Shown: piece after piece, positions 1 to 64,000 of the stretch
How positions within the stretch are numbered: the first letter of the stretch is position 1
Layout: each line of letters begins with the position of its first letter
The notes under the pieces: generated by a model
What the model was told of the DNA's origin: nothing
The model's database searches: none
Seen by the model: the letters and a program-made list of their open reading frames with translations, nothing else
DNA from: Luteibaculum oceani
Lineage (GTDB): Bacteria; Bacteroidota; Bacteroidia; Flavobacteriales_D; Luteibaculaceae
Assembly: GCF_007995015.1 (NCBI RefSeq)
Contig: NZ_VORB01000004.1
Coordinates: 62,001 to 126,000 of the forward strand
Direction: 5' to 3'
DNA length: 64,000 nt
Made by a program: the position numbers and the translations under genes

Positions 1-1354
1 CTCTTCCACCCGACATACGAGACCTACTAGCGTCTACATTAAGATCTGGAGCGTTCTTGTAGTAATCGAATAGATTATTAAAATGGTTGGATACAAAGAG
101 TGCGATAATTTCTTCGCGATCAAAATCTGCCAACTCCTCCGAAATATTCTCCAGATAAGTTTCCATCTCTTGCTGGTTAACTTCTGTGTTAACCACACGG
201 TTAATGTATGCTCCAAGTTGACGACCACAGATATCTTTGGGCTCAGGAAGTTTCTCGTGCGCCAAAGATTGCTTCATAATGCGCTCGATATCTCTTACCT
301 TACCCATATCTCTTGGGTCTACAATGGCAATAGACATTCCTTTTTTACCTGCTCTACCTGTTCTACCACTTCTATGTGTGTAGTTTTCTACATCGTCTGG
401 TAACATATAGTGAATTACGTGGGTAATTTCATCCACGTCTATTCCACGTGCCGCAACATCCGTTGCAACCAGTACTTTGGTAGTCTTAGAACGGAATTTA
501 GACATTACAGAATCCCTTTCTGCCTGAGAAAGATCTCCGTGTAATGGCTCTGCATTATAACCGTCTCTAGCAAGCTTTTCAGCTACTTCTCTAGTGTGGT
601 TACGTGTGTTACAGAATACAATACCATAGATATCTGGATTAAAATCCAAAATTCGCTTCAAAGCTGGATATCTATTTCTTCCGTGTACAGTGATATACTT
701 GTGAGAAATGGTTGTTGCGCTACTGTTTTTAGATCCTACCGTTATTTCCAACGGATCGGTCATAAAATTCTTAGCAATAGCCGCTACCTCTTTTGGCATG
801 GTAGCAGAAAACAACCAAGTTCTTTTAGAATGTGGAGTATGAGAAAGGATAAAATCAATATCCTCCTTGAATCCCATGTTCAACATTTCATCGGCTTCAT
901 CTAACACGGCTATTTCCACCTGGTTAAAATCTACCTTTCCACGATTAATCAAATCGATTAACCTTCCTGGTGTTGCAACAACAATTTGAGACCCCTTTCT
1001 CAAATCCCTAATTTGTTTTTCTATGGAAGATCCTCCATAAACTGGGGTAATTCTTGCACCTACAAATTGACTACTGTACTCTTTAAGATCGCCCGAAATT
1101 TGCAAACACAACTCTCGAGTTGGACAGAGTACTACTGCTTGCGTAACTGGTTTACTAAAGTTAATAAGGTGCACAATTGGCAAACCGAAAGCAGCTGTTT
1201 TCCCTGTACCCGTCTGGGCCAATCCAACGAGATCTCTGTTGCTTTCGATTAGACTTGGGATAGCTTTTTCCTGTATTGCTGTCGGGTTTTCAAACCCAAG
1301 AGGAACAATAGCTTTTAAAACTTCTTCCCTAAGTCCTAACGATTCAAATGACAT
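1..1354 (-). CDS. DEAD-box ATP-dependent RNA helicase (C-terminus outside window)
   Basis: This superfamily 2 RNA helicase uses ATP to remodel RNA duplexes, typically in ribosome assembly or mRNA decay. The frame is open from an ATG at 1354 to the window edge, so 451 codons are visible and the stop is missing. All helicase motifs are present: a Q motif near residues 7-28, AQTGTGKT (46-53), PTRELC (78-83), TPGRL (128-132), DEAD (152-155), a SAT motif, and HRSGRTGRAG about 330 residues in. The region after the second RecA domain continues past 400 residues, as in DeaD/CsdA-type proteins that carry a C-terminal RNA-binding domain, but that part is not visible. The gene runs in the same direction as the RNase P RNA gene upstream of it, which has its own terminator. 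The family assignment is certain. The DeaD subgroup is an inference. Confidence 0.95.
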   Translation of the reverse strand, partial: MSFESLGLREEVLKAIVPLGFENPTAIQEKAIPSLIESNRDLVGLAQTGTGKTAAFGLPIVHLINFSKPVTQAVVLCPTRELCLQISGDLKEYSSQFVGARITPVYGGSSIEKQIRDLRKGSQIVVATPGRLIDLINRGKVDFNQVEIAVLDEADEMLNMGFKEDIDFILSHTPHSKRTWLFSATMPKEVAAIAKNFMTDPLEITVGSKNSSATTISHKYITVHGRNRYPALKRILDFNPDIYGIVFCNTRNHTREVAEKLARDGYNAEPLHGDLSQAERDSVMSKFRSKTTKVLVATDVAARGIDVDEITHVIHYMLPDDVENYTHRSGRTGRAGKKGMSIAIVDPRDMGKVRDIERIMKQSLAHEKLPEPKDICGRQLGAYINRVVNTEVNQQEMETYLENISEELADFDREEIIALFVSNHFNNLFDYYKNAPDLNVDASRSRMSGGR

Positions 1355-1403
1355 AAAAAAATATTAAGCGGCAAATGTACGATTAAAAAATGGGTAAAAT
1401 GGT

Positions 1404-1427
1404 AAAGGCGCCCGGAAGGGCGCCTTT
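1404..1427 (-). terminator. Hairpin terminator behind the RNase P RNA gene
   Basis: A perfect 10-bp stem (AAAGGCGCCC paired with GGGCGCCTTT) closes a four-base loop. It lies immediately after the 3' end of the RNase P RNA on the minus strand and before the helicase start. The U tract is short and partly contained in the stem. Confidence 0.7.
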
Positions 1428-1434
1428 ATTTCGT

Positions 1435-1816
1435 TCCAATACCTATAAGCCGGGTTCTGTACCACGCCGCAAGCGTGATGCCCATCATTTATCTAGCTGT
1501 AGCGTCACCACTACAGTCCATCGATCCACCCTCCTTGTCAATAAATTGTAGCCGGACAAGCTAGCACCCGAAGATGCACAAGGTTTACTTGATCTTTCAG
1601 CCCGTGAGGTTTACCATGCGCCTTATGTCACCACTCGGCCGGTGGGCTCTTACCCCACCTTTTCACCCTTACCGCGCCGGAGCGTGGCGGTTTGTTTTCT
1701 GCTGCACTGTCTGTACCACGCCCTAGGCGTGGTCCTTCCTGTTAGGAAGCACGGTTGTCCTATGCTGCCCAGACTTTCCTCCACGCCTAAGGCATGGCGA
1801 TGAGCCAGTATTGGAA
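1435..1816 (-). ncRNA. rnpB: RNase P RNA, bacterial type A
   Basis: This is the catalytic RNA of RNase P, which cleaves the 5' leader from pre-tRNA. The minus strand carries the invariant 5' block GAGGAAAGTCTGGGC (near 1770-1784) and the invariant 3' block ACAGAACCCGGCTTAT (near 1445-1460). Helix P1 sets the ends: CCAATAC at 1808-1814 pairs with GTATTGG at 1436-1442. Three GC-rich hairpins with near-identical CCACGCC/GGCGTGG arms sit at 1463-1477, 1715-1733 and 1781-1797. E. coli RNase P RNA has no comparable hairpin in the segment just before the ACAGAACCC block. The same hairpin is shared with the repeat modules elsewhere in the window. Ends are accurate to a few bases. Confidence 0.95.
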
Positions 1817-1821
1817 TATCG

Positions 1822-2370
1822 TTAACGGTTTAGACCAAATAACTCAACGCTAATTGCTCCACCACCATATTTGTCAAATGATGCATCACTATATTGGATG
1901 TCCTCCAATTGATGTAACAAATTTAGTATTTCTGTACGTAGTATCCCTTTTCCCTTACCATGAATTACTGTAATAAACTTTACCCGATTTTTTCTGGCCA
2001 CATCTACTACTTTTTTAAGATGGTTTAATTGGAATCTTAACGCATGTGCTATTCTCTGTTGCTCTTCCTCGCTAGTAATTTCCTCCATGTGCAAGTCAAG
2101 CTCCCAATGTTGACAAGATACCACAGTAACTCCCGCAGGATATTTATCAGCCTTTAATTGCTTGCTTTCTGATTTTTGCTCCCCTACTCCATTTCTAATC
2201 AATCGCCCATCCTGAAACATTAAATCAGCCGGATTTACCGCTATTTCAAATCCAAATTCATCTTCAACAATAAAATCACCACGCTCATTAGACCGCCTAT
2301 ATTCTACAACACCAGGCTCATTTATAAAGCATAACTTTGTACCTGGTCTTATGTCAGACGGATTTTTCAT
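1822..2370 (-). CDS. Smr-domain protein with N-terminal DUF2027-like region
   Basis: This 182-residue protein has a C-terminal Smr (small MutS-related) domain, a fold with nuclease or nucleic-acid binding activity in other proteins. Its two hallmark motifs are visible: ELDLH at 90-94 and HGKGKGILR from 137. The first 80 residues form a beta-rich region with alternating charged and hydrophobic residues, as in Bacteroidota DUF2027/Smr proteins, but this protein is shorter than most of those. The ATG at 2370 lies only 15 bp from the divergent Nudix start. The stop is six bases before the RNase P RNA, so the rnpB promoter must lie inside this gene. The substrate is unknown. Confidence 0.8.
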   Translation of the reverse strand: MKNPSDIRPGTKLCFINEPGVVEYRRSNERGDFIVEDEFGFEIAVNPADLMFQDGRLIRNGVGEQKSESKQLKADKYPAGVTVVSCQHWELDLHMEEITSEEEQQRIAHALRFQLNHLKKVVDVARKNRVKFITVIHGKGKGILRTEILNLLHQLEDIQYSDASFDKYGGGAISVELFGLNR

Positions 2371-2385
2371 TGTTTAAAATATTTT

Positions 2386-2952
2386 ATGAGCTCCAAAAAT
2401 AATAGTCAAACCCAAATAGGTCCTTGGAAAAAAGTTAATTCCGAAATTCGTTACGAAAACCCCTGGATTAAGGTTACCCACGAGGATGTTATTCAACCAG
2501 ATGGTAACAAGGGCATATATGGTAAGATTCACTTTAAAAACATTGCCATAGGAATTATTCCCATCTCCGAGGATGGCTATACCTGGCTCGTAGGGCAACA
2601 TCGGTACCCGCTGGATGAGTACAGCTGGGAAATACCCGAAGGAGGGGGACCTCACCATATAGACCCTATTTTATCTGCACAACGCGAACTTAAGGAAGAA
2701 ACTGGATTAGTTGCTAAGGATTGGAAGCTGATTCAAAAACTTCACATTAGCAATTCGGTATCTGATGAATACGCCCTAATATATTTAGCAACGGGATTAT
2801 CCCAAGAAGCTCCATGCCCAGAAGGAACAGAGGAAATTAAAATTAAAAAAATTAAACTGGAGGAGGCAGTTAACATGGCCCTGGATGGTAAAATAACCGA
2901 TTCCATGTCGGTAGCTGGACTTTTGAAAGTAGGACTCACAATCTTAAAATAA
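2386..2952 (+). CDS. Nudix hydrolase, ADP-ribose pyrophosphatase-like
   Basis: This 188-residue protein is similar in layout to ADP-sugar pyrophosphatases (NudF/YjhB-type Nudix enzymes), which hydrolyse a nucleoside diphosphate linked to another group. The core Nudix signature RELKEETGL sits at residues 100-108, preceded by the usual PEGGG turn. In the strict pattern Gx5Ex7REUxEExGU, the first glutamate position is an isoleucine (residue 92). The metal-binding REUxEE glutamates are intact, so activity is plausible. The gene starts 15 bp from the divergent Smr gene. The 142 bp after it hold no gene. The substrate cannot be named from sequence. Confidence 0.85.
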   Translation: MSSKNNSQTQIGPWKKVNSEIRYENPWIKVTHEDVIQPDGNKGIYGKIHFKNIAIGIIPISEDGYTWLVGQHRYPLDEYSWEIPEGGGPHHIDPILSAQRELKEETGLVAKDWKLIQKLHISNSVSDEYALIYLATGLSQEAPCPEGTEEIKIKKIKLEEAVNMALDGKITDSMSVAGLLKVGLTILK

Positions 2953-3094
2953 TATTCTGAAAACACTTAACTAAAAGATGTAATGAAGAATAAAACATAA
3001 GTCAAAATCGTTTTTACATAAATTATCTACTCAAATTCCAACAATAAACTTTAATTTCGAACCCGCTTAGCCGAAATAGGTTATTACTATAGTT

Positions 3095-4192
3095 ATGAAT
3101 ATTACACCCCTTAATGCATGGATCAGTAGCGAAAAGAAACCTTTTCTAATCGCTGGCCCCTGTAGTGCAGAAAGCGAAGCACAGATGGAGACCATCGCTT
3201 CTCAACTTAGCGAAATAAAAGCTGTAGGCATTTTGAGGGCGGGTATTTGGAAACCAAGAACCAGACCCGGAGATTTCGAAGGAGTGGGAGAAAAAGGGCT
3301 CCCATGGTTGGTGAATGCCGCCAAAAAATATGGCTATAAATCCGCCGCAGAAGTGGCAAACGCCTCCCACGTTGAGAAAGCTTTAAGTGCAGGTGTAGAT
3401 ATTTTATGGGTGGGTGCAAGAACTACAGTTAACCCCTTTTCGGTTCAAGAAATTGCCGACGCCTTGAAAGGAAAGGATATTCCTGTACTGGTTAAAAATC
3501 CCGTAAACCCAGATATTGGTTTATGGATGGGCGCAATAGAACGCCTCAACCGTGCAGGTATTACAAAATTGGCGGCAGTTCATCGAGGATTTTCTCCAGT
3601 CGAAAAAACACCTTTCAGAAACGAGCCTATGTGGGAAATTGCAATCGATCTGAAAAGAAAGTTACCTGAGCTCCCCATTATTTGCGACCCAAGTCACATT
3701 GGTGGAGACCGAGCCTTAATAGAAAGTGTTTCTCAAAAAGCCTTGGATTTAGACATGCAAGGGTTAATGATAGAAACACATCCAGATCCAGATAAAGCGT
3801 GGACAGACGCCAAACAACAGGTTAGTCCTAAACAACTTAAATCCATACTCGATAATCTTGTAATTAGAGTTCCACAAAGCGACGATCCTACTTTTAAAAC
3901 TGTTTTAGAAGAACTGAGACAGGAAATAGATCTAATGGATGAAAAATTACTTCGCGTTCTGGCAGAGCGAATGAAGCTGGTGGAGAAAATCGGCGACTAC
4001 AAGAAGGATAATGATATTACCATTTTACAAGTAGCCCGTTGGAATGAAATTGTAGAAACAAGAACAGCGTACGCTAAAAACTTGCAACTTAATAAGGATT
4101 TTACTCAAAAATTGCTGGAAATAATCCACTCCGAAAGCATTCGAAAGCAAAATGCTATTATGAATGACTTTAATGAGCCTTCAAAGGCGTAA
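3095..4192 (+). CDS. Bifunctional DAHP synthase / chorismate mutase
   Basis: This protein joins the first step of aromatic amino acid synthesis (phosphoenolpyruvate + erythrose 4-phosphate to DAHP) to chorismate mutase (chorismate to prephenate). Residues 1-260 form a type I-beta DAHP synthase barrel related to KdsA, with the IAGPCSAES start of the barrel, LRAGIWKPRTRPGDFEG and a conserved DPSHIGG. From residue 271 an AroQ-type helical chorismate mutase follows (LEELRQEIDLMDEKLL), including the spaced Arg and Lys residues of that fold. The length of 365 is normal for the Bacteroidota fusion. It is the first gene of a run with aroA and aroC at spacings of 10-30 bp, so it is probably co-transcribed. 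Feedback control through the mutase domain is known in related fusions and is inferred here. Confidence 0.93.
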   Translation: MNITPLNAWISSEKKPFLIAGPCSAESEAQMETIASQLSEIKAVGILRAGIWKPRTRPGDFEGVGEKGLPWLVNAAKKYGYKSAAEVANASHVEKALSAGVDILWVGARTTVNPFSVQEIADALKGKDIPVLVKNPVNPDIGLWMGAIERLNRAGITKLAAVHRGFSPVEKTPFRNEPMWEIAIDLKRKLPELPIICDPSHIGGDRALIESVSQKALDLDMQGLMIETHPDPDKAWTDAKQQVSPKQLKSILDNLVIRVPQSDDPTFKTVLEELRQEIDLMDEKLLRVLAERMKLVEKIGDYKKDNDITILQVARWNEIVETRTAYAKNLQLNKDFTQKLLEIIHSESIRKQNAIMNDFNEPSKA

Positions 4193-4219
4193 ATTACCCT
4201 CTTGAATTCATCCACTACC

Positions 4220-5440
4220 ATGCAAACAAAAAAAGTTATCCTTCCCGGATCGAAATCAGAAACCAATAGGGGGCTTATATTACAACATATCACCCAAGGT
4301 AAATTTAAGGTTGAGAACCCATCCAATGCAGCGGATTCCAGATTATTGATGGACCTATTAAAACGCATTGAAAACAATGGTAATCTAGAGGATACATTAG
4401 TTTTAGATTGTGGTCCAGCTGGAACAACCTTTCGTTTTTTAACTGCTCTTTGTGCCTTCACGCCCGGAAAATATCTAATAACGGGAAGCGCAAGAATGAA
4501 GGAAAGACCCATCTCCGATTTGGTGGAGGCCCTCACGCTTATGGGTGCTCAGATCACATACCAGGAAAAGGAAGGTTATCCTCCACTTGCGATAAATGGA
4601 TTAACTCCACCTAAAAAGGCAAGCACAAGGGTCGCATTAAATACATCGAGTCAATTTTTAAGTGCCCTTCTCCTTCTAAGCCCGTTTTTCGAAAAAGGAT
4701 TAGAAATCAAAACAATTGGTAAGGGCGGATCCAAGCCCTACATTAATATGACTCTCGGTTTCTTAGAGATGCTCGGGGCGCAAATTAAAGTTTCAGATAC
4801 CCGATATTTAATGGAGCTAAAAGAGCATAGAGCATGCAGCTATAGGGTAAATCCAGACTGGAGTGCTGCATCCTATTGGTATTTAATTGCATTAGCTCTG
4901 GATTCCAGCATAATTCTTTCGGGATTAAAAAAAGAAAGCCTACAGGGCGATGCTATTTTAACCAGTTTGTTTAAATCCTTTGGTATCAATACGCACTTCA
5001 CCAACGAAGGAGCGCGTTTGGTAAATGGAGAGGGAGATAACACAGCATTTAATTACAATTTTTCGGATTGTCCCGATTTAGCCCAAAGTTTCATGATTGC
5101 CTGTGTACTCACTAAAAGAGAAGGCAACTTTGCAGGGTTGGATAGCTTGAAAGTAAAAGAAACCGACAGGATATTAGCCATGCAGCAGGAATTGGCCAAA
5201 ATTGGATGGCGCTTGGAAGAGAAACCCAATGGAGACTATCACCTTTATCAGGAATCCGTAATACCAAAATCGGAAGTGGTCATTTCTACCTACGAAGACC
5301 ATCGCATGGCCATGGCATTTGCTCCTCTGGCCATTCTAAATAAAAACATAGCAATATCCAATCCCGAGGTGGTAGACAAATCCTACCCCAATTTTTGGAA
5401 GGATATAAATAGCTTTAATTTAAAACCAAAATTTGCGTAG
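4220..5440 (+). CDS. aroA: 3-phosphoshikimate 1-carboxyvinyltransferase (EPSP synthase)
   Basis: This enzyme transfers enolpyruvyl from PEP to shikimate 3-phosphate in the cytoplasm. Signatures: [10 protein letters not shown] close to the N-terminus (substrate phosphate binding), [11 protein letters not shown], the KETDR motif and the C-terminal [12 protein letters not shown]. The frame opens at a TTG at 4202, but the ATG at 4220 places the N-terminus directly before the conserved VILPGSKS strand and gives 406 residues, so I prefer it. The stop codon shares one base with the GTG start of aroC, which indicates translational coupling. Confidence 0.95.
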
Positions 5441-6531
5441 TGGCTGGAAATCAATTTGGAAAACTATTTACAGTAACCACCTTTGGCGAATCTCATGGAT
5501 ATGGAATTGGCGCCATTATAGATGGCTGTCCAGCTGGATTAGAGATCAATGAGGAGGAAATACAGGTAGAACTTGACCGAAGAAAACCAGGACAATCGAA
5601 GTTGGTAACTCAAAGAAAAGAGGGGGATATTGTTAGCATTCAGTCTGGAATTTTCGAAGGAATAACAACGGGTACTCCAATCTCTCTATTCATTAAAAAT
5701 GAAGATCAAAAATCCAGGGATTACGACCATATTAAGAACCAATACCGACCTTCCCACGCCGATTATACTTACGATGCCAAATACGGTTTCCGCGACTATC
5801 GTGGAGGTGGAAGATCGTCGGCAAGGGAGACTGCTGCACGGGTAGCAGCTGGTGCCATCGCAAAAAAAATTCTGAAGGCTAAAGGAATTGAAATCCTTGC
5901 ATTTGTAAACTCCGTAAAAGACATCTCAATTCCCAATGGGTATTTACCTTCTTCAAGGGAAGAGATAGATGCTTCCCCAACACGTTGTCCACACAAAGAG
6001 ACCGCGGAAAAGATTGAACAATTGATTCTAAAAACCCGGAAAGAAGGAAACAGCGTAGGTGGAATAATAAGCACCCACATAACAGGAGTTCCTGCGGGCT
6101 TGGGTGAGCCTGTGTTCGATCGTCTTCATGCCGACCTAGGAAAGGCAATGCTAAGTATTAATGCAGTACAGGGATTTGAATATGGATCTGGATTTGATGG
6201 TTGCCGAAAAACGGGACTTGAAAACAATGATGCTTTTACTGAAGTAAGCGGTACGGAAGCCCAGACTAAAACCAACAACAGCGGTGGAATTCAAGGGGGC
6301 ATTAGCAACGGTCAACCCATTTACTTTAAGGTGGGGTTTAAACCTACTGCCACATTAATGATAGATCAGGAAAGTGTAGACCAGACAGGCGAGCAAGTGG
6401 TTGTTAAAGGAAAAGGAAGACACGACCCCTGCGTATTACCAAGAGCGGTTCCCATTGTGGAAGCCATGGCTGCTTTGGTACTTTGCGATCACTTTTTGAG
6501 ATCGAGAACAAACAGAATGAACCAATTGTAA
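5440..6531 (+). CDS. aroC: Chorismate synthase
   Basis: This enzyme converts EPSP to chorismate using reduced FMN. The conserved blocks are GESHG (16-20), RRKPGQS with the flavin-binding region, the [12 protein letters not shown] block and a final [16 protein letters not shown] block. The length of 363 matches the family. The start is a GTG overlapping the last base of the aroA stop; no in-frame ATG lies near enough to give the conserved N-terminus. It follows aroA, as in many Bacteroidota shikimate operons. Confidence 0.96.
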
Positions 6532-6549
6532 AACATTAAAATAATTAGA

Positions 6550-7224
6550 ATGAAAGGCGCAATCGTAACAGGATCAAGTAAAGGAATTGGATATGCTACC
6601 GTGAAATTACTCCTAGAAAAAGGATTTAAAGTGGTAGGCTGGTCAAGATCAAAAACGGAGATTGAACACGAAAATTTCCATCATTTACGGGTAGATGTAT
6701 CCACTTACATGGATGTAGAATCTGCAGTTAAGGAAAGCGACAAAATTCTAAACGGTGAAATAGAAATTCTTGTGAACAATGCTGGATTCGGTAAACAGGA
6801 ATATTTAATGGAATCGGATCCCAAGAATTTCGATGCCATGTTTGCAACCAATGTAAATGGATTGTATTACTGCACACGCCTTATAGCCCCCTTAATGGCA
6901 AAAAACAAAAAGGGGCATATTTTTAATATTGCTTCCATTGCTGGAACTATGGGAATAGAAAGCCTAAGTGGATACTGTGCCTCTAAATGGGCTGTTAGAG
7001 GATTCTCCCATAGTATCTTTAAGGAATTAAGAAAGGATGGAATAAAAGTTTCCTGCATCAATCCTGGTTCTGTCAACACTCACTTTTTCGATGATTTTGA
7101 AAACATTGAAGCAGACGATTCCATGATGAGTCCTGTAGACATTGCAAAATCGATGTGGTTTGCATACGAAACCAGTGACAATTTTCATGTTGTGGAAATG
7201 GAAATGCGTCCACTTAAACGATAG
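6550..7224 (+). CDS. Short-chain dehydrogenase/reductase
   Basis: This classical SDR oxidoreductase has 224 residues. The NAD(P) motif TGSSKGIG is at 7-14, NNAG at 76-79, the catalytic serine in the ASIAG strand near 129, and the YxxxK pair at Tyr142 and Lys146. The Ser/Arg after the second strand (GWSRSK) suggests NADP(H). It lies 18 bp after aroC and may be part of that transcript, but there is no known link to the shikimate pathway. The substrate is not predictable; short YdfG- or FabG-type enzymes are the nearest relatives by layout. Confidence 0.88.
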   Translation: MKGAIVTGSSKGIGYATVKLLLEKGFKVVGWSRSKTEIEHENFHHLRVDVSTYMDVESAVKESDKILNGEIEILVNNAGFGKQEYLMESDPKNFDAMFATNVNGLYYCTRLIAPLMAKNKKGHIFNIASIAGTMGIESLSGYCASKWAVRGFSHSIFKELRKDGIKVSCINPGSVNTHFFDDFENIEADDSMMSPVDIAKSMWFAYETSDNFHVVEMEMRPLKR

Positions 7225-7288
7225 AAATCAGTTAACCATTTAATTTATAGCACTTTGCGTATATTCAAAAGCTTCAATACGCGTGCTT

Positions 7289-7741
7289 ATGATTTCGAAT
7301 TTTTACAAGGAGGATGGAACTGTGGTTCTAGATCCACTTCGATATGTCAACAATTGGTTATTGAAGCATCCTAAGGGTGAAATCCACTTGGGATGCGACT
7401 CCAAAGTAAAAAGAGGTTATGTAAAATACTCGGTTGCTATTTGTATGCGAGAGATAGGCCGTGGAGTTCATGAAATTTTTGGTACTAGAAACACTCCGAA
7501 ACCAAAGGACAGATATTCTAGATTATGGGAGGAAGTCAATTTAGCTGTTCAGGTAGCTCATAAGTTTGATACCATCCCCTCTCCCATTTTTATTCATGTA
7601 GATTTAAATAAGGACCCAAATTACTTTAGTAACAGTCTGTACGAAGCTAGTTTAGGTTTTATAAAATCTATGGGATACAATGCGTTAGCAAAGCCAGATG
7701 CCTGGGCCGCCAGTTCTGGAGCCCACTCGCATTGCCAATAA
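7289..7741 (+). CDS. YkuK-like RNase H-fold protein (DUF458)
   Basis: This 150-residue protein resembles the DUF458/YkuK family, which adopts an RNase H-like fold. Visible features are the LGCDSK strand (an Asp in the first strand, like the catalytic Asp of RNase H folds), a central IHVDLNKDP strand with another acidic residue, and the conserved ending KPDAWAASSGAHSHCQ. The frame also opens with a GTG six bases upstream (7283); I chose the ATG at 7289. It converges with the MoxR gene, with only five bases between the stops. The function of the family is not established. Confidence 0.75.
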   Translation: MISNFYKEDGTVVLDPLRYVNNWLLKHPKGEIHLGCDSKVKRGYVKYSVAICMREIGRGVHEIFGTRNTPKPKDRYSRLWEEVNLAVQVAHKFDTIPSPIFIHVDLNKDPNYFSNSLYEASLGFIKSMGYNALAKPDAWAASSGAHSHCQ

Positions 7742-7746
7742 AAGGC

Positions 7747-8700
7747 TTAAAGTAATTCCTGGATAATACTATCCACCGTATACCCCGCCGCCTCGGCCTT
7801 GTAATTGGTAATTATTCTATGCCTCAATACAGGGGCAGCAACAGCTTTTACATCCTCAATATCCGGGGCGAATTTTCCATTTAACAATGCGTGAGCTTTT
7901 GCTCCTAAAATAAGATACTGCGAGGCTCTTGGTCCTGCACCCCACGACAGGTAACTTTTTGCTAATTCGCTACCCTCTTGGTTAAGCCTAGTTTTACCCA
8001 CTAATTTAACCGCGTATTCAAATACAGTATCCGTGACCGGAATTTGGCGAACTAAATTTTGAGATGCGAGAATGTCTTCTTGGGTAAACACCGGATTAAT
8101 GGTTGCACTTGCAGACCCTGTAGTTCTTTTAACTATCTCTAATTCCTCCGAGAAGCTTGGATAATCCACCCAAATATTAAACATAAAGCGGTCTAACTGG
8201 GCTTCTGGAAGTGGATATGTCCCCTCCTGCTCAATTGGATTCTGGGTTGCTAAAACAAAAAATGGATTAGGTAAGTCTAAGGTTTTTCCACCGTAAGTAA
8301 CCTTTTTCTCCTGCATGGCTTCTAATAGGGCCGATTGCGTTTTTGGTGGAGTTCTGTTAATCTCATCCGCCAAAACCACATTAGAAAATATAGGTCCTTT
8401 TATAAATTGAAATTTCTTGTTTTCATCCAGAATTTCAGATCCAGTGATATCCGAAGGCATCAAGTCGGGAGTAAACTGAATACGGTTAAAACTCAATCCC
8501 AATGCTTGGGAAATGCTATTAACCAAAAGTGTTTTTGCCAATCCCGGAACCCCTACCAATAAACAATGTCCCTTGCTAAAAATAGAAATTAGCACCTGCT
8601 GAATTACCTCATCCTGCCCAACAATTACTTTTGAAAGTTCTTGTTTAAGCTGATGCGATTTTTCTAAAAATATCTTTACTTGTTCGGTAGGGTTAGACAT
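7747..8700 (-). CDS. MoxR-family AAA+ ATPase
   Basis: This 317-residue AAA+ ATPase of the MoxR class is a chaperone-like protein usually acting with von Willebrand factor A-domain partners on envelope or metal-enzyme maturation. Walker A is GVPGLAKT (50-57), Walker B is VVLADEINR, and the sensor region has FVLATQNPIEQEGTYPLPEA, which is characteristic of MoxR. No partner gene with a VWA domain is present in the window. It is the last gene of the guaB-PPIase operon, three bases after the SurA-like gene, so it may serve envelope protein folding, but that is inferred from position only. Confidence 0.92.
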   Translation of the reverse strand: MSNPTEQVKIFLEKSHQLKQELSKVIVGQDEVIQQVLISIFSKGHCLLVGVPGLAKTLLVNSISQALGLSFNRIQFTPDLMPSDITGSEILDENKKFQFIKGPIFSNVVLADEINRTPPKTQSALLEAMQEKKVTYGGKTLDLPNPFFVLATQNPIEQEGTYPLPEAQLDRFMFNIWVDYPSFSEELEIVKRTTGSASATINPVFTQEDILASQNLVRQIPVTDTVFEYAVKLVGKTRLNQEGSELAKSYLSWGAGPRASQYLILGAKAHALLNGKFAPDIEDVKAVAAPVLRHRIITNYKAEAAGYTVDSIIQELL

Positions 8701-8703
8701 AAA

Positions 8704-10077
8704 TTAGTTTGCTTTAAACCAGTTATAATTGAATTTGCAGGATTTAAACTCGTCGTTTACCCGCACATAGGTAGTTTTTAACTTCCTATCGATGTAATTT
8801 TCTAAAGCCTGAGCTTTTAATTCCGCAGAAGCTGCCTCCTGCAATACCTGGTAATCATCGTGAAGGTTTGCACGGTGTGGTTCGGTTTGAGATACCAACT
8901 TCACAATTCTATATCCATCTTTACCACCTGGACTCACGAATTTTTTGGGCTTAGAAATATCTCCCGCTTTCATTTCATCAATTACGAAAAACATCTGATT
9001 ATCGATCTGAGAAAGCTGGGACATATCAATTCTAGGGTTCCCCGTAGCTGGATTGATAACAATACCACCACTGTTTTTGGTGTTTTCGTCATCTGAAAAT
9101 TCACTCGCTATGGCTCCAAATTCTTGCTCACCGCTCACCACTAGGTTATAAAGTGAATCTAACAATTGCTTTGCAGCTTCCTTGTCCTCACCTGTAACCT
9201 TTGGCTTAATAAGGATGTGTCTCGCTCGGTACTTTTCACCTCTACGCTCAAGCATTTGCATTAGGTGATAACCGTATTCACTTTCAAATACCTTGGAAAG
9301 TTCACCATCTTGTAAAGACAAGCCTACCGCATCGAATTCTGGTACAAAGGTTCCTTTTTCAACCATACCTAAATCTCCACCTTTCGCGGCTGATCCTGGA
9401 TCATCGGAATAAAGAACCGCTTGTGTTGCAAAATCTTTCCCAGATAAAATCTCTTTTCTAATCCCTTCCAGTTTCTGGCGAGCAGCCTGTTTTTGCTCCC
9501 TTGAAATCTTAGGGTACACTACTATTTGTGCCAACTCAACCTGAGAGTTAACCAGTGGTAAGCTGTCTTTTGGAATGTTGTTGTAGAAATCCTCTACCTC
9601 CGCCGGAGTTATTTTTACTTCTTGAGAAACCTGAGCCTGTAATCCTTGAATTAAAAGCTGTTCTCGGATCATGGTTCTAAAATCCTCCTTTAGTTGGACA
9701 ATCGATTTACCATAATATTCCTCAAGTGCCTTTTTGGAACCAATTTGCTGAATGAAATAACGCATACGCCTATCCATATCAGCCTCTACTTGTGCTTCAG
9801 TTACCTCAACCGAATCCACCTTAGCATTATGTAAAAACAACTTTTGAGTAAGTAATTGCTCAAAAACAATACAAGGATCTGCGCTTGAACCAAATTGCTC
9901 GGAGTACTGAATTTTTTGTTCCTTAAATTCCGATGCAACCACTATTTCACCACCAATAACGGCTAGAATTTCATCTAGTATTTGGTAGGATGCAGTGTCT
10001 TCTTTTTGGGCAGTTGCAGTAAATGATATAAGTACAAGAGCTAAAAAACTCCCTAACGTTCTAATAAATTTCGGCAT
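8704..10077 (-). CDS. SurA-like periplasmic peptidyl-prolyl isomerase, two parvulin domains
   Basis: This exported chaperone/isomerase has 457 residues. A signal peptide covers about residues 1-23 (hydrophobic core then TATAQ). A SurA-type N-terminal helical region follows (about 30-165, beginning with the ILDEILAVIGGEIV strand), and then two parvulin (PpiC) domains at roughly 175-275 and 285-385. The second carries the ARHILIKP start and a GGIV loop typical of parvulins. In Proteobacteria SurA escorts outer-membrane proteins; the same role is inferred here. Its start overlaps the upstream lipoprotein gene by 17 bases. Confidence 0.9.
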   Translation of the reverse strand: MPKFIRTLGSFLALVLISFTATAQKEDTASYQILDEILAVIGGEIVVASEFKEQKIQYSEQFGSSADPCIVFEQLLTQKLFLHNAKVDSVEVTEAQVEADMDRRMRYFIQQIGSKKALEEYYGKSIVQLKEDFRTMIREQLLIQGLQAQVSQEVKITPAEVEDFYNNIPKDSLPLVNSQVELAQIVVYPKISREQKQAARQKLEGIRKEILSGKDFATQAVLYSDDPGSAAKGGDLGMVEKGTFVPEFDAVGLSLQDGELSKVFESEYGYHLMQMLERRGEKYRARHILIKPKVTGEDKEAAKQLLDSLYNLVVSGEQEFGAIASEFSDDENTKNSGGIVINPATGNPRIDMSQLSQIDNQMFFVIDEMKAGDISKPKKFVSPGGKDGYRIVKLVSQTEPHRANLHDDYQVLQEAASAELKAQALENYIDRKLKTTYVRVNDEFKSCKFNYNWFKAN

Positions 10078-10915
10078 TTCTCTTGTTTAATGCTTCTTTA
10101 AACAGGTCGTTTCTCATGGTATTAATCAAATCAAACTTCCTGTCATTAATAATCTTAGCTCTAATTTCGCCCTCAACAAGTGAAACAGGGGCGAATTCTC
10201 CTTGCTCCTTAATTTCTAGGACATATAAATAATGATTAACGCCGTTTTCGGTAATTATTTTTAGCGGATCGCCTTTTAAGAGCTTATTTGGATCAAGTTT
10301 AATTCCTACCGCTTGGTTGAGATTGCTTAGCGAAACCCAGTTTTCGTCTTCAAAATAGATGATGGCTCCATGTCCAAGGCCATAAGCCTTTAGCTCTTCT
10401 ATTTTAACTGGATCAAGGCTTCTTAACGCTCTAATTACCCTATACGGCTCATGGCTAGTACTTTCTAATCCTATGTAATAAAATCGGAACGCCGGCTCCT
10501 GCAACATGAAATTAGACTGATTTTCACGGTAATAGGAAACCACTTCATCAGAGGAAATTGCTGTATCCAATTTGTTTTGGAGCACAGCACGCTCATACTC
10601 ATATACAATCAGAGAATTTCTGTAAGAGTTGATACGCTCCTCTATTTCATCCATACTTTCAAGCAAGTTCTCTTCGGCTTGCATTACCAGAACTTGCTCC
10701 TTTACCCAGGATTCAATAAAGCGTTTTACCACTCTAGCACTATCATCTTTGGGTAAACCAGTAACTGCAGCTATAGGAAGGTCTTTTTCGTAAAGCACAC
10801 GTTCATTTACCCTTGCAACAGGTTTTCCTTTATCATCCCCTCTTTTTAATAAGTCGCAACCTATTAATAAAATGCAGGCAAAAGTTAGTATGCTAAACCC
10901 TTTGATGCTTCCCAT
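10061..10915 (-). CDS. Putative PpiC/SurA-N-like lipoprotein
   Basis: This 284-residue protein has a lipoprotein signal peptide (hydrophobic stretch ending LLIGC, Cys20 as the lipidation site). The region after it resembles the N-terminal substrate-binding helices of SurA/PpiD (VARVNERVLYEKDL, then a long EEVLVMQAEE-type helical part). I see no clear catalytic parvulin domain: the middle region lacks the HILV start and the GGDLG loop. It may therefore be a chaperone without isomerase activity. It sits between two parvulin genes, sharing one base with the upstream stop and 17 with the downstream start, so the three are translationally coupled. Confidence 0.75.
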   Translation of the reverse strand: MGSIKGFSILTFACILLIGCDLLKRGDDKGKPVARVNERVLYEKDLPIAAVTGLPKDDSARVVKRFIESWVKEQVLVMQAEENLLESMDEIEERINSYRNSLIVYEYERAVLQNKLDTAISSDEVVSYYRENQSNFMLQEPAFRFYYIGLESTSHEPYRVIRALRSLDPVKIEELKAYGLGHGAIIYFEDENWVSLSNLNQAVGIKLDPNKLLKGDPLKIITENGVNHYLYVLEIKEQGEFAPVSLVEGEIRAKIINDRKFDLINTMRNDLFKEALNKRNAEIY

Positions 10916-12846
10916 TATTTAACGGTATATAATACCTCCTTATTTACTTTAATGTCATACTTGCCACGCAGTTCTTCTAACCACTCCTTTTCTAGTTGAT
11001 TTTGATATGCTGCAATAACGGCTCCTCTTGCTTCCTCAAGTTTCTTTGGTCCAGCTGGAATAAAAGATTTAAAGTGCACAAGGGTGTAACGGTCGTTGTG
11101 TTCTTTTATTGGAGACACCCCTTTTTCCCAAGCAAAAAGATCCAGTAAATCTGAATCACCTTTTTCCTCAATAAGTTCCTCGGTGGTTAAATCCAATTTA
11201 TTCTCCTCGCTGTACGTAGAAAGAAGTTTTTCTTCAGACCACCCCTTGTTTAGCTTTTTGGCAACCTTTTTCAGCAAGGATTTATTTTCGGATTTATAGA
11301 TGGTAACTTCGGCTCTTTGTTTCCACACAAAATCATCTCTATGCTGCTCAAAGTACTGCTTTAAGCCCGTTGTATCTTGAATAGCTTTATTCCAAACCTT
11401 CTGATTCATCAAATCAAAAAGTAAAATCCCATCTCTATACTCCTTCATCAGAGCGCTAAACTCTGGGTATTTTTCTTCTAAATGGGTGTTTTCGTAAAGA
11501 AGGATTTTGTTGTTTTCCAATCTACTGTACAAGACATTAACGAAATACTTTATGTCTTCTTTTGCCGCTTTTCGTTGCAATTTATCAATGTACATTGCGA
11601 AAACCTTAGCAGTAATACCCGTATCCGCCCAAGTTGCCAAATATTGATTTCCAGCTTTCTTAGGTATCTCCCAGGTTCCTTGGAAAACTCTATCATCTAC
11701 CCATTTGTAAAATTTCGCGATTTCGTTTTCGTTTCGTTTGTAATTGTACTCACGCTTTAGCTTTTCAATAAAAGCTTTGCGAGTGGTTTTAGAGCGATCA
11801 TCACGCTTAATTCTATTCTCTATACGAGAACGCATTTCCTCGTAGGGAGCTAAGGGAATCTTTCTCTCCAACTTTACAATGTGCCAGCCATACGGTGACT
11901 TAAATGGTTCAGAAATGTCTCCAGGATTTTCTAATCCAAAAGCAACGGTTTCGAACTCATCCACCATGCGTCCTGCCCCAAACTCGTCTAGTAAGCCACC
12001 CTTATTTGCGCTTTTAGAATCTTGGGAATACTTCTTTGCCAATTCAGCAAACTCCTCTCCTGCCTTCACCTTAGTGTATAGCTCATCAATTTTTTGCTTG
12101 GAAAGCAAAGTGTCTCCAGCATATCTAACTAGGATATGGGAAACCTGAACTTTTCCACGAGAAGGACGTCTATCGTATATTTTAATCAGGTGATATCCAA
12201 AATTGGTCCTAATAGGGCCTACTATTTCACCAACCTTGCCGCTAAATGCAGCCTTTTCGAAAGGCCAAACCATTTGCATTCCTGTGAAATAACCTAAATT
12301 TCCTTGATTGGTCTTTGCAGAAGGATCTTCACTTTTTGCAGCAGCTACAAATTCAAATTCAGCACCTTCATCCAACTGCTTTTTAATTTTCATTATCTCC
12401 TTGTAGGGAGCTAAAGTATCTTCCGGAGGTGCTGTTCCTGATACCCTAACCAATATATGCCCAGCTTTTACCTCGTACTTTAGGTTTTCGTAAGCTTCCT
12501 TTATTAGCGCTTCAGTGGTTTCTTGGTCCGTTAAGTATGGGGCGGCAAGCTGACTTCTATACCCGCTTAACTCCTCTACAAAACTCGATACGGTATCCAT
12601 ACCCAAAGCTTCCGCTTCGGCTACCTTTAATTTGTAATTAACAAAAAGGTCCATGTACTCATCCAATGCTTCTGGTGAAGTATCTGGATTTGGGTTGTTT
12701 TTCTTAAAAACCGCTTCAAACTCATTGAGATAAACCGGCTGTTTATTCAATTCTAAAACAACGCTATTCGACTTTTCTTGATCTTGGCTAAAAGCTAAAA
12801 CACTTGCAAACAACAAGACTAGCGATAGTACACTTCTAATTTTCAT
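10915..12846 (-). CDS. Periplasmic peptidyl-prolyl isomerase with two PpiC domains
   Basis: This 643-residue exported protein has a signal peptide ending near residue 20 (VLAFSQ). An N-terminal SurA/PpiD-like helical region is followed by two tandem parvulin domains, at about 120-225 (KAGHILVRV ... GNLGYF) and 230-330 (QVSHILVRY ... GGLLDEFG). The C-terminal 310 residues are helical and charged (for example EEMRSRIENRIKRDDR) and contain no parvulin domain; they probably extend the chaperone surface. It lies 23 bases after guaB and shares one base with the next gene. The role in outer-membrane or T9SS cargo folding is inferred. Confidence 0.9.
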   Translation of the reverse strand: MKIRSVLSLVLLFASVLAFSQDQEKSNSVVLELNKQPVYLNEFEAVFKKNNPNPDTSPEALDEYMDLFVNYKLKVAEAEALGMDTVSSFVEELSGYRSQLAAPYLTDQETTEALIKEAYENLKYEVKAGHILVRVSGTAPPEDTLAPYKEIMKIKKQLDEGAEFEFVAAAKSEDPSAKTNQGNLGYFTGMQMVWPFEKAAFSGKVGEIVGPIRTNFGYHLIKIYDRRPSRGKVQVSHILVRYAGDTLLSKQKIDELYTKVKAGEEFAELAKKYSQDSKSANKGGLLDEFGAGRMVDEFETVAFGLENPGDISEPFKSPYGWHIVKLERKIPLAPYEEMRSRIENRIKRDDRSKTTRKAFIEKLKREYNYKRNENEIAKFYKWVDDRVFQGTWEIPKKAGNQYLATWADTGITAKVFAMYIDKLQRKAAKEDIKYFVNVLYSRLENNKILLYENTHLEEKYPEFSALMKEYRDGILLFDLMNQKVWNKAIQDTTGLKQYFEQHRDDFVWKQRAEVTIYKSENKSLLKKVAKKLNKGWSEEKLLSTYSEENKLDLTTEELIEEKGDSDLLDLFAWEKGVSPIKEHNDRYTLVHFKSFIPAGPKKLEEARGAVIAAYQNQLEKEWLEELRGKYDIKVNKEVLYTVK

Positions 12847-12869
12847 ATAGGGTTAGGTTGGATGTAATT

Positions 12870-14345
12870 TTAAACAGCACTATAATTAGGTGCCTCTCTT
12901 GTAATGGCTATATCGTGTGGGTGACTTTCCTTCACACCTGCTGAAGTAATTTTAATAAACTGTGCATTTTTCAAATCAGCAATGGTTGCAGAACCAGTAT
13001 ATCCCATACCTGCTCTCATTCCACCAATAATTTGATGCATTACCTCAGCAGTACGCCCTTTGTAAGGCACTCTTCCTGTAATTCCCTCTGGAACTAACTT
13101 TTTAATATCATCTTCAGCATCCTGGAAATAACGATCTTTAGATCCTTTTTGCATAGCCTCTAAAGACCCCATTCCACGATAAGATTTAAACTTTCTTCCT
13201 TCGTAAATAATGGTATCACCAGGTGACTCCTCTACACCGGCTAACATAGAACCTACCATTACGGTATCTGCTCCACCAGCTATGGCTTTAACGATGTCAC
13301 CAGTATATCTAATTCCACCATCTGCAATCACCGGAACTCCAGAACCTGCGATAGCCTCTGTTACCATAATTACTGCGGATAATTGAGGAACCCCAACTCC
13401 AGCAATAACACGGGTAGTACAAATAGAACCAGGACCAATTCCCACCTTAACTCCATCGGCACCCGCATCAACAAGAGCTTTAGCGGCCTCAGCCGTTGCA
13501 ATGTTTCCTACAACAACATCCAGGTCTGGATATTCGGCCTTTACTTTCTTTAAAGTTTCTAACACACCACGACTGTGCCCGTGAGCCGTATCAATTACAA
13601 CGGCATCTGTACCAGCGGCAACTAAAGCACCTACTCTCTCTAAAATATCGGCAGTAACCCCAACAGCTGCTGCCACACGTAATCTTCCGTACTTGTCTTT
13701 GCTACTATTTGGATGCTCCTTTACTTTAATAATATCTCTAAAAGTGATTAATCCAATCAAATTGTTTTGATCATCAACCACTGGTAGTTTTTCAATTTTA
13801 TGTTGTTGAAGAATCTGTTCCGCTTCCTTTAAATCAACCGCCTTTTGCGCGGTAACAAGGTTTTCAGAAGTCATAACCTCCGTTACCGGACGACTAGGAT
13901 TCTTCTCAAAGCGCAAATCTCTATTGGTAATAATACCAATGAGTTTATTCTCCTCATTCACTACCGGGATACCGCCTATTTTATTTTCAGACATAATCTG
14001 CAATGCATCTCTTACAAGAGCATCCTCACCCAGCGTTATAGGATCTTGAATCATGCCCGATTCAGAGCGCTTAACCTTGCGCACCTCACCAGCCTGACGA
14101 TCAAGAGGCATATTTTTATGAATAACCCCAATACCTCCTTGCTGAGCAATAGCAATAGCCAACTGAGATTCAGTTACCGTATCCATTGCCGCCGAAACAA
14201 CTGGTGCGTTCAGGGTAATATTTCTAGAAAACTTAGATTGTAATTTCACATCTCTTGGAAGAACTTCAGAGTATGCTGGAACTAATAGAACATCGTCGTA
14301 TGTTAGACCGTCCCCTATAAATTTATTGTTTGAATTTACGCTCAT
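12870..14345 (-). CDS. guaB: IMP dehydrogenase
   Basis: This enzyme oxidises IMP to XMP with NAD, the committed step to GTP. It has 491 residues with a TIM barrel interrupted by two CBS domains (about residues 95-210), which bind adenine nucleotides in this family. The catalytic loop [10 protein letters not shown] contains the nucleophilic cysteine; [18 protein letters not shown] and the flap region are all present. It is the first gene of the operon with three PPIase-type genes and moxR. A TAnnTTTG box lies 31-39 bases upstream of the start. Confidence 0.96.
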
Positions 14346-14376
14346 CGGATTGCAGCTTTGCAGTTGTAAATTCGCG

Positions 14377-14384
14377 CAAAAATA
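14377..14384 (-). promoter_or_regulatory. Candidate guaB -7 box
   Basis: TATTTTTG on the minus strand fits the Bacteroidota -7 consensus TAnnTTTG exactly and would start transcription about 25 bases before the guaB ATG. No clear TTG -33 box was seen at the expected distance. Confidence 0.4.
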
Positions 14385-14464
14385 CCACTTTAAATTTAGA
14401 CTTCACAGTTTTATAAGTGCGTGCTTTAACCCACGAAGATAATTCAAGGTTAAAAAAACAAAAA

Positions 14465-14489
14465 GCCCCCTCGAAAAAATCGAGAGGGC
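14465..14489 (-). terminator. Terminator of the large T9SS protein gene
   Basis: A ten-base-pair stem with one mismatch (GCCCTCTCGA against TCGAGGGGGC on the minus strand) has an A/T loop and is followed by TTTTTGTTTTTTT. It stands 26 bases after the stop of the gene that ends at 14515. Confidence 0.85.
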
Positions 14490-14514
14490 CTATGTAGTTT
14501 AATACAGATTTCGA

Positions 14515-17265
14515 TTAATTAGGTTGGTAAACCACTTTATTTATCGTTATCTCGGTTGGTGAGGATACCTTTATAAAAAGCACCCCTGGGGTCAAATTAT
14601 CGCTATTAATTTTTAGTTGAATAGGTTGGTTTGCTTTAAGCTTTTGATCAAGAACTAGGGCGATCAATTTCCCAGCAGCATCAAGTACTTCTACCTTCCA
14701 ATCACCTTCTACTTCTGATTTTGCTGCTAAATTGATGCTCGCATTAAATGGGTTAGGATATAGGGAAAGTGAACCTGTTTTAAAACTCACGGAGCTTTTT
14801 GAAACTAATTCTGGATTTTCAACAACACCTTCTCCCTCAGAAAGTGTAATTCTATTATTCTCCTCACCCTCTTCTTCTCCATCACCTTCTGTACCTGCAA
14901 TTATAATAGAAGGATTACAAGGGTCCTTATACTCGCAACCACCCAGGTAATCACCATGTGCTAAATGGGCAGCAACTGCAGACTCATCCACACAAATCAT
15001 GTTTTTACCGTTGTGACAAACAATTACTTTTGGGTTATTTGGCTTACCACAGGTAACATCAACAATACAAATTTCCTTTTCTACAGTTACCGAACAACCA
15101 TTCGCATCGGTTACCGTTACGGTATAGGTAGTTGACTGGGTAGGACAATCGCTAATACTAGATGCTGTTGAACCTGTATTCCATAAATAGGTGTAAGGCG
15201 CATCCCCGCCATTTACATCAGCGTAAATATCTATACACTCATTAGGTCCATATCCAACGTACACAGCCTTATCTCCTTCAATGCTGGCATCCAATCTTTC
15301 GGGGTTTTCCAACACAAAAGTTTGCTCCGCGCTAGCACCCGTGCCGTCAATAACTCTTAAAGTGTAAGTGCCTGCCGGAATATTATTTAAATCTTGAGTA
15401 GTAGCCCCATTCGACCACAGGTAGGTGTAATTGCCACACCCGCCATCTACAGTAGCATCTATAAATCCATCACTGGCACCAAAACAAGAAACATTTCCAG
15501 AACCATATTCTGAAACTTCCCCGGTTATCACCAATGGTGTTTGCTCAACATTTACTACCGAAGAACAAGAATCGGAATTACCGTAAATATCTGTTAAGTA
15601 CAGCGTAATGTTATGTTCTCCAACATCGCCGCAATCAAATTGTGATTGACTTAGCGTAGCTTCAGCTATCATACAAGCTGGATAATCTGACCATAATTGG
15701 GCAGGATTTAATGTAGCTAGACCATTCTCCCCAAGGGTAATGGTTACATTCTCGCAGGATGGATTTAATGTCCATGGCGCAACATCGACCATAAAAGTTA
15801 TGGTAGAATCTAAACCATCCTCATCGGTAGCAGTAATAGTTACCTGAGTTAAGGCCTCGTAGTATTCTGTAGCGGTCCAAAACCAGTTTCCAGCTGAGTC
15901 GTTATCTTGAGTAACCTGACCAGATGAAGCAGAGATGGTTACCACATCCAATCCAACATCAGAGAAAGTCCCTGAATTGGTTGCATAAACACATATGTCT
16001 TGAAAAACAGTATCAGAATTAACGGTTGGAACCGGAGCAACATCCCTAACTATCAATTCAAAATTGAAATCCTCTGTAGAACATCCAGCTGAAATAGAAA
16101 CAGTAACATCAGTTGAGTTATCTGGACCATCGTTAGAGACATAATACCATGACCACTCTCCTGCTGCATTATCTATAGCGGCCACTCCCATACTAGCGGT
16201 TATAACCGCATCTCCAGCAGCTCCAGGGGTAAAAGTCCCTTGCAGCCATGCCGTATCCGCCTCATCCACAAAAAGTTGGTTTACGAATTTGTTAGAATCA
16301 GTAGATGATGAAAGTGACAAATTATCTATGGCAGCATAACCAGAAGAATTAAGCTGGTCGATCAATAGGGTTACGAACCCATTGGTTGCTGTGCTAGCAT
16401 CCAGGTCTACATCTATCTCAGACCAGTTAAATGTGTATGGGTCGGCTCCAGGAACAGTTCCCTCCGCTTCACCTTCATCTAATAACCTACCAGGATTTCC
16501 AAAATCCCAAGTCTGAGAAGGCGTATCGTAAAGTTTAAAATTAAATTTCGGAACATTGACACCAAAAGGTCCTCCACAACGAGGTACGTCGATGGCAGAA
16601 ACGATCATATTAAGGTTTACGTAATCTAAATCCTTTCTATCGAACGTAAAGGCAATTTTATCATCCTGAACCGTACTTAACATCCCAAGACAATAATTAC
16701 CACCTAATCCTTGAGGATCTGAGTACTGCCCTTCAGGACCGTTAATCTGCATAGTTTCAACCGTCCACATTTGATCAAAACCATCACCGTATAAATCTCG
16801 AACGAGATTCTGCGCAAAGTCTGGGGCACAATTCCTGAAATTCGTGTGAGCAGGATTTTCAAAATCGTTTTCGTAAACAAGGTTTGATCTTACTAAAATC
16901 TCGAAACCTTCTTTTACCAACATTCCCAAATCGAATTCGGTAACGGTAACGGTAGCGTAACAGGAAGCTTGATTTCCAGCAGAGTCTGTAGCAGTAAGGG
17001 TTACTTGATTTTCTCCAAGATCGGCGCAATCGAATTGAGTAATATCTAACTCGAGATCGGCCAAAACTGTATTATCGTAGGAACCATTATCCACCATTGT
17101 CGCGGTGATGTACGCTACGCCATACTCATTCAATTCAATTTCTACGTTGCGACACCTTGCAACAGGTGCAATTGTATCCTGCTGTGCTATTACAGGAAAC
17201 GAAGAGATGACTAATAAAATGAGGGAAAACAATTTTAAGGGAAAAGAGGTAAAAAGTTTTTCCAT
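14515..17265 (-). CDS. Large secreted protein with HYR-like, SprB-type and T9SS sorting domains
   Basis: This 916-residue exported protein has a signal peptide (residues 1-27, ending VIAQ). It contains HYR/Ig-like segments with the DSAGN(Q) CYATVTV ending (about 30-110 and 505-590), PKD/cadherin-like beta repeats in the middle, a SprB-type repeat (GNVSCFGASDGFIDATVDG, then YLWSNGATTQDL), a second YLWNTGSTAS repeat, and a small cysteine-containing VCHNGKNMICVDE module. The last 80 residues (SLYPNPFNASINL to the end) form a type A T9SS C-terminal sorting domain, so the protein is expected to be exported through the type IX system and anchored or released at the cell surface. An adhesin or surface-matrix role is inferred. 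It is monocistronic, with its own terminator. Confidence 0.88.
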   Translation of the reverse strand: MEKLFTSFPLKLFSLILLVISSFPVIAQQDTIAPVARCRNVEIELNEYGVAYITATMVDNGSYDNTVLADLELDITQFDCADLGENQVTLTATDSAGNQASCYATVTVTEFDLGMLVKEGFEILVRSNLVYENDFENPAHTNFRNCAPDFAQNLVRDLYGDGFDQMWTVETMQINGPEGQYSDPQGLGGNYCLGMLSTVQDDKIAFTFDRKDLDYVNLNMIVSAIDVPRCGGPFGVNVPKFNFKLYDTPSQTWDFGNPGRLLDEGEAEGTVPGADPYTFNWSEIDVDLDASTATNGFVTLLIDQLNSSGYAAIDNLSLSSSTDSNKFVNQLFVDEADTAWLQGTFTPGAAGDAVITASMGVAAIDNAAGEWSWYYVSNDGPDNSTDVTVSISAGCSTEDFNFELIVRDVAPVPTVNSDTVFQDICVYATNSGTFSDVGLDVVTISASSGQVTQDNDSAGNWFWTATEYYEALTQVTITATDEDGLDSTITFMVDVAPWTLNPSCENVTITLGENGLATLNPAQLWSDYPACMIAEATLSQSQFDCGDVGEHNITLYLTDIYGNSDSCSSVVNVEQTPLVITGEVSEYGSGNVSCFGASDGFIDATVDGGCGNYTYLWSNGATTQDLNNIPAGTYTLRVIDGTGASAEQTFVLENPERLDASIEGDKAVYVGYGPNECIDIYADVNGGDAPYTYLWNTGSTASSISDCPTQSTTYTVTVTDANGCSVTVEKEICIVDVTCGKPNNPKVIVCHNGKNMICVDESAVAAHLAHGDYLGGCEYKDPCNPSIIIAGTEGDGEEEGEENNRITLSEGEGVVENPELVSKSSVSFKTGSLSLYPNPFNASINLAAKSEVEGDWKVEVLDAAGKLIALVLDQKLKANQPIQLKINSDNLTPGVLFIKVSSPTEITINKVVYQPN

Positions 17266-17532
17266 AGGTTAAGGTTTGGTTGGTTGGTCGGAGCGGTAAA
17301 ACCTTTAGTATTCTACCTGATTAAAATCAGTTTTCAACCTGATTTGATACCAAAATAGGCTTTTTTACTTGGATTCCAATAAAAAAACTGACAAAGTTTT
17401 ATCCACAATCGATAAGTTGGGCTGCTATATCGTTTATAGACTATAGAATTACGTCTAAGCGCATTATTAAAACAGCCACCTTAACACTAGTAAATTATTA
17501 AACTTCGAGAACACGTTGTAGAAGGATATTTG
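17266..17532. other. Intergenic stretch between the T9SS protein and the DUF2279 gene
   Basis: Apart from a short direct/inverted repetition of ACCTGATT around 17320-17350, I see no gene, RNA or clear terminator in these 267 bases. The promoter of the T9SS protein gene should lie in the low-numbered end (near 17266-17330). Confidence 0.4.
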
Positions 17533-18429
17533 CTAGTACGGAAAACCGAAGGACAACTCTCTTTGTTTTGTACACCAAAAAACTCCGGGCATCGGTATTT
17601 TAATAAAATCTAAAAGTTTCAACCACTTAATTGCCTTGCTATTATTTGGGAGTAAACGGGTTAATTTCACATCCAAAGCAAGGGAAAATTTTGAGCTTCG
17701 AAGAAACTCTGGAATCAGCATTCCATCTTGATTTTTATCTGGGTTTTTGGATCCACCCAATAAACCTTCAACTCCGTATCCCAGCGACAACCCGAAAACA
17801 TCGGACCAATGATCCTTTTCATTTTTCCACAAACTGAGCCAATAAATTTGCCCATTGTAATCTTTAAAAAATCGCTCTACCCCCCTCTTTCCCAATAGTT
17901 CGGGCCTATATTGTGCGTAAGGAGAAGGCCGGTATGAAATCCTCAAAGAGAATCTAGCTTGCATTCGATCTGGAAGGCCCGCAAGACCAATACCAATTCC
18001 ATTGGCAACAAAATCACTTAGAGAAAATCCATATCCAGAAGAAAATCCATCCAGCACCTCGATACCTGTGTAAAAGATGGATGTACTCAATAGCGCCCAC
18101 TTTTTAGCGTTGCTAGACTCGAGTCCACTTAGTTCACAAAGTTTAATGTTAGAACGTGTCACTTGAAAAGCAGACATAATATGACCCGCCTTATCCATGC
18201 CCCTCCATTGGTGGATGTCGTCGCGAAACTTAAAATGCGAAAACCCATCTTGATACCAGAAAATAGAAAGACCTACCTGCGAAGATGCAAGTAGGCCAAT
18301 TTCTACTGGAATAATAGGAAAAGACTTTCTTTTGATACTATCTCCCTCCATTGCATTTAAGGGAGAAGCAGTAACAAGTAAGCAAATGGTGATTAGCTTA
18401 TTAATCCAAAATTTCCTGCTTACAGGCAT
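17533..18429 (-). CDS. DUF2279-family envelope protein
   Basis: This 298-residue protein is of the DUF2279 type (YfiM-like envelope proteins). A signal peptide is likely (KLITICLLVTASPLNA). The family signature is the GMDKAGHIMSAFQVTR segment, followed by a hydrophobic stretch and the GIEVLDGFSSGYGFSLSDF segment. The central region also contains the aromatic, glycine-rich strands usual in these proteins. Its function is unknown. The start overlaps the end of the phosphohexomutase gene by 29 bases, so the two are probably translated from one message; the exact start is the least certain part. Confidence 0.65.
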   Translation of the reverse strand: MPVSRKFWINKLITICLLVTASPLNAMEGDSIKRKSFPIIPVEIGLLASSQVGLSIFWYQDGFSHFKFRDDIHQWRGMDKAGHIMSAFQVTRSNIKLCELSGLESSNAKKWALLSTSIFYTGIEVLDGFSSGYGFSLSDFVANGIGIGLAGLPDRMQARFSLRISYRPSPYAQYRPELLGKRGVERFFKDYNGQIYWLSLWKNEKDHWSDVFGLSLGYGVEGLLGGSKNPDKNQDGMLIPEFLRSSKFSLALDVKLTRLLPNNSKAIKWLKLLDFIKIPMPGVFWCTKQRELSFGFPY

Positions 18430-19810
18430 TTAATATATCCTCGGCTTTTTGCAATGTTTCTGCTTCAGCATAAGTTCTAAGCACAGGCTCAGTTCCCGAA
18501 GGGCGAATCATAACCCACTCATCCTCGTTAAAGAAATACTTAAACCCATCGATTTTTTGGATATCCGCAACCGACATTGAGCCAAAAGATTTGAATTCAT
18601 CTTTTTTACATCGCTCTATAATGCTCTGCTTTACAGATTCCGTTAAATGCAAATCGTTACGTTGGAAGGCAAATTTTCCAACAATAGCATATACTTCATC
18701 AATCAACTGCTCAAGGCTTTTACCTGACTTAGCCATATACTCCCAAATAACTAACCCCATCCAAATTCCATCTCGTTCTGGAACGTGACCTTTAATTGCA
18801 ATTCCACCAGACTCCTCTCCTCCAAGGAGTACATCTTCGCTAATCATATGAGAGCAGATGTATTTGAAACCAATCTTCACTGTTTCATGCTCCAATCCAA
18901 AATGATCGCAAAGCTGCTTCACCTTAACAGATGCCGAGAATGCTGTCACGACCTTTCCAGTCATTTTCTTTTGCTCGACTAAATATTTAATCAGCAAAAG
19001 GATAATATGGTGTGAATCGACAAATTCTCCTTTGGAATTATACAGACCAATTCGATCGGCGTCTCCATCCGTTGCAAGACCAGCAGCAATATCTCCGCTA
19101 TTTTTTATCAAATCGGAAAATTCCAAAAGATTTTTGTGGATAGGCTCTGGCGCCTGCCCCATAAAACCTGGGTTATCCTCACAATGAAGCAATACCGCAT
19201 CGGGTAGAATCTTTCGAATAACATTCTGCCCCGCCCCATACATGGCATCGTATGCGAACTTTAATCCGGAGTTTCTTATTGCATCGAGGTCAAAATTCTC
19301 CTCAACAGCGGCAATGTACATGCCTTCTAGATCTATATCCTGAATAAGCCCTTTTGCCTGAAGTGCTTTGAACTCCTCTTCATCGTATTTAAAATCTGAG
19401 CTATTCGGAATTAAATCTTCAATTTCTTGGACCTTTTCGGGCAAAAGTGGACCACCATAAGATCCTTTAATTTTGTACCCGTTGTAAGCTGGAGGGTTAT
19501 GACTTGCTGTGATAACAATACCTAAATCCGCATTTTCTTTACAAGTGCCCAGAGACACCATAGGAGTTGAAACAAAGCCTGAGGCTAATTTCACCTGTAC
19601 GCCACCCTTAGCGAAAACAATAGCAGCTGTTTTGGCGAACATTTCACCAGCAAAGCGACAATCGTGACCAATAATTACCGATGAGGTTCCATTTGTATTA
19701 TCCTTTAACCATTGCACCGTTGCCTCGGTAACTCTTGCTACATTTTCTACGGTAAACTCCTTGGCTATAATAGCTCTCCATCCATCCGTTCCGAACTTAA
19801 TTGGGGTCAT
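18401..19810 (-). CDS. Phosphoglucomutase/phosphomannomutase family
   Basis: This 469-residue alpha-D-phosphohexomutase interconverts the 1- and 6-phosphates of hexoses, feeding cell-wall and polysaccharide precursors. The four domains carry their signatures: the phosphoserine loop TASHNP (101-106), the Mg-binding loop DGDADR (about 240), the sugar-specificity loop GGEESGG and the phosphate-binding loop RPSGTEPVLRTYAE near the C-terminus. It could be a GlcN, Glc or Man mutase; the GEESGG loop fits a glucose or mannose enzyme. It runs with the DUF2279 gene. Confidence 0.93.
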   Translation of the reverse strand: MTPIKFGTDGWRAIIAKEFTVENVARVTEATVQWLKDNTNGTSSVIIGHDCRFAGEMFAKTAAIVFAKGGVQVKLASGFVSTPMVSLGTCKENADLGIVITASHNPPAYNGYKIKGSYGGPLLPEKVQEIEDLIPNSSDFKYDEEEFKALQAKGLIQDIDLEGMYIAAVEENFDLDAIRNSGLKFAYDAMYGAGQNVIRKILPDAVLLHCEDNPGFMGQAPEPIHKNLLEFSDLIKNSGDIAAGLATDGDADRIGLYNSKGEFVDSHHIILLLIKYLVEQKKMTGKVVTAFSASVKVKQLCDHFGLEHETVKIGFKYICSHMISEDVLLGGEESGGIAIKGHVPERDGIWMGLVIWEYMAKSGKSLEQLIDEVYAIVGKFAFQRNDLHLTESVKQSIIERCKKDEFKSFGSMSVADIQKIDGFKYFFNEDEWVMIRPSGTEPVLRTYAEAETLQKAEDILNACKQEILD

Positions 19811-19890
19811 TTATAATCTTTTTTTATTCTGGCTAAAGTATAGCCTTTACTGTTAAACATTTATTGATAATCCATTACCGAATGGTATAG

Positions 19891-20952
19891 CTATCTAAAA
19901 ATTTTCCTTCTATTCAATTCTCGGTGATACCGTTGTGCATTTGACAAATGCTCTCGATAAGTTTTGGCGAAGTTATGATATCCTGAAAAATCTTCCTTAG
20001 CACAGAAGTACAGATAAGCATGACTTTCGGCATTTAAAGTTGCATCGATAACCTTGGGACTTGCAATATAAATAGGTCCCGGCGGTAACCCCTTATATAT
20101 ATAGGTGTTGTATGGCGACTTGATCTTTTTATCCTCATTTAAAACCCGCCCCACCTTATTCATTTTAACCTTTAACAGATAAACCAAGGTTGGATCTGCT
20201 TGGAGTTTCATACCTTTTTTCAGTCGGTTTAAATATACCCCAGCTACCCGTGGCATCTCATCCTCTTTGGCTGTTTCCTTTTGCACTATAGAAGCCAAAA
20301 TAAAGACCTGCTCCTTACTTAAGCCCAGTTTCTTGGCCTTTTCCAATCTAGAGGTATTCCAAAATGCCTGTTGCTCATCCAGCAATCGCCTCACCACCTG
20401 GACACAGGAGGTATTCCAGTAAAATTCGTAAGTATTTGGTATGAGATAAGTTCCCCGAACATCTCCCTTAACCCCTACGAGAGTAGATTCAAATTCATCC
20501 ACCATACTTAGAGAGTCGCATTCTAAATTATGAGAGAACTGCCCGAGTGCTTCTTGATAAGTTCTTTTTGAGCTTAGCGTAACCAAAATTGGATCTTGAA
20601 TTCCTGCTCTTAGTTTTCGAATTAAATCGAGGTTGTTTAAATCCGGAGCCAACACATATCGTCCACCCTTTATTAATGAGGGGTACCCCATTAATTCCGC
20701 CATCCATTTAAAGGTATACTTATTGGAAATAACCTGCTTTTTCAGGGAGTCTAAAACCTCCGGGTACGTTGCATTAGAAGGAATATAAAGTACCAACTCC
20801 TTGCTAGACTTAACATTTGGCTTAAGGGCTATAAAATATCCAGCAAAGGCTATAAGCACCGCTAATAACACCAGTGATATTAAGGCTCCCTTTAAATAGG
20901 TGGAAAATTTTGGCTTTACAGTATTTTTTGAAACACGTTTACGTCTACCCAC
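19891..20952 (-). CDS. mltG: Endolytic murein transglycosylase MltG
   Basis: This inner-membrane lytic transglycosylase is thought to cut nascent glycan strands and set their length. One transmembrane segment (about 20-43) follows a basic N-terminus (GRRKRVSKN). A LysM-like region is followed by the catalytic domain: the ILASIVQKETAKE motif keeps the glutamate matching E. coli Glu218, and NRLKKGMKLQADPT and the NTYIYKGLPPGPI segment are conserved. The 353 residues are typical. The start is GTG; no ATG precedes the membrane segment. It overlaps the GNAT gene by 37 bases. Confidence 0.93.
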   Translation of the reverse strand: MGRRKRVSKNTVKPKFSTYLKGALISLVLLAVLIAFAGYFIALKPNVKSSKELVLYIPSNATYPEVLDSLKKQVISNKYTFKWMAELMGYPSLIKGGRYVLAPDLNNLDLIRKLRAGIQDPILVTLSSKRTYQEALGQFSHNLECDSLSMVDEFESTLVGVKGDVRGTYLIPNTYEFYWNTSCVQVVRRLLDEQQAFWNTSRLEKAKKLGLSKEQVFILASIVQKETAKEDEMPRVAGVYLNRLKKGMKLQADPTLVYLLKVKMNKVGRVLNEDKKIKSPYNTYIYKGLPPGPIYIASPKVIDATLNAESHAYLYFCAKEDFSGYHNFAKTYREHLSNAQRYHRELNRRKIFR

Positions 20953-21410
20953 TGATCTAACTCTCTTTTACTTTTTTTCTTTACTCCTATCTTTTCGAAT
21001 CCAACCGAAGGAAATAACATTAGGCTGGATTCGTTGCTTTCAGAAACCTCCGAGAAAATATTTCTCAAACCCAGGTTTTCACGGGCACTAACCAATGCTT
21101 TTTGCATTGCTTTTTTAGCTATCCCTTTTCCTCTACTCCCCTTTTCGAGCAAGATGGCCAGATAACCTGATTGATGGAAAAAATCAATGTCGTATAAATC
21201 TATACTCCCAACTGCCTTTTCCTGAAACTGAACCACCCAACGCATGTGCCTTGCTTCATACACATCAACTCCGTGAAACAACCATTGCTTAAGCACCTGT
21301 TTACTAATTTCCTGTCGCGTATCTCCGAATATCCAATTGGATCTATCGTTTTCTAATTGATAGAAAAAATCTAAATCTTCTGGTTCCGGTGCTCTTAATA
21401 TAATATCCAT
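20916..21410 (-). CDS. GNAT acetyltransferase
   Basis: This 164-residue Gcn5-related N-acetyltransferase has the acetyl-CoA motif A: LAILLEKGSRGKGIAKKAM near residues 87-105 (R/Q-x-x-G-x-G/A signature), then the FSEVSESNESS strand and FPSVGFEKIG. The SpeG- or RimJ-like layout suggests a small amine or protein N-terminal substrate, but the substrate is unknown. It starts on the base next to the dapF stop and ends inside the mltG start, so dapF-GNAT-mltG look translationally coupled. Confidence 0.85.
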   Translation of the reverse strand: MDIILRAPEPEDLDFFYQLENDRSNWIFGDTRQEISKQVLKQWLFHGVDVYEARHMRWVVQFQEKAVGSIDLYDIDFFHQSGYLAILLEKGSRGKGIAKKAMQKALVSARENLGLRNIFSEVSESNESSLMLFPSVGFEKIGVKKKSKRELDQWVDVNVFQKIL

Positions 21411-22166
21411 TTAAACTGCAATCTCTCCCCTAAAAACAAAAGTAGCAGGACCGGTTAACCAAAAAGTGCCTTCGCCTTTTCTATCCACCTTTAGCTTTCC
21501 ACCTTTAGTTTCCACTAAAACGGAATTTATGCTAACATCGTCTTGTAATACAGAAATAGCCACAGCGGTCACTCCCGTACCACATGCAAGGGTCTCATCC
21601 TCTACTCCTTTTTCAAAAGTTCGCATTTTCACCTGATGTCCGCCAATTTTCTCGAAGAGGTTAACATTTACTCCTACGGGAGCAAACTCCTTTCTCCACC
21701 GAATTGGTTTGGCAATTTCATATATATCGCAATCATCCAGGTTATTTACAGAAACACAAACATGAGGCGCGCCAGTATTTATAATAAACTCCTGGTTTTT
21801 CCACTGGCCCTTTTGTGGCACCATCATTTCTAATTTAACTAGGTCTTGCTCTATAAATGCCAAGTGCTTCCCGTCGAAAGCGCTAAATTTAACTGCTTCC
21901 TTTCCGGTTAAATGGTGGTAAAAACGAACCGCGCATCGGCTACCGTTTCCACAAAAACTAACCGAACCATCCGCATTGAAGTAATCTAAATGAAAATCTA
22001 CTCCAGACCGATGAGAAAGAATCATTAGTCCATCGGCTCCCACCCCATATTTACGGTCGCATATCTTAGAAACTTCAGATGCGCTAATTTGTATTGAATG
22101 TTCTAGGGCATTGATAATAACAAAGTCATTTCCCGCACCTTGATATTTATGAAAATTGAGTTTCAT
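21411..22166 (-). CDS. dapF: Diaminopimelate epimerase
   Basis: This enzyme interconverts LL- and meso-diaminopimelate for lysine and peptidoglycan synthesis. It is PLP-independent with two catalytic cysteines: FCGNGSRC (Cys72) and ETLACGTGVTA (Cys about 195). The GNDFV near the N-terminus fixes the start codon at 22166. A TATCTTTG -7 box stops only four bases before the ATG, which suggests a transcript with almost no leader. The gene is the first of the dapF-GNAT-mltG run. Confidence 0.95.
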   Translation of the reverse strand: MKLNFHKYQGAGNDFVIINALEHSIQISASEVSKICDRKYGVGADGLMILSHRSGVDFHLDYFNADGSVSFCGNGSRCAVRFYHHLTGKEAVKFSAFDGKHLAFIEQDLVKLEMMVPQKGQWKNQEFIINTGAPHVCVSVNNLDDCDIYEIAKPIRWRKEFAPVGVNVNLFEKIGGHQVKMRTFEKGVEDETLACGTGVTAVAISVLQDDVSINSVLVETKGGKLKVDRKGEGTFWLTGPATFVFRGEIAV

Positions 22167-22170
22167 GTTG

Positions 22171-22178
22171 CAAAGATA
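22171..22178 (-). promoter_or_regulatory. Candidate dapF -7 box (nearly leaderless transcript)
   Basis: TATCTTTG on the minus strand fits TAnnTTTG. Only four bases separate it from the ATG of dapF, so transcription would begin at or within a base or two of the start codon. Confidence 0.35.
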
Positions 22179-22230
22179 GGCTTAACAATCTTTAACCGCG
22201 TGCAATAAACTAGGAGAAAATGGCTGCCGT

Positions 22231-22238
22231 TAAATTTG
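22231..22238 (+). promoter_or_regulatory. Candidate htrA -7 box
   Basis: TAAATTTG fits TAnnTTTG and lies 22 bases before the ATG of the serine protease. No convincing -33 TTG was seen. Confidence 0.35.
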
Positions 22239-22260
22239 CGAATAACAAGAAGTAATAGCT

Positions 22261-23709
22261 ATGAAAAAAGGCATTTATAATATCTTTTTCGGACTAGTGG
22301 GTGGATTCATTGGATTTGGCATCATGTATTTAGTCTTCACCCAGGAGGCAAAACAAGAGCTAAACCCAGCCCAGACCAAACCAGCGCAGTTTGTTAATAT
22401 GCCTATCATTCCAACGAATGAGGGCGAGCAAATAAACTTTGAATTTGCAGCGGAAAAGGCTGTGAATGCAGTGGTTCATGTGTGGACGGAGCGCATAGGA
22501 CAACGAAGACAAGACCCATGGTCTTACTTTTTTGGATATCCAAGTCAGCCCAGAGTGGCCATGTCGAGTGGATCGGGAGTGATTGTTTCCTCCGATGGCT
22601 TTATTGTTACTAACAACCATGTTATTGATGGAGCCAACAATATTCGGGTTAACCTCAATAACGGGGAATCCAAAGAAGCAAAGCTCATAGGAAAGGATCC
22701 ATCTACTGATTTAGCCCTTTTAAAAATAGAAGGTGAAAACTACCCTTATCTCCCCTATGGAAATAGCGACCAGATAAAAGTTGGGCAATGGGTATTAGCC
22801 GTTGGAAACCCATTTAATTTATCATCCACCGTAACGGCAGGAATAATAAGTGCTAAGGCTAGGAATATCAATTTACTAGAGCAGGATGCCACCCGACAAT
22901 TTCCTTTGGAGTCTTTCATTCAGACCGATGCTGCAGTAAATCCAGGGAATTCTGGTGGCGCCCTTGTAGGCGTTAACGGTGAATTACTAGGTATTAATAC
23001 CGCCATAGCTTCCAACACTGGATCTTATGCTGGATACGCCTTTGCGGTTCCTGTGAATTTGGTGAAAAAGGTAGTTTCAGATTTATATGAGTTTGGAGCG
23101 GTTCAAAGAGCATTTATTGGGGTTAGTATCCGTGATATAGACGCCAAGTTGGTGGAGGACCTGGATCTTGATAATTACGAGGGCGTATATGTTGCTGGTC
23201 TTGCCGACAATGGAGCTGCGGAAGAAGGTGGAATAAAACCCAACGACATTATCCTGGCCGTTAATGAGGTTAAGGTTAAAAACGTTACTGAGTTGCAGGA
23301 GCAAATCGGAAAATATCGTCCTGGGGATAAAGTTGACATAGAACTACTGCGCAATGACAAAAAGCTAAAACGAAAGATTACGCTGAGAAATATTAACGGA
23401 AGTACGGAATTGAATGCAGCTCCCGTTAAAAGTGAAGTTAGCAGCGTAATGGGGGCTCAATTAAGAAGTGCCAGTCCAGACGAATTAAATAAACTGAGAC
23501 TACCCTTTGGAGTAATCGTTGAAGGAATTGATGGCTCACTCTTACGAAGAAGTGGAATTAAAGAAGGTTTCGTTATTACAAAAATTGATAGGGAACCAGT
23601 AAAAACCCCTGAGGAGGTGAAGCTGCTGTTAGAGAAAAAGAAATCTGGAGTTTTGATTGAAGGTTTTTACCCAAATGGCACCAAGGCGTATTACGGTTTT
23701 GGGATTTAA
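22261..23709 (+). CDS. DegP/HtrA-type serine protease with two PDZ domains
   Basis: This periplasmic trypsin-like protease/chaperone of 482 residues degrades or holds misfolded envelope proteins. An N-terminal membrane anchor or signal spans residues 7-25. The catalytic triad is His120 (TNNHV), Asp150 (STDLALL) and Ser231 (GNSGGALVG). Two PDZ domains follow, at about 290-375 (YVAGLADNGAAEEGGIKPND) and 400-480 (VIVEGIDGSLLRRSGIKEGF). The gene is monocistronic and ends in a strong bidirectional terminator shared with the convergent GAPDH gene. Confidence 0.94.
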   Translation: MKKGIYNIFFGLVGGFIGFGIMYLVFTQEAKQELNPAQTKPAQFVNMPIIPTNEGEQINFEFAAEKAVNAVVHVWTERIGQRRQDPWSYFFGYPSQPRVAMSSGSGVIVSSDGFIVTNNHVIDGANNIRVNLNNGESKEAKLIGKDPSTDLALLKIEGENYPYLPYGNSDQIKVGQWVLAVGNPFNLSSTVTAGIISAKARNINLLEQDATRQFPLESFIQTDAAVNPGNSGGALVGVNGELLGINTAIASNTGSYAGYAFAVPVNLVKKVVSDLYEFGAVQRAFIGVSIRDIDAKLVEDLDLDNYEGVYVAGLADNGAAEEGGIKPNDIILAVNEVKVKNVTELQEQIGKYRPGDKVDIELLRNDKKLKRKITLRNINGSTELNAAPVKSEVSSVMGAQLRSASPDELNKLRLPFGVIVEGIDGSLLRRSGIKEGFVITKIDREPVKTPEEVKLLLEKKKSGVLIEGFYPNGTKAYYGFGI

Positions 23710-23730
23710 TTATAAATGCGGTATAAACAA

Positions 23731-23760
23731 AAAGGCTATTTCCTATCGGAAATAGCCTTT
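23731..23760. terminator. Bidirectional terminator between htrA and GAPDH genes
   Basis: A 13-bp perfect stem (AAAGGCTATTTCC paired with GGAAATAGCCTTT) has a four-base loop. On the plus strand it ends in TTTTTT and on the minus strand in a T-rich run (TTTGTTTATACC), so it can stop transcripts from both convergent genes. Confidence 0.9.
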
Positions 23761-23805
23761 TTTAATATTGGGATTTGACTCTATTTAAGCCAGATATGTT
23801 GTCTA

Positions 23806-25263
23806 TTAATAATAGATTAATCTTCTCACCTTAGCGATGTACTTCGCAAGACGAATAACTTGTTTAGTATAACCAAACTCGTTATCGTACCATACGTATA
23901 GTACAATGTTCTTTTTATCGCTAGATACGATAGTTGCATTGCTATCAAAAACTGAACAACAAGTATTCCCGATGATATCAGAAGAAACCAATTCAGGCTC
24001 TATTGCGAAGTTGATTTGATTTACCAACTCTCCTTGAAGAGCTGCTTTTTTCAACAATTCATTTACAGATTCAACAGAACACTCTTTTCCAACCGTTAAA
24101 GAAAGGATAGCCAAAGATCCGTTAGGAGTAGGAACACGCACTGCATTTGCGGTTAGTTTATCCTGTAACTCAGGAATACACTTAGTAACCGCTTTACCAG
24201 CCCCAGTTTCGGTAATTACCATGTTAATAGCAGCCGATCTACCTCTTCTGCTTTTACCATGCATGTTATCCAATAGGTTTTGATCGTTGGTATAAGCATG
24301 TACCGTTTCGATATGCCCTTTCTCAACACCCAGGTGATCGTTAATTACCTTAAGTACAGGTACGATAGCATTGGTAGTACAAGAAGCAGCAGAATAAATA
24401 TTCTCCTTCTCGATATCTAGTTCCTTGTGATTTACACCATAAACGATGTTAGGAATCTCTTTTCCAGGAGCAGTAAGAATAACCTTAGAAACCCCTTTAG
24501 ACTTTAGGTGACGTCCTAGAGCTTCTCTATCCTTGAAAACACCGGTATTATCAATTAACAATGCATCTTCAATACCGTATGCCGTGTAGTCAACAGACTC
24601 CGGGCTTGGAGCAGCGATCATGTGAACGCGTTGACCGTTAATGATAAGCGACTTATTTTCAACATCCACAGAAACAGTACCTTGGAAAAGACCGTGAACT
24701 GAGTCGTTTCTAAGTAAGGCTGCACGTTTAACTAATTCTTTTTCCGAATCACCACGTGTTACAATAGCGCGCAGTCTAAGTTGCTGACCTTTTCCTGCTT
24801 GTTTAATTAATTCTCTTGCTGCAAGACGACCGATTCTTCCGAAACCGAAAAGGATAACATCTTTGGGAGCGATGCTACCGTTATCTTCACCGATCATGTG
24901 CGCAAGCTTATTATCGATAAAGTCGGAAAGGGAGTTAAAGTTTTTGCTTTCTTCTTGCCATTCAGAAGCAAGAAGACCAACATCAATTTTTGCAGGTTTA
25001 AGCTTTTTCTCAAGAATAAGCGCCGCAATATCAGTTGTAGTTTCGATGCTAATGGGTTTCTTAATTACCTCATTGGCATATCTATGCAGGTTAATAATTT
25101 CAGACACACCACAATCAACGAGGTGATTTCTGAATAAAACCAGTTCGATATTCTTATCGTAAAGGAGTTTTCCCACGTAAGAAATGAAATCTACCGCACG
25201 CTTTTCTTCTTTAAGGTGCTCTGCAAAATCTTTAGAGTACAACTCTTTGGTATTGGCTTCCAT
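23806..25263 (-). CDS. Glyceraldehyde-3-phosphate dehydrogenase, long N-terminal extension
   Basis: This protein oxidises glyceraldehyde 3-phosphate to 1,3-bisphosphoglycerate with NAD(P), in glycolysis or the reverse. With the ATG at 25263 it has 485 residues. About 135 residues of helical extension precede the Rossmann motif GFGRIGR (140-146). The catalytic cysteine is Cys295 in SAASCTTN, followed by HAYTNDQ and the WYDNEFGY end. The extension is common in Bacteroidota enzymes of this class. A TTG at 25305 would extend the frame, but a TAnnTTTG box lies inside that extension (25293-25300), so I use the ATG. The cofactor preference is not certain from sequence. Confidence 0.92.
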   Translation of the reverse strand: MEANTKELYSKDFAEHLKEEKRAVDFISYVGKLLYDKNIELVLFRNHLVDCGVSEIINLHRYANEVIKKPISIETTTDIAALILEKKLKPAKIDVGLLASEWQEESKNFNSLSDFIDNKLAHMIGEDNGSIAPKDVILFGFGRIGRLAARELIKQAGKGQQLRLRAIVTRGDSEKELVKRAALLRNDSVHGLFQGTVSVDVENKSLIINGQRVHMIAAPSPESVDYTAYGIEDALLIDNTGVFKDREALGRHLKSKGVSKVILTAPGKEIPNIVYGVNHKELDIEKENIYSAASCTTNAIVPVLKVINDHLGVEKGHIETVHAYTNDQNLLDNMHGKSRRGRSAAINMVITETGAGKAVTKCIPELQDKLTANAVRVPTPNGSLAILSLTVGKECSVESVNELLKKAALQGELVNQINFAIEPELVSSDIIGNTCCSVFDSNATIVSSDKKNIVLYVWYDNEFGYTKQVIRLAKYIAKVRRLIYY

Positions 25264-25292
25264 ACCTGAAAATTGAAATTGTTTTAGGCCTG

Positions 25293-25300
25293 CAAAGGTA
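25293..25300 (-). promoter_or_regulatory. Candidate GAPDH -7 box
   Basis: TACCTTTG on the minus strand matches TAnnTTTG and would start transcription about 25 bases before the ATG at 25263. This is the main reason for preferring that ATG over the upstream TTG. Confidence 0.45.
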
Positions 25301-25364
25301 GGCAAATCTTTTGTGTTGGAGGTTTAGAAAAATAGAGTCGGTAAAGAAGGTGGTTAGAAAAAAC

Positions 25365-25388
25365 AAAAGCCACCGGATGGTGGCTTTT
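25365..25388 (-). terminator. Terminator of the exported-protein trio
   Basis: A perfect ten-base-pair stem (AAAAGCCACC/GGTGGCTTTT) with a four-base loop is followed on the minus strand by TTTTGTTTTTT, starting eight bases after the stop at 25397. Confidence 0.92.
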
Positions 25389-25396
25389 GAGGGGGG

Positions 25397-26017
25397 TTAC
25401 GTTTCTATTCTAGCAAAAGTTATTTGTAATCTAGTCGACTTCAAGTTATTCCGTATGTATGAAGAAGCCTCATCTGGCGACATTTTCGGAATTACCAACC
25501 TAACAGTTATCTCTTCATAACATCCAGTTGGACCACCATTAAAGTTACTTAAAACATTAGCTTTACATTTTACATTTCTTTCCAATGTTCTATACCTAAT
25601 TTCCTTATTTGATGCAAGGCTATCCTTGATCGAAATATCTGGCCAAAAACATTCTTTGGAGGGAACTTGATTGTCGCCTAAAATACCGACTTCATAGCCT
25701 GTTGAAAAGTTCAGTTTTTCATTATTTTCCATGACTTCAAACGAAGTTTTTATTTTCGTCTGAAACATAGGACAGATAGAATAAAAAGGCTTAGAAAAAT
25801 AATATTCCATTTCATCTGCATTAAACTGGGTGTAAGCGGAATTATGTCGCCATTCATCCACATCAATATCTATAATAGTATCTATACTGTTCCCACAATT
25901 AGCAGAAAGAACACTTTTTATTGAGCAAGGATTGCAATTATTTGGTGTAATTACCTCACCTTCCTTACACATAACAAGAAAGATTGAAATAATTATTAGG
26001 TATAGATTTTTAGTCAT
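25397..26017 (-). CDS. Hypothetical exported protein, possibly a lipoprotein
   Basis: This 206-residue protein is not recognised. The N-terminus is a signal peptide (LYLIIISIFLVMC); Cys17 is in a lipobox-like position, but the methionine before it is unusual, so lipidation is uncertain. The mature part contains several cysteines (NNCNPCSIKSVLSANCG, CYEEITVRLV) that could form disulphides, and its C-terminus is rich in beta-type residues. It overlaps the 3' end of the next gene by eight bases and ends in a strong terminator, so it is the last gene of a three-gene transcript of exported proteins. Confidence 0.55.
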   Translation of the reverse strand: MTKNLYLIIISIFLVMCKEGEVITPNNCNPCSIKSVLSANCGNSIDTIIDIDVDEWRHNSAYTQFNADEMEYYFSKPFYSICPMFQTKIKTSFEVMENNEKLNFSTGYEVGILGDNQVPSKECFWPDISIKDSLASNKEIRYRTLERNVKCKANVLSNFNGGPTGCYEEITVRLVIPKMSPDEASSYIRNNLKSTRLQITFARIET

Positions 26018-27005
26018 TGATTAATACTTTTCGGCGGCAAATAACATTCCCATCAATAATGTAGTGAACAACATAAATTCCGGAATTTAACTTTCGAATT
26101 CTTTCTTTAAAATTTCCAAGCTCGGTTTCTTTAAAAACAAAATCTCCTCGCTGCATATCGTATACTTGAAATATAACTTCCGGTAACTTTTCTATGAATT
26201 TATAACAATCAGTCGGATAAATTATCCTTTCATCCTCATATTTTTTTATTTCTTCGATGGAACCGAATCGTCCCTTGGAAAAATAAACTCCAAAATTTTC
26301 ATTCATGAAAGGTGAAAACAAGGAGGAATGAACCGTATCAAGATGATCTGCATAATTACGGATTACCGGTTTATTGACGCTATCGAACCCTAGGTTCACA
26401 CTAAACTCAATTTCTTCAAAGAATTCGTCATTTACCTCAAAAGTCTTAAGGTGACCTAATCCCAAATAAAACAAATTTTTCTTCTTACTTATATTATCAA
26501 AATCCGGAGAAAAATAATACAAACTCACCTCACCATTTTCCTCTAAAACTACTTGACTTAGTACAAAAAGTTCCTCACCGTTTGGCCTAGAATACAACTG
26601 ATGAATTTCAAGAATAATTAAACTAGATTTTTCTGAAATGAACATATTGCAATCCTGCAAGTCCAAATCCTCTTGAAATATTTCACTCCTTGAGAAGTAA
26701 TTGACAAAGAAATAATCAGAAGTTCCGTCAAGGTATAAAGCACCATTACTCGGCTCCACAATAACCCTTTCATACATTACTCCGTTCAATTTTGAAAATA
26801 ATGATAAGGGATAGCTTACAGATTCTGTTTCTTGATCCCACTTTATTTCTACATAATTTATATCCAATTTTTGTTCGATAAGAGTATCCCCTGCCTTAAA
26901 TGGAGATATATTCAGAAAATCGGTTTCAAAAATCTCTACGGAGTAATCTTGCGCCCATGTTGATATGGAGAATACAATTAATATGGTTAATAAAATATTT
27001 TTCAT
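26010..27005 (-). CDS. Hypothetical secreted protein with T9SS-sorting-domain-like C-terminus
   Basis: This 331-residue protein has a signal peptide (MKNILLTILIVFSISTWA, cut near Q19). I do not recognise its main domain. The last 60 residues (VIFQVYDMQRGDFVFKE, then LNSGIYVVHYIIDGNV and RRKVLIND) match the pattern of T9SS type A sorting domains: a strand, a turn, LxSGxYxV and a final basic beta strand. Type IX export is therefore likely but not certain. It lies six bases from the upstream 756-residue gene and overlaps the downstream one. Confidence 0.55.
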   Translation of the reverse strand: MKNILLTILIVFSISTWAQDYSVEIFETDFLNISPFKAGDTLIEQKLDINYVEIKWDQETESVSYPLSLFSKLNGVMYERVIVEPSNGALYLDGTSDYFFVNYFSRSEIFQEDLDLQDCNMFISEKSSLIILEIHQLYSRPNGEELFVLSQVVLEENGEVSLYYFSPDFDNISKKKNLFYLGLGHLKTFEVNDEFFEEIEFSVNLGFDSVNKPVIRNYADHLDTVHSSLFSPFMNENFGVYFSKGRFGSIEEIKKYEDERIIYPTDCYKFIEKLPEVIFQVYDMQRGDFVFKETELGNFKERIRKLNSGIYVVHYIIDGNVICRRKVLIND

Positions 27006-27011
27006 GATAAG

Positions 27012-29282
27012 TTATTTATTTAGATTAGTTTCAATATTTTCTACAGCGGTTTTATCACAATTCCTGCATTTAAAGACAAAAGCACAATGTTGGGCATGCA
27101 CCTTATCAAAAAAGGACACATTACTCTCTATATTCAATACATATTTTTCAAAGGAATACTCTGGAGCAGGAACTAAATGATAATTAAGAGCAGTTATTGA
27201 TTTTTCTGGCTCTCTTAGCCCTATAGTCTGCTCCCAGGAAGATTTAGAATCAAATAACTGTACGTTAGGCGCTAAATCATTCACCGCTACCAAAAGATCG
27301 TCCATAGACTGTTGATCTATTCCTATTTCCACCAAATGTGCATTATCTGGGCATATCATTTCATATTCTATGGAGTTACATCCAGCTTGATATACAGTAT
27401 TAGCAAGCATCTCTGGTAACTTGCTGTAATACGAAGCACATGACTCCCAATCTGATTTTATTAACTGAATATCTCGTGTAATAGTAAAGTACATTGGACA
27501 GCTTACAGGTGCAGTCAAGCGTCCTTGGGAATCTGAAATTTCTATATCCACCATGATATCCCCCTCGTAGGTCACCACAGTATTATAATCTCCCTGATCA
27601 ATTCCCGCGTTTTCAGCACAAACTAAATATTTACCATTCCTATACTCATAAATTTCATCATCTAAGGAATATGGTGTTCGTGTTCCATCTTCTTCTACGC
27701 GATACCACTTTATAAAAGCATCACGAACTCTAACACTGTATTCATGGGCTTTTACCACTTCCTCCGTTTCATCATTATCTAAGATATTCGTCTCAATTTG
27801 AGATTTATCTATTTGATCTAATTCGACAAAATATCTTGAATTAGAGAAACAAGATGGCTGAGGATTATATTGCCTCGGATCCTCGATTCTAAAACTAAGG
27901 TGTTCAGGAAGCTTCACATCCTCCGCATAGTCGATTAAATTGGATAGAACAATAACTGTAACCTTCTTCCTATCACTTTCCTTAGGAGGGCAACTACTTT
28001 CCCCGTAGGTATCTCGATATGAATAGTATACCGAAGTTAACTTTTCAAAAAATTCCGGGTAATTTGGACCAATATAAAAAGGTGTTTCGCCCTGGTTATC
28101 TTTGGTTTTATACCACAAAACTTCCCTTTTTATTTCACTGTATTCGGTGGTAAGGAATTTGGTAACCTTAAGGGTATCAATTCCTGGTTCACATATTGGA
28201 AGAGAAAACTCCAGTGGTTCAGGAATACTAAGATCAGCAATAGGAACAACAATAAAAGGATTAACTAATCCTTTTATTTGACCTGGACAGCCATTCGTGT
28301 ATTTTCTATAGTACTGAGCTCCATAGAGTAATCCACTTCCCGTATATACCTGTTTAGTATATTTATTTGGACTGCATATTGGGAATTTCACCTTATTATC
28401 TACCAAATCACTCCAACAAATTCCGTCCTGAAAAGGCACATTTTTATCCATTCTCAATTCTGCCATTCCATCTGAACATAAAAATGCATTTCGAGGAGTA
28501 GGAGAATACTCTTCAATACCTGGAGGTAGAGTTGGCTTGATTAACACAAAAAAACTATTACATCTTTCGCGATAATGCTTACCTCGGCAACGCGCCCCAG
28601 GATAATCTTTTTGGTGGGATTTAATTGTTACCAAAAAGACCCCGTAATACCCATCACATAGAGGAAAGGTCTCATGCAATTTTGAGGAGGCTCTTTTATT
28701 ACATTTATTCTGCCCCTTGTTGGAAACTCCTTCGTTTTTGTACCGACATTTATCCTTTGGACTCCTATTCTTCGCTTTCCTAATTTGACAATTCCATGAT
28801 TTGACCAATACTGGAGTAAGAACTCCATGGGTAAAGTCAAGACTATTTTCCAATAAATCATCCAAAAAGGCATCAGGATCTGGAGCCTCTTCCAGTGGAT
28901 TGTTTACCAAAAAATTTTGGAAATCATTCTCAAAATCCTTCTGTTTACCACCAGCTAGCAATTTCATCTCAACAAAGGATTCTCTCGATAGTAATCCTGC
29001 ATCATAGGCAATTATAAGTTTAGCATCTATTACCTCTTGAAACTTCTTTTCGTCAAATGATTCGCTATACCAAATAATATTTCGCTTATCCTTATCATCT
29101 CCCCCTTCTTTAGCAGGACTTTTATAGCAAACATTTCGCTTTATCCCCTCTTTTATGTCACTTATCTTTGATTCAATTTTTCTTTCAATTTTAGATAGAT
29201 TAAGGAATTGTTTTGTTTGGGATACGGATTGGAATACACACAATTGACCCAAAATCAACATCAATAAAATTTTCTTTTTCAT
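27012..29282 (-). CDS. Large hypothetical secreted protein
   Basis: This 756-residue protein has a signal peptide (MKKKILLMLILGQLCVFQSVSQ). I recognise no domain. It is cysteine-rich for its size: the first third has spaced Cys pairs in basic stretches (SWNCQIRKAK, KDKCRYKNEG, ARCRGKHYRERC), and the end has FKCRNCDK, a CxxC pair. The middle consists of beta-strand segments without a repeat I can define. It heads the three-gene run of exported proteins, at the edge of the repeat zone. It could be surface-associated. A gene of this size with no recognisable family and two equally unknown neighbours is unusual. Confidence 0.5.
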   Translation of the reverse strand: MKKKILLMLILGQLCVFQSVSQTKQFLNLSKIERKIESKISDIKEGIKRNVCYKSPAKEGGDDKDKRNIIWYSESFDEKKFQEVIDAKLIIAYDAGLLSRESFVEMKLLAGGKQKDFENDFQNFLVNNPLEEAPDPDAFLDDLLENSLDFTHGVLTPVLVKSWNCQIRKAKNRSPKDKCRYKNEGVSNKGQNKCNKRASSKLHETFPLCDGYYGVFLVTIKSHQKDYPGARCRGKHYRERCNSFFVLIKPTLPPGIEEYSPTPRNAFLCSDGMAELRMDKNVPFQDGICWSDLVDNKVKFPICSPNKYTKQVYTGSGLLYGAQYYRKYTNGCPGQIKGLVNPFIVVPIADLSIPEPLEFSLPICEPGIDTLKVTKFLTTEYSEIKREVLWYKTKDNQGETPFYIGPNYPEFFEKLTSVYYSYRDTYGESSCPPKESDRKKVTVIVLSNLIDYAEDVKLPEHLSFRIEDPRQYNPQPSCFSNSRYFVELDQIDKSQIETNILDNDETEEVVKAHEYSVRVRDAFIKWYRVEEDGTRTPYSLDDEIYEYRNGKYLVCAENAGIDQGDYNTVVTYEGDIMVDIEISDSQGRLTAPVSCPMYFTITRDIQLIKSDWESCASYYSKLPEMLANTVYQAGCNSIEYEMICPDNAHLVEIGIDQQSMDDLLVAVNDLAPNVQLFDSKSSWEQTIGLREPEKSITALNYHLVPAPEYSFEKYVLNIESNVSFFDKVHAQHCAFVFKCRNCDKTAVENIETNLNK

Positions 29283-29620
29283 GGTAGGTTATTTTTTGAT
29301 TTCCATTTAAGGTCTGAACAAATTGTCCTTAGTTCCAAAAATTTGAGCTTGTGACTTTTTGTGTATCACTTTTTTAAAAAAGTGTCACATCTGAAAGACT
29401 TATAGATAAAAGATTAGAAGGGCATTCTGATTCTAATCAATATCACGAAAAAAGGGCCTTTTTTGCAAAATGAGGAGTTGATTTAGACCTATTCTGATGA
29501 CTTTTTACAGATATAAAGAGGCTTTTTTGGGTGAAATTTTGGAGAGAATAGCTCAAAAGAATGTTTAAGGGCAATTATCCCATTTGAACGCACTCTTTTC
29601 CTTAAACATGAATCAAAAAA
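29283..29620. other. Upstream region of the exported-protein trio
   Basis: No gene is visible. An 18-bp perfect palindrome, CACTTTTTTAAAAAAGTG, lies at 29367-29384, about 85 bases before the start of the 756-residue protein, and could be an operator or half of a terminator. The rest is AT-rich without other structure. The repeat zone begins after 29620. Confidence 0.4.
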
Positions 29621-29687
29621 AAGCCCAAAATTCTGGTAGGCGAACTTGGGCTTCTCCGCCTCAGTAATGAGGCTTGCGTGGTAGGTT
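29621..29687. repeat. E element copy 1 (two hairpins, two GGTAG motifs)
   Basis: Stem 1, AAGCCCAA against TTGGGCTT, holds CTGGTAGG in its loop. Stem 2 is GCCTCA-GTAA-TGAGGC, and TGGTAGG follows at 29679-29685. The same order is seen in copies 2 to 5. Confidence 0.75.
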
Positions 29688-29782
29688 TATTAAAAATAGA
29701 AAAATATTTTAATTAATTACAAATTATATTCAAATAATTTGAATTTGATACAAAAATAAAAGATGGGGCGTGGTGTAGTTGA

Positions 29783-29937
29783 CGGGATCTCTCAGTTGCC
29801 AATCAAGTTTTTGTATCTGGTGAAAAGGCTTTTAAGAAGGCTCCGTCGCGATGACAGGGTTGCTCAAACGCGGAGTAAGAAGCCAAGCCACAAAGCTGTC
29901 ATTTCGAACGTAATGAAATGGAGGGAGAAATCTCGTT
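29783..29937. repeat. A element pair 1 (inverted, about 155 bp)
   Basis: A minus-strand A copy (29783-29857, ending CGCGATGACAG) faces a plus-strand copy (29896-29937, CTGTCATTTCGAACG to GAGAAATCTCG), so the whole is a long imperfect palindrome with a 38-base centre. Confidence 0.75.
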
Positions 29938-29984
29938 AGAGCAGAACATTGCCCAATAGACATTTTTGGTAATCATATGTTTTT

Positions 29985-30310
29985 CACACTTTACTTTTTT
30001 CATTACCAAAAAAGTAAACAAAAAGGTTAGCTGCCTTTCATCAGCTTGGTTCTCTTTGGAAGCATTAAGCAATCCTTTTTCATTTTTTATTCATCAGGTA
30101 ATTGATTTTAATGGAATTCATGAATCTTCGATTTCCATCGATGAAAAAACGAAACAAAAAAATCTAGGCCTAGACATTTCATTCGTCATAGCTGGTCGAT
30201 AAACATAAGTGCGGCCAGGCGAGCTACCGCTTCCTGGTCTTACTAATGTTTATCCTGCATCTATTTCCTCTGAAATCTATGGCCTTTTGGACGCACGAAT
30301 GATAAACGCA
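29985..30310. repeat. F' element copy 1
   Basis: It opens with the palindrome TTTACTTTTTT-cattacc-AAAAAAGTAAA (29990-30018). It also contains the hairpin of GATAAACAT and ATGTTTATC around an inner CCAGG/CCTGG stem (30198-30254), and it ends in the ACGCACGAATGAT boundary shared by all F and F' copies. Confidence 0.7.
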
Positions 30311-30330
30311 GGGGTGGATCACAATGAGGT

Positions 30331-30411
30331 TAACGGGATTCTACCTAATGCGGCTACAGGAATCAGACGGTTATCGAGTGCCACGACGAAGGAGTGGTGT
30401 ATCGAGATAAC
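30331..30411. repeat. Short A variant plus B hairpin 1
   Basis: A diverged short A piece (AACGGGATTCTACCTAATG) leads into the B hairpin at 30369-30411: outer GTTATC/GATAAC, then the inner stem CCAC/GTGG around GACGAAGGA. The inner pair differs from B8 (CCTC/GAGG), which keeps pairing. Confidence 0.65.
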
Positions 30412-30441
30412 AAAGGCGGAGGACTTAGCCTAGTTACAAAG

Positions 30442-30482
30442 CTGTCATTTCGAACGGAACGGAGTGAAGAGAGAAATCTCGT
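30442..30482 (+). repeat. A element, plus orientation, before the GIY-YIG gene
   Basis: It runs from CTGTCATTTCGAACGG to GAGAAATCTCGTTAG, 35 bases before the GIY-YIG start. Its inverted counterpart begins 52 bases after the stop of that gene. Confidence 0.75.
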
Positions 30483-30517
30483 TAGAGAGTATCTTTTTAT
30501 TTAAGTAACTTAAGTAC

Positions 30518-30805
30518 ATGGCCAACTACCACGTGTACATTCTGACTAATAAAAGAAAGACAGTACTTTATATTGGTGTTTGTAATAATCTCAAAAGGAG
30601 ACTTTACGAACACCAACAAGGCAAACTCCTAAATGCGTTCAGCAAAAGGTACGGTTGTCAGTTTCTAATCTATTACGAAAGGTTCGAGGATATCAACCAA
30701 GCAATTGGCAGGGAAAAGGAATTAAAAAAATGGCGCAGAGATAAGAAAGAAGCTTTGATTGAAAAGACTAATCCGAATTGGGATTTTTTGAATGATGAGG
30801 TTTAA
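30518..30805 (+). CDS. Small GIY-YIG nuclease inside inverted A repeats
   Basis: This 95-residue single-domain GIY-YIG endonuclease is of the small type seen across Bacteroidota. The motifs are YHVYILT (the GIY position, residues 4-10), LYIGVCNNLKRRLYEH (YIG and the catalytic arginine), and the helix GREKELKKWRRDKK, whose glutamate matches the metal-binding glutamate. It is therefore expected to cut DNA, one nick per active site. The gene stands exactly between a plus-oriented A repeat (30442-30482) and a minus-oriented one (30858-30933), as if those were terminal inverted repeats. I infer that it handles these repeats; no function is established for this subfamily. Confidence 0.88.
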   Translation: MANYHVYILTNKRKTVLYIGVCNNLKRRLYEHQQGKLLNAFSKRYGCQFLIYYERFEDINQAIGREKELKKWRRDKKEALIEKTNPNWDFLNDEV

Positions 30806-30857
30806 CAGCTATTTTTACTAGGAATTGGGTTTACCACAATTGATCGCTGCGTTATTA

Positions 30858-31022
30858 ACGGGATCTCTCAGTCGCCAATCAACTTGTTTGTTGCTGGAGC
30901 AAGGCTTTTTTGCAGGCTCCTTCGAGATGACAGTTTTGGTCCAGGGCAAAGGCCTTTTCAAGACTTCAGAACTGTCATTTCGAACGACCACGCCACAAGC
31001 GTGGGGAAGGAGAAATCCCGTT
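30858..31022. repeat. A element pair 2
   Basis: A minus copy (30858-30933) and a plus copy (30972-31022) face each other over 38 bases. The plus copy carries an inserted CCACGC-CACAA-GCGTGG hairpin in its middle, the same arms as in RNase P RNA and the B elements. The minus half is the right flank of the GIY-YIG gene. Confidence 0.75.
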
Positions 31023-31040
31023 AAGGCATAACTTATTCCT

Positions 31041-31251
31041 TTCATATTCTTTTTCATTTTTTTCATTGATACTCCGGCAAACTCAGTACAAGTGAAAAAA
31101 CGAAACAAAAAAATCTAGGCCTAGACATTTCATTCGTCATAGCGGTTCGGTAAACATAAGTGCGGCCAGGCGAGCTATCGCTTCCTGGTCTTACTAATGT
31201 TTATCCTGCATCTATTTCCTCTGAAATCTATGGCCTGATAGACGCACGGAC
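31041..31251. repeat. F' element copy 2
   Basis: It matches copy 1 from the TCTAGGCCTAGACATTTCATT block to ACGCACGGA. The hairpin TAAACATAAG...TTACTAATGTTTA lies at 31150-31205. The left end lacks the TTTACTTTTTT palindrome of copy 1. Confidence 0.65.
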
Positions 31252-31284
31252 ATGTCTCGATGGGGCGGAGGCGCGATGAAGCGT

Positions 31285-31432
31285 ACGGGATTTCTCAGTC
31301 GTCCGAACGATGTTGTTTCTGGAGTTTGGATATTAGAGACTCTTTCAAAATGACGGCGGTGGTCTTGGGCAAAGGATTTGGCTTGAGTTCGAAGGATGTC
31401 ATTTAGATCGACCATGCACTAAGCAAGGGTAT
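31285..31432. repeat. A element pair 3, degenerate right half
   Basis: The minus copy (31285-31355) is well preserved. The plus copy near 31397-31432 (GTCATTTAGATCGACCATG) has several mismatches, so this palindrome is decaying. Confidence 0.55.
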
Positions 31433-31480
31433 GTTTAGATAACACAGGTTCAGGGTAATATATGTTGAAACAATAAAAAT

Positions 31481-31549
31481 AGAAAGCCCGCGAACTGGTA
31501 GGACTTCGCGGGCTTTCTTGCTCTGACCATTGAGCACACCTGGTAGGGG
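31481..31549. repeat. E element copy 2
   Basis: Stem 1 is 14 bp (AGAAAGCCCGCGAA/TTCGCGGGCTTTCT) with CTGGTAGG in the loop. Stem 2 is TGCTC/GAGCA, and CCTGGTAGG follows. Stem 1 has a different sequence from copy 1 but the same position and loop. Confidence 0.75.
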
Positions 31550-31598
31550 AATCATTAAATATTATTATGTTTTGAAATTACGGCAACCTAGAAAAAAA

Positions 31599-31699
31599 GA
31601 AAAGCAGAGATACTCAAAGAAGGTGGTAGTGGCAATTTACGACATTAAGCACTCTGCTTTTCGGAAAAACTCGAGCGGGTTGCCCAAGTTGTGGTAGAC
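31599..31699. repeat. E element copy 3
   Basis: Stem 1 is an 11-bp perfect GAAAAGCAGAG (31599-31609) paired with CTCTGCTTTTC (31652-31662), with GGTGGTAGTGG in the loop. A small GGG-TTG-CCC hairpin follows, then TGTGGTAGACC. Confidence 0.65.
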
Positions 31700-31732
31700 C
31701 ATAAAGACCTTCACTTTTATTAGCGAAAGAAA

Positions 31733-31803
31733 TGGAAAAAGAGCCCCGGTGGTGGTAGACACCGTGAATCTTTCTCCGTTTCAAACGCACTCTGTGGTAG
31801 GTG
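31733..31803. repeat. E element copy 4
   Basis: Stem 1 is GGAAAAAGA with TCTTTCTCC (one mismatch), holding GGTGGTAGACACC. Then come a GTTT-C-AAAC hairpin and TGTGGTAGG. It is the most diverged copy, but the order of parts is unchanged. Confidence 0.6.
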
Positions 31804-32209
31804 AAGATCTTAAAAAGTATCGTAGAATTATAAATGGGTAGGTAAACACTTACACCCTACAATACTTTTCAAATATTTCAAAGATCATTTTTCAACTTTC
31901 TATCAAATCAAACAATTCAATAATTCTTATCAGGATTAGTATTGAATTCCGTCATTGTTAGTATTAAAATTATACAAATTTTTCCAACCACCAAATTTTA
32001 TTGAACATTTTTTTTGGATTAAATGTTGTTTTTATTCGATAACTGGTCTGTATTCCTTTATTTTCAGCGGATTTCTATAATAATATTTTATGGATTTTTT
32101 GGAGGGCGGTTACCCCAAGTCTAGGTTTCACTTGTTTTTATAGATGGGTTTGGAGCGGTTATGATACATCCCGAATAGGAGGCGCAATGCCCTTATCCAT
32201 TTCGGTAAT
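31804..32209. other. AT-rich stretch between E copy 4 and F copy 1
   Basis: I see no gene, no repeat module and no RNA here. The first half is strongly AT-rich (31860-32090). Confidence 0.5.
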
Positions 32210-32214
32210 CATTA

Positions 32215-32435
32215 GTTTTTCTCATTTTACTTTTTTCATTACCAAAAAAGTAAACAAAAAGGCTAGGGCTGCAGATCCCTCTCTCATTCATCTTCAGAAA
32301 TCCTTAGAAAGACCTAAAAGGATTTCCCCAAGCCTAGGTCTTGGGTCTTCGACCCTGTCAATCTTTTGGTTTTCTACGGATTTCTTTTGATTCATTTCGA
32401 TCTTGATCTGATGCCCAGAAGGACGCACGAATGAT
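32215..32435. repeat. F element copy 1
   Basis: It starts with TTTACTTTTTT-cattacc-AAAAAAGTAAA. Three nested hairpins follow: AAATCCTT/AAGGATTT, CCCAAG-CCTAGGT-CTTGGG and GGGTC-TTC-GACCC. Then come AATCTTTTGG and the ACGCACGAATGAT end. The left half is also similar to the reverse complement of the right half (GAAATCC..AGAAA). Confidence 0.7.
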
Positions 32436-32508
32436 TGTTGGAGGGGGTGGTCGCGTTGTGGCTATTAGGATCCATACAAGTTCGGGATGACTGCTACCGG
32501 TTTAACTC

Positions 32509-33136
32509 GGTTATCGAGTGGCCACGCCCCAAGAGTGGGTGTATCGAGATAACATGGGCGAAGGAATTAGCTCGTAGCTGGTAGCTGTTTGCGATTAGGT
32601 AGAGGATGAAGGCGATGAATTGATGAAGTTATATGCTCTGATCACCTCCTCTCGATATACTTCTTCCCTATCGGGGCGAAGCACTCGAGGACCAGGTATC
32701 GCTGTGTAACTTACGGGATTTCTCAGTCCTCCGGACGATGTTGTTTCCGAAGTTTGGAAGTTAGGAGACTCTTTCGAAATGACAGCTGCGGGTTTAGCAC
32801 GGTTATCGAGTGCCCACGCCCCAATCGTGGGTGTATCGAGATAACAAGGGCGAAGGAATTAGCTCGTAGCTGGTAGCTGTTTGCGATTAGGTAGAGGATG
32901 AAGGCGATGAATTGATGAAGTTGTACGCTCTGATCACCTCCTCTCGATACACTTCTTCCCTATCGGGGCGAAGCACTCGAGGACCAGGTATCGCTGTGTA
33001 ACTTACGGGATTTCTCAGTCCTCCGGACGATGTTGTTTCCGAAGTTTGGAAGTTAGGAGACTCTTTCGAAATAACAGCTGCGGGTTTTAGACGGTTATCG
33101 AGTGGCCACGCCCAAGCGTGGGTGTATCGAGATAAC
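32509..33136. repeat. 292-bp tandem array of B, C and A modules
   Basis: B hairpins begin at 32509, 32801 and 33093, a period of 292 bases each time. Each full unit holds B, then a GTAGCTG/GATGAA-rich linker, then C (32645-32692 and 32937-32984), then a minus-oriented A copy (from 32713 and 33005). Units 1 and 2 differ at only a few positions by eye. In the inner B stem CCACGCCCCAAGAGTGG changes to CCACGCCCCAATCGTGG, and later to CCACGCCCAAGCGTGG. Confidence 0.85.
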
Positions 33137-33211
33137 ATTGGCGGAGGGATTAGCTCTTTGTACTTAGCTCGTAGAAGGGAGGGGAAATTTCGTTGATAAG
33201 AGCATTGCTCA

Positions 33212-33340
33212 GGTCCTCTCGATACACCCCGACGCTTTACTGGTCGGGGCACTCGAGGACCGAGTTTAGGGAAACCTAGAGTTTATCGAAGGGGGGAGTC
33301 GCGGTGGGATTGACGGGCTCCCGCATTAGGCGGGATGACA
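33212..33340. repeat. C hairpin 3 and short A variant
   Basis: The C hairpin (33212-33261) has outer GGTCCTC/GAGGACC and inner CCCCGAC-GCTTTACTG-GTCGGGG. At 33311-33340 a short A variant (GGGCTCCCGCATTAGGCGGGATGACAG layout) follows. Confidence 0.65.
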
Positions 33341-33424
33341 GCGCTGGTTTAAACAATTAAGGTAATAATTCCTCTTACAAGAAAAACAACTAAAGCTTGA
33401 GGGTATATAGTTTTACCAACAAAA

Positions 33425-33447
33425 AAACCCAGCGAATGCTGGGCTTT
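33425..33447 (-). terminator. Terminator of the PorG-like gene
   Basis: On the minus strand, AAAGCCCAGC-ATTC-GCTGGGTTT is followed by TTTTGTT. It starts 28 bases after the stop at 33475. Confidence 0.88.
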
Positions 33448-33474
33448 AAATATTTTGAAGAACTAAATTCTAAA

Positions 33475-34425
33475 CTAGAAAGAGAAGAAACGAGATGTTC
33501 GGGTTCTTTTTCCACCAGACCTTCTGTATCCATTGTGGAAGTTTCTTCTGAACTTCCCTCCCTTACCTCTAAATACATAGGACAGATCTAGGGTTGCGAA
33601 TACATAAGAATCGTCATAATCTGGATTACCTCTGATACTACCAGCCGTTGGATTGTACGGAGAATTCTCTAATTCATCAGATCTATTTGCTACCGCAGCT
33701 GCAAGTTGGCCCTGAGGCGTTTCAGGGAATGTTTTAGGATCCTTGTATTTGGTAGAAACGTCATCTAAATAATCCGTTTGCGTAGTTCTTACACCCAATC
33801 TAGCTCCAATTCTGAAATTTCTATCCACAGTCCAGTACATACCAATACCAGTATTTAATGCTAAACCAGATAATTCGTATGCCACCCCTTCAGTTTGTAA
33901 AGGTGCTAACTCAATCGTTCCTGAAAATGTTTGACCATTAATTTCCTCATCAATCTCAGTCTTTGGATTGTGCGTAAAATATCCAACTCCAATAAATACA
34001 AAGGAGGTGAAATCCACTCTATACTGACGGTTTCTCCCGACGTTATAATTCTCATAAAACTCAAACTCCATTACAGCACCCATCTCCATAATGTCATTTG
34101 TAAAACTAAGGTTACGTCCCATTCTTCCAGGATTAGTACTTAAGCTATCCGCTCCACTGATACGACCAAATTGATAACTCAGATTAATGTTAATACCTGG
34201 AGTTAACGCATATCTTGCGAATGCTCCGGCAGATAACCCCGTAGTTTTCAATTTAATATCGGCTACAAAATCCCTACGAGGAAGGAACTTCCCACCTATA
34301 TCTCCAAGATAATTAGCACCACCCAAACGAACTCCCGCTTCAAGACGGTAGTTTTGGGCTTTCAACTCCCCTACTCCACAGATAATAAGAGAGAAAATTA
34401 GTAGACGGGTAAAGAATTGTTTCAT
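33475..34425 (-). CDS. PorG-like outer-membrane beta-barrel protein (DUF6089)
   Basis: This 316-residue outer-membrane protein resembles PorG of the type IX secretion system. A signal peptide covers residues 1-24 from the ATG at 34425 (FTRLLIFSLIICGVGELKAQ); a further in-frame ATG at 34446 would only add seven residues. The rest is rich in alternating strands with aromatic ends: AGVRLGGANYLGDIGG, LTPGININLSYQFGR, GIGMYWTVDRNFRIGARLGVR. The last strand region ends in the basic tail YRRSGGKRTRTSRFFSF. In Porphyromonas PorG is needed for T9SS assembly, which fits the T9SS cargo seen elsewhere in the window. The assignment rests on layout. It lies between two repeat zones, diverging from the nitronate monooxygenase gene. 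Confidence 0.7.
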   Translation of the reverse strand: MKQFFTRLLIFSLIICGVGELKAQNYRLEAGVRLGGANYLGDIGGKFLPRRDFVADIKLKTTGLSAGAFARYALTPGININLSYQFGRISGADSLSTNPGRMGRNLSFTNDIMEMGAVMEFEFYENYNVGRNRQYRVDFTSFVFIGVGYFTHNPKTEIDEEINGQTFSGTIELAPLQTEGVAYELSGLALNTGIGMYWTVDRNFRIGARLGVRTTQTDYLDDVSTKYKDPKTFPETPQGQLAAAVANRSDELENSPYNPTAGSIRGNPDYDDSYVFATLDLSYVFRGKGGKFRRNFHNGYRRSGGKRTRTSRFFSF

Positions 34426-34450
34426 GCTAATGAAGCTTTGATTCATTGGG

Positions 34451-34478
34451 TTGTTGGCGCCAAAATAAAGTATTTTCG
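34451..34478 (+). promoter_or_regulatory. Candidate promoter of the nitronate monooxygenase gene
   Basis: TTGTTGG at 34451 and TATTTTCG at 34471-34478 are 16-17 bases apart, near the TTG/TAnnTTTG pattern with one mismatch in the -7 box. Transcription would start about 25 bases before the ATG at 34510. Confidence 0.25.
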
Positions 34479-34509
34479 CTCCAAACGAAATTATTCTGAT
34501 ATAAATTTC

Positions 34510-35454
34510 ATGGAGAATTTACATCAATCGATAAGTGGAACTAAATATCCGATAATTCAAGCGGGAATGGTATGGGTATCCGGCTGGAAACTAGCACTGG
34601 CGTGTTCTAAAGCTGGAATTCTTGGTTGTATAGGTGCAGGATCCATGTCTCCCGAAGTGTTAGATATTCACCTGACAAAAATCAAAACTGCAATTGGGGA
34701 CTTACCCTTTGCTGTCAATCTTCCACTTTTTTATTCAAAAATTGAGGAGCAAGTTCAGCTAATAATAAAACATCGGGTACCAATAGTAATATGCTCCGCA
34801 GGATCCCCAAAAAAATTTACATCCATCTTTAAAGAAAATGGTATAAAGGTTTTTCATGTCGTACCTAGTCTCCAACTAGCGCTTAAAGCTCAGGATGCTG
34901 AAGTAGATGCGGTTATTGCCGAAGGTTTTGAGGCCGGGGGCCATAATGGAAGGGACGAAACTACCTCCCTAGTCCTACTCCAAGAACTGCAGGGCAATCT
35001 TGATATTCCTTATTTCGCCGCTGGAGGATTTGGCACTGGAAGGAGCCTCTTAGCTGCTCAGGTTTTGGGTGCAAGTGGGGTTCAAATGGGATCGGTATTT
35101 GTTCCCACCATTGAAGCTTCCTGTCATCCGAATTACAAAAATTACCTGTGTAATCTTCCATCTGGAGCCACCAAATTGTCTCTAAAGCCATTAAATCCTG
35201 TTCGATTGGCACCAAATAAGTTTTTCGAGGAGGTTCAAAAGCTTGAACAAAGGGGAGCAAGTAAAGAAGATCTAGCAACATTACTGGGAAAAGGAAGAGC
35301 AAAACTGGGCATGTTTGATGGTAATTTGGAAGAGGGGGAGTTGGAAATTGGTCAGATTATTTCTTTGGTCAAGGATGTTTTACCCGCTGGCGAAGTTGTA
35401 AAGAGGATTGTTAGGGAGTATCAGGAGGCGAAGGAGTTAGTTCGTAGGGGTTAG
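34510..35454 (+). CDS. Nitronate monooxygenase-like flavoenzyme
   Basis: This FMN-dependent TIM-barrel protein is of the 2-nitropropane dioxygenase/nitronate monooxygenase family, with 314 residues from the ATG at 34510. The frame is open further upstream, but that region is the promoter of this gene and of porG. Signatures: PIIQAGMVWVSGW near the N-terminus, GFEAGGHNGRDETTSLVLL (FMN phosphate and catalytic His region) and AAGGFGTGRSLLAAQVLGASGVQMGSVFV. Some relatives act in fatty-acid metabolism instead, so the substrate is open. The last nine codons (residues EAKELVRRG) are written in repeat sequence that also occurs after the B hairpins, so the 3' end has been overrun by repeat DNA. Confidence 0.82.
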   Translation: MENLHQSISGTKYPIIQAGMVWVSGWKLALACSKAGILGCIGAGSMSPEVLDIHLTKIKTAIGDLPFAVNLPLFYSKIEEQVQLIIKHRVPIVICSAGSPKKFTSIFKENGIKVFHVVPSLQLALKAQDAEVDAVIAEGFEAGGHNGRDETTSLVLLQELQGNLDIPYFAAGGFGTGRSLLAAQVLGASGVQMGSVFVPTIEASCHPNYKNYLCNLPSGATKLSLKPLNPVRLAPNKFFEEVQKLEQRGASKEDLATLLGKGRAKLGMFDGNLEEGELEIGQIISLVKDVLPAGEVVKRIVREYQEAKELVRRG

Positions 35455-35517
35455 GTGGTAGCTGGTAGCTAGTAGCTCGTAGGTGGTAGAGATGAAGGAT
35501 GAATTGATGAGGGGATG
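35437..35517 (+). repeat. GTAGCTG-type heptamer array 1
   Basis: Degenerate heptamers (GTAGCTG, GTAGCTA, GTAGGTG) run from inside the end of the flavoenzyme gene, followed by a GATGAA-rich tail. The core CTGGTAG equals the loop motif of the E elements. Confidence 0.6.
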
Positions 35518-35537
35518 AAGAGGAACGGTCGGATCGT

Positions 35538-35585
35538 GGCCTCTCGATACACCCCGAGGGTTTACTGGTCGGGGCACTCGAGGAC
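35538..35585. repeat. C hairpin 4
   Basis: The inner stem is CCCCGA paired with TCGGGG, inside CCTC and GAGG arms. The shared segments CTCGAGTGC and GTGTATCGAG are in the reverse complement. Confidence 0.7.
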
Positions 35586-35637
35586 CGAGTTTCGGTAAAC
35601 CTAGAGGTTATCGAAGGTGGAAGTCGCGGTGGTATTA

Positions 35638-35840
35638 ACGGGATTTCTCAGTCGTCCGAACAATATAATTTCTTGAGCCTGAATGTTGAGAGACTCTTTC
35701 GAAATGACAGCTGTGGGTTTTAGACGGTTATCGAGTGGCCACGCCCAAGCGTGGGTGTATCGAGATAACATGTGCGGAGGATTTAGCCATGCCACAAAGT
35801 TGTCATTTCGAACGGAACGAAGTGAAGAGAGAAATCTCGA
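35638..35840. repeat. A element pair 4 with B hairpin 5 between
   Basis: The minus A copy is 35638-35710, B5 is 35726-35769 (GTTATC/GATAAC, CCACGC/GCGTGG) and the plus A copy is 35800-35840. The order C4, A, B5, A, F2 is complete here and defines the composite. Confidence 0.75.
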
Positions 35841-35890
35841 TTGGGAGACGCGTTGCCCAAATCCATTTCTGTAATCTTTGGTTTTTCTCA

Positions 35891-36099
35891 TTTTACTTTT
35901 TTCATTACCAAAAAAGTAAACAAAAAGGCTAGGGCTGCAGATCCCTCTCTCATTAATCTTCAGAAATCCTTAGAAAGACCTAAAAGGATTTCCCCAAGCC
36001 GCGGTCTTGGGTCTTCGACCCTGTCAATCTTTTGGTTTTCTATGGATTTCTTTTGATTCATTTCGATCTTGATCTGATGCCCAAAAGGACGCACGAATG
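35891..36099. repeat. F element copy 2
   Basis: Same as F1 except that the palindrome CCTAGG in the CCCAAG/CTTGGG loop is CCGCGG, another perfect palindrome. This is a compensated change. Confidence 0.7.
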
Positions 36100-36128
36100 A
36101 TTATCGAAGGAGGAGTCGCGTTGGAGCT

Positions 36129-36217
36129 TATGGGATCTCGCCTAATACGGGATGACAGCTTCGGGCTTTAGCGGTTATCGAGTACCCAGGGGAAAAGCTA
36201 GGGTGTAACGAGATAAC
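36129..36217. repeat. Short A variant and B hairpin 6
   Basis: GGGATCTCGCCTAATACGGG plus ATGACAG, then B6 at 36173-36217. Here the inner stem is ACCC with GGGT around a longer A-rich loop, and the right arm has GTAACGAGATAAC. Confidence 0.55.
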
Positions 36218-36316
36218 ATGGGCGAAGATTGTAGTTGATAGTTCTTAGCTCGCAGCTGACAGGGGTTAGGTAAAAGATGAAGGCGATGAATTGATGAAGG
36301 TATACACTCTGATCAC

Positions 36317-36363
36317 GTCCTCTCGATACACTTCTTCCCTATCGGGGCGAAGCACTCGAGGAC
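36317..36363. repeat. C hairpin 5
   Basis: Outer GTCCTC/GAGGAC with inner CTTC/GAAG and CCC/GGG, the alternative C type also seen in the tandem array. Confidence 0.65.
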
Positions 36364-36493
36364 CGGGAGCCGGGAAGCTGAAAGAGATGAATAGATGAAG
36401 GGATGAAGGCGATGAAAAGGGTTAGCCGAAAGGACAATGCTGGAAGGTACCGTGCGGGGAAACAAATATCCAACCCAAAGTGACTTAAAAAAA

Positions 36494-36560
36494 GAAGGCC
36501 CAAAACCTGGTAGGTAGCTTTGGGCCTTCGGTTTATCCCTTGACGGGATTTGTGGTAGGT
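36494..36560. repeat. E element copy 5
   Basis: A perfect 11-bp stem, GAAGGCCCAAA (36494-36504) with TTTGGGCCTTC (36519-36529), holds ACCTGGTAGGTAGC. Stem 2 is ATCCC/GGGAT and TGGTAGG lies at 36553-36559. It stands 80 bases beyond the 3' end of the second GIY-YIG gene. Confidence 0.75.
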
Positions 36561-36640
36561 TTCTTAAATATAGTTAAATATTTTTATTAAACAATAAATC
36601 GACCAAAATATTTAAACACATTTTAAGCGGTTAAAGTGCA

Positions 36641-36943
36641 TTAAATAATAACTCGGTTAATACAGAGCAATTGGGGATTGATCTTTTTGATCAACTTTTC
36701 CTTCTTTTCTCTGTCCCAATTACGGATCTCTTTAACGCGTTCTTCGGCTTCTTTGCGAGTGTTGAATCTTTCGTAAAACATTAGTTGATTGGTTTTTTGG
36801 CCTCTTTCGTAGGCGGAATTATAAATACTTCTCTTGAATTTATATACCAATAAGCGCATGTTGTCCGAGGAGCTCGTATGGTATACTGTTCTACTGTAAT
36901 TGGATACTATGTAAACATAGTAATGTTGCGGAATGAGCCTCAT
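36641..36943 (-). CDS. GIY-YIG family protein lacking the catalytic YIG and Arg motif
   Basis: This 100-residue relative of the intact GIY-YIG protein at 30518 has a changed active site. HYYVYIV (the first motif) and the helix RVKEIRNWDREKKEKLI with its glutamate are kept. Where the intact copy reads LYIGVCNNLKRRL, this one reads VYHTSSSDNMRLLVY, so the second motif and the catalytic arginine are absent. The frame is still open over 100 codons, which argues for retained selection, perhaps for DNA binding. The ATG lies in the small ATGAG-C-CTCAT hairpin that precedes a TGGTAGG motif (36947-36953), and E element 5 lies beyond the stop. Confidence 0.72.
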   Translation of the reverse strand: MRLIPQHYYVYIVSNYSRTVYHTSSSDNMRLLVYKFKRSIYNSAYERGQKTNQLMFYERFNTRKEAEERVKEIRNWDREKKEKLIKKINPQLLCINRVII

Positions 36944-37039
36944 ATGTGGTAGGTTTTAAATTGATTATTACTATGAATTTATACAATATTTTTAATTGAA
37001 CAAATGTTTTTCTGAAAAAATTGGTTGGAATTAGGGGGA

Positions 37040-37136
37040 TTAGTTTATAGGTGGTAGTTCGTAGTTCATAGCTCGTAGCTGGTAGGCGGTAGGCGGTAGG
37101 CGGTAGAGATGAAGGATGAATTGATGAAAGGATGAA
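37040..37136 (+). repeat. GTAGCTG-type heptamer array 2
   Basis: About eight degenerate heptamers, including GTAGGCG repeated three times, are followed by GATGAA-type units. Confidence 0.6.
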
Positions 37137-37153
37137 GGGGTACGCTCGGATTG

Positions 37154-37277
37154 TGTCCTCTCGATACACCCCGACGCTTACCGGTCGGGGCACTCGAGGA
37201 TCTATTCAATTTAGGAAAGCGTTGCCTATGTCCTCTCGATATACTTCTTCCCTATCGGGGCGAAGCACTCGAGGACC
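37154..37277. repeat. C hairpins 6 and 7
   Basis: Two C copies stand side by side (37154-37201, inner CCCCGAC/GTCGGGG; 37230-37277, inner CTTC/GAAG), one of each inner-stem type. Confidence 0.7.
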
Positions 37278-37296
37278 ACGTTTTACGATGTATTTA

Positions 37297-37451
37297 ACGG
37301 GATCTCTCAGTCGCCAGTCAATTTTTTTGTTGCTGGAGCAAGGCATTTTTGGAGGCTCCTTCGAGATGACAGCTTTGGTTATGGGCGGAGGACTCATCCG
37401 GGATAAAAAGTTGTCATTTCGACTGCACCGAAGCGGAAGGAGAAATCCCGT
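37297..37451. repeat. A element pair 5
   Basis: Minus copy 37297-37371, plus copy 37411-37451, 39 bases apart. There is no B hairpin between them, in contrast to pair 4. Confidence 0.7.
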
Positions 37452-37479
37452 CAAGGCATAACTTATTCCTTTCATATTC

Positions 37480-37705
37480 TTTTTCATTTTTTATTCATCA
37501 GGTAATTGATTTTAATGGAATTCATGAATCTTCGATTTCCATCGATGAAAAAACGAAACAAAAAAATCTAGGCCTAGACATTTCTTTAGTCATAGCTGTT
37601 CGGTAAACATAAGTGCGGCCAGGCGAGCTATCGCTTCCTGGTCTTACTAATGTTTATTCTACATCTATTTCCTTAGAAATCTATGGCCAGATGGACGCAC
37701 GGACA
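37480..37705. repeat. F' element copy 3
   Basis: Contains the TAAACATAAG...TTACTAATGTTTA hairpin near 37604-37660. It lacks the TTTACTTTTTT palindrome at its left end. Confidence 0.65.
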
Positions 37706-37736
37706 ATTATCGATGGGAGGACTCGCGTTGGAGCTT

Positions 37737-37895
37737 ATGGGATCCCACCTAATCCGAGATGACAGCTGCGGGTTTAGCACGGTTATCGAGTGGCCACGCC
37801 CCAAGCGTGGGTGTATCGAGATAACATGGGCGGAGGATGCTGCCATGATACAAAGTTGTCATTTCGACCGTAATGAAGAGGAGAGAGAAATCCAG
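37737..37895. repeat. Short A variant, B hairpin 7 and plus A copy
   Basis: B7 is 37781-37825, with inner CCACGC-CCCAA-GCGTGG. A plus A copy follows at 37855-37895 (TTGTCATTTCGACCG ... GAGAGAAATCC). Confidence 0.65.
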
Positions 37896-37948
37896 TTAGA
37901 GCAAAACATTGCTCATTAAACATTGTAGGTAATATTCTATTTTACTCG

Positions 37949-38160
37949 CTTTACTTTTTTCATTACCAAAAAAGTAAACAAAAAGGCTAGGGCTGCAGAT
38001 CCCTCTCTCATTCATCTTCAGAAATCCTTAGAAAGACCTAAAAGGATTTCCCCAAGCCTAGGTCTTGGGTCTTCGACCCTGTCAATCTTTTGGTTTTCTA
38101 TGGATTTCTTTTGATTCATTTCGATCTTGATCTGATGCCCAAAAGGACGCACGGACATTT
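37949..38160. repeat. F element copy 3
   Basis: Same as F1 in the three hairpins, with CCTAGG in the loop. The TTTACTTTTTT palindrome is present. Confidence 0.7.
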
Positions 38161-38187
38161 ATCGAAGGGGGAATCGCGTTGGAGCTT

Positions 38188-38352
38188 ATGGGATCTCGCC
38201 TAATGCGGGATGACAGCTGCGGGCTTTAACGGTTATCGAGTGCCTCGACGAAGGAGAGGTGTATCGAGATAACAAGGGCGAAAGAACCAGCCTAGAAATG
38301 GGGTTTTAATTTCGACTGACCACACCTCTATCTTGTGGAGGGAGAAATCTCT
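38188..38352. repeat. Short A variant, B hairpin 8 and degenerate plus A copy
   Basis: B8 (38231-38273) has inner CCTC/GAGG, compared with CCAC/GTGG in B1. The A copy at 38304-38352 is degenerate (TTTCGACTGACCACACC). The polysaccharide operon ends 90 bases further on. Confidence 0.6.
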
Positions 38353-38440
38353 TTAAGAAGGGAGGTTGTTTTTATTCTTGATGCTAACTTAGATTGCGCT
38401 CAGCCAGCGTGTTCCGTGCAATATGCAGGTTGGAGGTCGG

Positions 38441-39172
38441 TTAGAAGTACTGTGGAATTTTGCGGAGTTTTTTGAGGAGGACGGCGAGATAGTTTTTTTT
38501 GCCGGTGTTTACTTCCCATGCTTTGAGATCGTATTTGAGGCCGGATTTGCGTGCAGCGAGGTTGGCGTTGGACATACCTCCTACCCGCATTTTAACCAGG
38601 GTTTTAGGGAGGTAGTGCAATTTAATCTTGTGGATGTGAATGGCACGTAGCATCCATTCGAAATCGGCTGCGGAACCCATGTCTAATCGAAAAAGACCGA
38701 CCTTATCAAAAACGGACTTTTTAATATATAAAGCAGGATGCGGAGGCATCCAACCGATGGCAAAGGAGGCTTGCTTGCCAGATTTCCAAGTGCGGACTTT
38801 TTTGCTGAGGTCTTCGTTCCAATATTCCAGATCCCCATAGACCGCATCTGCGTTTGGGTGCTCTTTAAAACACACTTGCACAGCTTTAAGGGCATCAGGG
38901 CTAGCCAGGACATCATCCGCATGTATAAAACCAATAATATCCTGGGAACCTGCGTTGGCAACGGCTTTGTTCAGCGCATCGTACAAGCCAGCATCTTGCT
39001 CGGAAACGAAATTAACGCCCTCCCGCTCCAACAGAGCGACTGTACCGTCTTTGGACTGCCCATCCTGCGCGTGATATAAAAAATCGCAGTCTAGCTGCGA
39101 TTTTACCGATTTAATGGTATCTCCTAGTGTCTGCTCAGAATTGTAGCAGACGGTAATTAGATGGATTCTCAT
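38441..39172 (-). CDS. Glycosyltransferase family 2
   Basis: This 243-residue GT-A enzyme has the nucleotide-sugar binding start IHLITVCYNSEQTLGDTI. The HADD segment (IIGFIHADDV) contains the metal-binding DxD-type acids, and WMPPHPALYIKKSVF with a following D/E serves as the acceptor-side region. It is the last gene of the polysaccharide operon and overlaps the carbamoyltransferase by four bases. The sugar transferred is unknown. No terminator is evident before the repeat zone. Confidence 0.88.
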   Translation of the reverse strand: MRIHLITVCYNSEQTLGDTIKSVKSQLDCDFLYHAQDGQSKDGTVALLEREGVNFVSEQDAGLYDALNKAVANAGSQDIIGFIHADDVLASPDALKAVQVCFKEHPNADAVYGDLEYWNEDLSKKVRTWKSGKQASFAIGWMPPHPALYIKKSVFDKVGLFRLDMGSAADFEWMLRAIHIHKIKLHYLPKTLVKMRVGGMSNANLAARKSGLKYDLKAWEVNTGKKNYLAVLLKKLRKIPQYF

Positions 39173-40899
39173 CTCGTAACTACATAATCTTCAAGAACTA
39201 ACATATCCATTTTAGTTCTGAGAAAGCAATCCAACGCCTCTTGAGGTCTGTTCACAATGGGTTCATTCTCATTGAAGGAAGTATTAACCAAAATTGGGAC
39301 TCCCGTTCTTTCTCTGAAACGATTGATTAATCCATAATATTTTGGCTCAATGTTCCCGTCAACGGATTGCAATCTTCCTGTTCCATCGACGTGGGTAACT
39401 GCAGGAATTTCTGCATGCTTTTCTGGCCTAATGGGATACACCTTTTCCATAAAGGGGACAAAATCCGCATTCTCAAAATATTCATCCACATATTCCTTCA
39501 AAATGGAGGGTGCAAACGGCCTGAAAGACTCTCTGCGTTTGATTTTGAGGTTAAGAATTTCCTTAACATCGTTACGGCGGGGATCTGCTAGAATAGATCT
39601 GTGCCCCAATGCTCTTGGACCAAACTCTGCTCTACCCTGATACCAGCCCACAACGCCTCCATTTTCAAGACAGTCACACACCTTATCAAATAATTCGCTT
39701 TGCGAGGAAGCTTTTTTCCAGGGTTGTTCTATTTGGGACAAACATTGCTCAATTTCTGCCTCATTTGCTTTATATCCGGTGTAGGGATTGTAATCCGGAC
39801 AGCGCCTTTTAATATTTAGATTTTGATGCATATAATATAAAGCTGCACCTGCTGCGGTACCCGCATCGTGGCCTGCACAGGGTACATAGACATTATCAAA
39901 CCCAGTATTCGAAATAATTTTTCCATTGGCTACGGAGTTTTGTGCTACCCCTCCAGATATACATAGATTTTTTAGGCCGGTATCTTTTTGTAATCTGGTT
40001 AATATCTGAAAAATAATTTCCTCGCACTTTCTTTGAACCGAGGTTGCTAAATTTTTATGTTTTTGGGTTAATTCCTCATCTTTTTTTCTGGCAGGACCAA
40101 ATACCTCCTCAAACTTTTTAGAATATAATTTTCCAATGACTGGAGAACCTCCAACCCAATTCATATCCACTCCCTTGCTAAAATGTGGGTAGAATTTTTT
40201 GTTTAGGGTAAATCCATATTTACCATCGTACTGAATAAATGGATCAAGTTCCTTCAAAAATTCAGGTTTGCCATAGGGAGCTAGCCCCATTACCTTGTAC
40301 TCATCTCCATAGTGAGGGAAACCCAAATATTGTGTAAAGGAGGTATAGAACATACCGAGAGAATGAGGGTAATTCACTTCTGATATTACTTGAATATCAT
40401 TCCCTTTAGCTGTAGCCACCATAGTAGAGGTAAAATCACCCATTCCATCTATAGAAATAAGTGCAGCTTCCTCAAAAGGTGAGGGATAAAAAGCTGATGC
40501 TAAGTGGCTGCGATGGTGCTCTATATTTTGCACTTTACCCTGAATAGCCTCTATGGGACAGTCCATTGCATCTGCTAATTGTTTTTCGAAAGACGCTACT
40601 TTAGATCTATTCTTTATACGATCATATAGATTAGACAGTTGGAATCCATGTTTAAGCAGGTGTTTAATTTTCTTGTTTACGTTTACACTAGGATCACGAG
40701 AAACACATATTGCATCGATCTCACGTAGGGTAACGCCAGCCTCCTTTAAACAAAATTCAATAGCTTGGGCAGGCATACCAGCCCAGTGCTTAATGCGAAG
40801 AATACGTTCCTCTTCAGTGGCAGCTATTAATTGTCCATCCTTGAAGATGGCAGCTGAAGAATCACCATGGAAGGCATTGATACCTAAAATATATTTCAT
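39169..40899 (-). CDS. Carbamoyltransferase, NodU/TobZ family
   Basis: This 576-residue enzyme transfers a carbamoyl group from carbamoyl phosphate (via carbamoyl-AMP) to a hydroxyl of a sugar or antibiotic. The N-terminal Kae1-like domain shows ILGINAFHGDSSAAIF and the metal-binding HHRSHLASAFYPS, followed by SIDGMGDFTS. The C-terminal domain has GPRALGHRSILADPR and LVNTSFNENEPIV. The placement between glycosyltransferases suggests O-carbamoylation of the glycan. It overlaps its downstream neighbour by four bases. Confidence 0.9.
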   Translation of the reverse strand: MKYILGINAFHGDSSAAIFKDGQLIAATEEERILRIKHWAGMPAQAIEFCLKEAGVTLREIDAICVSRDPSVNVNKKIKHLLKHGFQLSNLYDRIKNRSKVASFEKQLADAMDCPIEAIQGKVQNIEHHRSHLASAFYPSPFEEAALISIDGMGDFTSTMVATAKGNDIQVISEVNYPHSLGMFYTSFTQYLGFPHYGDEYKVMGLAPYGKPEFLKELDPFIQYDGKYGFTLNKKFYPHFSKGVDMNWVGGSPVIGKLYSKKFEEVFGPARKKDEELTQKHKNLATSVQRKCEEIIFQILTRLQKDTGLKNLCISGGVAQNSVANGKIISNTGFDNVYVPCAGHDAGTAAGAALYYMHQNLNIKRRCPDYNPYTGYKANEAEIEQCLSQIEQPWKKASSQSELFDKVCDCLENGGVVGWYQGRAEFGPRALGHRSILADPRRNDVKEILNLKIKRRESFRPFAPSILKEYVDEYFENADFVPFMEKVYPIRPEKHAEIPAVTHVDGTGRLQSVDGNIEPKYYGLINRFRERTGVPILVNTSFNENEPIVNRPQEALDCFLRTKMDMLVLEDYVVTR

Positions 40900-40902
40900 T
40901 AA

Positions 40903-42081
40903 TTATAAATTCCCTTGATTATTATTTTCTGAAATACCAAACATATCACGATAAGCCTGGATTTGTTCATTAAAATTAAATTTAGATTGTGCAAATTTTA
41001 TTACATTATAGCGCAGCCTTTCCCAATCCTCACCTCCAATTTCCAAGTACCTTATTATTCTATCTTCATACCCTTGGGTATTGGAGGGATCAATTGTAAA
41101 ACCTGCGTTGGCTTCTTCTAAACCTTCCCAAGGAGTATTTTCACTTGCAATTACAGGTATTCCCCAGGCTAGGGCTTGGGCTATAGATTGTCCATAATTT
41201 TCGCTTAAAGATGGACAACACAGGACATCGAATTTTTGATATATTTTCTCTAACTCAATGGGTGTAAACCCGCCGTGAAATTTTACATCCAAATTGTGGA
41301 ATTCATCAACCCTCTCACGCAAACTTCGGTAATACAGTACATCCTCCACATTACCAAAAAAATAGATACATAATTTACCCTGTAATTCCTCCGGTAAGTT
41401 CATTATTACATCAAAAATCCATGAAAGGTTTTTTATAGGATGAATTCTTCCAACAATGCCAATTCGCAACCTATTTGCTTCCTTTTCCTTTTGTGGTAGC
41501 AGCCCCACCTTTGGTCCTAAATTGGGGAATTCAAAGTAAAAGGGAGCGCCGATTCTCACCTGAGCCGCTAATCTTTCATTTTCACTTGTAAAGTGATATC
41601 TAACGGGAAACCAGTACTGATATAAAGAGTAAAACCACAGATACAACTTCTTTTTCAAGGCTTTCTGACTTAAAGCACCTGTTAAAAGCATTCCTCTTGT
41701 TGCCAGAATTTGATTTTCCCCAGACCTTCTACTAAAAGTTTGAAGAAATCTAGGAAAGATAAACCAGGTTAACATGAAAATATCATTATAGTACCAGGTA
41801 AAGTGATAAGGCTTATTCCAAAGCTTAAGAATACTTCTAAGAATAAAGATAAAACCACTCCCACGTACAATATGTACATTTCTTAATTCAAAATCCTTTA
41901 AGGAATTCTCCTCTTCATTAATTAACCTTCCTGAAGGTTGTTTATTTCCAGCAATAACAAATACAGGTACATCTTTGGATATATTTTGTACTAGATTTAA
42001 AAGCGATACTACAGGACCTCCAGCTTCATATGCTGGAGCAAACCATTGACTAAGGATGACTACCGCTGGTTTATTGCACAT
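40903..42081 (-). CDS. Glycosyltransferase family 4
   Basis: This 392-residue GT-B enzyme has the retaining GT4 signature in its C-terminal domain: RIHPIKNLSWIF, then SLSENYGQSIAQALAWGIPVIAS with the E-x7-E pattern, and GLEEANAGF. The N-terminal domain (VVILSQWFAPAYEAGGP) has the usual acceptor-side start. It overlaps asnB by 11 bases. The donor and acceptor are unknown. Confidence 0.9.
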   Translation of the reverse strand: MCNKPAVVILSQWFAPAYEAGGPVVSLLNLVQNISKDVPVFVIAGNKQPSGRLINEEENSLKDFELRNVHIVRGSGFIFILRSILKLWNKPYHFTWYYNDIFMLTWFIFPRFLQTFSRRSGENQILATRGMLLTGALSQKALKKKLYLWFYSLYQYWFPVRYHFTSENERLAAQVRIGAPFYFEFPNLGPKVGLLPQKEKEANRLRIGIVGRIHPIKNLSWIFDVIMNLPEELQGKLCIYFFGNVEDVLYYRSLRERVDEFHNLDVKFHGGFTPIELEKIYQKFDVLCCPSLSENYGQSIAQALAWGIPVIASENTPWEGLEEANAGFTIDPSNTQGYEDRIIRYLEIGGEDWERLRYNVIKFAQSKFNFNEQIQAYRDMFGISENNNQGNL

Positions 42082-43891
42082 AATTCTTTTGCATCCATCT
42101 TGAGAGTATCACTAAGCTTAGAACCACAGTGTATGAATAATGCCCTTTAAGAAAGCCATTGTAAATTTTTTCAACTCCTTCTTTTTTAAAGTGATTTGAA
42201 TTTTTAAGGAATGAAAGAGATTTTTCAGAGTATTCTCTCAAATCATTTTTCAACCATAAATCCCATGGGAAAGTAAATCCCATCTTTCTTCTGTGAACAA
42301 TACTATCTGGTAAAATTTCTTTACCCAAAGCTTCCTGCATCAAGGGCTTGTTGCCTTTACCTATTTTATAAGAATCGGGCAAACCAAGTACATATTCCAC
42401 CAACCTGTGATCCAGAAACGGTACTCTAACCTCTAAGGCATGAGCCATACTCATTTGATCAGTATCTCTGAGTAGTACTGAAGGAATATAACTACCCAGC
42501 TCCTGTTGACTTACCCAGGAGTAACAATGCTCTGAACTTAACACTCCAATTTGCTCGGGATATACTCCTATACCATCAAAAGGTTCGGTTAATACTTCTG
42601 CGAGGATATTCTTTGATAATCTTTGTCTGACTATTCTTTGAATATACTCAGGACTTGCACCAATGTTTTGAAGGAATAATTTTTCCCTAGACCTTTTTTT
42701 AGGCAACATCGGGACTAGGCCCCGAAATGGACTTAATACAGCTCTCAGATGCCTGTGCTGTCTCCAGTTTTTCACGTAATTGAATACTGGATAACCTCCG
42801 AATAATTCGTCACCACCCGCTCCACTCAGAGCCATAGTTATTCCGGCATCTTTGGTGATTTTACTGATAATCCAGGAGTTTATACCATCAACCCCAGGAT
42901 AATCATAGGCATCGATTGCATCCGGTATACTTTCTAAAAATTGATTTGGGGTAATCTCAAGGACTTCATGATTTGTCCGCCATTTTTTGGCAATCTCTTC
43001 GGCAAAGTGACGCTCAGAAAATCCCTTTTCTTGAAAGGAAATGTGGAAAGTTGACACCGGTAAATCGGAAATTTGGCTCATAATCCCCACAAGAGCGCTG
43101 GAATCCATCCCCCCGGAAAGGAAAGCACCAAAGGGCACATCCGCAACTAGGCGATCAGACACTGCTTGATATAATAAATCCCTGATATTCTTTATTGCGT
43201 CAGGTTTATTATGCTGTATTGTTCTAATATTTTCTAATTTCCAATAAGGTTTTATTTTCAGCTCATCAGAATTTAAATTGAAAGTAAACTGATGGCCAGG
43301 ACCTAGTTCCTTTATTCCTTCCAGGATAGTATCATTTCCGAACCTATGTTGATAAAGTAGATATTGAGGCAACGCATTACTTTCAATTTTTTTACCCAAA
43401 CCAACAGTTTGCAGAGCTCTTAACTCACTTGCCAAAAAAATGGAGTCCTCACTTTTCGAATAGTATAGAGGTTTGATACCAAGCCTATCCCTTGCTCCTA
43501 CTATAAAGTTTTTCGTCTTGTCATAGAGGATAAAGGCAAACATTCCATCTAAATATCTAACAAATTCTTCACCGTATTGAAGATATGCAGCTACAATAAC
43601 CTCAGTATCACTTTCTGTTTTGTAGTTATATGGAATATGTTTTTTTAACCGTTGGTAATTGTAAATTTCACCGTTATATACAACTACGATTTGACAGTCA
43701 TTACTATAGAATGGTTGATTAGCACGCTCATCCAGGTCTATTATGGCTAACCTGGTATGACCAAGACTGACCCCATCAGATATAAATTTCCCCATGGCAT
43801 CAGGCCCCCTGTGTATCATTTTTGAGCACAGAGAATCTATAAATTCCAATTTGGCCCGATTGGGAGATATTACCCCTGCTATTCCACACAT
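42071..43891 (-). CDS. asnB: Asparagine synthase (glutamine-hydrolysing) family
   Basis: This 606-residue protein has an N-terminal class II glutaminase (MCGIAGV, catalytic Cys2; RGPD at 33-36; VYNGEIYNYQ), then a synthetase domain with the PP-loop LSGGMDSSAL and the GGDELFGGYP segment. It makes asparagine or, as in several polysaccharide loci, amidates a sugar uronic acid; here the second is likely because of the neighbours, but that is inference. The gene lies between two glycosyltransferases, with overlap or spacing of 6-11 bases. Confidence 0.9.
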   Translation of the reverse strand: MCGIAGVISPNRAKLEFIDSLCSKMIHRGPDAMGKFISDGVSLGHTRLAIIDLDERANQPFYSNDCQIVVVYNGEIYNYQRLKKHIPYNYKTESDTEVIVAAYLQYGEEFVRYLDGMFAFILYDKTKNFIVGARDRLGIKPLYYSKSEDSIFLASELRALQTVGLGKKIESNALPQYLLYQHRFGNDTILEGIKELGPGHQFTFNLNSDELKIKPYWKLENIRTIQHNKPDAIKNIRDLLYQAVSDRLVADVPFGAFLSGGMDSSALVGIMSQISDLPVSTFHISFQEKGFSERHFAEEIAKKWRTNHEVLEITPNQFLESIPDAIDAYDYPGVDGINSWIISKITKDAGITMALSGAGGDELFGGYPVFNYVKNWRQHRHLRAVLSPFRGLVPMLPKKRSREKLFLQNIGASPEYIQRIVRQRLSKNILAEVLTEPFDGIGVYPEQIGVLSSEHCYSWVSQQELGSYIPSVLLRDTDQMSMAHALEVRVPFLDHRLVEYVLGLPDSYKIGKGNKPLMQEALGKEILPDSIVHRRKMGFTFPWDLWLKNDLREYSEKSLSFLKNSNHFKKEGVEKIYNGFLKGHYSYTVVLSLVILSRWMQKNYVQ

Positions 43892-43897
43892 ACTACC

Positions 43898-44974
43898 TTA
43901 GCTGAAAATTTCCTCTACCTTTTTCGAGAAAACTTCAAATCCAAATTTCCTTATAACTGCCGCCCGTAATGCTTCACCCTTCAATACATGTTCATAATTA
44001 TTATGAATATGTATAACAGCATTTGCAATTTCATCTACACTTTCTGGATCTACCAACATCCCAAGTTCACCACCAGCTAACGCATCCACACTACCGTCTT
44101 TATTCCCAGCAATTACCGGTGTCCCAGAAGCCATGGCCTCTATATAAACAATACCAAAGCCTTCCATTGTTGATGGCATAATAAAAAGGTTGGATTGTGT
44201 CATCCATATCCTAAGTTCATCTTCAGAAACGAAACCGGTAAAAGTAACATGATTTTGTACTTGATATTGATTAATAAGGTTATCCAGACGTTGCTTTTCT
44301 TGTTCATCATATTTCCCAACCAAAACATAATGTATGTTAGGTATTTTCTTTAAAATGATAGGGAGAGATTTTATAACCCTATCATATCCCTTATACCCCT
44401 CGTTGGAACTCATGCGCGCGGTGGTGAGCATGATAAATGAATTTTTGATAGAAGTGTAATGGGACTTCCATTGCTCTAAATTGCTTTGCGACTGGACAAC
44501 GGGGTAATCATTAACCCCCACTGTATTATGTAATATTTGTATTTTCTCCCTAGGTATTCCAATTCTTTGAAGTCGTTGTGAGCTAAAGGAGCTTACCGTA
44601 ATGCATTTATCCACACGTTTTAAAAGTTGCTTTTTGAAAAAGCTTAAAGGAAGCCATAATTCTAAGCCATGTATGACCAGGAAATATTTCTTCTTCGGAA
44701 AAAATATTGTACTCAATAGAGCTACTGGAGCAAGATTTAAATGCCCTAAAATGATTTTATCCGTTCGTATACATTGCCATAAAAAGCTAATGGCAAAATG
44801 TATAATACTACCAGAATATCCTTTGTGATTTTCCCGATATTCAGAGAACGAAGCATCGTGTAAAGCTAAGCTCCTTACTATAAAACGTTTATCTAATGCA
44901 GAAATTAAAGAACGGTTGAACTTTTCAATACCGCCATTGCCCGATAATGTATTTAAAGAAGAAAAAATTACCAA
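43898..44974 (-). CDS. Glycosyltransferase family 4
   Basis: This 358-residue GT-B retaining enzyme has an N-terminal domain with FSSLNTLSGNGGIEKFNRSL. The C-terminal signature is TTARMSSNEGYKGYDRVI, MPSTMEGFGIVYIEAMASGTPVIAG and a closing GGELGMLVDPESVDEIA. It follows asnB by six bases and precedes the polymerase-like gene by 41 bases. The acceptor cannot be named. Confidence 0.9.
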   Translation of the reverse strand: MVIFSSLNTLSGNGGIEKFNRSLISALDKRFIVRSLALHDASFSEYRENHKGYSGSIIHFAISFLWQCIRTDKIILGHLNLAPVALLSTIFFPKKKYFLVIHGLELWLPLSFFKKQLLKRVDKCITVSSFSSQRLQRIGIPREKIQILHNTVGVNDYPVVQSQSNLEQWKSHYTSIKNSFIMLTTARMSSNEGYKGYDRVIKSLPIILKKIPNIHYVLVGKYDEQEKQRLDNLINQYQVQNHVTFTGFVSEDELRIWMTQSNLFIMPSTMEGFGIVYIEAMASGTPVIAGNKDGSVDALAGGELGMLVDPESVDEIANAVIHIHNNYEHVLKGEALRAAVIRKFGFEVFSKKVEEIFS

Positions 44975-45015
44975 TTTAAAAGGTGATTAACCACAGAAAC
45001 CAAATTATAGCAGTT

Positions 45016-46338
45016 TTAGCGTGACGACATAACATTAGTTCTCTCGGAGAAAGAATTTACTATTCCCAAAAAAATTAAAACAACGACAACTTTAAAAACA
45101 TGACCAAGGATGGTTTGCAAATCACAATCAGGTCGAACTGCAAATAAAAAAACTAAAAAAACGAAAGGTTTTAGATTTTGATTATTATCCCCCCACGTTG
45201 CTAAGAAGGTATTAACCAAACCAAAAAATTTACCATAGAAAAACATAAATATATACCCCCCAAGCATTCCAAAGTTTATATAAGCATCACTCAATGATCC
45301 CAATGCCATGCTCGTATTTTTATTTAACATTAACCCACTATATTTTGTAAACACCTCTTGATCACCTGACTTAAGCTTATTAGGAGCCAAAAAACGAGGA
45401 AAAATTGCCGCCTCAACTATATCCAGCATATAGGAACCATTTGAGTACGGGATATTTGACGGGACATTACTCATAACATGGGTTAATATATAACCCTGAT
45501 TAAATCTTGTAATACTAGATCGTAGTAAATTGTCTGTAACAAACTCCTCCGAATTTAGTATAACTTTAGAAAACGTTGATAAATCATTGGATTTACGAAA
45601 CTCAAGTTTTCCAAGTTGGAGAACTATTACAACACCTATAAAAGCTAAAATTCCTAAAATTTTATATTTCAAGGTAAACTGAAACTTAAAGGCAATAATC
45701 AAGCTGACAAAAATAAACCAAATCAACAAATCATGGAACATGCCTGTTTTAAAAGAATTTAATAATGATGAGCCAAATACAAGAAAAAAAACCATAAAAG
45801 GAAATCTTCTTCTGCTTAAAATGATCTTTATTAAAAAAACATATTTACAAGCAAATATTAGATAAAATAAAAATGAAATTTCAATTACAAAAATTTGAAA
45901 GAATAAATTTAGTAGAACTATTCCTACAATTAGAAATACATCCAAAATTGATGTTTCCAATTTAAATTCTTCTTTTTTTTCCAACAAAAAAGAATTAGAT
46001 TTCCTAAAACACCCCATTCCCAATGCAAATGCAATCATTGCAGGTAATGTATACGAAAAATATTCTACCTCTGGAATTTGCATCTGATAAATCGCTAATA
46101 CACCCTTAAACCCCATATAGTACGCGAGCATTGGACCTATCAAAAATTGAATTGTATGGAGCAATAGTATAACATTCAATATTGAAATCCCCTTATTCAG
46201 CTCCTTCAACACATTAAATATGGAGATCGAAAAGAATATAACAATAAAACTTCGATAAAACCATACAACATCCCACAAAAACCAAATAAATAAAGGCAAT
46301 AAATAAAAAAACCAATAATTTACTTTTTGGTTTTTCAT
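45016..46338 (-). CDS. Wzy-like multi-spanning membrane protein
   Basis: This 440-residue protein has about ten predicted hydrophobic segments, beginning YWFFYLLPLFIWFLWDVVWFY at 8-28 and continuing in pairs, with one larger periplasmic loop around residues 280-330 (ILNSEEFVTDNLLRSSITRF). The pattern and size fit O-antigen polymerase or oligosaccharide-repeat polymerase proteins, where function is hard to tell from sequence. It could also be an O-antigen ligase-like protein. The gene is extremely AT-rich. It overlaps the CgeB-like gene by four bases. Confidence 0.65.
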   Translation of the reverse strand: MKNQKVNYWFFYLLPLFIWFLWDVVWFYRSFIVIFFSISIFNVLKELNKGISILNVILLLHTIQFLIGPMLAYYMGFKGVLAIYQMQIPEVEYFSYTLPAMIAFALGMGCFRKSNSFLLEKKEEFKLETSILDVFLIVGIVLLNLFFQIFVIEISFLFYLIFACKYVFLIKIILSRRRFPFMVFFLVFGSSLLNSFKTGMFHDLLIWFIFVSLIIAFKFQFTLKYKILGILAFIGVVIVLQLGKLEFRKSNDLSTFSKVILNSEEFVTDNLLRSSITRFNQGYILTHVMSNVPSNIPYSNGSYMLDIVEAAIFPRFLAPNKLKSGDQEVFTKYSGLMLNKNTSMALGSLSDAYINFGMLGGYIFMFFYGKFFGLVNTFLATWGDNNQNLKPFVFLVFLFAVRPDCDLQTILGHVFKVVVVLIFLGIVNSFSERTNVMSSR

Positions 46339-47336
46339 AAGATTTTATTTAATATTCCCTGCATTATCTGAGTATATTCGTAATTACCTTCGCTCAATTT
46401 ATTGTAAGCATTATAGGACATTATCTTTAATCGTTCCGTATTGTCATAAACATCATTCAACTTCTTAATTAGTTCATCAATTGAATCGTAATAAATAACT
46501 TCATTATCAGAAAAGATATCTAATAATTCAGATGTTCTTTCAGTGGCTAAAACAGTACCACAGGCTGGGATCTCAAAACTTCTAGTGGTGTGCTCCTCAG
46601 GTATTATTTTGGACAGAAAGCCCATCGCGATTCGAGCTTTACCTATTTCCTTTGAGTATTCTTCAGCAAAAACACCTTGACCTAAATAACAAAGATTGGG
46701 AACATTATGCTTCCTACAAAATCTTCTCCAATTGATTCCTGCAATTTTCACCGGGTATCCAGCCTCCAGTAATTTCTTTATTACAACGCCTCGATTACTC
46801 TCGTAATGACCAATAAAAACTATACCCTCTTTAGATACATTCTTTCTAACAACGTGTACATTCCGATCATAACCCTGTGTCGTTAGTATTATTTTTTTTG
46901 CTTGATATCTTTTATAAAGATCAACTTCGAACCTTTTTGTAGTGATCAAGTAGTCATAAAATTTAACACTCTTATTAAATAATCTTGATTGATGATACAT
47001 AAAGGCTGGATCCGGTGTAAAATGAACCAATAAATTACAACAACTCTTAAGCTCCTTAACAATTTTCGGTTTCAAAAATACACCCTTATCCACCCATATC
47101 AAGTCATAAGACCTGTTCTTTATATTTTCAAAAATTAGTTTGTTAATATTCCAGATTAACGGACCAATCTTAAAGCGCCATCCAACCGTTCTGAAAAATC
47201 TATTTTCAGCATGACATAACTTGCTTATATCAATAATTTCAAAACATCTTACAGGGTGCAGCAACTTTCGTAAAATTTCCCCTCTCATTCGAGCCGTTTC
47301 TCCATGTGCATATTGGCCTATATATAAAACTTTCAC
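46335..47336 (-). CDS. CgeB-like glycosyltransferase
   Basis: This 333-residue GT-B protein is of the CgeB/DUF3880-type group. VLYIGQYAHGETARMRGEIL is at the N-terminus, the linker has HFTPDPAFMYHQSRLF, and the C-terminal domain ends with RSFEIPACGTVLATERTSEL, the region that binds the nucleotide donor in this group. It lacks the classical GT4 E-x7-E pattern. AT-rich. Four-base overlaps on both sides tie it to its neighbours. Confidence 0.8.
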   Translation of the reverse strand: MKVLYIGQYAHGETARMRGEILRKLLHPVRCFEIIDISKLCHAENRFFRTVGWRFKIGPLIWNINKLIFENIKNRSYDLIWVDKGVFLKPKIVKELKSCCNLLVHFTPDPAFMYHQSRLFNKSVKFYDYLITTKRFEVDLYKRYQAKKIILTTQGYDRNVHVVRKNVSKEGIVFIGHYESNRGVVIKKLLEAGYPVKIAGINWRRFCRKHNVPNLCYLGQGVFAEEYSKEIGKARIAMGFLSKIIPEEHTTRSFEIPACGTVLATERTSELLDIFSDNEVIYYDSIDELIKKLNDVYDNTERLKIMSYNAYNKLSEGNYEYTQIMQGILNKIL

Positions 47337-48472
47337 AGACTATTATACATTTTTAAATAAGCTTTTAAAGATTGAGATAGAGAAAATGATGCCAAGTCCG
47401 CATTTTCGATGTTGTAGGAGAACGTAGTATGTAGCATCTCAATTAAATGGTCAGCCCAATTCTCATTTGGCAATTCACTATCCAAAAAACGAATCATACT
47501 TCCTGGAAGAGTTACTTCATGGCTTACACCGTCACTAGTTAATACTCGGGCTCCATTCATTTGTGCTTCTACCACTGTAAGTCCAAGACCTTCCACTGGG
47601 TGTTTAACTCGCGGAAATAAAAAAATATCACTTCCCTGGTAAAACAAACTTACTTCTCTGGTGAATCCTACATTAATTAATTCTTTTTGAAGATTCAATA
47701 TTTTAGCTAATCGCTTTAACTCAGGTTTAAGATTGCCCTCACCCAATAAAATTCCTTTAAACTTTATTCCTTGAGATTTCAGCACAGCCAAAATTTGCAG
47801 AAACTTAATTGGGTTTTTTACCGGGTTAAGCCTTCCTACGAAAAGAATTACAAATTCATCTCTCTTTACGCCAAATTTACTTTTAAGAATTTTCTTTGCA
47901 TCCTTTATTTCGCGAGGTTGCTGCACACCATAATACAACACTTTATATGAATTGGGTACAAAGGATTTTTCGAAAAAATAATCACGAACAACATTCGAAA
48001 TAAAAATTATTTCATCTACGCAACACTTTAAAGCGAACTCTGAAATCCAAAAAGAGATTCTTTTTTTATGCCCAGGCCGTATTGGTAAATCCCTATCTGT
48101 ATTATGAACTTGAACAATTTTTTTTATTGGAGCTCCAAGTAACCCTATCATGTACAACCCAGATAAATAATCATGGTGAGCGTGAACAATATCTGGTTTT
48201 GTCCTTGAAACAACTGACCGTAAAAATATCCAAAACGATATTATCTTAGATACTTTAACTGGAGACTCCCAAACAGTAGCCCCCTTCTCTCTTAACAGCT
48301 TTAATTTGGCTTCATCAGAATTCCCGTAACACAAGAAAATCCAATTAATACTGTCCTCCTTTTCCTTTGAGTACAGGAAAGTTCTTAACAACCAATTTTC
48401 AACTGCTCCCTTATCAAAGCCCTCAACTACATGTAAGACAGTTAATTTACCTTGAGACAAGTTTGAAACCAA
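47333..48472 (-). CDS. Glycosyltransferase family 4
   Basis: This 379-residue GT4 enzyme begins with TVLHVVEGFDKGAVENWLLR. VGRLNPVKNPIKFL and HPVEGLGLTVVEAQMNGARVL carry the E-x7-E pattern, and GVSHEVTLPGS ends the donor region. It resembles the protein at 52749 in its start (VLWVFSSFSHGGVETWLL) and its donor loop (EGLGLVAVEAQ), so the two look like paralogues. It overlaps its upstream neighbour by 31 bases. Confidence 0.88.
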   Translation of the reverse strand: MVSNLSQGKLTVLHVVEGFDKGAVENWLLRTFLYSKEKEDSINWIFLCYGNSDEAKLKLLREKGATVWESPVKVSKIISFWIFLRSVVSRTKPDIVHAHHDYLSGLYMIGLLGAPIKKIVQVHNTDRDLPIRPGHKKRISFWISEFALKCCVDEIIFISNVVRDYFFEKSFVPNSYKVLYYGVQQPREIKDAKKILKSKFGVKRDEFVILFVGRLNPVKNPIKFLQILAVLKSQGIKFKGILLGEGNLKPELKRLAKILNLQKELINVGFTREVSLFYQGSDIFLFPRVKHPVEGLGLTVVEAQMNGARVLTSDGVSHEVTLPGSMIRFLDSELPNENWADHLIEMLHTTFSYNIENADLASFSLSQSLKAYLKMYNSL

Positions 48473-49491
48473 TTAGAGTATGCTTTAAGTGAATTATTTC
48501 TAACTAACCAGGCTTTCCCATTTGACTGTAATTGCCATAAATCCTTTTCAGGCAAGCTTTTAAGATAATCTATAGCATTATCGATTCCATCACTCGAAAA
48601 ATCACTGAACGCAATTCCAGCACCTGCATCACGTACTAGCTCAAAGGCGCCTCCTGAAAGCTCATATACCAAAGGTATGGCATTACTTGACCAAGCTTCC
48701 ATTATAATCCTACCCATTGGTTCAATCCTACTCGGTACTATTAAAATATCTCCAGCTGAAATATTCTTTTCAACATTTGGTACATACCCATGATAATTAA
48801 TGAAAGAATATTCTTCATTTAATTCTGTCAAAACTTCCTTAAAATGATATTCCCCATCACCATAAACATGAACTTCTAGATCAAACCTGGAGTTCTTTAT
48901 CCAGTTAATCAATAAATCTACTCCCTTTACTTTAGTAAGCCTACCAATAAAAACAACTTTACCACTTAATTTACAGGCCGGGATAATATCCACATTTAAA
49001 TTGACGTTTACATAATCATATTTCCAGAAAATAATTTCTTCATTATATATTCCTCCAGTATTTAAAGCTTCTTTATACATCCAATATGAATTAGTTAAGA
49101 ATTTGGTTTTATTTCTAAATGATTGCCAAATTCTCCTGTCATTACAGTATTCAATATCCTCCAAAATTCTCAGAAAAATTAATGTATCGCGGTCCATAAA
49201 CCTTCTAAGAAAAGACCAATATTTGTGTGCACCAGCCTGATTTACACACACCAAATCAACATTACCTAATGTTAAAACCAAGCTTAATCTAACTAAATTG
49301 AACGCTTGCAAAAACTTCGATACTATTGGATATTTGGTATATTTAGTTTGCAACAAATAAAATATTTTCGCTTGAAATTCGCTGCGATCCAACGACAAAA
49401 TTAAATCAGACAATGATTTTTCGCTACCATAGCCCAAATTGCTTCCTTCGATAAATAAAATATGCCTATTCCTACTATTTATTTTAGACAT
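48442..49491 (-). CDS. Glycosyltransferase family 4
   Basis: This 349-residue GT4-like protein has GRLTKVKGVDLLINW, then VPSRIEPMGRIIMEAWSSNAI and LVRDAGAGIAFSD in the C-terminal domain. The beginning GSNLGYGSEKSLSDLI is close to that of the next gene (GNTFGSERSMIELI), and the donor motif differs only slightly, so this and 49494 are probably tandem duplicates. The two are separated by two bases. Confidence 0.85.
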   Translation of the reverse strand: MSKINSRNRHILFIEGSNLGYGSEKSLSDLILSLDRSEFQAKIFYLLQTKYTKYPIVSKFLQAFNLVRLSLVLTLGNVDLVCVNQAGAHKYWSFLRRFMDRDTLIFLRILEDIEYCNDRRIWQSFRNKTKFLTNSYWMYKEALNTGGIYNEEIIFWKYDYVNVNLNVDIIPACKLSGKVVFIGRLTKVKGVDLLINWIKNSRFDLEVHVYGDGEYHFKEVLTELNEEYSFINYHGYVPNVEKNISAGDILIVPSRIEPMGRIIMEAWSSNAIPLVYELSGGAFELVRDAGAGIAFSDFSSDGIDNAIDYLKSLPEKDLWQLQSNGKAWLVRNNSLKAYSNWFQTCLKVN

Positions 49492-49493
49492 AC

Positions 49494-50618
49494 CTAACTC
49501 CCAGATACAATATTGAAATAATCAGCGATTTTACCCTCAATATCCAAATTATTTATTATCCATTTCTTTCCGGTGTCTATAATATCCATATAACTCTTAT
49601 AATCAAGACCTTCTATCATTGAAATTTTATTTGTTAGTGAAACCGAATTTTCCCGTTCAAAAACCAATTTATCCAAATTCATTGCTTTAATAATCTCCAA
49701 TGCCCCAGTATCATAAGAAGACACGAGGGGAATTGTATTATTCATAAATGATTCTATGATAACCCTTCCCATTGGTTCAAAGGAAGAAGCTAAAATCATT
49801 GCCCTACTCCCCGAAATTATATCTTTTGGATCTTTAACATACCCTTTAAAAAAGATTAGTTTATTAAGTTTCAATTCCAAAATTTTACTTTTTAAGCTTT
49901 CAAGGTATTTTACGTCATAATCACTAACTACATCCCCATAGAATTCGAGCTTTGCATTAGCCACAGAGCCAACCACCTTTGGCCATGACTTAATTATGAA
50001 CATCAAATTCTTCTCAGAAGCTATCCTACCGAGAACAACAAAATTTGACTTATTTTGAAACTCACTCCTTGAAATGTTTTCCAATTTCAGCTTAAAAGGA
50101 TTATACAATACCCTAAAATTAGATTCATAATCAGGTAACACCTCAATTAAATCTCTCTTTTGTTTTTGACTTACACATATTATTGAACCAATTCGATTTA
50201 GCTTAGCCCCATATTTCACATAAATCTTATGATCATCATAATAACGACTGTAGCAAACGAGAGAAATATTAGGTAAAAATTTTTTCACAAATAGACCGTA
50301 GGCTAGACCACCGGTTTGGTTAACATGAAGAACATCAATATTTCTAGAAAAACAAAACCATAATAATTTTAGAGCATGTAAAAAGATTCTTAATTTACTT
50401 CTTTTGTGAAGATCAACTTTATGCCATGTATAAAATTTAATTTTATTATCCTTTAATAACTCATTAATACCAGAATCTTTCGGGGTATAGCATACAGTGT
50501 TGATTTTATTAAAAAACTTTTCGTTTGTTGAGATTTCTTTAATCAATTCAATCATCGATCTCTCGGAGCCAAAAGTATTACCAATCGGTTCAAAAAAACA
50601 TAAATTAATTTTTCCCAT
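49494..50618 (-). CDS. Glycosyltransferase family 4
   Basis: This 374-residue GT4 enzyme has LGRIASEKNLMFIIKSW and SSFEPMGRVIIESFMNNTIPLV at the donor side. It is the probable paralogue of the product of 48442. AT-rich. It shares one base with the upstream GT2 gene, in keeping with a tightly packed operon. Confidence 0.86.
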   Translation of the reverse strand: MGKINLCFFEPIGNTFGSERSMIELIKEISTNEKFFNKINTVCYTPKDSGINELLKDNKIKFYTWHKVDLHKRSKLRIFLHALKLLWFCFSRNIDVLHVNQTGGLAYGLFVKKFLPNISLVCYSRYYDDHKIYVKYGAKLNRIGSIICVSQKQKRDLIEVLPDYESNFRVLYNPFKLKLENISRSEFQNKSNFVVLGRIASEKNLMFIIKSWPKVVGSVANAKLEFYGDVVSDYDVKYLESLKSKILELKLNKLIFFKGYVKDPKDIISGSRAMILASSFEPMGRVIIESFMNNTIPLVSSYDTGALEIIKAMNLDKLVFERENSVSLTNKISMIEGLDYKSYMDIIDTGKKWIINNLDIEGKIADYFNIVSGS

Positions 50619-51625
50619 TATTTTGAAAGATAATTTTTAATTATACATTTCAACCTACTTGATGGTAATGCTAAAGTACCCACGTATAGCAATACAGCCT
50701 TTAATCTCAAATTGCCTGTGACCTTAGTTTTCAAAAGTTCCTGAAGAACCTTGACTGACTTGTGACGCAGACCATGAAAAACTGAACTTAAGAAAAGGTT
50801 AATATAAAACTCATATAGACATCGTTGCACATTAAAAGAAAACTTAAATCCCCCTGCTTTTAACGAATTTTGCACTTCTTTAAGTGACTCCAGACCCAAA
50901 TCAATTCCGTCTGGTTTATTATAAAAGTCTGAAATTCTTCCATCATTGTGTTGACGAAAGAAATACATTCCACAATTAACTTTTGCAAGGAAATCAACTT
51001 CATTCATAATCCTAACCTGATAATCCAAATCCTGCCATCTTTTAAGGTTTTCATTCCATGGACCAACTTTGGCTAAAATTCTACGCCTAAAAAGAGCTGC
51101 CGATGGTATAAATTCCGGTTCGAAAGGGTTGGTTAAATTTTTCTTTAAAATAGAATATTGCAAGTCATTTTCACTTATCGATAGTTTCGGACAATCGTCA
51201 CCATCAAACCTCTCTATAGGCGCCCAGACACAGTCTACACTTTTATTATTCTTCAGGATTTCAATTGAATACTCAACTTTATTAATACTTATCAAATCGT
51301 CACCGCCTACTTCCTGAATGAACTCTCCTATGCTATTTATAAAAGCCTCATTTCTTGAATACGGCGCCCCCCTATTTTGACGTGATATGAATTTTACTTT
51401 AAATTCACTATTATCTATTTTTAAGGAATCGATCCATTTCTGGATTTCGATTTTTGATCTATCGGTTGAGCCATCATCCACAACAATTAGTTCCAAAGGA
51501 CGATAAGTCTGATTATAAATTGAGTTTAAACAGTCAAGAACATACTTTTCTTTATTATATACCGTAACTATTACACTACAAATCGAATTAGAACAATTCT
51601 GTTTAAAGGATTCTACTTTATCCAT
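50618..51625 (-). CDS. Glycosyltransferase family 2
   Basis: This 335-residue GT-A enzyme has CSVIVTVYNKEKYVLDCLNS and LIVVDDGSTDRSKIEIQ, then the EVGGDDLIS segment with the catalytic-site acids. NRGAPYSRNEAF and WQDLDYQVRIM are also of the family. AT-rich. It shares a few bases with the neighbours on each side. Confidence 0.9.
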   Translation of the reverse strand: MDKVESFKQNCSNSICSVIVTVYNKEKYVLDCLNSIYNQTYRPLELIVVDDGSTDRSKIEIQKWIDSLKIDNSEFKVKFISRQNRGAPYSRNEAFINSIGEFIQEVGGDDLISINKVEYSIEILKNNKSVDCVWAPIERFDGDDCPKLSISENDLQYSILKKNLTNPFEPEFIPSAALFRRRILAKVGPWNENLKRWQDLDYQVRIMNEVDFLAKVNCGMYFFRQHNDGRISDFYNKPDGIDLGLESLKEVQNSLKAGGFKFSFNVQRCLYEFYINLFLSSVFHGLRHKSVKVLQELLKTKVTGNLRLKAVLLYVGTLALPSSRLKCIIKNYLSK

Positions 51626-52748
51626 TCAACAAACAATTATAAAGTGCATTAAAGTATCTTTCAGACTTGTAGTGTATATTGAATAACTTCATTGCATTTT
51701 CAGAATAAAATTCATAATTAGATTTGATTTTATCAAGAACTGCAGGAAGGTCGGTACCATCGGAATACTCACCTGCAGCATTTTTCTTAATCAAATCATA
51801 CGAATCATTATCATTATTATAGATTAAAGGAATACCCAATCTTAGATAACGAGCAATTTTTTCTGAAGAAGATCCAGTTAATGAGTCATTAATAGAATCA
51901 CTATCATACCAAACTAATCCGACCCTTCCTTTATTAACGACACTATCAAGATCCATGGTGATTTCGTTACTAACGGTTATGTTTTCAGCATAAGGAAGCC
52001 AAGATTTTTTATACCCTGGCTGACATGGACCATGTAAGAGAATTGATATTTGACTATCCATCCGAGATACAATATCTTTTAGAAAATCCAACCCTCTTTC
52101 CCTTCTAACCACACCGAAATATATTAGATCATAAATTTTTGAATTATTAAAAGAGCTTTGTTTCAAATCATAACCATGACCTACCACAGATACGGGGAAA
52201 TCAACATGACTTCCATGAAATTTCATGATTTTAGTAAAAACTCTCCTTCTCGCCTCATCCTGTATAAGTAAATAATTAATCTTACAAAGCGCTTTTTTTT
52301 CAGACCTAAAAAATGAGTTTAGATATGGTTGGTGTTTAAATATATCTGATTTTGGATTCAAATAAAGTTCTAGTGACCAATAAAATAATTTAGCCTTTCG
52401 ATGAAAAATGTTTGGAAGTGCCTCAAACAATCCAATACCACCTTTGTCAATTAATAGAATTCCATCATATTTATCTGATTTATATAGTGTCCAACTAATT
52501 TCACACAAAATATCGAACCTAAACCATGGATAATATTGGGGGCAGACCTTGTTGAAAACTTTCTTAATAATACCCGTGGAGGCAGAAGAGTATTGCTTTA
52601 AGTTAATTTCTTGGTCAATTTTATGGTAAGTGAAATTTACATTGTAGGTAATGATGTCAACAGTAACATCTTTTTTACGTAAAAATCTTATTAAATCAGT
52701 GGCTTGAAAATACCAACCTCCATAACTACTAAGAACCAAAAAACGCAT
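51618..52748 (-). CDS. Glycosyltransferase-like protein, GT-B type
   Basis: This 376-residue protein fits between other GTs by size and has a GT-B pattern (FLVLSSYGGWYFQATDLIRFL at the start; YFGVVRRERGLDFLKDI and ARYLRLGIPLIYNND at the donor side). The normal GT4 E-x7-E pattern is not clear, so the sugar-transfer function is less certain than for its neighbours. It abuts the next gene's start. Confidence 0.7.
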   Translation of the reverse strand: MRFLVLSSYGGWYFQATDLIRFLRKKDVTVDIITYNVNFTYHKIDQEINLKQYSSASTGIIKKVFNKVCPQYYPWFRFDILCEISWTLYKSDKYDGILLIDKGGIGLFEALPNIFHRKAKLFYWSLELYLNPKSDIFKHQPYLNSFFRSEKKALCKINYLLIQDEARRRVFTKIMKFHGSHVDFPVSVVGHGYDLKQSSFNNSKIYDLIYFGVVRRERGLDFLKDIVSRMDSQISILLHGPCQPGYKKSWLPYAENITVSNEITMDLDSVVNKGRVGLVWYDSDSINDSLTGSSSEKIARYLRLGIPLIYNNDNDSYDLIKKNAAGEYSDGTDLPAVLDKIKSNYEFYSENAMKLFNIHYKSERYFNALYNCLLNG

Positions 52749-53876
52749 TTACTCCCGGTAAAAATCAATCAGCATGTTAGCACTTGATGATGGATGAAAT
52801 TTACTTTTATCAATGGATGCGTAGTCTACTTCCTTCATGATCATTTCTATCCCTTTAATAGCCCATTCCTCTACAGAATTTTCTAGGCTCAAACTCTCTA
52901 CATTATTGGAAATAATTACCTCATCCGGAACATCGGTACTTTTGAGAACTTTCATTCCAACACATTGCGCTTCTACCGCTACTAATCCTAACCCTTCATG
53001 GCGTGATGGAAACAACAAAAGGTCACATTGGGAAAAATATTTTATTACGTCAAATTCTTCCCCGATAAATTTGACATTTGAAGCAAACGCTTCATTTTGT
53101 ATTTTAGATCTAACCCTTTGTATTCGCTCCAATGGCCCTCCAATCATAATTAGGGAGCATGTTTTATCAATTTCATAAATTCGTTTAAATACATTAACAG
53201 CAAACCAATGATTTTTATGATTAAAATAACCTCCATATCGATCTTCCGCATCGAAACGACCACAAAATAAGATATTTCTACTTTTATTTTGATTCTTATC
53301 TATTCCAAAAAAATCTTTCCGAATCCCACAATAAACAACTCTAGCATTTCGGTAATTATCCAAACCGAATTCTTTTAAACTTTTCAAAGACGTAGAAGCG
53401 ACCTTTATATTTAAAAATTTACAAATGATTTTACTCACCAACCATGTTAATTTCTTTTGGGGGGTTTTCCAATTATAGACTTGAACAGCTCTATATGAAG
53501 AATGTATATGTATGATTAATTTTTTACGAAGAAAACCAATTATTAGGGATGGAATAAACTTTATTAAACCAGCGAAATCTCCATGATCATGTAATAAATC
53601 TATTTCCTCCTCACGTATCAATTTATTTAGTTCGACGGTAAACTTTCCTATCTTCTTAAATGAATAAGGAATAGAAAAAACCTGTACCCCATAATTTTTT
53701 AAGACATTAATACCTTTGTCATCATAAGGACCGGTTAATAATACTTTTAAAATTACCCCTTCTTTTCTTAAATAATCCTTAACTGAAAGAAGCCAAGTTT
53801 CTACTCCCCCATGGCTAAAACTTGAGAATACCCAAAGAACGGTCATTGGTTGATCAAATTTCTGAATGCTTGGCAT
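52749..53876 (-). CDS. Glycosyltransferase family 4
   Basis: This 375-residue GT4 enzyme has MTVLWVFSSFSHGGVETWLL at the start (residues 11-30), LFCGRFDAEDRYGGYF, and PSRHEGLGLVAVEAQCVGMK with the donor-binding pattern. It is the likely paralogue of the product of 47333. It overlaps the aminotransferase gene by 34 bases. Confidence 0.88.
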   Translation of the reverse strand: MPSIQKFDQPMTVLWVFSSFSHGGVETWLLSVKDYLRKEGVILKVLLTGPYDDKGINVLKNYGVQVFSIPYSFKKIGKFTVELNKLIREEEIDLLHDHGDFAGLIKFIPSLIIGFLRKKLIIHIHSSYRAVQVYNWKTPQKKLTWLVSKIICKFLNIKVASTSLKSLKEFGLDNYRNARVVYCGIRKDFFGIDKNQNKSRNILFCGRFDAEDRYGGYFNHKNHWFAVNVFKRIYEIDKTCSLIMIGGPLERIQRVRSKIQNEAFASNVKFIGEEFDVIKYFSQCDLLLFPSRHEGLGLVAVEAQCVGMKVLKSTDVPDEVIISNNVESLSLENSVEEWAIKGIEMIMKEVDYASIDKSKFHPSSSANMLIDFYRE

Positions 53877-54952
53877 ACTGATTGGATCTCAGTTTCATTA
53901 AGACCCAAGCCAGATGGTAAATAGAATCCACACCTTGATAGTCGTTCAGCAATAGGGTAATGTTCACCCAAGAATAAACCTAATTCGTTAAAAACTGGTT
54001 GTTCGTGCATACTCCAGAAAAATGGCCTTGTTCCTATTCCATGTTTACCTAGCTCTTCTTGGACATAAATCGCTTTTTCCTCATCATCAAGAACAATTCC
54101 AAAGACCCAATAATTATTAACAGAAAAATTTGTTTTTTCGAGTGGTAATTGAACCCCTGGAATTCCTTTTAATTGCTCGGTATACAATTTACCAATTAAT
54201 TTCTTTTTACGAATATGTTCCTCTATATTTTCCAATTGAGCACAACCGATTGCTGCTTGCAAATTTGTCATCCTATAATTCCAACCAAAACTATAATGTA
54301 CAAATCTTCTCTTAGAAGGTTTAAAACTCAGATTTCTTAACTCACGAGCTTTTTCCGCAAGTTTCACATCACGGGTTAATACAATTCCTCCCTCGCCAGT
54401 TGTAATTGTTTTATTGGGATAAAAACTAAAAGTGCTTATATCCCCATAACTGCCAACCTTTTTACCGAAAACCTCTTGACCATGAGCCTCAGCAGCGTCT
54501 TCAATTAATATTATTCCTTTTTTATCGCAAATTTCCCTCAGCCTTTTTAAATTGCTAGTTAATCCATAAATATGTACTGCAATAATCGCTTTAGTTTTAG
54601 GGGTTATTTTACTTTCAACTTCATCTAAAGCCATGTTCCAGGTATCATTATCCATATCCACTAAAACTATCTTTGCTCCTGTTCTTAAAACCGAAAAAGC
54701 TGGTGAGATAATGGTAAATGTTGGCATTATTACCTCATCACCCTCATTCAGTCCAATGGCCTCCAAAGCAATATCTAATGCAGCAGAGCCATTACTAACA
54801 GCGACACCATGGTCCATGCCAATGTAGGAGGCAAATTCCCTTTCAAACCGAGTCACATAGCTACCTTCACTAGAAATCCATCCGGACCTTATACAGTCAA
54901 CAAGATATTTTTCTTCATTTCCATTAAAAACCGGTGTATTTACAGGTATCAT
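53843..54952 (-). CDS. DegT/DnrJ/EryC1-family sugar aminotransferase
   Basis: This 369-residue PLP-dependent enzyme aminates a nucleotide-linked keto-sugar. NGSAALDIALEAIGL, the DEVIMPTFTIISP segment and IEDAAEAHG bind PLP. SFYPNKTITTGEGG carries the Schiff-base lysine (about residue 185). The final part, YPIAERLSRCGFYLPSGLGL, is typical. With the epimerase at 56159 it may make an amino sugar; the nucleotide sugar is not identifiable. It overlaps the next methyltransferase by four bases. Confidence 0.92.
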   Translation of the reverse strand: MIPVNTPVFNGNEEKYLVDCIRSGWISSEGSYVTRFEREFASYIGMDHGVAVSNGSAALDIALEAIGLNEGDEVIMPTFTIISPAFSVLRTGAKIVLVDMDNDTWNMALDEVESKITPKTKAIIAVHIYGLTSNLKRLREICDKKGIILIEDAAEAHGQEVFGKKVGSYGDISTFSFYPNKTITTGEGGIVLTRDVKLAEKARELRNLSFKPSKRRFVHYSFGWNYRMTNLQAAIGCAQLENIEEHIRKKKLIGKLYTEQLKGIPGVQLPLEKTNFSVNNYWVFGIVLDDEEKAIYVQEELGKHGIGTRPFFWSMHEQPVFNELGLFLGEHYPIAERLSRCGFYLPSGLGLNETEIQSVCQAFRNLINQ

Positions 54953-55701
54953 AACTCTTTAATTTTACGTAAAATATAGGTTGCACTAAACGTATCTTGT
55001 GACAGAGGAGCTCCAGAAATCATATCACAACTTTTTATCACCTCAAAACCCGTTTTCCAACAGAACAACTCTATCTCTGGAGGCGAGTAATGTCTCATAC
55101 GATGCAATTCAGAAAATTCTATACATTCATAATTATCATGGATAATAAAATCAAATTGAACATCGACAGTATTACTAATTACATCTAATTTTGGTTTTGT
55201 AATCCTTACCACCTTCTTTAATCCCATCTTTTCCCGACGAACCTTTACTTGAGGGGGTTGGTTATATACAGTAGCAGTGTTCCAGACGTCAAAAATAAAA
55301 AGTCCACCCACCGATAAATGGTTATTTACATTTGTAAAAGCTGTTAACACCTGATCATTTGTGTTTAAATAACTAAATACGTGAAATAAGGCTATTGCCG
55401 AACCAAACGTAAGTCCTAAATTAAATGAACAAACATCCGCCTCTAATGCTTTAAAATTCGGAATATTTTTCTCGTTAGCGACTTTCACCATGCTGTCACT
55501 TCTATCAACACCGGTTATGCTTTCAAAAAACGATGCCAAATATCTTGCATGATTACCACTCCCACATCCTATATCTAATAGTGAATCAAAATTTCCATTT
55601 AAATGTGAATTAATAACATCCACAACGAAATTAACTTCTTCTCTATATGATTTATTATCATAAAATAAATCATAATATTGAGAATATTTATCGAATGTCA
55701 T
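54949..55701 (-). CDS. Class I SAM-dependent methyltransferase
   Basis: This 250-residue protein has the SAM motif LLDIGCGSGNHARYLA near 42, then GVDRSDSMVKVA and the LEADV and ALFHVFSYLN strands that follow it. It probably methylates a sugar or acceptor. The gene overlaps the cupin gene by 14 bases, and both lie next to the aminotransferase, as in loci for methylated amino sugars. Confidence 0.88.
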   Translation of the reverse strand: MTFDKYSQYYDLFYDNKSYREEVNFVVDVINSHLNGNFDSLLDIGCGSGNHARYLASFFESITGVDRSDSMVKVANEKNIPNFKALEADVCSFNLGLTFGSAIALFHVFSYLNTNDQVLTAFTNVNNHLSVGGLFIFDVWNTATVYNQPPQVKVRREKMGLKKVVRITKPKLDVISNTVDVQFDFIIHDNYECIEFSELHRMRHYSPPEIELFCWKTGFEVIKSCDMISGAPLSQDTFSATYILRKIKEL

Positions 55702-56128
55702 CTTTTATTATTATTTCCTTCTCGCTTATACTATTGAACCTAATTTTGTCCTCCTCGCCACAATACGGTCCCTGTTTAACTTCAATAATCTCAGCATCCT
55801 CTAATATTTTAAATCCATGCCCCCCATCAGAAAGCAATACAACATCTCCTGCATTTAAAATCTTAGAACATACATACTGTTGATTGTCACAATAAAAATC
55901 AACACGGACCTTACCACTTTTTATTAACAAAACCTCTTGCGTAAGGTGAACTTCTCTTTTTACCAAATTATGCCTATGTGGAACAATTTCATAACCCTCT
56001 GGTCGAGACATGTAACCTAGTTGTTGTGAATCAGATTCTTTTGTGAAAAATCTTATACCAGACTCTTTATGATTACTTCTAATTATAATTCCTAAATTTA
56101 ATTCTTGGTACCGGACATACTCTACCAT
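55688..56128 (-). CDS. Cupin-fold protein
   Basis: This 146-residue protein has a single cupin-like beta fold, with VPHRHN and EVLLIKSGKVRVDFY in the first motif and a second strand set GDVVLLSDGGHGFKILEDAEIIEVKQGPY. The two histidines in HRHN and one in GGHG could bind metal. Small cupins of this kind are frequent in polysaccharide loci, where some are sugar-nucleotide epimerases or isomerases. I take the ATG at 56128; a GTG two codons earlier is also possible. Function is unproven. Confidence 0.65.
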   Translation of the reverse strand: MVEYVRYQELNLGIIIRSNHKESGIRFFTKESDSQQLGYMSRPEGYEIVPHRHNLVKREVHLTQEVLLIKSGKVRVDFYCDNQQYVCSKILNAGDVVLLSDGGHGFKILEDAEIIEVKQGPYCGEEDKIRFNSISEKEIIIKDDIR

Positions 56129-56158
56129 AATCACTTAAATTTTAATTTCATTTACCAA

Positions 56159-57106
56159 TTAAACAACACCCACCTTAGACATCCATTTATACTGTTCCTT
56201 GATTCCGTCCTCGATTGATACCACTGGAGCATAGTTCAACATTTTTTTTGCCGCATCAATCGACGCCAAAGTGTGAGGAACATCTCCATGCTGCATTTCC
56301 ATATACCTAATTTTCGGTGTTTTCCCAACCACTTTTCCGATTGTATCTACCAATAAATTCAGACTAACCGGAACACTATTTCCCAAATTATAAGTTTGCT
56401 TCTCCGCAACATTTACGCTTATAGCAGATAGTATTCCATTTAGAATATCCTCCACAAAAGTATAATCCCGAGTTGCCGTTCCATCTCCAAAGATTATGAT
56501 TTCCTCCCCTCGATGGATTCTTTGAATAAACTTAAAAATAGCTAAATCTGGTCTTTGACGCGGACCATAAACAGTAAAAAACCTTAATAAGGTCGAAACC
56601 ACACCGTAATTAAAATTATAAGACTGACATAAATTTTCTCCAGCTATTTTAGAAATAGCATAAGGACTTATTGGCACATTTGTACAATCTTCTTTCCAAG
56701 GAGTATCACCATTAATACCATAAACACTGCTAGACGATCCAAATACAACTTTTGCATTTTTAACCTTTGCTAATTTCAATACATTTTCAGTCCCATTGAT
56801 GTTAACATCGTAGTAAACACTTGGGCTTTTTAAACTCGGACCTACACCGGCCAAAGCTGCCAAATGCACAATTACCCCAAATTCTTCATTTTGAAGTTCA
56901 TCTAAACTCTGTAATCTCCTTATATCACCCACAACTATATCACCTTGCGGATGTGCTTTTATTTTTTTTAAGTTTTCTATTTTCCTTTTTCTACTGTAAA
57001 AATCATCAAAATTATCAACAACAATTACTGATCTTCCTGAGTCCAAAAGTTTTTCGCAAAGCTGACTACCAATAAAACCTGCGCCACCCGTAACAACAAT
57101 CTTCAT
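56159..57106 (-). CDS. NAD-dependent nucleotide-sugar epimerase/dehydratase
   Basis: This 315-residue extended SDR protein has TGGAGFIGSQLCEKL (NAD binding, 7-21), GSSSSVYG, the catalytic YAISK (YxxxK) with the preceding Ser, and RFFTVYGPRQRPD. It most resembles UDP-glucuronate or UDP-glucose 4-epimerase-type enzymes. The exact substrate is not fixed by sequence. AT-rich. It overlaps the adjacent GT2 gene by four bases. Confidence 0.87.
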   Translation of the reverse strand: MKIVVTGGAGFIGSQLCEKLLDSGRSVIVVDNFDDFYSRKRKIENLKKIKAHPQGDIVVGDIRRLQSLDELQNEEFGVIVHLAALAGVGPSLKSPSVYYDVNINGTENVLKLAKVKNAKVVFGSSSSVYGINGDTPWKEDCTNVPISPYAISKIAGENLCQSYNFNYGVVSTLLRFFTVYGPRQRPDLAIFKFIQRIHRGEEIIIFGDGTATRDYTFVEDILNGILSAISVNVAEKQTYNLGNSVPVSLNLLVDTIGKVVGKTPKIRYMEMQHGDVPHTLASIDAAKKMLNYAPVVSIEDGIKEQYKWMSKVGVV

Positions 57107-58089
57107 TCCAAATAATTACTTTTTCTAACCCAATTCCTAACCTCAACATTGGTTGCATATTGATGAACTAAGTATTTATATCCTTCGTTATAACTTTTCA
57201 ACAACTGTTTATCCATATCTGTTAACGAGCCTATTCGTAGGAAGTGAACAACCTTTTTTATAGGTTTAATTAAAGACTGCAAAAAACTATCCTTGGAAAT
57301 TTTATTTTCCGATCTTAATTTTGTGTAAGCATCCGAAACTCCTTGGCAATAACTCCTTTTAAAAAAATAATTTTTACTAAGTCTATCCTTTGTAACCAGA
57401 TGCCAAACACTTGCCATGGGGTGATATAAACATTTATAATCACTCTTTTTAACATAATTACTCACATAGGACTCACCATCTCCTCTATACTTTATTAATT
57501 CAAAAGGAAAACCGTCTGGGTGAAACCCCTCAGTTTCCAATAAAATTTTCTTTCTAATGGAATAATTACAACCAAAAACCAGATTTGGTGATATATACTT
57601 CTTACTTTCACCAAGATCCAATAAACTCAATTCACTTAAAACCCTACCATCAGCGTTAGGCTGATTCCACTTTTCATGTATCCAAAATGGTACTTCACCC
57701 AAAAATTTGGGCAAGTTTTTTCCACCAATTAATCCAATATTGGAGTCATTTTCAAATTCATTATAAATGGTTTCCAACCACCTAGAAAAGGCTTCTATAT
57801 CATCATCAGCAAATACCAAATAATCACCTTTTGAATTCATTAGTCCAGCATGTCTACCAACATGTAAACCTATCTTATCTGTGTATATATACTTAAAATA
57901 ACTAAATGAGCTTTTATATTCTTCACAAATACTTTTTGTATTATCTTTTGAATCATTATCACATACTATAACCTCATAAAACTGTTTATCCAGACTTTGT
58001 CTAGCTATCGACTCTAGCGTTCCTCTCAAAAGCTCTGCCCTATTTCTAGTGGGAATAATAACTGATACCTTTAATTTTTCCATGCCCAA
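57103..58089 (-). CDS. Glycosyltransferase family 2
   Basis: This 328-residue GT-A enzyme has VSVIIPTRNRAELLRGTLES, VIVCDNDSKDNTKSIC, the YLVFADDDIEAF segment with the DxD-type acids, and GDGESYVSNYV at the acceptor side. AT-rich and part of the tight run of genes, overlapping the methyltransferase by 19 bases. Confidence 0.89.
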   Translation of the reverse strand: MGMEKLKVSVIIPTRNRAELLRGTLESIARQSLDKQFYEVIVCDNDSKDNTKSICEEYKSSFSYFKYIYTDKIGLHVGRHAGLMNSKGDYLVFADDDIEAFSRWLETIYNEFENDSNIGLIGGKNLPKFLGEVPFWIHEKWNQPNADGRVLSELSLLDLGESKKYISPNLVFGCNYSIRKKILLETEGFHPDGFPFELIKYRGDGESYVSNYVKKSDYKCLYHPMASVWHLVTKDRLSKNYFFKRSYCQGVSDAYTKLRSENKISKDSFLQSLIKPIKKVVHFLRIGSLTDMDKQLLKSYNEGYKYLVHQYATNVEVRNWVRKSNYLE

Positions 58090-58667
58090 AACATATTCGT
58101 TAGATGTTTGTGATTATAGGTCAAATGCGTAACCTCCTCGTTCACAACCCTTTGCACACCTTTCGCCCACCCAAAGTCATGAAAACAAATAATGCCACCT
58201 GGCTTTAATTTTGGAAACCATAGGTCAAAATCTTTCTTTACTCCTTCGTAGCTATGATCTCCGTCTACAAATAAAAAATCGATTTCACCCTCAAAATTCA
58301 TTGCCACATCATGGCTATAGCCTTGGCACAAATTAATTTTTCTTCTTACACTAACTACATTTTTTTTAAACTCCGCAAGCGAACTCCAATTTCCTTCTGA
58401 CATAGCGTCATTTTCCCAAGTGTCCACGCAATTCAATTTACTTCCTTTTTTAAGCCCTTTACATATAAACAAACTACTAGCACCAATATAAGATCCAATT
58501 TCAACTGAAATCGCACCCTTTGGTAAAGATTTTGCTAATCTCAACAATACAATAAGTTCTGTTGCAGTTGTATATGTTGGTATATTAAAAGTCCAAATAC
58601 CATTAAATTTTGCATAAAGGTTTTGCTTTAAACTAAATTTGGGAATGGGTGCTTTACTACTTTCCAT
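58071..58667 (-). CDS. Class I methyltransferase, Methyltransf_24-like
   Basis: This 198-residue protein has AISVEIGSYIGASSLFICKG (SAM motif I), KLNCVDTWEND and IDFLFVDGDHSYEGVKKDF, which is the marker of the Methyltransf_24 group, then PGGIICFHDFGW. It probably acts on a polysaccharide sugar. It overlaps the acyltransferase gene by 11 bases. Confidence 0.85.
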   Translation of the reverse strand: MESSKAPIPKFSLKQNLYAKFNGIWTFNIPTYTTATELIVLLRLAKSLPKGAISVEIGSYIGASSLFICKGLKKGSKLNCVDTWENDAMSEGNWSSLAEFKKNVVSVRRKINLCQGYSHDVAMNFEGEIDFLFVDGDHSYEGVKKDFDLWFPKLKPGGIICFHDFGWAKGVQRVVNEEVTHLTYNHKHLTNMFWAWKN

Positions 58668-59199
58668 CTCTTACTTTTATCACTTTAGCTGGTACCCCAC
58701 CAATCACTCTATTACTTTCAAAAGATTTAGTTACAACGGAACCTGCAGCAACCACCACACCATTTCCTATGTTAACTCCATCTAAAATTCTTGCTCCTGC
58801 CGCAATCCAGACATCACTTCCTATAACAATCCCTTTTCTGCTTTCCTTTTGGTGCATTATTGAAATTTCTAAATCCTTATAACTATGATTAGCTGGTATA
58901 ATTACAGTTTGGGTTGCAACTCTTACCTTATTTCCCACCTCTAGTCCTCCGTGGCCGTATATTACGCAAAATGGATTGAAAGAACAGTAATCACCAATTG
59001 ATATATCTCCCCCAAAGGTTATAAATTTAGTATAATCACCCAATTCAATGTTTTCACCAAATACAATCTTTCCACCATATTTTGTATTTATTTCTACACC
59101 TTTTCCGATTTTAAAATTGCCCTTGAAATAGATATTTCTTCTTTCAAACCGCCACCTTACCAGTTCCCTTTTAACAAACCGATACAAACCCCTCAACAT
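58657..59199 (-). CDS. Hexapeptide-repeat acyltransferase
   Basis: This 180-residue left-handed beta-helix protein is of the WbbJ/CatB-type acetyltransferase group. Repeating [LIV]-G-x4 hexads are visible (KIGKGVEINTKYGGKIVFGE, IGDYCSFNPFCVIYGHGG, IGSDVWIAAGARILDGVNIG), with a His in the middle (PANHSYKD) that serves as the active-site base in this group. It would O-acetylate the glycan or its precursor. It overlaps the wzt-like gene by 29 bases. Confidence 0.86.
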   Translation of the reverse strand: MLRGLYRFVKRELVRWRFERRNIYFKGNFKIGKGVEINTKYGGKIVFGENIELGDYTKFITFGGDISIGDYCSFNPFCVIYGHGGLEVGNKVRVATQTVIIPANHSYKDLEISIMHQKESRKGIVIGSDVWIAAGARILDGVNIGNGVVVAAGSVVTKSFESNRVIGGVPAKVIKVRDGK

Positions 59200-60601
59200 A
59201 CATTACTCCTTGTTTGGAATTAAATCCTTTACCACTTTTGTAGACATCACTACCAACAACTTCAAACGCCAAAACCTGTTCAATAAAATCAACGTATTGA
59301 TTATCACTCACCATAGAAACCGATACGTAAAATCGACCAGAATTAAAATTGGGCTTATTCAATTTAAATACAGCTGTCCCCTTTCCTATTTCATAGGTAT
59401 ATAGTTGACCTGATATTTCATTATTTAATGAGGTTACCCTTACTCCAGATTCATTTTCAATTCCAAATCCAAATAATAAGTTTTTTTTAGCGACCTCACA
59501 TTCAAATTCAAACTTGATTAAAAATGAATCTCCCATTTTAACCTCGGAGATAATTTCTCCTATTTCATTCTCCAACCAGACTTCCTTTATAGCAAATTCA
59601 TTACCAGCTGACCTAATTGCCTTTCGAGCATCAACTATGTTTTTATTATTCTTAAGATTGGTATTTGTTGTTAAATATTTTTCCACTGCCTTATTGACTT
59701 CCCCATAAAAATCGACTTTTCCCGACTCGAGCAAAATACATTTATGGCAAATACTTTGAATACTGACCATATTATGACTAACAAACAATACCGTTCTTGC
59801 ACCACCGGCAGAAATATCCTGCATCTTCCCAATCGCCTTTTTCTGGAACTCAGCATCTCCTACCGCCAGAACCTCATCGACTATGAGTATTTCTGGTTCC
59901 AAAAAAGCAGCCACAGCAAATCCCAAACGTACTTTCATACCAGAGCTATACCGCTTCACAGGGGTGTCTGCATATTTTGCACAGCCTGCAAAGTCCATGA
60001 TTTCATCGAACTTGCCGTCTATTTCCTTTTTGGTCATGCCTAAAATGGTGCCGTTGAGATAGACGTTTTCACGCCCTGTCATTTCCGGGTGCATCCCGGT
60101 ACCTACCTCTAATAATGAAGCTATTCTTCCTTTGGCCTTAACAGATCCTGTGGTTGGTGAAGTAATTTGGGAAATAACCTTAAGAAGAGTTGATTTTCCA
60201 GCACCATTTTTTCCAATTATTCCTAGTACCTCTCCTTTTTTTACCTCAAAATTGATGTTATCAAGAACTTTCACGTACTCGTTGGTACCATCCTTTTGAG
60301 AACGATCGTTCGCTACGCCTACGGTTGCAAAAGGATCTTCTTTACCGCGCATTTTTGCCCACCAGCGGTTAAGGTCGTGGGAAATGGTACCAGTTCCAAT
60401 CTGGCCGAGGCGGTAGGTTTTGCTTAAACCTTCGACTTTTAGGACTGTTTCGCGGGTATCAGGATTTTGTTCTTTGATTTGGGTCTTATCCAAGTTTATT
60501 TGTTGAATTGAGAATTTGTTGGATTGAAGATTTGTTGAGTTGATGGGTTTATGGGTTGATGGGGGAATGGGTTGATGGGGAAGTGTTACCTCCCTCCTCA
60601 T
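59171..60601 (-). CDS. Polysaccharide ABC exporter ATP-binding subunit (Wzt-like)
   Basis: This 476-residue protein has an NBD at about 50-300 with the Walker A GIIGKNGAGKSTLLK, the signature RYSSGMKVRLGFAVA and Walker B PEILIVDEVLAVGD. The C-terminal 150 residues are a beta-sandwich like the carbohydrate-binding end of Wzt (EVWLENEIGEIISEV, FGFGIENESGV). Together with the permease it exports the lipid-linked glycan. The first 36 residues (HQPIPPSTHKPINSTN) are encoded by TTGTTGAGTTGATGGG-type repeats and are not conserved in kind; a TTG at 60493 could be the true start. The C-terminal domain region is much more AT-rich than the NBD. Confidence 0.88.
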   Translation of the reverse strand: MRREVTLPHQPIPPSTHKPINSTNLQSNKFSIQQINLDKTQIKEQNPDTRETVLKVEGLSKTYRLGQIGTGTISHDLNRWWAKMRGKEDPFATVGVANDRSQKDGTNEYVKVLDNINFEVKKGEVLGIIGKNGAGKSTLLKVISQITSPTTGSVKAKGRIASLLEVGTGMHPEMTGRENVYLNGTILGMTKKEIDGKFDEIMDFAGCAKYADTPVKRYSSGMKVRLGFAVAAFLEPEILIVDEVLAVGDAEFQKKAIGKMQDISAGGARTVLFVSHNMVSIQSICHKCILLESGKVDFYGEVNKAVEKYLTTNTNLKNNKNIVDARKAIRSAGNEFAIKEVWLENEIGEIISEVKMGDSFLIKFEFECEVAKKNLLFGFGIENESGVRVTSLNNEISGQLYTYEIGKGTAVFKLNKPNFNSGRFYVSVSMVSDNQYVDFIEQVLAFEVVGSDVYKSGKGFNSKQGVMYVEGFVSVC

Positions 60602-60633
60602 TAACTCTTTAACCCTTTAGCCCTTAAACTTTT

Positions 60634-60675
60634 TTACACCGTATCAACGAAAGTTTTTTCGGTCTTATTAAATAC
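60634..60675 (-). pseudogene. Remnant of a second permease 3' end
   Basis: On the minus strand this reads VFNKTEKTFVDTV and then a stop. This equals the C-terminus of the permease at 60732 except for V against I at its first codon. Over the last 13 codons (including the stop) the two copies differ at six codons, all synonymous, which means this copy evolved as coding sequence before it was cut off. A repeat-bearing segment (60676-60731) separates the two. Confidence 0.75.
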
Positions 60676-60731
60676 CTTAAATGTTGATTTGTTGAACTGA
60701 TTATTTGTTGAGTTGGGGCATTTCCTTGGTA

Positions 60732-61619
60732 TTAAACGGTATCCACGAAAGTCTTCTCGGTTTTATTAAATATCAAAACTCCTACAAGTAGCACTACCAA
60801 CATTAGTCCTGTGCTGTAGCCTATGCCTTCCCAGATGAAATGACCTGCTCCGAGGAACATGTACTTAAAGGTTTCGATGATGTGTACAAAAGGATTTAGT
60901 AAAATCAATGTTTTGTATTGCTCTGGCACCGTAGACACTGGAAAAACCACAGCGGAGGCGTACATCATTAACTGTACGATGAAGGTCAATAAGAAATTTA
61001 AGTCACGGTATTTGGCGGTTAAGGAAGTGAAAATGATTCCCGCGCCTAAACCATAGCCTGCCATCAGAATAAGCAAGAGGGGTAGCAGCAACAGGGTCTC
61101 GTTAGGATTTACCTCAGCTCCTCGCATCCACAAATACACAAATACACAGATAAACAAGGCAAACTGAATTCCAAACTTTATTAGTCCTCCAACCACCTTA
61201 CTTAAAGGCATAATAAGCCTTGGAAAGTAGACCTTCCCAAAGATGTTTTCATTCTCTTTAAAGGTCTTCGAGGTTTGGTTAAAAGTCTCTGAAAAATAAT
61301 TCCAAATGGTAATTCCAGCTAGGTAGAATAGAATCTGAGGTGTTCCGTCCGTTGAAATTTGTGCTATCCGCCCAAAAACCAGCATGTAGATCAAGGTGGT
61401 CATAATGGGTTGTACCAAAAACCAAATTGGTCCAAGGATGGTTTGCTTGTATATAGTTACCACGTCTCTACGCACGAACATTTGTAATAAGTCGCGGTAG
61501 CGCCAGATTTCACGGAAGTTGATGTGGAATAGGGAGCGTTGGGGTTCGATGATCGTAGTCCACTGGTCTTGATGTGGATTTGTTGAAGTGTTGATTTGTT
61601 GAGTTGATTGAGAGCCCAT
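60732..61619 (-). CDS. Polysaccharide ABC exporter permease (Wzm-like)
   Basis: This 295-residue membrane protein has six hydrophobic segments in the ABC2-type arrangement: WRYRDLLQMFVRRDVVTIYKQ before the first, then GPIWFLVQPIMTTLIYMLVF and IWNYFSETFN. The ending LLVGVLIFNKTEKTF is typical. The first dozen residues (GSQSTQQINTSTNPHQ) are encoded by the CAACTCAACAAATCAACA-type repeat that is dispersed here. The gene heads the polysaccharide operon. It lies 95 bases from the S23 gene. Confidence 0.9.
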   Translation of the reverse strand: MGSQSTQQINTSTNPHQDQWTTIIEPQRSLFHINFREIWRYRDLLQMFVRRDVVTIYKQTILGPIWFLVQPIMTTLIYMLVFGRIAQISTDGTPQILFYLAGITIWNYFSETFNQTSKTFKENENIFGKVYFPRLIMPLSKVVGGLIKFGIQFALFICVFVYLWMRGAEVNPNETLLLLPLLLILMAGYGLGAGIIFTSLTAKYRDLNFLLTFIVQLMMYASAVVFPVSTVPEQYKTLILLNPFVHIIETFKYMFLGAGHFIWEGIGYSTGLMLVVLLVGVLIFNKTEKTFVDTV

Positions 61620-61659
61620 TACTTTAATCGGAGGACGATTGGGGATTTACTATTTATAT

Positions 61660-61712
61660 TATTGGTTGAAGTGTTGATTTGTTGAGTCGATTATTTGTTG
61701 AGTTGATTGATA
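61660..61712 (-). repeat. TTGTTGAGTTGAT-type repeat, right of the permease
   Basis: Copies of TTGTTGAGTTGAT lie at 61660-61706 in the plus-strand sense, an array of about three units between the permease start and the S23 gene stop. Inverted copies lie at 62101-62130. Confidence 0.6.
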
Positions 61713-61713
61713 G

Positions 61714-62082
61714 CTATTGTTTTAGCTGATATTTTCTGAGCGCATTCAACTTGTTAGAAATCTCAGAAATATCGTTTCTTATCTGCTGTAATTTTTCTTG
61801 CGAAAGAAAACCAAAATCTGTGCTTAATATGAGTTGATTTAGCAATTCCATTAATGAGGAATAAGCTAATTGAGTAAATCTAGCCTGATCTTTTCCTGAA
61901 GTCCTACTTGTTCCTTCAGCTATGTTTGAGGTCACGGATACAACTGCTCTTGGCATCTGATTAACCAAACCAAACTGTTCGCTGCTCGGATAGTCGGTCG
62001 TTATGCTATAAATTCTTTTGGAAAGATTTCTTGCCAAATTCCAGACTTCAAGTTTTTCAAAAGGGTAGCTGTGACCTTCCAT
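61714..62082 (-). CDS. Four-helix-bundle protein, S23/Avd-like
   Basis: This 122-residue protein is of the S23 four-helix-bundle family (TIGR02436), named after genes in 23S rRNA intervening sequences and related to Avd of diversity-generating retroelements. The features are FEKLEVWNLARNLSKRIY, FGLVNQMPRAVVSVTSNIAEGTSR and ARFTQLAYSSLMELLNQLIL. No reverse transcriptase is nearby, so it is not a DGR. It is bordered by inverted TTGTTGAGTTGAT repeats, which suggests an insertion unit. Its role is unknown. Confidence 0.85.
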   Translation of the reverse strand: MEGHSYPFEKLEVWNLARNLSKRIYSITTDYPSSEQFGLVNQMPRAVVSVTSNIAEGTSRTSGKDQARFTQLAYSSLMELLNQLILSTDFGFLSQEKLQQIRNDISEISNKLNALRKYQLKQ

Positions 62083-62100
62083 TAATTACATTATCAGCGC

Positions 62101-62130
62101 ACCTCAACTCAACAAATCCTCAACTCAACA
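62101..62130. repeat. Inverted TTGTTGAGTTGAT-type repeat left of the S23 gene
   Basis: CAACTCAACAAATCCTCAACTCAACA is the inverted form of the repeat at 61660-61706, so the S23 gene lies between arms. A CCCCGCC-TTT-GGCGTGG hairpin follows at 62138-62154. Confidence 0.6.
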
Positions 62131-62315
62131 TGAAACACCCCGCCTTTGGCGTGGATACAGCTTCGCCTCCTCAGTCACATGTGATGCACGGCTAAGCAAG
62201 CTTTTAGAATAATGAGTACTTTTTTTACTCAAGTGTATTCCTGGGTACGAATATGTGAAATTTTGTAAAGTGGACAAGGGGTTTGGGCGGATTTGTTTTT
62301 TGGTTCGTCGATTAT

Positions 62316-62420
62316 TTAGTTCGTAGGTGGTAGGTCGTAGCTGGTAGTTCGTAGTAAATAGCTCGTAGGTCGTAGGTGGTAGCTGGTAGGTATTAGCTGG
62401 TAGGTCGTAGCTAGTAGCTA
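62316..62420 (+). repeat. GTAGCTG-type heptamer array 3
   Basis: About fourteen degenerate heptamers run without interruption (GTAGGTG, GTAGGTC, GTAGCTG, GTAGTTC, ...). This is the cleanest array of the three. It ends 26 bases before the stop of the broken S23 gene. Confidence 0.7.
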
Positions 62421-62445
62421 AACAGACCGATTACGGCAATTGACA

Positions 62446-62634
62446 TCAACTGGTTTTTATAGATTTTATCAATCCATTTAGCATTTTAGCTATTTCAATT
62501 GCCTCCTGCTCAAGCTGATTTACCTTCTCAGCTGAAATCCAGTTTAATTTTTGTAATACCGTCAATAGTGTTACGGTTTCATATAAAGAACCTCTTGAGA
62601 TATATAAAAAGTGAATAAACTCTTATTTCTTATT
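62446..62634 (-). pseudogene. Broken second S23 four-helix-bundle gene
   Basis: The minus strand encodes FIHFLYISRGSLY and, after a one-base frameshift near 62580, ETVTLLTVLQKLNWIS and the continuation to KMLNGLIKSIKTS with a stop. SRGSL and the LNGLIKS end are hallmarks of the S23 family C-terminal half. The N-terminal half is missing: an F-type element begins where the gene should continue. It is a remnant by frameshift and truncation. Confidence 0.75.
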
Positions 62635-62835
62635 CATTTTTCATTTTTTCCATCGATGAAAAAACGAAACAAAAAAATCTAGGGCTGCACCTCCCTCGCT
62701 TATTCATCTTCAGAAATCCTAAGAAAGCCCTAAAAGGATTTCCTCAAGTCAAGGTCTTGAGTCTTCGACCCTGTCAATCTTTTGGTTTTCTAAGGATTTC
62801 TTTTGATTCATTGCGCTCATGAGCTGATGCCCAAC
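62634..62835. repeat. F element copy 4, hybrid with F'
   Basis: The first 50 bases match the F' type (ATCGATGAAAAAACGAAAC). The rest matches F, but the CCCAAG/CTTGGG stem reads CTCAAG/CTTGAG, a compensated C-G to T-A change. It truncates the S23 pseudogene. Confidence 0.7.
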
Positions 62836-63092
62836 GTGCTCCGAAGAATGGAAATCGGAAAGGCGAATTTATTTTTCACTAAAAAGTACAAAGAGGTGCT
62901 CCGAGTTTATTTTGAATTAGGGATGAGGAGATCAATGATGAAGCAATGAAGGACGGAATTTTTCTTTTCATCTATTTATCAATTCATCCTTTCATCAATT
63001 CATCTATTCATCAATTCATCTATTCATCTCGTTTAAAAAGTGTTTCAAGATCCACCCTAGATAAACACTAAACCAGTGAAGTTAGCTTGTGG
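62836..63092. other. Intergenic stretch between F4 and cysN
   Basis: A run of CATCAATTCATCTATT-type units (62970-63030), with GATGAA units in the other strand sense (62930-62960), is the only structure seen. No gene or clear terminator for cysN was found. Confidence 0.45.
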
Positions 63093-64000
63093 TTAACGGA
63101 TCATCCCCGCCGCTACTGTAGCATTACTACCCTCTTCTACTATAATGAAAGAGCCTGTATTTCGGTTTTTACTATACGGGTCGGCAGCGATGGGTTTGGC
63201 GAGGCGTAAGTTTACACGGCCAATTCCATTCTTTTCCAGCTTGCTACTTTCTTCGTTTACGTGGAAGGTGTTTACGTCAATTTCATGAACCAGACGCTTT
63301 ACCTTGCACATCACTTCGTTTCCGTTGTACATGAGGGTGTATTTCTTAGCTGGATTCATAGGACTATCTCCCATCCAACACAACATGGCATCTACATCTT
63401 GTATGCTCTCTGGCGTATTTTCTACCTTGGCTATAACATCTCCCCTGCCTATATCTATGTCGTCTTCTAATTCTATCGCAACCGACTGACCTGCAAATGC
63501 TTCTTCTACCTCCTGATCTAACAAGTGGATTTTTGCCACTATTGATTCCATTCCCGATGGTAACACTTTTACCTCATCTCCTTTTCGGATTACCCCACCA
63601 GCTATCCTTCCAGCATAACCACGGAAATCGTGATATTCGGTCTTGTGTGGTCGGATTACCGTTTGAACAGGAAGTCGGAAATCCCTTAAATTTTGATAAT
63701 TACTTACCGGCAAACTCTCTAAGGTATGCAAGAGCGTAGAGCCTTGATACCAGGTCATATTCTCTCCCCTTTCGACTACATTGTCTCCAACTAATGCTGA
63801 TATGGGTATAAAGCGGATATCTTGTATGGTCAGTTTGGATTCTAGCTCCTTAAATTGAGCAATAATGTTTTCATAAGCTTCCTCCTTATAATCCACAAGA
63901 TCCATCTTGTTTACACAAACAATAAGGTGAGGAATATTCAACAAAGAGGCTATAAAGGTGTGTCTTTTGGTTTGCTCCACTACCCCATTTCTAGCGTCGA
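63093..64000 (-). CDS. cysN: Sulfate adenylyltransferase subunit 1 (C-terminal part)
   Basis: This is the GTPase subunit of ATP sulfurylase, which drives sulfate activation to APS with CysD. The window has only the 3' part; the frame is open to position 64000 with DARNGVVEQTKRHTF at the start. The G4 motif NKMD (CVNKMDLVDY), the EF-Tu-like second domain (GYAGRIAGGVIRKGDEV) and the third domain, ending IVEEGSNATVAAGMIR, are seen. No APS kinase domain follows the third domain, so it is not a CysNC fusion at this end. CysD and related genes would lie beyond the window. Confidence 0.93.
   Translation of the reverse strand, partial: DARNGVVEQTKRHTFIASLLNIPHLIVCVNKMDLVDYKEEAYENIIAQFKELESKLTIQDIRFIPISALVGDNVVERGENMTWYQGSTLLHTLESLPVSNYQNLRDFRLPVQTVIRPHKTEYHDFRGYAGRIAGGVIRKGDEVKVLPSGMESIVAKIHLLDQEVEEAFAGQSVAIELEDDIDIGRGDVIAKVENTPESIQDVDAMLCWMGDSPMNPAKKYTLMYNGNEVMCKVKRLVHEIDVNTFHVNEESSKLEKNGIGRVNLRLAKPIAADPYSKNRNTGSFIIVEEGSNATVAAGMIR

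Follow-up and report, generated by a model that had tools for sequence, protein, structure and literature searches.

A 95-residue GIY-YIG nuclease of Luteibaculum oceani and the GTC-headed REP hairpins that frame its gene probably belong to a RAYT/REP-like system with an unrelated nuclease, in which the GIY-YIG enzyme is selective for its own hairpins; we give this reading, in which cutting is inferred, a probability of roughly 0.68. Among relatives of the gene, we observed (i) an association with the repeats, (ii) a match between repeat class and enzyme lineage, (iii) cassette edges that fall at repeat heads, and (iv) occupied sites with empty counterparts. The analysis started from one stretch of 64,000 nucleotides (hereafter the window), which holds the candidate cassette and, farther along, a second nuclease frame.

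30442..30933, no strand assigned: candidate mobile cassette, REP - GIY-YIG gene - REP, heads outward (from the sequence and the like architecture in relatives)
30442..30484, plus strand: upstream A repeat, GTC-ATTTC-GA...GA-GAAAT-C, head left
30518..30805, plus strand: GIY-YIG nuclease gene, 95 aa, intact
30855..30933, minus strand: downstream A repeat, long form, lower stem ATCTC/GAGAT, head right
36641..36943, minus strand: degenerate nuclease paralogue, second catalytic motif lost, between A clusters

The sequence-only reading had placed an intact 95-residue GIY-YIG gene between a plus and a minus A repeat, an arrangement confirmed by the sequence, the open reading frame, and Pfam. The plus repeat carries CTGTCATTTCGAA at 30442 and GAGAAATCTCGTTA at 30471, the minus repeat carries TAACGGGATCTCTC at 30856 and TTCGAGATGACAG ending at 30933, and the GTC heads of both point outward from the gene. 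P0001, the protein encoded by the window frame 30518-30805 (+), matches the Pfam GIY-YIG family (E=1.9e-14) and meets the criteria of that family, with both tyrosines, the arginine, and the glutamate all present; Y7, Y18, G20, R28, and E66 are invariant in the 62 sequences of an alignment of relatives. Its AlphaFold2 model is confident (mean pLDDT 93.7), and the solved structures closest to the model are those of the UPF0213 protein BH0048, the Slx1 nuclease, and the UvrC N-terminal domain. An HUH fold with its catalytic tyrosine is absent from P0001, where GIY-YIG is the sole domain found and the model matches GIY-YIG structures. The further claim that the other A copies nearby lack a gene is right for most of them, the exception being the GIY-YIG frame at 36641-36943 (minus) in the next A cluster, which is 33% identical to P0001, has its YIG motif replaced, and has no A repeat directly adjoining. 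Judged from its sequence, this frame is a decayed or catalytically dead paralogue of the nuclease.

The gene-less A copies span 29.8-38.4 kb of the window, and include the following:

29779..29857, minus strand: non-autonomous A repeat, long form
29896..29938, plus strand: non-autonomous A repeat
30972..31023, plus strand: non-autonomous A repeat, enlarged hairpin
32711..32785, minus strand: non-autonomous A repeat, long form, within a 292-bp tandem duplication
33003..33077, minus strand: non-autonomous A repeat, second copy of the 292-bp duplication
35636..35710, minus strand: non-autonomous A repeat, long form
35800..35842, plus strand: non-autonomous A repeat
37295..37372, minus strand: non-autonomous A repeat, long form
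37411..37453, plus strand: non-autonomous A repeat
37856..37898, plus strand: non-autonomous A repeat

The window copies form alternating arrays, so that the repeat framing the gene downstream doubles as one arm of the adjacent inverted pair. Minus copies are the longer ones (~75-79 nt, which corrects an earlier account), and in the one next to the gene the lower stem has changed in a compensated way, ATCTC/GAGAT replacing ATTTC/GAAAT. A strict detector of GTC-tagged hairpins found 8 in the window versus 0 or 1 in Markov-shuffled windows, and the window hairpins are therefore beyond chance. Folded singly as DNA, the window A copies showed no stability above that of shuffles, except the one at 30972-31023 (z -2.5); the energy model may undervalue tandem G.A pairs. 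Units with the outer ends TTAACGGGAT...ATCCCGTTAA, in which the heads would face inward, were considered for the window and dropped, since relatives and paralogues have outward heads as their edges.

Exact matches to GTCATYTCGA number 21 in the whole genome (2.92 Mb), 14 of them concentrated around the gene in a single 39-kb stretch of contig C4. Almost every A repeat of the genome is found in ~39 kb around the gene (G000 contig C4:91.9-131.3 kb), as if the repeats had spread locally or the region had been acquired. A third A cluster, at 130.5-131.3 kb of C4 and outside the window, is without a gene relic. Other repeats occur in the same region: a B-type repeat (CGGTTATCGAGTG...GTATCGAGATAAC, whose ends can pair) often sits between a minus and a plus A copy to give a composite A-B-A unit (window positions 30368-30429, 32501-32571, 33085-33154, 35725-35770, and others), and a 156-nt repeat with the palindrome TCTAGGCCTAGA and a CGGCCAGGCGAGCTATCGCTTCCTGGTC hairpin lies between A units at 30142-30297, 31093-31248, and about 37535-37690. 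The first two of these 156-nt copies are 96% identical, and the repeat is also present at locus L253. The 292-bp tandem duplication (32481-33064, 95% identical) contains an A copy and other repeats.

For comparison, 80 relative loci were gathered by protein sequence alone from Flavobacteriia, Cytophagia, Sphingobacteriia, Prolixibacteraceae, Ignavibacteria, and one gammaproteobacterium. By the strict detector, a GTC-tagged hairpin lies within 250 bp of the gene in 77/80 relatives, and on both sides in 62/80, as against 35/592 (both sides, 2/592) for control positions elsewhere in the same loci. Two loci, L088 and L100, fail the A motif yet carry other hairpins built on the same plan, TGTCATTCCGGACTTGATCCGGAATCC in L100 being one. 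A motif-free score for inverted repeats between the flanks exceeded the 99th percentile of controls at just 37/80 loci; this score is weak because the stems vary and the arrays alternate, and the tag-plus-stem detector was therefore used in its place. In Allomuricauda abyssi (L055), >60 alternating repeat arms surround the gene within 6.4 kb at near-regular spacing.

Di Nocera et al. (2013) distinguished GTAG-tagged REPs, which are linked to RAYT transposases, from CGTC-tagged REPs, in which a CGTC tag (often TGTC or CCTC) is unpaired at one end of an 8-9 bp stem that begins with AT, with a loop of 4-5 and a CCA tail; these are intergenic, lie mostly in inverted pairs, and include Neisseria dRS3 and Rickettsia RPE-4/6 (PMC3733652). 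A tblastn search of plasmids with a P0001 relative had Sinorhizobium, Rhizobium, Azospirillum, Sphingobium, Novosphingobium, Neisseria, Aeromonas, Planktothrix, and Spirosoma among its matches, several of the matched genera being named as CGTC-repeat carriers in that study (PMC3733652). CGTC-type repeats were near the gene in 12/12 plasmid-collection loci that we read and close on both sides in 10/12; dRS3 is the flanking repeat in Neisseria, L130 has a repeat only downstream within 220 bp, and the upstream copy of L136 is doubtful. Among Pseudomonadota and further loci, the strict detector scored 42/68 matches with an HMM score >=90 as flanked, and most of the others have, judged by eye, CGTC repeats with another stem and loop length. 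Other small GIY-YIG genes (score 40-55), whose proteins form a branch separate from the repeat-flanked family, were flanked in 3/26 cases and never on both sides, which is near the rate at background positions (3.7%). The association thus reaches Pseudomonadota, Ignavibacteria, and a cyanobacterium, and the flanking repeats there are CGTC-tagged REPs. In the cyanobacterial locus, on Planktothrix agardhii plasmid p1 (L134), the GIY-YIG/REP cassette has an MmeI-type restriction gene on one side and the DISARM gene drmA on the other.

The flanking hairpins fall into a GA class, GTC-ATNNN-GA...GA-N'N'N'AT, with tandem G.A in the stem, and a P class with an uninterrupted stem. Hairpin class changes 3 times across a protein tree with 133 classified members, versus a mean of 37 and a minimum of 31 for shuffled labels. 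This match does not reflect phylum alone, because single genomes, namely those of Algibacter (G266), Flagellimonas (G063), G061, G127, and G256, hold paralogues with differing classes. Pairing at the first inner position of the GA hairpin is not a condition of the detector, and it is possible in 86% (n=57) and 89% (n=47) of distinct sequences, versus 32% and 34% when shuffled, through G-C, C-G, and A-T combinations; relatedness of the sequences inflates these percentages.

Signs of movement come from paralogous cassettes and from empty sites. The alphaproteobacterial genome G235 has three cassettes (L158, L190, and L245) at unrelated sites, and G119 has four. Identity between these paralogues starts at CTTCGTC, the upstream REP head, and ends at GACGAAG, the downstream REP head, the exceptions being alignments in which one copy is cut short or diverged and ~ten extra bases just upstream of the cassettes that the G235 copies also have in common. 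Such edges were seen in only these two genomes of one genus, and most paralogue pairs outside them are too diverged for their edges to be read; the Bacteroidota GA class yielded no recent paralogues. By eye, no target-site duplication is visible at the G235/G119 cassette edges, which leaves the classical IS/MITE criterion unmet. The L158 site is empty in nine congeners (spacer 16-110 nt), and the occupied block there, at ~795 nt, exceeds the 514-nt cassette. In Azospirillum lipoferum 4B (L132), whose enzyme is a P-class relative, sufB and sufC are separated by the gene with a REP pair on either side of it, and in six other Azospirillum this junction is a short spacer without REPs; the L132 cassette splits the suf operon, and an effect on sufC expression is possible. 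The trpC-trpF junction of Prolixibacteraceae occurs in three states, being closed or nearly so in most, holding a REP pair alone in L213, L214, and (diverged) L211, and holding REP-gene-REP in L209 and L212. The comparison of empty and occupied sites proposed by the sequence-only reading is thereby met at these three places, but not for the window cassette itself, for which there is no sister-strain comparison. A Rhizobium CIAT894 plasmid was rejected as an empty-site case, since its relatives could be aligned on just one flank and there is an IS upstream.

The trpC-trpF series would also fit gain of the gene into, or its loss from, an existing REP pair, and the bare pair at the same site makes a homing-like process the main rival: the nuclease would cut gene-less REP sites and host recombination would copy the gene in, with the REPs serving as homology arms and spreading by other means. 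GIY-YIG is indeed a homing-endonuclease family, and the REP pair of close relatives sits exactly where others have REP-gene-REP. Against this, the empty sufB-sufC junctions of six Azospirillum and the L158 site of nine congeners lack such a pair (stepwise gain is not excluded), paralogous cassettes have both REPs in common and differ outside them, and the tracking of protein clade by repeat class would be left unexplained. We consider homing of this kind unlikely, though it remains a live alternative to the RAYT/REP-like reading.

The distribution of gene and repeat across genomes bears on another alternative. In a set of 60 genomes of relatives, the two-arm A pattern was present in 11, including 7/8 of those with the best gene matches, and a reversed control gave 0. 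Among 296 Bacteroidota genomes, with gene presence called at E<=1e-20, 58 have both gene and pattern, 31 repeats only, 67 the gene only, and 140 neither (odds ratio 3.9, p=2e-7, in a test that ignores phylogeny); the gene-only genomes probably include other repeat classes, and the 31/296 with the pattern alone indicate that repeats persist without the gene or that other enzymes act on them. A-pattern copies amount to 1049 in the 125 genomes with the gene versus 156 in the 171 without. Neither of the outcomes that would have refuted the sequence-only reading was therefore found: subgroup genes elsewhere are not without repeats, which accompany them at matching distances and mostly on both sides, and A copies are not equally dense in genomes lacking the gene. 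The gene is patchy (125/296 Bacteroidota and 47/200 Pseudomonadota genomes), its copies per genome are usually few but reach nine, and some copies contain stops. A domesticated housekeeping enzyme, which would process REP cruciforms or control expression through flanking REPs as regulatory sites, could account for the usually low copy number and for the structure-selective folds (Slx1, UvrC) among the closest solved structures; the patchiness, the genomes with up to nine copies, the stops, and the insertion polymorphism between congeners render it improbable. That small genes and REPs merely meet in common permissive intergenic sites is scarcely tenable, for although REPs in general are intergenic and clustered (PMC3733652) and the window gene lies within a repeat-rich island, the repeats are missing at control positions of the loci concerned and beside other small GIY-YIG genes, hairpin class matches protein clade even between paralogues of one genome, and cassette edges coincide with REP heads.

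GIY-YIG enzymes are known as DNA hydrolases and are not known to carry out strand transfer of their own. In the RAYT/REP-like reading that we favour, the nuclease would be sequence- and structure-selective, with the GTC-headed REP hairpin at its own ends as substrate, and would be to CGTC-type REPs what the RAYT/TnpA-REP transposase is to GTAG REPs. Most likely, single-stranded DNA (as present at a replication fork) would fold into the hairpin, or a cruciform would arise; the nuclease would then cut the GTC head or its immediate vicinity, and host repair or replication would place the segment, whether released or copied, at another site. Inferred in this scheme are the cutting, the form of the substrate, the position of the cut, and the route of integration. 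REP-gene-REP with outward heads would constitute the autonomous unit, and single REPs and gene-less REP pairs its non-autonomous copies. An autonomous nuclease with terminal repeats amid non-autonomous copies had been proposed from the outset; recurring cassettes edged at repeat heads support the architecture, but autonomous movement catalysed by the nuclease is only an inference. Whether these cassettes make up a separate category of mobile element in several phyla, with a free-standing ~95-residue GIY-YIG nuclease as the only element enzyme, which would mobilise the hairpin-ended cassettes along with the gene-less copies and so have generated the CGTC REP superfamily, is, in our estimation, an evenly balanced question.

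No dedicated transposase was found for CGTC-tagged REPs in the 2013 study, whose authors listed this as an open question (PMC3733652). The GIY-YIG enzyme is the best candidate for this missing partner, albeit without activity data, and can be named for testing as a putative partner of Neisseria dRS3 and of the repeats found in many Alphaproteobacteria. In the open full-text literature we found no link between GIY-YIG and REPs; preprints and subscription journals were outside this scope, and an earlier description is not excluded. The suggestion that the system is undescribed thus holds within that literature for the enzyme partner, which is the new part, but not for the repeat, whose kind is already published. 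If the RAYT/REP-like reading is true, REP systems arose from each of two unrelated nuclease superfamilies, and a function would be at hand for many small genes whose annotation reads 'GIY-YIG nuclease family protein' or 'excinuclease ABC subunit C'.

Among known systems, UPF0213 and other small single-domain GIY-YIG proteins resemble the nuclease in domain, size, and predicted fold, but those sampled form the separate branch and are not repeat-flanked. GIY-YIG homing endonucleases, whether of group I introns or free-standing, have in common with it the catalytic domain and selfish spread; in contrast to them, no intron was seen, the element is bounded by REP hairpins, and 95 aa are too few to accommodate a separate DNA-binding domain. 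RAYTs, which are tyrosine transposases of the HUH type, act on single-stranded REPs with GTAG tags by cutting and joining them (PMC8266576). As in RAYT/TnpA-REP REPtrons, a small gene is framed by inverted REPs, many gene-less REPs and REP pairs lie elsewhere, enzyme and repeat match by lineage, and gene copies are few; unlike in REPtrons, the enzyme is a GIY-YIG nuclease without an HUH fold, and the flanking tag is GTC, mostly after C or T, rather than GTAG. The likeness to RAYT/REP with a different enzyme and a different repeat, as first drawn, is accordingly upheld in its inverted framing and in the unmet HUH and GTAG criteria, but the repeat proves to be a relative of the published CGTC-tagged REPs. 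It meets their criteria in its tag (TGTC in the window, CGTC in relatives), in its stem starting with AT, and in being intergenic and mostly in inverted pairs. It departs from them in that the Bacteroidota form has a stem of 5 bp plus tandem G.A and, in the window, a CTC or CCC tail, versus the uninterrupted stem and CCA tail, both of which many proteobacterial loci do show. Canonical CGTC-tagged REPs themselves flank relatives of the gene in Azospirillum, Rhizobium, Neisseria, and others.
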